DNA of 22,817 bases, from the IMG/VR virus record IMGVR_UViG_3300000063_000006, positions 1-22,817 of that record; one strand, written 5' to 3'. The DNA comes from a virus. The notes under the pieces are model-generated. The model was not told the origin of the DNA. It searched no databases and was given only the letters and a program-made list of their open reading frames with translations. Below are positions 1 through 22,817 of this stretch, in pieces. The position numbers and the translations under genes were made by a program. Numbering within the stretch: position 1 is the stretch's first letter; each line of letters begins with the position of its first letter.

Positions 1-27
1 CCATCTTGCTGACAGTTTCACCTGCAT
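1..27 (-). CDS. Start of a gene running off the left edge
   Basis: Nine codons are visible on the minus strand, reading MQVKLSARW, before the window ends. The ATG follows the stop of the upstream gene after a single base (TGA-C-ATG), which matches the tight packing of the other genes here and suggests coupled translation. No clear Shine-Dalgarno sequence precedes it, and the start codon sits in the loop of a small inverted repeat. Too little is visible to name a product. Lysis functions are often found at this place after the fibre genes, but nothing in these nine residues shows that. Confidence 0.5.
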
Positions 28-36
28 GTCAGGTGA
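18..36 (-). promoter_or_regulatory. Inverted repeat around a start codon
   Basis: A perfect 7-base inverted repeat (TCACCTG, 5-base spacer, CAGGTGA) encloses the stop codon of the 78-residue gene and the ATG of the left-edge gene. In the minus-strand RNA the start codon would lie in the hairpin loop. A ribosome finishing the upstream gene would open it, so a coupling role is plausible. This is inference from sequence symmetry only. Confidence 0.35.
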
Positions 37-265
37 CCATCAGCTCGTTCATGCGCTTCTGAAACGCAGTCTCAAAAATCATTTCGAGATTGCGCGCATC
101 ATCTGCCTGCATCACCTCCGCTGCTGCCAAAGCGAGCACAAAACCTTCTGCCTTGGTAGCGACATGGACGGCCAAAACTACGGACGGAGCTTCATCCAGT
201 TGGGCTAGCAGATGCTTGGCTTCCCGCTTGACTCGCTCGGGCAGTACAACAATGCTAGTTATCAT
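29..265 (-). CDS. Small hypothetical protein, 78 aa
   Basis: I do not recognise this protein. It is mostly alpha-helical in appearance, with a basic stretch (ERVKREAKHLLAQL) followed by an Ala/Val-rich core and an acidic region. It has no membrane segment and no cysteines. The reading frame could begin at a GTG (position 271) or at the ATG two codons later (265). I prefer the ATG because a GAAGAG sequence lies at suitable distance before it, while it would be too close to the GTG. The 5' end overlaps the stop of the 79-residue gene, so the two are probably translated together. Confidence 0.65.
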   Translation of the reverse strand: MITSIVVLPERVKREAKHLLAQLDEAPSVVLAVHVATKAEGFVLALAAAEVMQADDARNLEMIFETAFQKRMNELMVT

Positions 266-494
266 TGGCACTCTTCACGGCATCAACCTGCACATGCGGA
301 AGGTCGCGCAAGATCGCCTTTAGGTCCCGCCAAGGGTATGGCGAACCATCCTTCGCCGTGCAGCCAGGCAAGTGCACAAATGGCAATCCGGCCTCTTCAG
401 CTGGCTGCGCCGCCAGACACTCCATGCAAACCATCTGGTTACCAAGCAGGTCCCAGTGCGCACTCCAGCGGATTAATTGCTCGCTTGCATTCAC
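255..494 (-). CDS. Small protein with a possible zinc-binding motif, 79 aa
   Basis: The protein starts with GTG, preceded by GAGGAA about 8 bases upstream. Residues 23-45 contain C23-x2-C26 followed by H41-x3-C45, which is the spacing of a small zinc-binding knuckle. The region after this is a helix-like basic segment (WRDLKAILRDLPHVQV). Small treble-clef-like proteins of this kind occur in phages as DNA- or protein-binding accessories, but the function here is unknown. It lies between a one-helix membrane protein and another small hypothetical gene, and overlaps the latter at its 3' end. Zinc binding is inferred from residue spacing only. Confidence 0.7.
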   Translation of the reverse strand: MNASEQLIRWSAHWDLLGNQMVCMECLAAQPAEEAGLPFVHLPGCTAKDGSPYPWRDLKAILRDLPHVQVDAVKSANDN

Positions 495-525
495 GAATTC
501 GCTTCCTCTGCTAAAGCGCTGTGCG

Positions 526-660
526 CTATCCCTCGCTCACTATAGACACCGGCTCGGTTACCGGTTCCTCCGGCCCTGCGTACTCCACCACCGCCCATAC
601 TGCGGCAAGCCAGAGGGCGCCCAACGCAAATAACAGCGCGAGGAATCCTTTACTGGTCAT
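526..660 (-). CDS. Small single-pass membrane protein, 44 aa
   Basis: Translation of the minus strand from ATG at 658-660 to TAG at 526-528 gives a 44-residue peptide. It has a four-residue start (MTSK), a hydrophobic stretch at about residues 6-25 (rich in Leu, Ala, Trp and Val), then a Pro/Glu tail (PEEPVTEPV). That is a single membrane helix with an acidic tail. There is no lipobox cysteine, so it is not an Rz1-type lipoprotein. Its place after the fibre chaperone would fit a lysis-associated or other inner-membrane peptide, but that is inference. It is too short for most gene callers. Confidence 0.5.
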   Translation of the reverse strand: MTSKGFLALLFALGALWLAAVWAVVEYAGPEEPVTEPVSIVSEG

Positions 661-796
661 GCGGGTCCACTCGTTTGGATGAGCCTAAATTATGGACGCA
701 TCGGCGGCGACTCGCACAGTTTCGTTTAAATATGTTCTAAACGGTTCAATCTGGCTTGCTCAGAGGCGACCGACATATCAAGCAGCCTCTCAACGT
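661..796 (-). other. Gene-free gap after the fibre chaperone
   Basis: This 136-base gap is the only sizeable break between the fibre module and the left-end small genes. It contains an inverted repeat (minus strand GAGAGGC and GCCTCT with a long loop). It also has a GTTTA/TAAAC imperfect palindrome near 725-743 and a 16-codon ORF at 726-776 (peptide MSVASEQARLNRLEHI) with an AGAGG sequence about 9 bases before its ATG. A sequence near 690 (minus strand GTCCATAATTTAGG) resembles the core of the recurring intergenic motif only weakly. No clear terminator with a T-run is present. Confidence 0.3.
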
Positions 797-1507
797 TTAC
801 GCGGCGCCCCGTACAACAGCCGAGGTTTCATTGGTATACGACTCTGGCTGAATTGGCCAGACCGGCGACGCTGGCCAGGTAACCTGGGTGCTGACTCGAC
901 CGAGCAGTACCCGATACTTTTTCCATGCCGCCAACTGAACGACACGACCAGGTAGCTCCGCCTCTTCCTCGGGGAGAGCGTAATCGCCATCGATAGCGTC
1001 GTTGATTGCGTCGACCCTGCCCTGCAGTGCAGTGACCTGTGCGTTGGCCAAACGTGTTTTAGCGTTTAGCTCCAACGTGGCAGCAGCCAGTTGTTCGGCG
1101 AGAATGGCTGCATCCTTCATCGCCTTGGTCACGAGCTGCGACCAATCTATTACACCGGGTGTCGTGGTCTCAGGGAGCGGTGGCAGCTCGGGGTATCCAC
1201 CCTCTTCATCCGGAAGCGGCAATGGAAACAACACACGGCCATCCGGCACATCCACCAGATCGACTGGGAAAGCCTGTTCGGGGCTGTAGTTGACTGGGAG
1301 GGGCAACAGCAAAGTTAAGACTAGGTTGCCTTCCGCGTGGTCCACGTCCCCTGCGAACCATTCAGACTGAACGGCCGAGCGCGGCAAGGTGTCTCCATCA
1401 CCCATGCGGGTAAAGTCGAATTTTTCCCCATTGGTTGTTAGTACCTTTGACACCTTTGTAACAACAAGCGTGTCGTCGCGGCGGTTAGGTGAAAGTTTTA
1501 TCCGCAT
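797..1507 (-). CDS. Tail fibre assembly chaperone-like protein, 236 aa
   Basis: The C-terminal part has the signature of tail fibre assembly (Caudo_TAP-type) proteins: AAWKKYRVLLGRV followed by a Trp/Pro-rich tail with WPASPVWP, at about residues 193-222. Such chaperones help fold or trimerise the adjoining fibre tip. A predicted coiled coil (about 120-175) precedes it and a Pro-rich linker (PLPLP, PELPPLPE) lies in the middle. Two starts are possible: ATG at 1516 or ATG at 1507. I chose 1507 because AGGAAG lies 9 bases before it but directly abuts the other ATG; it also makes a TAATG overlap with the fibre gene, like other junctions here. It is paired with the fibre immediately upstream, the usual arrangement. 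Confidence 0.8.
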   Translation of the reverse strand: MRIKLSPNRRDDTLVVTKVSKVLTTNGEKFDFTRMGDGDTLPRSAVQSEWFAGDVDHAEGNLVLTLLLPLPVNYSPEQAFPVDLVDVPDGRVLFPLPLPDEEGGYPELPPLPETTTPGVIDWSQLVTKAMKDAAILAEQLAAATLELNAKTRLANAQVTALQGRVDAINDAIDGDYALPEEEAELPGRVVQLAAWKKYRVLLGRVSTQVTWPASPVWPIQPESYTNETSAVVRGAA

Positions 1508-2262
1508 TAGAACCATCTTCCTATTGCCATGTAATTTAGTATGTATGTTTGTGACGGTCTACCGAACAGTTCCCCAAAGTAAAACCCGTTCCACGTAGAC
1601 GTAGTGGGTGGCCCACTAATAGATGCGTACCCCGTGCTGTCATTTGGACTTGTACTGGTAGTGACTTCCTTAGACACCCTAGGTAGGGATATGAAAGTCG
1701 CGGGCATATTTTTTACAGGGGCAGCAGCGCCAGAATAAAACCCGCCATTCAGGGCATTTGAAACTGATGTAGTAAACGTAGCCACTGCGGTGCAAATCAT
1801 TAAACCAGAAGCAAACTTCCAAAACTCGCCATTGGAGTTACTACCGTACTCCATTAACGCGCCCGTAGGTATTCCGCTAGTTTGGCTAACTGTGCCTAGG
1901 ACGTTGGTTTTGCCATACGCGCCTGCCGTTTCCAGCGATGTGAGCAACGCTGCGATACTGGTCTGGCCTGTGCCGCCCTGGGCCACGCTCAACGCAGTGG
2001 TCAGCCCACTGAGTGAGGTAATATCACTGTTAGCGCCCTTGACTGCCTTTGCAGTAACTTGGGCCTGCAGATTCTCAAACGCTGATAACACCGTGTCAGT
2101 GGCAGTGATTGGTGTATTGGTCCCCGCCACCAAACCAGCTAACACCAGCAGCAATGCATTCGTCAGATTCGACAACGGAACCGTGTCGCCACTCGCCATT
2201 TCTGCCAGCGTACCGACGCCAGAACCCGCGTCGATCAGCTTGAGGGGGATCTTGTCAGCCAT
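1507..2262 (-). CDS. Tail fibre protein with receptor-binding tip, 251 aa
   Basis: The N-terminal half (1-90) is a Ser/Thr/Ala-rich shaft. Residues 93-101 are VAQGGTGQT, a motif repeated across phage and prophage tail fibres. From about residue 132 comes a tip domain with the pattern IPTGALMEYGSNSNGEFWKF and ICTA. The protein ends in NYMAIGRWF, a C-terminus characteristic of fibre tips. The role is host receptor recognition. The gene overlaps the upstream 69-residue gene by 8 bases and the downstream chaperone by TAATG. The tip-coding part (about 1507-1870) is visibly richer in A and T than its surroundings, suggesting exchange of the tip with other phages. At 251 residues it is short, so it probably attaches through the small proteins encoded just upstream. 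Confidence 0.85.
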   Translation of the reverse strand: MADKIPLKLIDAGSGVGTLAEMASGDTVPLSNLTNALLLVLAGLVAGTNTPITATDTVLSAFENLQAQVTAKAVKGANSDITSLSGLTTALSVAQGGTGQTSIAALLTSLETAGAYGKTNVLGTVSQTSGIPTGALMEYGSNSNGEFWKFASGLMICTAVATFTTSVSNALNGGFYSGAAAPVKNMPATFISLPRVSKEVTTSTSPNDSTGYASISGPPTTSTWNGFYFGELFGRPSQTYILNYMAIGRWF

Positions 2263-2464
2263 TGATTGCCACCGCTACGGCGAGAACTGTGCCGCCCTGC
2301 TTGGTTGCAGCGACGGTATATGTGCTGGAATTGATCGCGACCTTGAGGAACGTGCCGTTCTGCTGGGTGGCCGGCAGGTACACCGGCACACCCAACATCG
2401 AGTCACCCAAGGGCAGTTGTTTGGTCCGGCCGCCGACCCGGACCAGCGGCCGACGAGTCGCCAT
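2255..2464 (-). CDS. Small fibre-associated protein, 69 aa
   Basis: The protein begins with L7-x-R9-V10-x-G12RTKQL17, which is also present at exactly the same residue positions in the next gene upstream (2464-2979). After this shared tag comes a short beta-rich segment (YLPATQQNGTFLKVAI and TYTVAATKQGGTVLAVAVA). The shared N-terminus suggests that both proteins dock on, or are built into, the same part of the virion. It starts in a TGATG overlap with the upstream stop and overlaps the fibre gene by 8 bases, so it belongs to the fibre operon. The name is positional; no family was recognised. Confidence 0.75.
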   Translation of the reverse strand: MATRRPLVRVGGRTKQLPLGDSMLGVPVYLPATQQNGTFLKVAINSSTYTVAATKQGGTVLAVAVAING

Positions 2465-2979
2465 CAGAGAGTTACCGGCTCGTATTCGGCGGTGACGAGC
2501 TCCGTCGCGCTGGCCGCTTTGCCGAGATACTGATCCAGGCTGCCGATATCGACAGCCGGATCAAGCGGAGTATCGATCACCCCGCCAGCGGTCCCCAGCC
2601 AATAATCATCCCCGGCGGTCAGACCGGTCAGGTTCGCATTCACGGTATTCAGCCGGAACGCTGTACCTGTCGCAGCGATGCTGACTGAGGTTTTCACGTA
2701 ACCCCACGCCTCGCGCCCATTTGAGTTGTCGGCCAGGCGCATGGACAGTACGCCAGCATTGTCGAACAGGTTCACGAAATCGCCAGCGCTCAGTGCCTCG
2801 GTCGACGGCACAGCGACCGAGTTCGCACCGATGCCTGTAGGCAGAAAGCTTGGATCGAGCTTGCCGCCGGCGTCCGCCGAGATCAGTTTTCCTGCATCAC
2901 CAGCGCCAGCGGAGCTTTGAATGCCGAAGAGTTGTTTGGTGCGGCCCGCGACGCGCGCCAGAAATCCTTGTGCTGCCAT
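2464..2979 (-). CDS. Fibre-module structural protein, 171 aa
   Basis: The N-terminus carries the GRTKQL tag (12-17) shared with the 69-residue protein. Residues 30-50 (LISADAGGKLDPSFLPTGIG) resemble the linker found near the ends of fibre shafts. The remainder is beta-rich and contains RLNTVNANLTGLTAGDDYWLG, and it ends in YLGKAASATELV. This is the pattern of short phage fibre or spike-connector proteins. A GGAG sequence inside the last codons of the upstream gene lies 8 bases or so before the ATG, and the two genes are separated by five bases. A structural role is likely; the exact place in the tail is not known. Confidence 0.75.
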   Translation of the reverse strand: MAAQGFLARVAGRTKQLFGIQSSAGAGDAGKLISADAGGKLDPSFLPTGIGANSVAVPSTEALSAGDFVNLFDNAGVLSMRLADNSNGREAWGYVKTSVSIAATGTAFRLNTVNANLTGLTAGDDYWLGTAGGVIDTPLDPAVDIGSLDQYLGKAASATELVTAEYEPVTL

Positions 2980-2984
2980 GGGGT

Positions 2985-3572
2985 TTACTCCAGGTTGATT
3001 GGGTCTTGAAGGTTGAGAGTTATTCGAGTGGCGGAATTCGCAGAGCCGATCAGGACGTCATAGCCGTCAACCGGCGAAACCTGGGTGAGCGCGCCATTGG
3101 CACCCAGCCAGACCGGCCCGGGCGTCCAAGACCATCCGGCGTCATCGATGGCGCCGCTTCGCTGGACATTACCCACCTGGCCAAGCGCGCCAGCGGTGAG
3201 CGTGATGCCCAGCAGGAGGTCGATGTGTTCGTCATCCCGGTAGTCGAGCGCGAACACCTGGTTGTCGAGTTCGTATACAGCGCGTAGCGCGCTCAGGGTT
3301 TCCCCGAAGGTTCGTTGAACAGCCGATCCGCCGGCGGGACCAGGGATACCGACGCCTTGCGGCCCGCGCTGGCCCGCGAGAATGACCGCCGCGCCCCGCT
3401 CGCTCGTGATGTGGACGCAATAGCCCGCAGGCTTCGCAATGGCGACGCGCAGGCCTTTGGCAATGAATGTGGCCCGCTGCTGCTCACGGATGAGCAAGGT
3501 CACCACAGCGCCCGAGGTCTTGGCGACGAACGCCTCTCCTCGTTGCGACTGGGTGACCAGGCTGCTCTTCAC
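2985..3572 (-). CDS. Fibre-module protein with a collagen-like stretch, 195 aa
   Basis: This starts with GTG in a GTGA overlap with the upstream stop. An N-terminal beta-rich domain (1-65) is followed by a short collagen-like segment at 67-82 (GQRGPQG...PGPAGG), with Gly at 67, 70, 73, 78 and 81 and one break. The C-terminal domain includes YELDNQVFALDY and VWLGANGALTQVSP, and ends in a repeated pattern of hydrophobic strands (TRITLNLQDPINLE). This last part resembles the C-terminal domains of many phage tail-fibre adaptor proteins. Collagen-like stretches in phage fibres commonly hold trimers together. A role as a fibre segment or adaptor is likely. Confidence 0.8.
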   Translation of the reverse strand: MKSSLVTQSQRGEAFVAKTSGAVVTLLIREQQRATFIAKGLRVAIAKPAGYCVHITSERGAAVILAGQRGPQGVGIPGPAGGSAVQRTFGETLSALRAVYELDNQVFALDYRDDEHIDLLLGITLTAGALGQVGNVQRSGAIDDAGWSWTPGPVWLGANGALTQVSPVDGYDVLIGSANSATRITLNLQDPINLE

Positions 3573-4183
3573 TGCGTGACCTCATCGGCAACGGTTACAG
3601 CGCTGATGGCCACGATCGCGTAAACCTCACCCGTGGGGGTGACGGCTTCAAAGTCGTAAACGCCCTTCCGCCAGTCGATGGCCTGAGTCGCAGCCGCTGA
3701 CAGCTTCGGAATGAACGCGCTGAGTGCGGTATCGATCTGGATGGTGCCTGCAGGATTGGTGGAGGGGTCAGAATCGAGCTTGAGCAGAACCGACCCGCCT
3801 ACCCGCTCCTTGATCCACATACGCGCGGAATAGCCGGTCAAGTTGACTGGCTTGCTGAACACCACCAGGCCACCGGTGGAATACGCCTTCCAGCAAGTCG
3901 CATTGACGGTGTTCAGTTCGATGGTGTCAGCGTCGACGATCTTGGCGAAATAGTAAGGCTCGTCGCCGTCTGGATCGTTGTTGAGCTCTTCCGGGTACTT
4001 CAAACACTCGACGCGGATTGGCCAGCCATCAGGGATGGCGTGCGCAGTGATTGTCAGGCGGACAGGCGCAACACTGGTCATCGCCTCGATCGGCAAATAG
4101 ACCAGTTCGTCTTCAGCGTAGCGGTACGCAAACTCGAAGGTTTTACCCTTGACGATGGTGATGTCGACGACGGGGGCGCCCAT
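3569..4183 (-). CDS. First gene of the fibre operon, tail adaptor-like protein, 204 aa
   Basis: Residues 5-30 form a short strand-rich start (VVDITIVKGKTFEFAYRY). Residues about 40-110 contain a beta domain with PYYFAKIVDADTIELNTVNA followed by KAYSTGGLVVF. That pattern recurs in phage tail proteins and is sometimes matched to the FCCH-type fold of E1 enzymes; I offer this from memory of the pattern. The C-terminal part (115-204) is a second strand-rich domain (YSARMWIKERVGGSVLLKL, then DWRKGVYDFEAV). The gene follows a copy of the recurring intergenic motif by about 30 bases and has AGGAG before its ATG, so it is probably the first gene of a transcription unit running through the fibre and chaperone genes. 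Confidence 0.8.
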   Translation of the reverse strand: MGAPVVDITIVKGKTFEFAYRYAEDELVYLPIEAMTSVAPVRLTITAHAIPDGWPIRVECLKYPEELNNDPDGDEPYYFAKIVDADTIELNTVNATCWKAYSTGGLVVFSKPVNLTGYSARMWIKERVGGSVLLKLDSDPSTNPAGTIQIDTALSAFIPKLSAAATQAIDWRKGVYDFEAVTPTGEVYAIVAISAVTVADEVTQ

Positions 4184-4193
4184 GGAAATCTCC

Positions 4194-4224
4194 TGCGATT
4201 TCCGGTGAGCGTATGTGACTGGAT
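4194..4224 (-). repeat. Imperfect direct repeat, left copy
   Basis: TGCGATT, an 11-base spacer containing GAGC, then TATGTGACTGGAT. The right copy is at 4730-4759 with a 10-base spacer. Both include a copy of the intergenic motif and both lie just before minus-strand starts. They flank a plus-strand gene and an opposing short gene, so they may mark duplication or insertion by recombination. Confidence 0.5.
4212..4224 (-). promoter_or_regulatory. Recurring intergenic motif, copy 1 (putative phage promoter)
   Basis: Read on the minus strand this is ATCCAGTCACATA. It lies about 29 bases before the ATG of the fibre operon (4183). Three other copies occur, all in intergenic gaps and in the same orientation. 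At the position of the GTTGAC block in copies 3 and 4, this copy has only CTTCTC. Confidence 0.6.
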
Positions 4225-4337
4225 GGCTATGAGAAGGGCTGTCTGCACGTCCAGCGTGGACAAATGAACATATGGCCTATCCGCCATCACTCGACTAGCT
4301 TCGGCGGTCCGAAACATCACCAATCAAGGGGGACGTC

Positions 4338-4592
4338 ATGGCGGAGGTTACGCGTGAAGAATACCAAGTATTGGTCGATCTCTTGCTTCGTACCCAAGCA
4401 GAGGTGACAGGAATCAGATCGGCGCTTCATGCCATCATTGGCGCTTACCCAGACAAACAGGAACTAGCATTCAGGCTTTCGGACCAGCTTCTCCGTATGG
4501 AGGCTGTGATGGGGTCCAGTGCTGCACCGGATACGGCAATTGAGAGCACAACCTCCCTGCTTCGCGAATTGATTCAAATTGCGCAGAGATAA
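4338..4592 (+). CDS. Small helical protein on the opposite strand, 84 aa
   Basis: One of only two clear plus-strand genes in the window. It has a strong ribosome site (AAGGGGG, 6 bases before ATG). The sequence is helical throughout (EEYQVLVDLLLRTQAEVTGI, then KQELAFRLSDQLLRMEAVMG), with no membrane segment and no cysteines. I do not recognise a family, though small helical proteins of this type are common in Pseudomonas genomes and prophages. Its last 122 bases overlap the 3' part of an oppositely directed short gene (4471-4713). No convincing sigma-70 promoter was found in the 113 bases before it. Strand, position between two motif copies and size fit a moron-type accessory gene. Confidence 0.7.
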   Translation: MAEVTREEYQVLVDLLLRTQAEVTGIRSALHAIIGAYPDKQELAFRLSDQLLRMEAVMGSSAAPDTAIESTTSLLRELIQIAQR

Positions 4593-4713
4593 GGCTCATA
4601 CGCAATGGCCTGGCGGCGTCCTGTGCGCCGCGCCGCCGGTCAAGCTCTGCCATCACAAGATCAGCGACTGCATTGATAAACGATTCGTCGTCTAAAAGTG
4701 TTTGAATGTCCAT
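4471..4713 (-). CDS. Small protein antisense to its neighbour's 3' end, 80 aa
   Basis: The ATG at 4713 is preceded by AAAGGGG and, about 34 bases upstream, by copy 2 of the intergenic motif. The first 40 residues look like a genuine phage protein: an acidic helix (MDIQTLLDDESFINAVADLV) then a basic end (ELDRRRGAQ). The last part (from about residue 41) is encoded antisense to the plus-strand gene at 4338-4592 and is rich in Pro, Ser and Gln, less protein-like. So either the two genes truly overlap tail to tail by 122 bases, or only one is real. The RBS and motif favour expression of this one too. Confidence 0.5.
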   Translation of the reverse strand: MDIQTLLDDESFINAVADLVMAELDRRRGAQDAARPLRMSLISAQFESIREAGRLCSQLPYPVQHWTPSQPPYGEAGPKA

Positions 4714-4729
4714 TACAGGCCCCTTTCGT

Positions 4730-4759
4730 TGCGATTGGGGCGAGCATATGTGACTGGAT
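4730..4759 (-). repeat. Imperfect direct repeat, right copy
   Basis: Partner of 4194-4224: TGCGATT, a 10-base spacer with GAGC, then TATGTGACTGGAT. The two copies are 536 bases apart. Confidence 0.5.
4747..4759 (-). promoter_or_regulatory. Recurring intergenic motif, copy 2 (putative phage promoter)
   Basis: Minus strand ATCCAGTCACATA, identical over 13 bases to copy 1. It lies upstream of the short minus-strand gene starting at 4713. The block corresponding to GTTGAC in copies 3 and 4 reads ATTGCC here. The plus-strand secreted-protein gene starts 22 bases to the right, so the gap is a divergent promoter region. Confidence 0.6.
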
Positions 4760-4780
4760 TTGTGAGGCAATGGAGTGTTT

Positions 4781-5182
4781 ATGAAGCGGTTTAGATTTTC
4801 TCTTTTGGTTCTGCTGATGCCGATGCTCTCGGCTAATGCAGAGTGCTGGACGGTGACGGAACTGCAAGGGAAGAGCGCCAGCGCCGATGGGCGATATGCG
4901 TTCATTGACGATGGTTTTTCGAAACCTATTTTCGCAGTGACACTTGATCAGCAGGCGCCATCAGTCAGCATTGTCGGTTCGCCAGGTGGTTATGATGCGG
5001 GGAGCTTCGCGTCCATCAATAGCTATAGCCTTGTTTTCTTCGCGCCCGGTGAGCCGTCCAATGTCGAGACGTGGGCAATCGATCGATCCCAAAACAAAGC
5101 AATCATGACTCAACTTAGGACCGGGCAACTATTTCAGAAAGCAGCAGCGTTTGTGGGAAACGCCAGGCTTGGATGTCAGTAA
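4781..5182 (+). CDS. Secreted (periplasmic) protein, probable moron, 133 aa
   Basis: A typical signal peptide is visible: basic start (MKRFRF), hydrophobic core (SLLVLLMPML), then ANA before E21, the expected signal peptidase I site. The mature protein begins ECW and ends GCQ, so C22 and C132 could join its two ends by a disulphide. The rest is a beta-rich domain (FIDDGFSKPIFAVTL, SYSLVFFAPGE). It resembles small exported proteins of unknown function that I associate with Pseudomonas chromosomes. GTG at 4775 is an alternative start, but GGAG lies 6 bases before the ATG at 4781, and starting there gives a cleaner signal peptide. It is on the opposite strand to the virion genes and abuts the convergent gene at 5183 with no gap. 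Role unknown; cell-envelope modification or superinfection exclusion are guesses. Confidence 0.8.
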   Translation: MKRFRFSLLVLLMPMLSANAECWTVTELQGKSASADGRYAFIDDGFSKPIFAVTLDQQAPSVSIVGSPGGYDAGSFASINSYSLVFFAPGEPSNVETWAIDRSQNKAIMTQLRTGQLFQKAAAFVGNARLGCQ

Positions 5183-5401
5183 TCAATCAGTGTGTGCAAA
5201 GCCTTCGATGATCCAAACGGAGATTACGCCAAGGAGGTAAACGGCGACGACAGGTAGTATGCCGATCTGCAGCGTCACCATCGCCCCACCAGGTTCCTTA
5301 AGCCAAAATGCTGCAATGATTAGGATCCAGAGAGCCGAGACTATCATCCATAGTCGACGGAATCCTTTCTTGTAAGCGAAACTGATCTTCACTTTCGGCA
5401 T
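5183..5401 (-). CDS. Small two-helix inner-membrane protein, 72 aa
   Basis: A basic N-terminus (MPKVKISFAYKKGFRR) precedes two hydrophobic helices, about residues 17-34 and 42-66, joined by a short loop (KEPGGAM). The charge pattern puts both ends in the cytoplasm. The size and topology would fit a superinfection-exclusion or holin-like protein, but there is no diagnostic motif and its distance from the other small left-end genes argues against a standard lysis cassette. AGGAAGG lies 5 bases before the ATG, within a hairpin described at 5400-5429. The stop codons of this gene and the convergent secreted-protein gene are adjacent. It is probably part of the accessory cassette. Confidence 0.7.
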   Translation of the reverse strand: MPKVKISFAYKKGFRRLWMIVSALWILIIAAFWLKEPGGAMVTLQIGILPVVAVYLLGVISVWIIEGFAHTD

Positions 5402-5429
5402 GGCGCCCTTCCTATATGTAGGGCGCCAT
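5400..5429 (-). promoter_or_regulatory. Hairpin over a ribosome-binding site
   Basis: A perfect 9-base inverted repeat (ATGGCGCCC and GGGCGCCAT) with a 12-base loop. On the minus-strand RNA the loop and the edge of the second arm contain AGGAAGG, and the second arm ends in the first two bases of the ATG of the 72-residue membrane protein. The stem would hide the start codon. It is not followed by a T-run, so it is not a classic terminator of the 807-residue gene that ends just before it. Confidence 0.5.
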
Positions 5430-5437
5430 AGTACGGC

Positions 5438-7861
5438 TTACGGGGTGACGATGGTAGCCGGTAGCTCCATCGGCCCAGCTTTGCTTTTTGGTGCAGATGG
5501 CTCGGTCAAATAAACTAGAGGGCCAACAGTGGCAATTCTTGCTCGCGCTGAAGATCCAAGGCTTTTCTCCCAACTCCGATAAGCCTGGGTGCGGACCAAT
5601 TGCTTCTCGCGTGCGAGGACATTCGCCTTCAACTGCCCCCCAGAAGAGGAGTAGGCCTTGATCATGTTCATCAGTTGAGGCGACGCAAGCAGTTCACTGG
5701 CGCTTTCCTGAATGGGTGTTTTCTGTTTGCTTAACGCAGATGCGATAACCCCGACAGCGCCAACCCCAGGTAAGCCAACACTGCTGGTGATGCCTTCGGC
5801 CGCGGCTGCAGGTCTGGCGATATCCCAGATACGACTGAGCAGACCACCTTCTGCCGCATAGTCTTTGAGCACGCCAAGAGAAACACCAGTCTTGACTACC
5901 TCCGCCGAAGCACTTTTCATGGCTTTGGCGACCGTGTAAATCTTGTCCAGGCGATCGGTAGCTTCCGCTGGTAGATATTTGGTAAGACGGGCACGAGCCG
6001 CATTATTTCGATTCAAGTCTCCGTACCAATCGACAAAGCCGGAGGCGCTGAGTTGTTGCTGAGATCCTGACTTAGCCGTGAAGGCGTCATTTAGTGCCGT
6101 AACGATCGCAGCCTGGCGGTCTTTTTCTGGAATGTGCTTGATAATGTTGTCGAAGTTTTTAAAGTTACCCTGCCCAAGTTGCTTTACTGATGAGCCGAGA
6201 CTGGTAGCGATTGAGCCGGATAGGTTGCGGCCGAGCACCGACTGCAGCCCACTTTCAAGTTCTTTTCGCTGCGCGACAATCGACTTTGCGCCCTGATAAA
6301 TAACCCCCAACTCGGGGCTCATCGAGTTAACCAAGGCTTCCTGGTCTTTGGTGAGGGCACCATATAGAGCGTCTCTAATTCCAGACTGCATATCCCGAAA
6401 TGGCCCAGCATTTTCATATCCCTGCCCAACCTGTTGGCGAACCAAATCGAGAGCGGCATAAGTCGGGTTTTCCGTGCGAGTTATGAACTCCCCAGGAGAC
6501 AGTGCCCCGGCCGGTTCGGTAATCGTTTTTGGCGACAAAACATTCAGCGCCTGGCTTTCACGGGAGCTCAGAAGGGATTCGCCGCCGAGGTCCGCAACTT
6601 TCTGGTTGAGGTAAGCCGTAGTGTTCTCCACAGGCGAGCGGGTGATGCTGGGTATCTGCTCATTTATGTAGCTGTAAAGCTTATCCGCCTGACTTCCAAG
6701 CCTGTCGATTGTGTCCTTGCCATTTCGCGCGAACTCATCGGAAAAGGCCGCCTTGTCGGTATTTCCACCGAAGTCATTGATGAAGTCATCGGCTTTCTGC
6801 GCGACCTTTAGGTAGGTGGCCTTATTCTTTTCGTTCAGCGCACTACCAGGAATTGCAGCCAGCGCGCCTTGGATATTACGGAACGTTGGATTCTGAGAAA
6901 GCTGAGCGGGAGTGAAATCATTGACGTCTAAACCAAGATCATTTATCGCCGAGATTACCTTAGGGTCAGGGTCCACTACGCCAGCCAAATTACCGAGCGC
7001 CACCTCGCCATTTTTTCCTGAGACGTTAACGGCATCCACGATTGACTTGGCGGTTCCTCGCAAAGCGGGATCTGACGAATCAACTGGCGCGGCCCCCGGG
7101 GGCTGGGGTGTTTTTCCCTGTGTATCCGCGACAAAACTTCCGCCCGGACTGGTTGGCCCGACAGCCGGGTTCACCTCTTGATCAACGCCCTCTGCCAGTC
7201 TTGGGCCTGGGCTTGTGGACGGTAGGAATCGATCAGGCACAAGCTTCCGTGCCGCCCCAGCAACCCCTGAGATCACAAGAGGGGCGGCGGCGCCAACAGT
7301 CGCGCCTACCAAAGCGCCCTCCCCAGCGCCCTGGGCTCGATCGGAAAAGTCACCTTCCGCTGAGCCGAATCCGTAAGCTCCTCCCTGAGCAGTACCTAAA
7401 GCCGCGCCCTTTGCAGCAGTTCCTGCAAGTGTTGCCTTGCCGGCAGTACCAACCGCCGAACCAGCCAGTGAGCCCCCACCCGTTGCCAATACCGGAGCTA
7501 TCGCCCCTACAATACCGCCGGCAATATTTGCTACTGGATGCTGATCTTGCGCCGACTTCAAAAATGCACGTTGGTCGACCAAGTTTTTGTCGTATCGATC
7601 TGAGATGCTGTCGCCCGCGTTGCCTGTACCAAACACAGGTTGCGCAACTGCATCGAGACCCGCGAATGCTTCGTCCTTCAGTCCAAATAGTAGTGCATCC
7701 TCCGCGCCGCTTTGCGCGGCCTGTAGAGTGCCAACCTCTGGCTCCGTCTTAAGCTGGTCAGGCTTGGCAGGCTTCACAGATGAAATAGAGTTCCAGTCTT
7801 GCCCGGCTGACTGAGACTGGACTTGAGGTTTTACAGCAGAAATCGAATCCCAGTCGTCCAT
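5438..7861 (-). CDS. Probable internal/ejection protein, 807 aa
   Basis: Two near-identical short repeats open the protein: DWDSISAVKP (3-12) and DWNSISSVKP (22-31). Residues 111-206 are a long Gly/Ala-rich hydrophobic region with many GxxxG-like spacings (GGIVGAIAP, GGGSLAGSAVG, GATVGAAAPLVISG), suited to inserting in membranes. The rest is mainly helical (for example 345-400 and about 600-670). This plan, a membrane-active Gly zipper and long helical body, is typical of proteins packed in the head of podoviruses and ejected with the DNA. No transglycosylase or peptidase motif was seen. It starts in a TAATG overlap with the 642-residue protein, so the two are probably co-expressed from the motif upstream of that gene. 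Confidence 0.75.
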   Translation of the reverse strand: MDDWDSISAVKPQVQSQSAGQDWNSISSVKPAKPDQLKTEPEVGTLQAAQSGAEDALLFGLKDEAFAGLDAVAQPVFGTGNAGDSISDRYDKNLVDQRAFLKSAQDQHPVANIAGGIVGAIAPVLATGGGSLAGSAVGTAGKATLAGTAAKGAALGTAQGGAYGFGSAEGDFSDRAQGAGEGALVGATVGAAAPLVISGVAGAARKLVPDRFLPSTSPGPRLAEGVDQEVNPAVGPTSPGGSFVADTQGKTPQPPGAAPVDSSDPALRGTAKSIVDAVNVSGKNGEVALGNLAGVVDPDPKVISAINDLGLDVNDFTPAQLSQNPTFRNIQGALAAIPGSALNEKNKATYLKVAQKADDFINDFGGNTDKAAFSDEFARNGKDTIDRLGSQADKLYSYINEQIPSITRSPVENTTAYLNQKVADLGGESLLSSRESQALNVLSPKTITEPAGALSPGEFITRTENPTYAALDLVRQQVGQGYENAGPFRDMQSGIRDALYGALTKDQEALVNSMSPELGVIYQGAKSIVAQRKELESGLQSVLGRNLSGSIATSLGSSVKQLGQGNFKNFDNIIKHIPEKDRQAAIVTALNDAFTAKSGSQQQLSASGFVDWYGDLNRNNAARARLTKYLPAEATDRLDKIYTVAKAMKSASAEVVKTGVSLGVLKDYAAEGGLLSRIWDIARPAAAAEGITSSVGLPGVGAVGVIASALSKQKTPIQESASELLASPQLMNMIKAYSSSGGQLKANVLAREKQLVRTQAYRSWEKSLGSSARARIATVGPLVYLTEPSAPKSKAGPMELPATIVTP

Positions 7862-9789
7862 TAGTGCTTAATCCTCGTGGTTCCTGTCGAATCGACGAAC
7901 TCTGTTCCGGACGGCAGGCTTTTAGCCTCGTCAAAGCTGTATCGTTTTACTGCCGTGGGTGCTGACGCTGCTGACGCAGGAGTGCGGTTTACAGGAGCTG
8001 CAATTCCGGAAACATTGCCCAGGCCGTCCTTAATGGCCTGAAGAGCACGGGCGCGAGCGTTGTCCTTTTGTTTTAGCACCTCATCGGAGTCACCAGATTG
8101 AGGCAGATAGGTTCTGCCGTATTCTGAAATTTCCGTGTCTGTCAGCGCAGCGCCGCTATCCTTGCGCAGGACGGCGTTGATGAATTCTCTGCCCGACTGC
8201 TCTGCTTTTTGCCGCTCATTGGAAACAACGGAGTTCACCACCCCTGAGTTCCCAACTACGGGCAAAGACCTCAAGGCCGTATCAAGAACTGCGCGGCTTT
8301 GGCCCCGCTCTCCTATAGGCGCATTCGTAAGCGCCACGCCGTTCGAGGAAAGCTCGGCATTTGCCGCATTGCCCCGCTCGTAATAGTTGAAATCCTTCGA
8401 CTGGCCCTCTGTGAGCTTCGGACCTGTACCGCCGGTATCGGCGATAAGTTTATTGGTTTTGGCCTGTGTATTGGCCAGAGTAGCCGCCAACTGTGGGGCC
8501 TCTTGCTGCAGTTTCAGAAGACCCGCTGGGTCTTTCGCGCGCAGGAAGTTCTGCTGGTCGACGGCAGTCGCATCCGGAGCAGTTGCTCTTACCTGTAGGT
8601 CATTGAGGCTGGTCGCTTGCTTAAGCTGCTGCTCCCCTGAACGGCTCTGCAGATTCGAATTGATGAGCGCCTGAGAAAGAGAGACTTTGTTGTTCGCCTG
8701 GTCCCTGGTCTGCTGCAGGCTCTGGTCGCTTTGTTTCTGCCCTGCCGTCAAGGGTTTGCTACTGTCATGAACAACATTCGTATGGTCTGCGGTCCACTGG
8801 GCGCCCAGCGCTTGATCGAGACGGCTTTGATTCTGGGTTTCCTGGCGAATATCGTTCGCACGCCCAAACCGCGCCGCCGACAGAGCTGCGTCACCCGTTT
8901 GCGCCTGGCTAAATGTGCCGACACCGTCACCGAGATTTCCCGCCGATCCGAGCGATGCCAGGCTGCCGGGCGGCTGTGCGCCAGTTGAAGGGATCGCACT
9001 GATCTGCCCAAGGCCGCGCGCACTTTGCTGATCAGCACCAATGTTTGAGAACTGGGTCTCGCCATTCGGGCCAGTTCTCGCGACTATCTGCCCACCCTGA
9101 GCACCAGCGCCAACACCGGTCGGTCGAAACTGGTCGCTGGTAATTGCTCCAGATGCTACTGGGGCAGCTTCTGCGGGAGCAGAAACTGAAGCTGAAGCAG
9201 CAGGTTGGGCCTGAGTGCTCGACAGCAGGCTTATGCCAGACATAGATGACGGCGCTGGCACTGCAGGAGTTGGTCTCACGCCGTTTACGATACCAACAGC
9301 CTGACTGCCAAGCTGTGACAAAGAGGATTGATTTCTCCAAGCGGCGATCTGAGCGTTCTTGACCAAGGGATCCGCGCTAAAAACGCCAGGAGGGGACGGG
9401 GCTTGCTGGGATGTCGTGACCAGATTGGCATGATTTAGGCTCGAACCAGACGCTACAGATTGTTGCGCAGGCGGCGTCACCTGAGGCGGTTGCGCAACCG
9501 GTTGCGCCTCGGGCGGCAGGTATTTGGCAGGCGTATTAGTGACATCAAATGATGTCTGTCTTGCACCTGGCGGCCCGGACAGCCCAAGACCCGGATCACC
9601 TAAGCTCGATGCTGGGCCTGACTGTTGCTGCGCCCGCCCAATCGGCCCAGACGGCGGTACATTTACCGCCATGCCGTTAAGCGTTGACAGCCCGCCTGCC
9701 TGAGCCGCCTGCCTTGCAGCGCGTTGCGCCGGCGTCAGATCCTGCCCGTACGTGGTTTTGAGATCGCCGGCAATATCGCCAATGGCCAT
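7861..9789 (-). CDS. Probable internal/ejection protein, 642 aa
   Basis: The first half (1-300) is low-complexity, rich in Gln, Ala, Pro, Ser and Gly. A helical region follows (about 300-530). Residues 535-592 carry a pattern known from podophage internal proteins: EFINAVLRKDSGAALTDTEI, then YLPQSGDSDEVLKQKDNARA. The end (about 616-642) has SFDEAKSLPSGTEFVDSTG, a short terminal module found in the same kind of protein. The role, by family resemblance, is a capsid-internal protein that leaves with the DNA at infection. It is the first gene after the motif at 9827-9839; GGAG lies 9-10 bases before the ATG. I am confident of the class, less so of the exact function. Confidence 0.8.
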   Translation of the reverse strand: MAIGDIAGDLKTTYGQDLTPAQRAARQAAQAGGLSTLNGMAVNVPPSGPIGRAQQQSGPASSLGDPGLGLSGPPGARQTSFDVTNTPAKYLPPEAQPVAQPPQVTPPAQQSVASGSSLNHANLVTTSQQAPSPPGVFSADPLVKNAQIAAWRNQSSLSQLGSQAVGIVNGVRPTPAVPAPSSMSGISLLSSTQAQPAASASVSAPAEAAPVASGAITSDQFRPTGVGAGAQGGQIVARTGPNGETQFSNIGADQQSARGLGQISAIPSTGAQPPGSLASLGSAGNLGDGVGTFSQAQTGDAALSAARFGRANDIRQETQNQSRLDQALGAQWTADHTNVVHDSSKPLTAGQKQSDQSLQQTRDQANNKVSLSQALINSNLQSRSGEQQLKQATSLNDLQVRATAPDATAVDQQNFLRAKDPAGLLKLQQEAPQLAATLANTQAKTNKLIADTGGTGPKLTEGQSKDFNYYERGNAANAELSSNGVALTNAPIGERGQSRAVLDTALRSLPVVGNSGVVNSVVSNERQKAEQSGREFINAVLRKDSGAALTDTEISEYGRTYLPQSGDSDEVLKQKDNARARALQAIKDGLGNVSGIAAPVNRTPASAASAPTAVKRYSFDEAKSLPSGTEFVDSTGTTRIKH

Positions 9790-9826
9790 TGTAGAGTGCT
9801 CCGCTAATCAGCTGTGCACCCAAGGC

Positions 9827-9851
9827 TATGTGACTAAATCAGCCGGTCAAC
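9827..9851 (-). promoter_or_regulatory. Recurring intergenic motif, copy 3 (putative phage promoter)
   Basis: Minus strand GTTGAC, 5 bases, then GATTTAGTCACATA. The core is at 9827-9839. It lies in a 79-base gap about 37 bases before the ATG of the ejection-protein gene. Copy 4 matches it across the whole 25 bases at the same spacing. The stretch ATTTAG...CACATAG recalls the SP6 promoter (ATTTAGGTGACACTATAG). Confidence 0.65.
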
Positions 9852-9868
9852 GATGGTCGACCGACCTG

Positions 9869-10930
9869 TCACTGGACGATGATTTCCGGCGTTTCCCCGG
9901 TTTGAACCAGGCCACCCCAGAAATAGTGCGCCGTGGCGACTGGCACGCTCGAACTGGCCATGACTGGAATGGTGGCCCACGGCGTGAACACGTCGGTATC
10001 GATCGGAACACCGAGGTCAGTGACGATTCGCTGTGCGCTGTTTGGGAAGGTCGCCGCACGCGCGGGCGTGTACGTCGTGCCCGACTTGGTGTACGTGTCG
10101 ATAGCCGTAACTACCGCGTCGATGTCTGGATTGTATTCTTCGGTGTATGTCGTGAATGTGCCGTTGGGGTTGCGATAGGCATTGGTGCCCAGAAGGATTG
10201 GGCCAGCCCCCCACGACAGTAGGCCGTATTCGGCATCACCCACGAAGCGATCGTCGCTCGGCGACACAACGGGCGGACCGGACGACGCCACCGAGATCGC
10301 CGATGTTCCGGCCGCAACCGGTCCCCCCACCAATCGCCAGGCACTGTCGGTTGCGTAATAAAACGCCCAGTTTCCGCCGACGTTCTGGCGCAGAGCTAAG
10401 GCCGTGTAAAACGATTCTGCGCCTCCGCCAGTCAGTATGTGAGAATCGATCACAGCCCCGCTGTCCGTAAGCCCGACGATGCGACCGTCCCAGTTAATGC
10501 TCGCATCGACTATGGTTGGTCGCGATCCATAGACCAGCGCTACAGCCCCATTCATCACATAGGGCAGTAACGGACCGAAGTTGTAAGGCGGCAACTCGGC
10601 CATCACTGTGTATTCGCCAACCCCGGCGGCGGTTAGCGCATCAGTAATGCCTGTCGACCACTTCACTGGCGCACGGATCACATCGGCTATCGCCTCGCCG
10701 AAAGTCCCAGTCGTTCCGGTCAGTTTCGTGCCGATTACCGTGCTGAGGTCACTGGTAACGACGAACTCAAGGTTCGAACCGTCGAATCCGCTGGTTAACT
10801 GACGGTTGAACGGAACCTTGGCTACGCCGACCTTAACGATACCGCCGTCGTCTCTGAGAATTGCGACCCCGGTATAGACGTCGGAACTCAGCCCGAGAGG
10901 TGGAAACGGCACGGCAATCTGAAAACTCAT
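9869..10930 (-). CDS. Virion structural protein, 353 aa
   Basis: I do not recognise a named family. The sequence is strand-rich and Gly/Thr/Ser-rich throughout, with few charged residues, as in tail or head-decoration proteins. It includes VYTGVAILRDDGGIVKVGVA near the start and a middle segment with short Gly repeats (HILTGGGAESF). No signal peptide or membrane segment is present. GAGGA sits in the last codons of the upstream gene 8-9 bases before the ATG, and only one base separates the stop from the start. It closes the tail operon before the gap that contains motif copy 3. Confidence 0.7.
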   Translation of the reverse strand: MSFQIAVPFPPLGLSSDVYTGVAILRDDGGIVKVGVAKVPFNRQLTSGFDGSNLEFVVTSDLSTVIGTKLTGTTGTFGEAIADVIRAPVKWSTGITDALTAAGVGEYTVMAELPPYNFGPLLPYVMNGAVALVYGSRPTIVDASINWDGRIVGLTDSGAVIDSHILTGGGAESFYTALALRQNVGGNWAFYYATDSAWRLVGGPVAAGTSAISVASSGPPVVSPSDDRFVGDAEYGLLSWGAGPILLGTNAYRNPNGTFTTYTEEYNPDIDAVVTAIDTYTKSGTTYTPARAATFPNSAQRIVTDLGVPIDTDVFTPWATIPVMASSSVPVATAHYFWGGLVQTGETPEIIVQ

Positions 10931-10931
10931 G

Positions 10932-13148
10932 TTAGATCCTCACAACCGGCTCGCTGCGAGCCTGGGCGATGTTGCCGCAATGAAAAGCGCCCACCGGGGA
11001 GCCAAAGGTGAAAATGAATGTCCAGGTCTTGCCCGAGTCGTAACTGATCACCGTGCCGCCATCGCTTTTGATATCCGAATTATCGATCGAGGTCAGCGAT
11101 AGCCCGGCAGGTCCACGCCCATCCGTGACAATCAAGGTGGCAGGGTTACCAATGGCAGGCTGGTCGCCATCCTCGGGCTTGTAACCTTCGCTTTCCGGGC
11201 GCACGACCTCGATCCTTCCAAGGTGGCGACTGAAATAGACTTGAACCAGGGTGCTCCCTTCAGGATTTACCGGGGATGACAGTCCGGAATTCCCAAATCG
11301 GGCATCTACAATCCCTGCAATCTCGACGTGTCCTGTCGTCGCGTCATAAATGGCCACTCCGACGTCGCCCTCCGGAACGAAGTTTCTCTGTCCGTCGCCT
11401 GGAGTGCTCCACTGGGTGGAGACATAGAACATGAACTTGTGATTGCCGATGTAACTGACCTGCCCATCCCCGGCCGGGAAGGTCCAGTATTTCTCTTCGC
11501 CGGCGGCAGGGTTTTCGACATGCTGAATATCCACCTGCTCATCGATGCCCACTCCCACGACCATGGCGAAGCCAGGTGTACCTGAGTAACCAATCACGGC
11601 AGAAGTCTTGTCCGCCACGATCACCTGCAGCCTGGGTGACTGGCCGGGGCGGAAGCTGGAGAACACGGGCATAACTACGATGTTGCCGTCCGTTGCCGCT
11701 CCCACGGCAAAACGACCCTCGTCTTGACCGACGTTGAAGGCGGTCAGATGAGCCCCATACCAGCCTTCTGAGTCTTCTCCCGCGTCAACCAATCTAGATA
11801 ATTGGGTCGTGGTGATATTTTGGCGGCGGTGCAATCCGTCCTGGAACCAGTGCACATCGAGGAACATCCACAGTTCAGGCGTCTGGACCGGCTCATCCAA
11901 AGGGCGCGGGGTGCGATCGATAAATGACACTGTAGCCATGATGGCCTGGCCAGAGGCCAAGGTCGCGGGCGACGTCTTGTACATCACGTTGTCGGCATAC
12001 CAGCGCTGCGGAAAGATTGCACCGGTGTCGCGATGATCAATCAGTAATGGCTGACGACGCGAATCGCTATCGTCCCCACCATAGACCTTGTACTGATGCA
12101 GTAGCGTAGCGGCGCCGCCGAGAACTTGAACCTCGGCCACCCACAGCCCTCGCCCGCCCGCTGGTGATGCTGTGTCGGTCTCACCCCAGCCATTTGTGCT
12201 GCCTTCGTCGGTCTGCGGGTACGGACCACCGTATTCATAGACCACTTGGCCTGCGACCACGATTTTGTAGCCGGACACCCCATCTTCACTCAGGAACGGC
12301 TTCGGCTTAGCAAAGGTGAACCATGGATATTGCGCTTGCTCCCAGTTCGCCTCGGCGCCGGCGCCAGGTCCTGAGCCGTATGTTGGATCGCTGCCTTCGA
12401 ACAAGGTGAATGGCACGGCACCAAACCCCGCCATAACCGATGAGCCAATTTCCAGAGTCCAGCCGCTGGCCAATGACGAGGGGGACTCAGGCACCAGGGC
12501 CTCTTCGCCATTGGTCGTGACATAACGCGCCGTGCTTGGGGTCAGCGCCACCAGCCGGTAAACAAACGTATCCCCCGGCTTGGTCCAGGTCAGGCACCAG
12601 CGTGGACTGGATGCGGTCAAATACACTGCACCATAGCCATATAGGCAGCCCACGCCCTCGAATGGCTGCCCGACACCCCAGAGCCGGGTCGGAACGCGAT
12701 TGCTTGTGACGGCCCTCGCCCCCAATGCAATGTCTTTGTAGGGGCCGGCCAACACCAGCGGAGTGGTCTGGGCGTCCAGCAGGACTGTCAGCGTTCTGGG
12801 GAGGTAGCTGTCCCGGCCTGCCGGCAACGTCTGAACATAGGCCTTGTCCGGATCGAACGTGCCATCGGGAAGAATGTAACGTCCCGGGAGACAGAGAAAT
12901 GCCGGCAGATCCATCGCGAGGGCGGTCAGCTTGATCGAGTTCTTGACCTGCGCGGACTGCATATGCGCAGCCCGGCCCGGCTTGTCGGGAATTCCCTGCG
13001 TCTTCTTCGCGATCAGCAGATATCCGTCGATGATCTTCTGATCGATGAGCGATCGCCCGCTCCGTCGGCCTAATGCGCTGGCCATGTCACCGACTCGTTT
13101 GAGCAGCCATGTTGCCGAGGCAGAGGCCGTTCTTTTGACGGTGGCCAT
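10932..13148 (-). CDS. Large virion structural protein with an Asp-box, 738 aa
   Basis: The N-terminus (1-33) is basic and helical (KRTASASATWLLKRVGDMAS, then GRRSGRS). The remaining 700 residues are strand-rich with many Trp, Tyr and Gly. Residues 702-709 read SYDSGKTW, which fits the Asp-box pattern SxDxGxTW of sialidase-like propeller proteins; only this one copy is clear. Other regions (for example IPQRWYADNVMY and WMFLDVHWFQDGLHRR) have no known match to me. It starts in a TAATG overlap with the gene upstream, within the same tail operon. A structural role is likely because of its place and composition; a propeller fold is an inference from one motif. Confidence 0.7.
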   Translation of the reverse strand: MATVKRTASASATWLLKRVGDMASALGRRSGRSLIDQKIIDGYLLIAKKTQGIPDKPGRAAHMQSAQVKNSIKLTALAMDLPAFLCLPGRYILPDGTFDPDKAYVQTLPAGRDSYLPRTLTVLLDAQTTPLVLAGPYKDIALGARAVTSNRVPTRLWGVGQPFEGVGCLYGYGAVYLTASSPRWCLTWTKPGDTFVYRLVALTPSTARYVTTNGEEALVPESPSSLASGWTLEIGSSVMAGFGAVPFTLFEGSDPTYGSGPGAGAEANWEQAQYPWFTFAKPKPFLSEDGVSGYKIVVAGQVVYEYGGPYPQTDEGSTNGWGETDTASPAGGRGLWVAEVQVLGGAATLLHQYKVYGGDDSDSRRQPLLIDHRDTGAIFPQRWYADNVMYKTSPATLASGQAIMATVSFIDRTPRPLDEPVQTPELWMFLDVHWFQDGLHRRQNITTTQLSRLVDAGEDSEGWYGAHLTAFNVGQDEGRFAVGAATDGNIVVMPVFSSFRPGQSPRLQVIVADKTSAVIGYSGTPGFAMVVGVGIDEQVDIQHVENPAAGEEKYWTFPAGDGQVSYIGNHKFMFYVSTQWSTPGDGQRNFVPEGDVGVAIYDATTGHVEIAGIVDARFGNSGLSSPVNPEGSTLVQVYFSRHLGRIEVVRPESEGYKPEDGDQPAIGNPATLIVTDGRGPAGLSLTSIDNSDIKSDGGTVISYDSGKTWTFIFTFGSPVGAFHCGNIAQARSEPVVRI

Positions 13149-14098
13149 TACGCGGTGCCCGCCCCGGTAGTGATATTCGCGTCGAGCGTGCCCACGGCGT
13201 TCGCTGCGCTGCCTGCAATGCTTGCGAAGGCGTTCGCTGCCTGGGCGTGTGCACTACCGGTGGAATCAGCCGAATAGCTGCGAATGCGGTTTCCATCGAT
13301 CGCGCCGTCGATTCCCGCTTTCGTTTCGGCAGCACGGAGCTTGAGTTGCTCCATGTTCACCTCAACACCGTAGTAACTCGACAGCGCGTTGTAAAAGGCC
13401 TGGTATGCGGAGGCTTTGATCTGGGCGGCTTGAGAGTCGAGTTGATACATCGCCGTGTACGATCTGAACAATTCTGCCGCGGTATTCAATATCCCCAGTT
13501 TCAACTGACTGGCGAGCTGCACGGCCTGCTGGAGGATTTGGTTCTTGATATCGGCATCTTTGATGGCCTGCTCGCGATTGACGTCCAAGGTGGCATCAGC
13601 GGCCCTGCGCTCGGATTGCGCCAACTGATCGATCATTGCGCCAGGCGGTAGCGAAAAACCTCGGGACGAGAATGTCGCGGCGAGTGTTGCGCTCTCAGAC
13701 CGGACGGTGCGCCCTGCCCTGTCCCTGGCCTGATGCCAAACCAGATCGAAGATGGTGCTGGGGATCCCGAACGGTTTCACCCCGCTGATCACACCGACCA
13801 GGTAATCCTCAGGAACATCCTTGAACCCGCCATTGATCGACGGAAAATACGTCTCGAGCCAGGTCGCGACGTCCTCGTTGACACTCGATATGTTGGCTGA
13901 GGCGTTGTCTGTGCCGCCAAACAGATCACTGAACTTCGGAGGGGCCTGGAGATTGATATTTCCGGGGGTATAGGCAAACGTCGACTCTTTGAGCGTCGGC
14001 TTGGAGGAAACGTTGATACGGCCCGCGCTACCAGACGCAAAACTCAGGGATTGCTGAGCAAGGGCGAACAGCTGACTGTTTGTGGCATCGATGCTCAT
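13148..14098 (-). CDS. Virion structural protein, largely helical, 316 aa
   Basis: The reading frame is open further upstream, but the start at 14098 makes an ATGA overlap with the 674-residue gene and has GGAGA 8-9 bases before it. The N-terminal third is Ser/Pro/Asn-rich; a middle segment includes FSSRGFSLPPGAMIDQLAQS, and from about 170 to 270 the sequence is strongly helical (ADIKNQILQQAVQLASQLKL). The C-terminus (about 285-316) is Ala/Gly-rich. No membrane segment is obvious. The composition and place suggest a tail or neck component; I do not recognise a named family. Confidence 0.7.
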   Translation of the reverse strand: MSIDATNSQLFALAQQSLSFASGSAGRINVSSKPTLKESTFAYTPGNINLQAPPKFSDLFGGTDNASANISSVNEDVATWLETYFPSINGGFKDVPEDYLVGVISGVKPFGIPSTIFDLVWHQARDRAGRTVRSESATLAATFSSRGFSLPPGAMIDQLAQSERRAADATLDVNREQAIKDADIKNQILQQAVQLASQLKLGILNTAAELFRSYTAMYQLDSQAAQIKASAYQAFYNALSSYYGVEVNMEQLKLRAAETKAGIDGAIDGNRIRSYSADSTGSAHAQAANAFASIAGSAANAVGTLDANITTGAGTA

Positions 14099-16119
14099 CG
14101 TTTGGTTCTCCGGGTGCCGGTCGCGGCCACCCATTCGATATTGTCGATATCGGCATAGGTGGCGTCCTCGATCTCCAGACGCAAATGCCAGTAACGGGAG
14201 GACACGCCTTTAGCGGGATCAATTCGGGCTTCTGAGCTGTCGCGCTGGATCAGCCGGTATTTGATTTCGCGACCGGTGTCGTCCTTCAGTTTTGCGATCG
14301 TGCGACCATCACTGGAGATACCGAGAAAGACGTTCTCCAGGCGTTTGGTGCGTGGCGTACCCTGGTCGTCGGCCGCAAAATCAATCAGGCAGGACAGGAG
14401 TTCGCCGTTATCTGTGGCACCGCCGACCTTGTACAGGCCATCTTTCCGGACGCCATAAAGGTCCTGGCCGACATTGCAGAAACTGGTGAAACCAAAGCCG
14501 CTGTAGCGGGTAACCGCGCCCGTGGCGATGTTGGTGGCATACTGGATCAGGTCTTGCCTGGCCTGGCTGAGATCATCACCCAAGCCGAGGCCGCTACTGA
14601 TGAGCAGTTCCAGCAGGAACGTGGCGCTGGCTTGGCCGCCGATGCCCAAAGACTCGGCTAAATCCTCCTGAAACACGAACACCAGTTCTATGGTGTCGCC
14701 AATGCCAACGCCCTCCGCAATCATCATGAACACGGTGGGCTGGAAGAAATAATCGTCGGCGAAAGTCAGCCCGGTTGCTGTATTGATCTGACTGGTGACC
14801 GTAACGACAATCCCGTCGGAAACGAAGGGCGGCAGCTTCACCCTGCCTTCGCCGTATATGCCTTGGGAACCGCGCAACAGAACCGGCATGTTCATTTGTC
14901 CGCCGCCAATACCGCCCGTCTTGCTGTCGCCTTGGACGTAGAACGGTAAGCCGACTTGTCCACCTCCGACGTTTACAGTGGGGAAGCCGCCATATGCATC
15001 GACCGTGAGAGCTGGCAGCGTAGCCCGGCCTTGTGCATAAGCTCTGCTGGAGCCCGCAACCAAGATGCCGAATTTCGCAGAGCCTGTAGTCTGTCCACGG
15101 TCAAACCCACGAACACCAATGGCAATTGCCCCGGACAAGGACTGAACTATTTCCAGCTCGGCGCTGGAGACAACGCCGACGCGACCGGTACCGCCAAGTG
15201 ATCGGTCCAGGGCCGATGTCTGAATTTGGCCGAGTCCCCTGATGCCGGCGCGAGCACTGCCGCCCAGTAGTGAGGCATCAAGTGAGGCGATGGCGCCAGC
15301 CCGGGCAATACCGCCAAGATCGGTTGCGCTATAGAGCTTTGGCGAATCGACATAATCACCGGCTACATACAACGCAGCCTGCAGAAACTTGGCACCCGTT
15401 GAAGCCTTGGTGCTGACGTATTGCCAGGCGCCGACGGTGTAGACGACATTCGCCCCGCGGCGGCTGATACGGATTCGTGGCTGAGTGATAGGCGATATGC
15501 CAGGCACGACAACCACAACGCTGCCGGACTCCATGATGGAGAATTGTCCTGCACTGGCGTAGATCCCGTGCTCAATTGCGCCAAGGTCGGTTGTGCTGCC
15601 ACCCGCAGCCAGGCCACAAACAACGCCGGTCGGTATTGGAGCAATGACGAATTCGGCTACCACGTTGCCAGCGGCCCCCGCCCGGCTGCGGCCACCACCG
15701 GTCCAGCCTCGCTGATTATCTACGATGTAGGATGCTGCTTTACCTGGTATTTCGGGCACGGCCGGGTCACAGGTCGTAATGTTGGTGGTGACAGTGCGCG
15801 CGTAGTACCACGTCGTGGTAAAGACCGGAGTGGTGGACGCGTGACCATACCTGTCAACCGTCAATACGTAGTTGACGGTCTGATAGATGTAATTGGCCTT
15901 TTTCAGGGTTTTGCTGTCGACGTTTATGTTGGTAACGGCAACAGCAGGGTAGTACCCGTTCTTCCCGTATTCACCGCTAATCGTGTAAGAGCGCTGCGCC
16001 AAGGCGGAGTAGATCGTGGTGACATAAGGTGTGCTGTAGCAGCGCGCTGGAATACCCGGCCGGTAAGGAATCCCCGGCACAAAGGTGGTTCTCGAAAGCT
16101 TGGTCAGCCTATTGGTCAT
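14095..16119 (-). CDS. Tail structural protein with Gly-rich tandem repeats, 674 aa
   Basis: Residues 14-25 (VPGIPYRPGIPA) and 121-126 (VPEIPG) are Pro/Gly motifs that recur in phage tail proteins. A strand-rich region follows (200-255, including ITQPRIRISRRGANVVYTVG). Between 268 and 351 a unit beginning LGGIARAG, LGGSARAG, LGGTGRVG recurs. From 362 to 432 a second family of four units has the form GGGQVGLPFY, with Pro at 369, 392, 412 and 430. The C-terminal 150 residues (ATNIATGAVTRYSGFGF, then SSRYWHLRLEIED) form a separate domain found at the end of similar phage proteins. GGAG lies just before the ATG. It is a tail component, probably with an elongated repeat domain; the fold is inferred. 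Confidence 0.75.
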   Translation of the reverse strand: MTNRLTKLSRTTFVPGIPYRPGIPARCYSTPYVTTIYSALAQRSYTISGEYGKNGYYPAVAVTNINVDSKTLKKANYIYQTVNYVLTVDRYGHASTTPVFTTTWYYARTVTTNITTCDPAVPEIPGKAASYIVDNQRGWTGGGRSRAGAAGNVVAEFVIAPIPTGVVCGLAAGGSTTDLGAIEHGIYASAGQFSIMESGSVVVVVPGISPITQPRIRISRRGANVVYTVGAWQYVSTKASTGAKFLQAALYVAGDYVDSPKLYSATDLGGIARAGAIASLDASLLGGSARAGIRGLGQIQTSALDRSLGGTGRVGVVSSAELEIVQSLSGAIAIGVRGFDRGQTTGSAKFGILVAGSSRAYAQGRATLPALTVDAYGGFPTVNVGGGQVGLPFYVQGDSKTGGIGGGQMNMPVLLRGSQGIYGEGRVKLPPFVSDGIVVTVTSQINTATGLTFADDYFFQPTVFMMIAEGVGIGDTIELVFVFQEDLAESLGIGGQASATFLLELLISSGLGLGDDLSQARQDLIQYATNIATGAVTRYSGFGFTSFCNVGQDLYGVRKDGLYKVGGATDNGELLSCLIDFAADDQGTPRTKRLENVFLGISSDGRTIAKLKDDTGREIKYRLIQRDSSEARIDPAKGVSSRYWHLRLEIEDATYADIDNIEWVAATGTRRTKR

Positions 16120-16134
16120 GCTCCCGCTCCAGGG

Positions 16135-16581
16135 TTATACCGAGGCAGGGATGGCGACCACGAAGTAATCCAGGGTTTGAATCGCTCCCTCAACCAGATC
16201 TACGCTCGAAAGGTTGATGTCCGCGCCGATCACAGCCAGGCGGCCCTGCATGCGGACCCCAGTGGTGCTTGCGGAGCCATCATCCGACGGCAGCTGTATC
16301 GACCACCATGCAGCAGTCCCCGTCGCCACGTTGGCCCCACTCCATACCTGAGAGCTGGATTTGGCCAGAATGCCGCTCGCTGAAGTCGCCTCCCAATTCA
16401 GAGCGCCGCCAGCCCCTGCATCTGAGATGGTGCAGAGCAGGACCGCATCGACGGGTAACACCGCATCGGCGGAGGCAGGCAATGAGCCGGCGTAAAAGTT
16501 GAGGATGCAATTCGCCAGCGCTGTCTTGAACGGCGCTACGGTCATGATCGCGTCACGCAGGCCGGTGCTGAGTTGAGCCAT
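16135..16581 (-). CDS. Small tail protein, 148 aa
   Basis: The first residues (LSTGLRDAIMTV...LANCILNFYAGSLPASADA) match a pattern I know from small phage tail proteins, where a short helix leads into a strand and a PASAD loop. Later parts fit the same family: WWSIQLPSDD, then RMQGRLAVIGADINLSSVDL and a hydrophobic end. It is encoded between two proteins of similar size and style and begins in a TAATG overlap with the upstream stop. A structural role in the tail is likely; the precise place is unknown. Confidence 0.75.
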   Translation of the reverse strand: MAQLSTGLRDAIMTVAPFKTALANCILNFYAGSLPASADAVLPVDAVLLCTISDAGAGGALNWEATSASGILAKSSSQVWSGANVATGTAAWWSIQLPSDDGSASTTGVRMQGRLAVIGADINLSSVDLVEGAIQTLDYFVVAIPASV

Positions 16582-16958
16582 TAGGAAATCACTCCTTTAA
16601 CAATCAGTTCGCCGATCGGGAAGCGCGCTACGCCGCCGACAGAAAGAACCTTGGATGAACTGAGGGGGACGGTCAGCAGGCAGTTGCCAGCGGTGGCCGC
16701 ATCCCACAGGCTGAAGTAATACAGCGTGGTGCCTGCCGCCAGCGCCGGAAAGGCCACCTCGGCGCTGTTGCTGATCTGATAAACGTTGTCGCCGTCACCA
16801 TCGCTCGGCGACGTCAACGTCACGGCTTCGCGGACGTAGTTGGCATCCGCCAGTTGATTGCCTGCGCCAGTCGGACCGGGGTCGCCTGTGTGCAAGGCGA
16901 CATAGCTGCCGGTGAGAAGCCCGAGCACCTGCGCCTGAAAATAGGATGTCATGCCCAT
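16581..16958 (-). CDS. Small tail protein, 125 aa
   Basis: The start (VLGLLTGSYVALHTGDPGPTG) fits a family of short phage tail proteins that begin with a hydrophobic strand and the ALHT-DPG pattern. YVREAVTL and YFSLWDAATAGNCLLTVPL follow at the expected places. GAGG lies about 9 bases before the first ATG. A second ATG two codons downstream is possible. It lies in a run of three similar small genes after the propeller-type protein and is probably part of the tail tip or spike base. Confidence 0.75.
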   Translation of the reverse strand: MGMTSYFQAQVLGLLTGSYVALHTGDPGPTGAGNQLADANYVREAVTLTSPSDGDGDNVYQISNSAEVAFPALAAGTTLYYFSLWDAATAGNCLLTVPLSSSKVLSVGGVARFPIGELIVKGVIS

Positions 16959-16968
16959 GTGGATTGCC

Positions 16969-17505
16969 TCAGTTGGTCGAGACGAGCGTGATCGCTACGC
17001 CCAGTTGCCCGGTGTAGCCAGCATCGATCTGGCGTGGAGTTGGAAAGCGCGCAATGGAAAGCAGCGTTCCGGTATTGCCGCCCTTGATGCTGGAGCTCAC
17101 CAGGAAGGCGCCATATAGCGTCTTGCTCGATGTGAACGAGAACGAGGCTCGGTTTGCAACGTTGCTGATCACCGCCGTGCCGTCATAGGTTTTTTCCCAT
17201 TCAGGTCGCGTAGCCTGGCTATATGCAGTCGTCTCGCCCGCACCGCCCGGAAGATCAGCGGCAGTCGTGCCGGCACCCGGCACGAAATTTCCTTCGAACA
17301 TGCCTACGTACCAATTGGAAATCGGCCCTATGGCACCCAACATCGAGACGTTGGCGAAGTAATCGACGCCTTGCTGCGGAATGCGATTAGGCGCTTCGGT
17401 CCATTCATCGTGAACAACCAGGTCGCCGTCTGGCGTCCAGATGTCCAGCGTGTAGATGAAGCCCCTTTTGATCAGTTCTTCGTGAATCGCGGCTGGGCGG
17501 CTCAT
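16969..17505 (-). CDS. Small tail protein, 178 aa
   Basis: The protein includes NRIPQQGVDYFANVSMLGAI followed by SNWYVGMFEGNFVP, a combination I recognise from a family of phage structural proteins usually found after the connector genes. The rest is strand-rich with Thr/Ser/Gly (RASFSFTSSKTLYGAFLVSS). The start is in an ATGA overlap with the propeller-type gene. The N-terminal 30 residues (EELIKRGFIYTLDIWTPDGD) look like a small docking region. Structural role likely; the exact location in the particle is inferred from gene order only. Confidence 0.75.
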   Translation of the reverse strand: MSRPAAIHEELIKRGFIYTLDIWTPDGDLVVHDEWTEAPNRIPQQGVDYFANVSMLGAIGPISNWYVGMFEGNFVPGAGTTAADLPGGAGETTAYSQATRPEWEKTYDGTAVISNVANRASFSFTSSKTLYGAFLVSSSIKGGNTGTLLSIARFPTPRQIDAGYTGQLGVAITLVSTN

Positions 17506-18701
17506 GTCGGTTCAATCTCCAGATCGTAATAGTCGCTGGCTGCCAGCGGATTGGGGCCTTGCCGGCCGCGCATGGTGGTTACAACCATCTGGTTGCCGTT
17601 ATGTTCGAAAACGCCTGAGGCGCCCTCTGTTGCGAGTTCGGGGACGAAGTTGGCCTGGCTGAGCAGCGTCACGCTGCCATCGAGCGCGCCAACAGCGAGA
17701 CCGTAAGGGGTCATCCAGGCCGCGCGGCCGTCAGGCAACACTGATGCTGTTCCCGCGACGCCGCCGTATTCAGCCACATTGCGGCGCACGACCTGATCAA
17801 CCTCCGGAGACTGGAGAAAATAGGTTTTGTCCGCGCACACGAATGCGCCGCCCTCGACCTCGACAACCAGGTCAATAGGTGCGGCGAACTGAAAGAAGCA
17901 TTTCGAGGCGTTGAGCAGGTGCGGACTCATCGGCAGCGTGTACCAAAGCGTCGACCCGTCTGCGATGAGCAATACGGCGTTCAAGGCCGCAACGTGGTCA
18001 CCACCGACTGGCTCGCGCAGGTTGAGCGTGTCCAGCCGGGCCGTATCGTCGCGTAGCAGGTTGGCAATGTAATCGTCGGTGCCTTCGTACTGCAGGTAGA
18101 GGTTTTCGCCGCTGGCAGAGCTCAGGTACAGGCGCTGGCTGTATCCCGCCAGCAGATCTGGAGCCAAAAACACCAGCGCCGACGCATCGGGCACAGTGAT
18201 CTGGATCGGATTGATCGAGCCGCCCTCTTCACCCTGGGCATTCACCAACGTCACCGCCGCCTGATAGGTGCCCGCCGGCAGACCACCACCAACAATGATC
18301 GGCACGGGCTGAACGGTTACAGTCGGCACGCCCCATGGACGCAGCGTCGAGCCGTCAAATCGAAGCAACTCGGTACCGGTGCAGACGAACAACTCTTCGT
18401 TGAGCAGTGCGCCAGCGAAGCACCCGGCGCTGGCGATCTGCGCGAGGGTTTCGACTGTATTGGTAATGGTGTCGAAGCACTTTAGCGCAGGACCGTCAGC
18501 GAACAGCACTTTGTTGCCAACTGACAGCGCGCCACGGGCATCGGCGGCCGGACAAAGTTGAGTGAAGCCGGAACGCAGGCCGAGTACACCACCCACCAGC
18601 GGGTCGAGGTTCACCAGGTTGCGGACGAACCCATCGGGCATTTCGCGGAAGTTCGCCCGGTTGTTGATGCCGCCCGGCCAGCCATGGACTTCTTCATCCA
18701 T
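17502..18701 (-). CDS. Propeller-type tail/head-closure protein, 399 aa
   Basis: After a short start (MDEEVHGWPGGINNRANF) the sequence shows repeats of strand-turn-strand character: GNKVLFADGPALKCFD, NEELFVCTGTELLRFDG, AVLLIADGSTLWYTL, GAFVCADKTYFLQS, GRAAWMTPYGLAVGALDG. These blade-like units suggest a beta-propeller, as in head-closure/tail accessory proteins of the P22 gp10 kind. An upstream TTG (18731) is in frame, but the ATG at 18701 makes a TAATG overlap with the adaptor stop and has GGAG 9 bases before it. The position directly after the adaptor-like gene supports a role in sealing or extending the portal channel. The family assignment is by layout, not by residue identity. Confidence 0.75.
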   Translation of the reverse strand: MDEEVHGWPGGINNRANFREMPDGFVRNLVNLDPLVGGVLGLRSGFTQLCPAADARGALSVGNKVLFADGPALKCFDTITNTVETLAQIASAGCFAGALLNEELFVCTGTELLRFDGSTLRPWGVPTVTVQPVPIIVGGGLPAGTYQAAVTLVNAQGEEGGSINPIQITVPDASALVFLAPDLLAGYSQRLYLSSASGENLYLQYEGTDDYIANLLRDDTARLDTLNLREPVGGDHVAALNAVLLIADGSTLWYTLPMSPHLLNASKCFFQFAAPIDLVVEVEGGAFVCADKTYFLQSPEVDQVVRRNVAEYGGVAGTASVLPDGRAAWMTPYGLAVGALDGSVTLLSQANFVPELATEGASGVFEHNGNQMVVTTMRGRQGPNPLAASDYYDLEIEPT

Positions 18702-19363
18702 TACCAGTTGCTCCGGATTGGCCGAGTGCAATCGCCGCGACGCAGAATGGCCTGCTCGCGGACGGTCTGACAGGCGTTCTCAAAGTTCTGCAAGTGTTCG
18801 TCAGAACTGGCTTTGTTGAAGGTCTCGGCGTCGTTTACGCGATAGGCCTTGTAAGCGATGTAGGGCAGTAGGTGCCGGACGTCGTGCGGGAGCAGATCGG
18901 GCACCCTGTCGCACTTTTCGAGGTCTTTCACCGGTCGGCGTACAACCCGCAACCGGAGCTCACCAGCGGCAGCCGGTTTTGGATGAAGTCGGAGTTGGCC
19001 AGCGCCATCAAAATGAAAGTGGGAAGAACATCCGCTGTAGGCGAGCCAATATCCGCCGCGATATCCATTGCCGAAGCTGGCGGGGTTTCGCGACAGGTGG
19101 CAATGCGGCTGGCCTTCAATCCAGGCATCAATCACGTCGATGATGCAGGGATCCAGCACAAACCGGTCTTCGCCGACGCCGTACGGCACAAGCGTCACCG
19201 TGCTCTCGTCGTCGTAGATGCTCATCGATCGCTCGGCAAGCTCTGTCAGCGCCTCATTGGTCCAGCGCACCAACTGATCGTCAGACCAGAAATACGGCGC
19301 GACGGTGTCCTTCTCGTCTTCACGAAAGGCCTTGATGAGGTCGCTGACAGTCTTGTAGGCCAT
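18701..19363 (-). CDS. Head-tail connector (adaptor)-like protein, 220 aa
   Basis: The N-terminal helical region contains YFWSDDQLVRWTNEALTELA (24-43), the pattern of head-to-tail adaptors that bind under the portal. A strand-rich middle follows (STVTLVPYGVGEDRFVL), then a helical C-terminus (DVRHLLPYIAYKAYRVND, NFENACQTVREQAI). Length and layout fit the usual podovirus adaptor. It follows the 129-residue protein after a three-base gap, without a strong Shine-Dalgarno, so it may depend on coupling. It precedes the propeller-type protein by a TAATG overlap, the expected order adaptor then head-closure. Confidence 0.75.
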   Translation of the reverse strand: MAYKTVSDLIKAFREDEKDTVAPYFWSDDQLVRWTNEALTELAERSMSIYDDESTVTLVPYGVGEDRFVLDPCIIDVIDAWIEGQPHCHLSRNPASFGNGYRGGYWLAYSGCSSHFHFDGAGQLRLHPKPAAAGELRLRVVRRPVKDLEKCDRVPDLLPHDVRHLLPYIAYKAYRVNDAETFNKASSDEHLQNFENACQTVREQAILRRGDCTRPIRSNW

Positions 19364-19366
19364 GAC

Positions 19367-19756
19367 TTATGCCAAAGACTTTTCGAAGGTGTCGAAAGCG
19401 GCGTCCAGCTCGGTCTTGGTCACGCCGAAGCCTGCCTCTTTCTTCACGGCAGCCAGTTTCGGACGGCCGTTGGCGTCGACCTCATCGGAGTCATTGCGGT
19501 CGATGACAGCTTCGAGGGCCTTGAGGATCAGCTTTGACTTCGCGTTGCTGGTGTCTTCTTCCTCTTCCTCGGTTTCAACACCGACGACGGTGCAACCAGC
19601 AGAGAACGCATCTTTTCGAAATTTGACCGGTACCGGAGTGCCAGCCAGACCGTCGAGAGGGTTGGTCCGGTGAATGCACAAGCTGTGGCTCGACAGGTTC
19701 ACCAAAGAAAAGTTGTTCAGGCCCGAAGGCGGGTTCATGCGGAAATCATCAGACAT
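19367..19756 (-). CDS. Small head-module protein with acidic run, 129 aa
   Basis: The protein is in two parts: a strand-rich first half (SLVNLSSHSLCIHR, TPVPVKFRKDAF) and a helical second half, divided by five glutamates in a row (63-67) encoded by a GAA/GAG run. The last part (NGRPKLAAVKKEAGFGVTKT) resembles a short helix-turn-helix-like module seen in other small phage head proteins. It lies between the probable head-surface protein and the adaptor. I do not know the precise function; a capsid-associated or connector role fits its place. AAGGGGC is found about 7 bases before the ATG. Confidence 0.7.
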   Translation of the reverse strand: MSDDFRMNPPSGLNNFSLVNLSSHSLCIHRTNPLDGLAGTPVPVKFRKDAFSAGCTVVGVETEEEEEDTSNAKSKLILKALEAVIDRNDSDEVDANGRPKLAAVKKEAGFGVTKTELDAAFDTFEKSLA

Positions 19757-19780
19757 GGTTTGCCCCTTTATTGCAGGTTT

Positions 19781-19798
19781 GCCCCGGCGAACCGGGGC
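19781..19798 (-). promoter_or_regulatory. Strong hairpin with a UUCG loop
   Basis: A perfect 7-base GC-rich stem (GCCCCGG, CCGGGGC) with a four-base loop, read as TTCG on the minus strand. It sits 10 bases after the stop of the 131-residue gene and before the next ATG. There is no T-run in the direction of transcription, so it is an mRNA-end stabiliser, attenuator or weak terminator rather than a classic terminator. It could raise the amount of capsid mRNA relative to downstream genes. Confidence 0.55.
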
Positions 19799-19807
19799 GT
19801 TTCTGGG

Positions 19808-20203
19808 TTAGTCGCAGATCTCGTCGGCCTTACGCTCGACTACGTACTGGTAATACAGGCGCGCCTGTCCAGCAGTTGCGGCCGTGCCGGTCTGGGCGAA
19901 GGTCGCGAGCAGTTGACTGGCTGCGGACGTGGTGAAGCCAGTTGCGTTGGCCAGCGCCTTGCGCCCGGTCGTTTTCAGATCGATCGTGGTGCCGTAGCGA
20001 GTGGCCAGCGCGGCATCACCAACGCTGAGGGTCGCGGTGGTGACCGAGTTGAAAGCAACCTTCACGTCGATCCACGCGTGAGTGATGGTTGCGCCTTGCG
20101 GCAAAGCAGCGACATTGATTGCCGCTGCTGCCGCGAAGTCCGCCGGCACCAGGTCTTGATAGCCGACCAGGGGCCATTGGCGTTCGTAACCGAAGGTATT
20201 CAT
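19808..20203 (-). CDS. Probable head-surface/decoration protein, 131 aa
   Basis: It begins MNTFGYERQWPLVGYQDL and has a strand-rich body (ATITHAWIDVKVAFNSVTTA, GQARLYYQYVVERKA), with an invariant-looking GDAALATRY. Proteins with this FGYxRQxPLxGYQD start occur next to N4-type capsid genes in several phages. The place directly after the major capsid gene, ten bases from its stop with AAGGAG in between, is where decoration or cement proteins are usually encoded. I infer a head-surface role from that; no direct evidence of binding is in the sequence. Confidence 0.75.
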   Translation of the reverse strand: MNTFGYERQWPLVGYQDLVPADFAAAAAINVAALPQGATITHAWIDVKVAFNSVTTATLSVGDAALATRYGTTIDLKTTGRKALANATGFTTSAASQLLATFAQTGTAATAGQARLYYQYVVERKADEICD

Positions 20204-20212
20204 GAGCGCTCC

Positions 20213-21331
20213 TTACTGGCCGGAGTTCGGCAGGTAGTGGTCAATAGCAATGACGCCAAAGTCTTCAACCGACTTGTCGTAGATGCTGTAGAACTTGGGT
20301 TTGACGAAGCCCACGAACCGGTCGATGGAAATGCCCATCTTGGTGTCGTAGTCGAAGAGTTTTTCAACCCACGGGCTGCCGTCCTGCTCGATGTCCGCAA
20401 AGCCCAGGGCTTGAGCACCGAGAATCAGCGTGCGGGTACCGTTGACCAGCCCACCCGCGCCCCACTTCGCGCCAGCAGCCGCGCCAGTGGTACTGAACAC
20501 CATGTTGGATTCATGGATGATTGCGCCGTCCACCGTGATGGTGGCGCCGGTGAACCATGGGTTTTGGTCGCCTCGCACGCCTGCGTTGGTCAAGCCGTTC
20601 TGCCACAGCGGATCCATTTTCAGGGCCGCCAGGGTGCCGGGCTGAACCAACACGACGTAATACTTCTTGCCGTTGGCCGTAACCGGGCGGATGCGGTGGG
20701 TTTTGGCGTAGGCGATTGCATCCACAATCATTTTGTACTTCGGCAGACCGGCCGAAGTGATCGTGGTGTTGTCGCCCGGGACCAGATTAGAACCGTCCCA
20801 AGTCAGATACCGCTTCGGCGAGGGGGCACTCACATCGGCGGCAAAAGCCAGAGTTGGGAACGGTGAATTGGTACGGGCACTGCCATCAGTGTTGAAGCTG
20901 TAGGCGATGCCAGAAAGAGTGAGAATTGCGAGTTCGTCGACGCGGTTTGCCAGCCAGAAGGCCAGACGATCCTTCGCCATGCGGCGGAAGTCGATCACGG
21001 ACTTCTGATTGGAGAGCTTGCCCTTGTCGCGCACCTGGTTGGAGATCAAGTCGATCTCGATTTTCTGCCACGAAGAGGTCATTTCCTCTTCGTTGCCTTC
21101 GCGCCAGTTGTCACCGGTCACGCCGTCGCCGACAAGGTCAGCAACCATGGACATCAGCGCCTCAGTACCTTTCTCGGTCTGGGTCAGCTCGGTGATGTGC
21201 TGGATAACAGCAGCTGCGCCGTCACCCAGAAATTTGTTGAGGAACATGTCGTCGCGAGCGGCGGTCCAGACTTTCTTGGACCAATAGACCTTTTGTTGCG
21301 GCTGCAGGGCCGCAAAGTTGGTAACTGCCAT
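20213..21331 (-). CDS. Major capsid protein, N4-gp56 type, 372 aa
   Basis: This is recognisable as the N4-gp56 family of major capsid proteins: AVTNFAALQPQQKVYWSKKV at the start, GDGVTGDNWREGNEEEM (68-84), IEIDLISNQVRDKGKLSNQ (91-109), and DRLAFWLANRVDELAILTLS (121-140). It builds the icosahedral head shell. The open frame extends to 21379, but the ATG at 21331 is preceded by AGGA at 8 bases or so, and its N-terminus fits the family; the upstream 16 codons do not. The gap before it (21332-21588) carries motif copy 4. The scaffold-like gene lies upstream and a decoration-like gene ten bases downstream. Confidence 0.9.
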   Translation of the reverse strand: MAVTNFAALQPQQKVYWSKKVWTAARDDMFLNKFLGDGAAAVIQHITELTQTEKGTEALMSMVADLVGDGVTGDNWREGNEEEMTSSWQKIEIDLISNQVRDKGKLSNQKSVIDFRRMAKDRLAFWLANRVDELAILTLSGIAYSFNTDGSARTNSPFPTLAFAADVSAPSPKRYLTWDGSNLVPGDNTTITSAGLPKYKMIVDAIAYAKTHRIRPVTANGKKYYVVLVQPGTLAALKMDPLWQNGLTNAGVRGDQNPWFTGATITVDGAIIHESNMVFSTTGAAAGAKWGAGGLVNGTRTLILGAQALGFADIEQDGSPWVEKLFDYDTKMGISIDRFVGFVKPKFYSIYDKSVEDFGVIAIDHYLPNSGQ

Positions 21332-21431
21332 GAGGGCATTCCTGTGTGGGTGGCTTCGTGGTTCCGGGTATGTCGCCACCCAAGCGAGGACAGGATTTAG
21401 GCGCTCCTGAGACGCTTCTTACGGTTCAGCT

Positions 21432-21530
21432 TTACGCCCTGATGGCGAGGACACCTACTCGGCGAGCGAGCATCTGGCCGATGCGGGGCTTGTTGCGTTC
21501 TGTCTGATGCTGGACCAGGCAGATGTGCAC
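21432..21530 (-). CDS. Possible short ORF before the capsid gene, 32 aa
   Basis: In the 257-base gap between scaffold and capsid genes there is a GTG-started ORF encoding a basic peptide that ends in RRVGVLAIRA. AAGGAA lies directly before the GTG, closer than usual. Just after its stop another frame reads VKLNRKKRLRSA before a second stop, so a basic tail could be joined by a frameshift or a sequence error. Nothing here is recognised. It may be a leader or a chance ORF. Confidence 0.2.
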   Translation of the reverse strand: MHICLVQHQTERNKPRIGQMLARRVGVLAIRA

Positions 21531-21564
21531 TTCCTTGTGCGGCGATGGCCTACGAACTCAAACT

Positions 21565-21589
21565 TATGTGACTGAATCGGGCCGTCAAC
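21565..21589 (-). promoter_or_regulatory. Recurring intergenic motif, copy 4 (putative phage promoter)
   Basis: Minus strand GTTGAC, 5 bases, then GATTCAGTCACATA (core 21565-21577). It lies directly after the scaffold gene stop and about 234 bases before the major capsid ATG. The 25-base layout is identical to copy 3. A promoter here would separate high capsid expression from the upstream head genes. Confidence 0.65.
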
Positions 21590-22557
21590 TAGATAACGTC
21601 ACCGGCCAGGCGAGCTTCGTCCTCTGGCGACAGTTCTTTCATCTGCTTCGGGGTCATCTTGGAAACGTCGAGCTTCGCAGCACGCGCACCGAGGCCCTCA
21701 GGCTTGGCCGGGATCTGCGCGTCACGTTTCAGCGCTTTCTCAAGGTCAGGTTTCGGAATTTCCAATGCCTTGTCGCCCGGCTCAACAACGGCTGCAGGGG
21801 CATAACGTGGACCGATCTTCGCGACCGCAGTACTCAGAGCCTCACCGATGCTTTTGCCCTTACCGCTGTAGAAGTTCGTCAGGGCCAATACTTCGTCGAT
21901 AGCGTCCTGATTCTTGGTCTCGCTGTTCGAGTCCAGAAATGGAAACGCCACGTAGGCCTTTGCCACGGCGAGGTCACGCTCCAGCTCGGCACGCTTCTGC
22001 TCGTCTTGTTGGCGATTGGCGGCATAACGTCGATCAGCTACTACTTCAGCCTCTGCAATGGCCTCGGCGCGCTCATTGGTGCGGATCTCGGCACGGATTG
22101 CGCGGGCCTTGGTCGTGTCGCCATCCAGGATGGCAGCGCTATACAGCTCCTCCGCCGCGTCGTAGTCGTACGCTTCAACCTTTGGCGCCTCCTTGGTCGG
22201 AGCAGCCGCAGTGCCGGCTTTGCCATTGGCGCGGGCTAACTCTTCTTCAAGCTCGAGCACGCGCTTGCGGTTGGCCTTGGCCTCTTCGTTCACTTCATTG
22301 AAGCGTGAGTGAGGAACGGTCTTCGGCTTGTCGTCACCTGCGATGGCGGCCAGGGTCTCTGGATCAATGTCAGTCTTGGCCGGTGCGGCATCACCTGGTG
22401 GGGTGGTAGCGACAGTGTTGAGAGTGTCGGCTCCTGACGCATCATCATCGTCTTCCTGTCCGTCGAAGGTCTCGCCGGCGTCGATCGCTTCCTGCGCCAG
22501 GCGCGCTTCCAACTCTTCCGGTGTTTCCTGTACTGCGTCTGCTGCTTTGGTACCCAT
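21589..22557 (-). CDS. Putative capsid scaffolding protein, 322 aa
   Basis: The protein is Ala/Glu/Lys-rich and lacks cysteine. An acidic, low-complexity N-terminus (1-75) is followed by a coiled coil with NEVNEEAKANRKRVLELEEE (about 88-110) and long helices (RAIRAEIRTNERAEAIAEAE, then NRQQDEQKRAELERDLA). The end is basic then acidic (KRDAQIPAKPEGLGARAAKL). This is the usual form of phage scaffolding proteins, with the C-terminus thought to contact the capsid protein. The position just before the major capsid gene agrees. AGGGG lies 7-8 bases before the ATG. No protease domain is visible. The assignment is by composition and position. Confidence 0.75.
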   Translation of the reverse strand: MGTKAADAVQETPEELEARLAQEAIDAGETFDGQEDDDDASGADTLNTVATTPPGDAAPAKTDIDPETLAAIAGDDKPKTVPHSRFNEVNEEAKANRKRVLELEEELARANGKAGTAAAPTKEAPKVEAYDYDAAEELYSAAILDGDTTKARAIRAEIRTNERAEAIAEAEVVADRRYAANRQQDEQKRAELERDLAVAKAYVAFPFLDSNSETKNQDAIDEVLALTNFYSGKGKSIGEALSTAVAKIGPRYAPAAVVEPGDKALEIPKPDLEKALKRDAQIPAKPEGLGARAAKLDVSKMTPKQMKELSPEDEARLAGDVI

Positions 22558-22584
22558 GGTCTGCCCCTTGGTGTCTAGATTTGG

Positions 22585-22752
22585 TTACTTGGCGATCTTC
22601 GCGAGCTCGTCCATTTTTTCTTTTGCCAGCGCGCGCGCAGCGGCCAGCCGTTTTGGGTCTTTGTTGATCTCTGCCGCCTCGGCCAGCGAGCGCAGGTCTT
22701 GCTCAACCTTCCATTTCTGGTCTTCGGCTGAAGCGGATATGGATTTGCTCAT
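22585..22752 (-). CDS. Small helical head-module protein, 55 aa
   Basis: Translating from ATG at 22750-22752 to TAA at 22585-22587 gives a 55-residue, fully helical peptide: SAEDQKWKVEQDLRSLAEAA, then KRLAAARALAKEKMDELAKI. AAGGAG lies about 8 bases before the ATG, and it overlaps the preceding stop in ATGA. Similar small helical proteins are found directly before scaffold and capsid genes of other phages. Function unknown. Confidence 0.75.
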   Translation of the reverse strand: MSKSISASAEDQKWKVEQDLRSLAEAAEINKDPKRLAAARALAKEKMDELAKIAK

Positions 22753-22817
22753 GCTGGTGCTCCTTCGATACGAGAGGTTTCAATGCCAGCGTCAAGGCCT
22801 ACGGCTGGGCTGGCGGG
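22749..22817 (-). CDS. C-terminal end of an upstream gene, probably portal
   Basis: The last 22 codons of a gene entering from the right edge are visible; the frame is open to the edge and ends in PAVGLDAGIETSRIEGAPA and TGA, which overlaps the ATG of the 55-residue gene. Nothing in these residues identifies the product. In phages with this order (small gene, scaffold, major capsid) the gene before is usually the portal protein, so that is my guess. Confidence 0.5.
   Translation of the reverse strand, partial: PASPAVGLDAGIETSRIEGAPA

What the first reader, a model, noticed from the sequence alone, without database searches (positions are those of the whole stretch)
4338..5401. Two-strand accessory cluster inside a one-strand structural genome
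Two plus-strand genes (a helical protein and a secreted protein) and two minus-strand genes (a short soluble protein and a two-helix membrane protein) sit between the ejection-protein and fibre operons. An exported protein with possible end-to-end disulphide and a small inner-membrane protein could form an envelope-acting system, for example exclusion of other phages or alteration of host surface. None was recognised.
Basis: partly seen in the sequence, partly recalled or inferred. Interest (0 to 1): 0.65.

Follow-up and report, generated by a model that had tools for sequence, protein, structure and literature searches.

The report
Phage exclusion-gene slot with Hex-like protein
Between the DNA-injection and tail-fibre genes of a probable Pseudomonas prophage lies a swappable gene slot holding an exported relative of phage 434's Hex protein, which is credited with keeping rival phages out; its anatomy suggests that Hex acts in the cell envelope and not, as published, inside the cell.

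Summary
The four ORFs are real but are not one accessory system. The two-helix membrane protein (5183-5401) is a core gene: it follows the ejection gene in all 16 related contigs that have that gene. The short soluble protein (4471-4713) carries the same promoter-like element as the fibre, ejection and capsid operons, so both minus-strand genes look late. The two plus-strand genes are accessory. The secreted one (4781-5182) belongs to PHROG 2651, the family of phage 434 Hex and Sf6 gene 38; Hex is the lysogen-expressed protein credited with excluding superinfecting P22. It keeps the family's signal peptide and its only two cysteines, at both ends of the mature chain, and is predicted to be a small beta-barrel. 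It sits convergent to the ejection operon, in the slot that P22 uses for sieA and that P22-like phage Emek fills with its own Hex relative. In relatives the interval holds repressors, antirepressors or toxin genes: the P22 'ant moron'. Best reading: an accessory slot of a temperate, probably Pseudomonas, podophage carrying a periplasmic superinfection-exclusion gene. Exclusion by this protein is inferred from homology, not shown. The family's anatomy fits poorly with the published cytoplasmic (RecA/repressor) mechanism of Hex, which makes that mechanism testable.

The parts
4781..5182 (+). Hex-like gene: exported 133-aa protein of PHROG 2651 (434 Hex / Sf6 gene 38 family)
   Evidence: PHROG 2651 E 7e-13; tblastn to 434, Sf6, HK446, HK633, Sf101 about 30% over 98%; signal peptide and Cys22/Cys132 conserved; all-beta model pLDDT 86
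4338..4592 (+). P1: 84-aa helical protein, accessory, function unknown
   Evidence: 64% identity to L006 protein next to a CI-like repressor gene; no family match
4471..4713 (-). P2: 80-aa short soluble protein, probably late-expressed; its 3' end overlaps P1 by 122 bp
   Evidence: relatives in L006 (45%) and L013 (4607-4777), all three preceded by the late element
5183..5401 (-). P4: 72-aa two-helix membrane protein, last gene of the ejection operon
   Evidence: directly after the ejection gene in 16 of 16 contigs with that gene; alignment of 15
4202..4246 (-). late promoter-like element before the fibre operon
   Evidence: weight matrix from other loci, score 36.5; shuffle maximum 11.7
4737..4781 (-). 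late promoter-like element before P2; its upstream edge meets the Hex-like start codon
   Evidence: score 30.3; exact 18-mer repeat
9817..9861 (-). late promoter-like element before the ejection operon
   Evidence: score 20.4
21555..21599 (-). late promoter-like element before the capsid gene
   Evidence: score 22.9
4248..4275 (+). conserved leader of P1 with palindrome GTCCAGCGTGGAC, candidate control site
   Evidence: 28 nt identical in the leader of the P1 relative of L006; not found in other viral contigs
5438..7861 (-). ejection (DNA transfer) protein gene flanking the slot
   Evidence: tblastn to 'DNA transfer protein'/'transglycosylase' of Sf101, C130_2, Skarpretter and others; PHROG 6704 E 5e-98
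3569..4183 (-). first gene of the fibre operon flanking the slot
   Evidence: PHROG 1084 E 2e-16; 26 related loci

Best explanation
The interval between the ejection operon (ending with P4) and the fibre operon is an accessory ('moron') slot of a temperate, probably Pseudomonas, podophage, equivalent in position and content to the P22 immI/'ant moron' between genes 16 and 9. Here it carries P1 and a Hex-family gene on the strand opposite to the late genes, so they can be expressed from the prophage while late genes are silent. The Hex-like protein is exported through its signal peptide, folds in the periplasm as a small beta-barrel probably stapled by a disulphide between first and last strand, and interferes there with DNA entry of related superinfecting phages, most likely by disturbing the trans-periplasmic conduit built by their ejection proteins. 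Shown here: homology, signal peptide and cysteine conservation, barrel prediction, slot position, variable slot content, late elements on the minus-strand genes. Inferred: prophage expression, disulphide, exclusion, and the conduit as target.
For: Family membership: PHROG 2651 E 7e-13, about 30% identity over 98% to 434 Hex, Sf6 gp38 and others. Hex excludes superinfecting P22 from lambda-imm434 lysogens, hex- does not (PMC3564112). Signal peptide and two cysteines kept in all 20 aligned members. Same slot in P22-like phage Emek, convergent to the DNA-transfer gene and before mnt-arc-ant; P22 keeps sieA there. Slot content varies between repressors, antirepressors and toxins in relatives, while flanks and P4 are constant; 11 of 16 relatives have an integrase. 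SieA of P22 blocks the ejection-protein conduit (PMC10883804). [quoted passage not shown]
Against: No exclusion data for this protein or any Pseudomonas member. The only biochemical study of Hex favours a cytoplasmic role (RecA-stimulated repressor cleavage, with a recA-dependent induction phenotype). No sigma-70 promoter was recognised before the Hex-like gene or P1, so prophage expression is unproven. The window is a fragment without integrase or repressor of its own; that it is temperate rests on relatives. Fold matches are generic.
Confidence: 0.6

Rival explanations
1. Repressor protection: as published for 434 Hex, the protein works in the cytoplasm and shields a phage repressor from RecA-stimulated autocleavage, so that it stabilises lysogeny.
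For: hex deletion raises spontaneous induction about 30-fold in recA+ but not recA- hosts, and a 6-kDa fragment blocks cleavage of 434 and P22 repressors in vitro (PMC3564112). In lambdoid phages the gene is coupled to cI.
Against: Signal peptide and terminal cysteines conserved in the whole family. No repressor gene beside it in the window, L024 or Emek; Emek has Mnt/Arc-type genes there. The active fragment begins exactly at the predicted signal-peptidase site and lacks the last four strands and the second cysteine.
Confidence: 0.15
2. Lysogenic conversion other than phage exclusion: a periplasmic barrel that gives the host some benefit, for example ligand binding, inhibition of an envelope enzyme or stress protection.
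For: Barrel of lipocalin/FABP or OmpX type; many prophage genes of this kind serve the host. One phage record calls the homologue PagP, without support from my searches.
Against: Hex is named for P22 exclusion; repeated placement in the sieA slot next to ejection genes.
Confidence: 0.17
3. Late or virion role: the four genes are small structural or lysis-associated genes of the late programme.
For: P4 and P2 are on the late strand with late elements.
Against: The Hex-like gene and P1 are on the opposite strand, have no late element, and are absent from most relatives with the same structural genes.
Confidence: 0.04
4. One reading: exported protein plus P4 act together.
For: The Hex-like and P4 genes are adjacent and convergent in the window, L013 and L024.
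Against: P4 is in 16 of 16 ejection-gene contigs, and only two of those records have a Hex match. Lambdoid Hex stands next to cI, not next to a P4 gene.
Confidence: 0.04

Closest known systems
Phage 434 Hex ('repressor protection protein'; PHROG 2651; Sf6 gene 38, HK446, HK633, Sf101)
   Same: About 30% identity over the full length, signal peptide, same two cysteines, same predicted barrel
   Different: Lambdoid members start at the cI stop codon and are read from PRM; the window gene stands alone beside the ejection operon, without repressor gene
Salmonella phage Emek gp14 (P22-like)
   Same: Same family and same slot: convergent to the DNA-transfer gene, in the interval before the tailspike
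   Different: Emek also has mnt, arc and ant in the slot; the window has P1 and P2 instead. The Emek gene is annotated only as similar to Sf6 gene 38
P22 immI / 'ant moron' (mnt-arc-ant, sieA) between genes 16 and 9
   Same: Same position between ejection and receptor-binding genes; variable, largely non-structural content; relatives of the window carry Arc-like and antirepressor genes there
   Different: The window slot itself has no arc, mnt or ant; the virion genes belong to another podophage lineage
P22 SieA
   Same: Gene in the same slot, opposite strand, convergent to the last ejection gene; superinfection exclusion of P22-type phages is the proposed role
   Different: SieA is a three-helix inner-membrane protein without signal sequence; the window protein is an exported barrel

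Membership tests
434 Hex family (PHROG 2651) | Sequence match over the whole mature chain | tested here: met
   PHROG 2651 E 7e-13, residues 19-134 on 2-116 of 117; tblastn 98% coverage
434 Hex family (PHROG 2651) | Signal peptide and two cysteines at the ends of the mature chain | tested here: met
   Cys22 and Cys132 invariant in 20 aligned members
434 Hex family (PHROG 2651) | Overlap with and cotranscription with cI (lambdoid members) | tested here: not met
   No repressor gene adjacent in the window; also not in Emek. A trait of the lambdoid branch, not of the whole family
434 Hex family (PHROG 2651) | Exclusion of superinfecting P22 | not testable with these tools
   Reported for 434 Hex (PMC3564112); needs an experiment for this member
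P22-type ant moron / immI slot | Variable non-structural genes between ejection and receptor-binding genes | tested here: met
   Interval 380-4017 bp with changing content in 16 related contigs
P22-type ant moron / immI slot | Antirepressor and Arc/Mnt-like genes present | tested here: not met
   None in the window; Arc-like with pRha, KilA-N or Bro-N in L013, L015, L020
P22-type ant moron / immI slot | Expressed from the prophage rather than from the late message | not testable with these tools
   Strand and lack of late element agree; RNA data needed
SieA family | Three-helix inner-membrane protein without signal sequence | tested here: not met
   Hex-like protein: N-terminal signal only and all-beta model

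The most novel reading that the evidence does not exclude
The Hex family is a class of periplasmic, disulphide-stapled barrels that block the trans-periplasmic DNA conduit of incoming phages, a counterpart to inner-membrane SieA that has moved between two niches (the cI operon and the ejection-gene slot) and between enterobacterial and Pseudomonas phages; the published cytoplasmic RecA/repressor mechanism would then be a side effect of an unexported fragment.
Probability: 0.4. Interest if true: 0.7.

Novelty: new member of a known kind. Interest (0 to 1): 0.55.

Why it matters
Hex exclusion is a classic phenotype whose published mechanism sits badly with the protein's own anatomy. The window adds a distant family member with no repressor gene beside it, so export and exclusion can be tested free of repressor stability. 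It also shows that the P22 'ant moron' slot exists in temperate podophages of another lineage, a place to look for uncatalogued exclusion and toxin genes, and it gives a late-promoter-like element for these phages.

Tried and rejected
Single envelope system of four genes: rejected because P4 is core and P2 has a late-type element. The repeated 18-mer as plus-strand promoter for P1 and the Hex-like gene: rejected, because in relatives it stands before minus-strand-equivalent late operons. P1 as a BMFP membrane-fusion protein: Pfam E 0.066, far below the cut-off. PADLOC: no match for the four window proteins. Megablast of the window against phage records: no match. Relatives of the Hex-like protein in viral contigs from the single sequence: none; the alignment found 72 loci. 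P1 relatives in GTDB genomes: none. PDB by sequence: no relative. Fold searches: generic beta-barrels only, no function, and absence of a better match shows nothing. The 25-mer of the P1 leader is found only in the L006 contig. Hex relatives in 398 Pseudomonas genomes: only the P. veronii remnant. P4 has no PHROG or Pfam family. P1 and P2 were not folded: too few relatives for a useful model.

Full report
WHAT IS THERE. The window is a whole 22,817-bp IMG/VR record holding head, tail, ejection and fibre genes on the minus strand. Between the ejection and fibre operons lie four ORFs, two on each strand. ORF length alone would not carry weight: shuffles of this stretch give a longest ATG ORF of median 80 aa. 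Conservation does: each protein has relatives in other phages. I call them P1 (4338-4592 +), P2 (4471-4713 -), the Hex-like gene (4781-5182 +) and P4 (5183-5401 -). The interval from the Hex-like gene to the fibre gene is 52-53% G+C against 58% for the window.

THE MINUS-STRAND PAIR LOOKS LATE. A search with the first fibre-operon protein gave 26 related loci. In all 16 distinct contigs that also have a recognisable ejection gene, P4 stands directly after it, while the interval from P4 to the fibre gene changes. P4 is therefore a constant member of the ejection operon (15 aligned members). The 18-mer repeated at 4207-4224 and 4742-4759 (none expected by chance) is, read on the minus strand, a promoter-like element. 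It stands about 25 nt before the fibre gene in every P4-bearing relative, before the first ejection gene in many, and before the P2 relatives of L006 and L013. A weight matrix built only from other loci finds four strong sites in the window, all on the minus strand: before the fibre operon, P2, the ejection operon and the capsid gene (scores 36.5, 30.3, 20.4, 22.9; next best 4.5; best of 20 shuffles 11.7). Its skeleton is TTGnnn-16-TAnnnT with a conserved CAGYCACA in the spacer. That it is a late promoter is inferred from position only.

THE PLUS-STRAND PAIR IS ACCESSORY. P1 has one relative among viral contigs (L006, 64%), where it follows a CI-like repressor gene. The Hex-like gene is in two of the 16 records (L013, L024) and as a remnant in P. 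veronii, the only hit among 398 Pseudomonas genomes. The P. veronii remnant lies beside the same putative toxin-antitoxin pair as in L024, and P4-bearing prophages occur in Pseudomonas genomes, which is why I call the host probably Pseudomonas. Neither plus-strand gene has a late element in front. Each begins beside a late element that points the other way: the Hex-like start codon coincides with the upstream edge of the P2 element, and the conserved P1 leader (4248-4275) abuts the fibre element.

THE SLOT. In relatives the P4-fibre interval is 380 to 4017 bp. It holds Arc-like repressors, CI-like proteins and pRha, KilA-N, Bro-N or ORF6N proteins of the antirepressor type (L013, L015, L020, L022), toxins YhaV (L016; L017 has the same ORFs) and YafO (L014), or one small ORF. 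11 of 16 records carry a tyrosine integrase. [quoted passage not shown] PMC2629481). P22 keeps sieA there, convergent to gene 16.

THE HEX-LIKE PROTEIN. It matches PHROG 2651 (E = 7e-13) and, at about 30% identity over 98% of its length, the gene after cI in 434, Sf6 (gp38), HK446, HK633 and Sf101. The 434 gene is hex (PMC3564112), named for exclusion of superinfecting P22 by lambda-imm434 lysogens. In the lambdoid loci the start codon overlaps the cI stop (L111, a remnant, excepted). In Salmonella phage Emek the relative sits convergent to the DNA-transfer gene, in the interval with mnt-arc-ant before the tailspike: the sieA position, and the position seen here. All 20 aligned members have a signal peptide and the same two cysteines, at mature position 2 and at the C-terminus (rare 434-type variants with a changed cysteine exist). 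AlphaFold2 gives an all-beta nine-strand model, mean pLDDT 86. Solved structures match only as generic barrels (OmpX, lipocalin and FABP types; Z at most 8.5). I could not measure the cysteine distance in the model.

MECHANISM. The 2013 study proposes that Hex shields repressors from RecA-stimulated cleavage, based on a recA-dependent induction phenotype and on a 6-kDa fragment, E43-N103 of a 158-aa reading. By my alignment, E43 is the first residue after the predicted signal-peptidase site, and N103 lies before the last four strands and the second cysteine. So the fragment that was tested was an unexported part of what looks like a periplasmic barrel (inference). The toxicity of full-length Hex reported there would fit an exported protein that is overproduced. 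SieA blocks injection of P22-like phages, and escape mutations map to the ejection proteins that build the trans-periplasmic conduit (PMC10883804). A periplasmic Hex acting on the same conduit explains P22 exclusion, the signal peptide, the gene's place beside ejection genes and its independence from cI. It does not explain the recA-dependent induction effect. I put exclusion in the envelope at 0.6.

VERDICT. As a kind this is known (Hex family, ant moron). New are a Pseudomonas-type member without a repressor neighbour, and the argument that Hex acts outside the cytoplasm.

Noticed in passing
4202-4246, 4737-4781, 9817-9861, 21555-21599 (minus strand): Promoter-like element TTGnnn-16-TAnnnT with CAGYCACA in the spacer before the fibre, P2, ejection and capsid units; shared by all related contigs and not, to my knowledge, described.
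   Followed up: partly
4248-4275 (+) and L006 5918-5945: 28 nt before P1, with palindrome GTCCAGCGTGGAC, identical in two phages whose P1 proteins are only 64% identical: a candidate operator or RNA leader.
   Followed up: partly
4471-4592: P1 and P2 overlap 3' to 3' by 122 bp on opposite strands; the overlap is also present, shorter, in L006.
   Followed up: no
L024 6144-6901 and L040 4960-5717: A DUF4258-like plus HTH pair, probably a toxin-antitoxin module, next to the Hex relative in a viral contig and in a P. veronii genome.
   Followed up: partly
L013 4782-6893, L015 3566-6461, L020 3061-5799: Slots with Arc-like or CI-like repressors next to pRha, KilA-N or Bro-N proteins look like second immunity regions of the P22 immI type in podophages related to the window.
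   Followed up: partly
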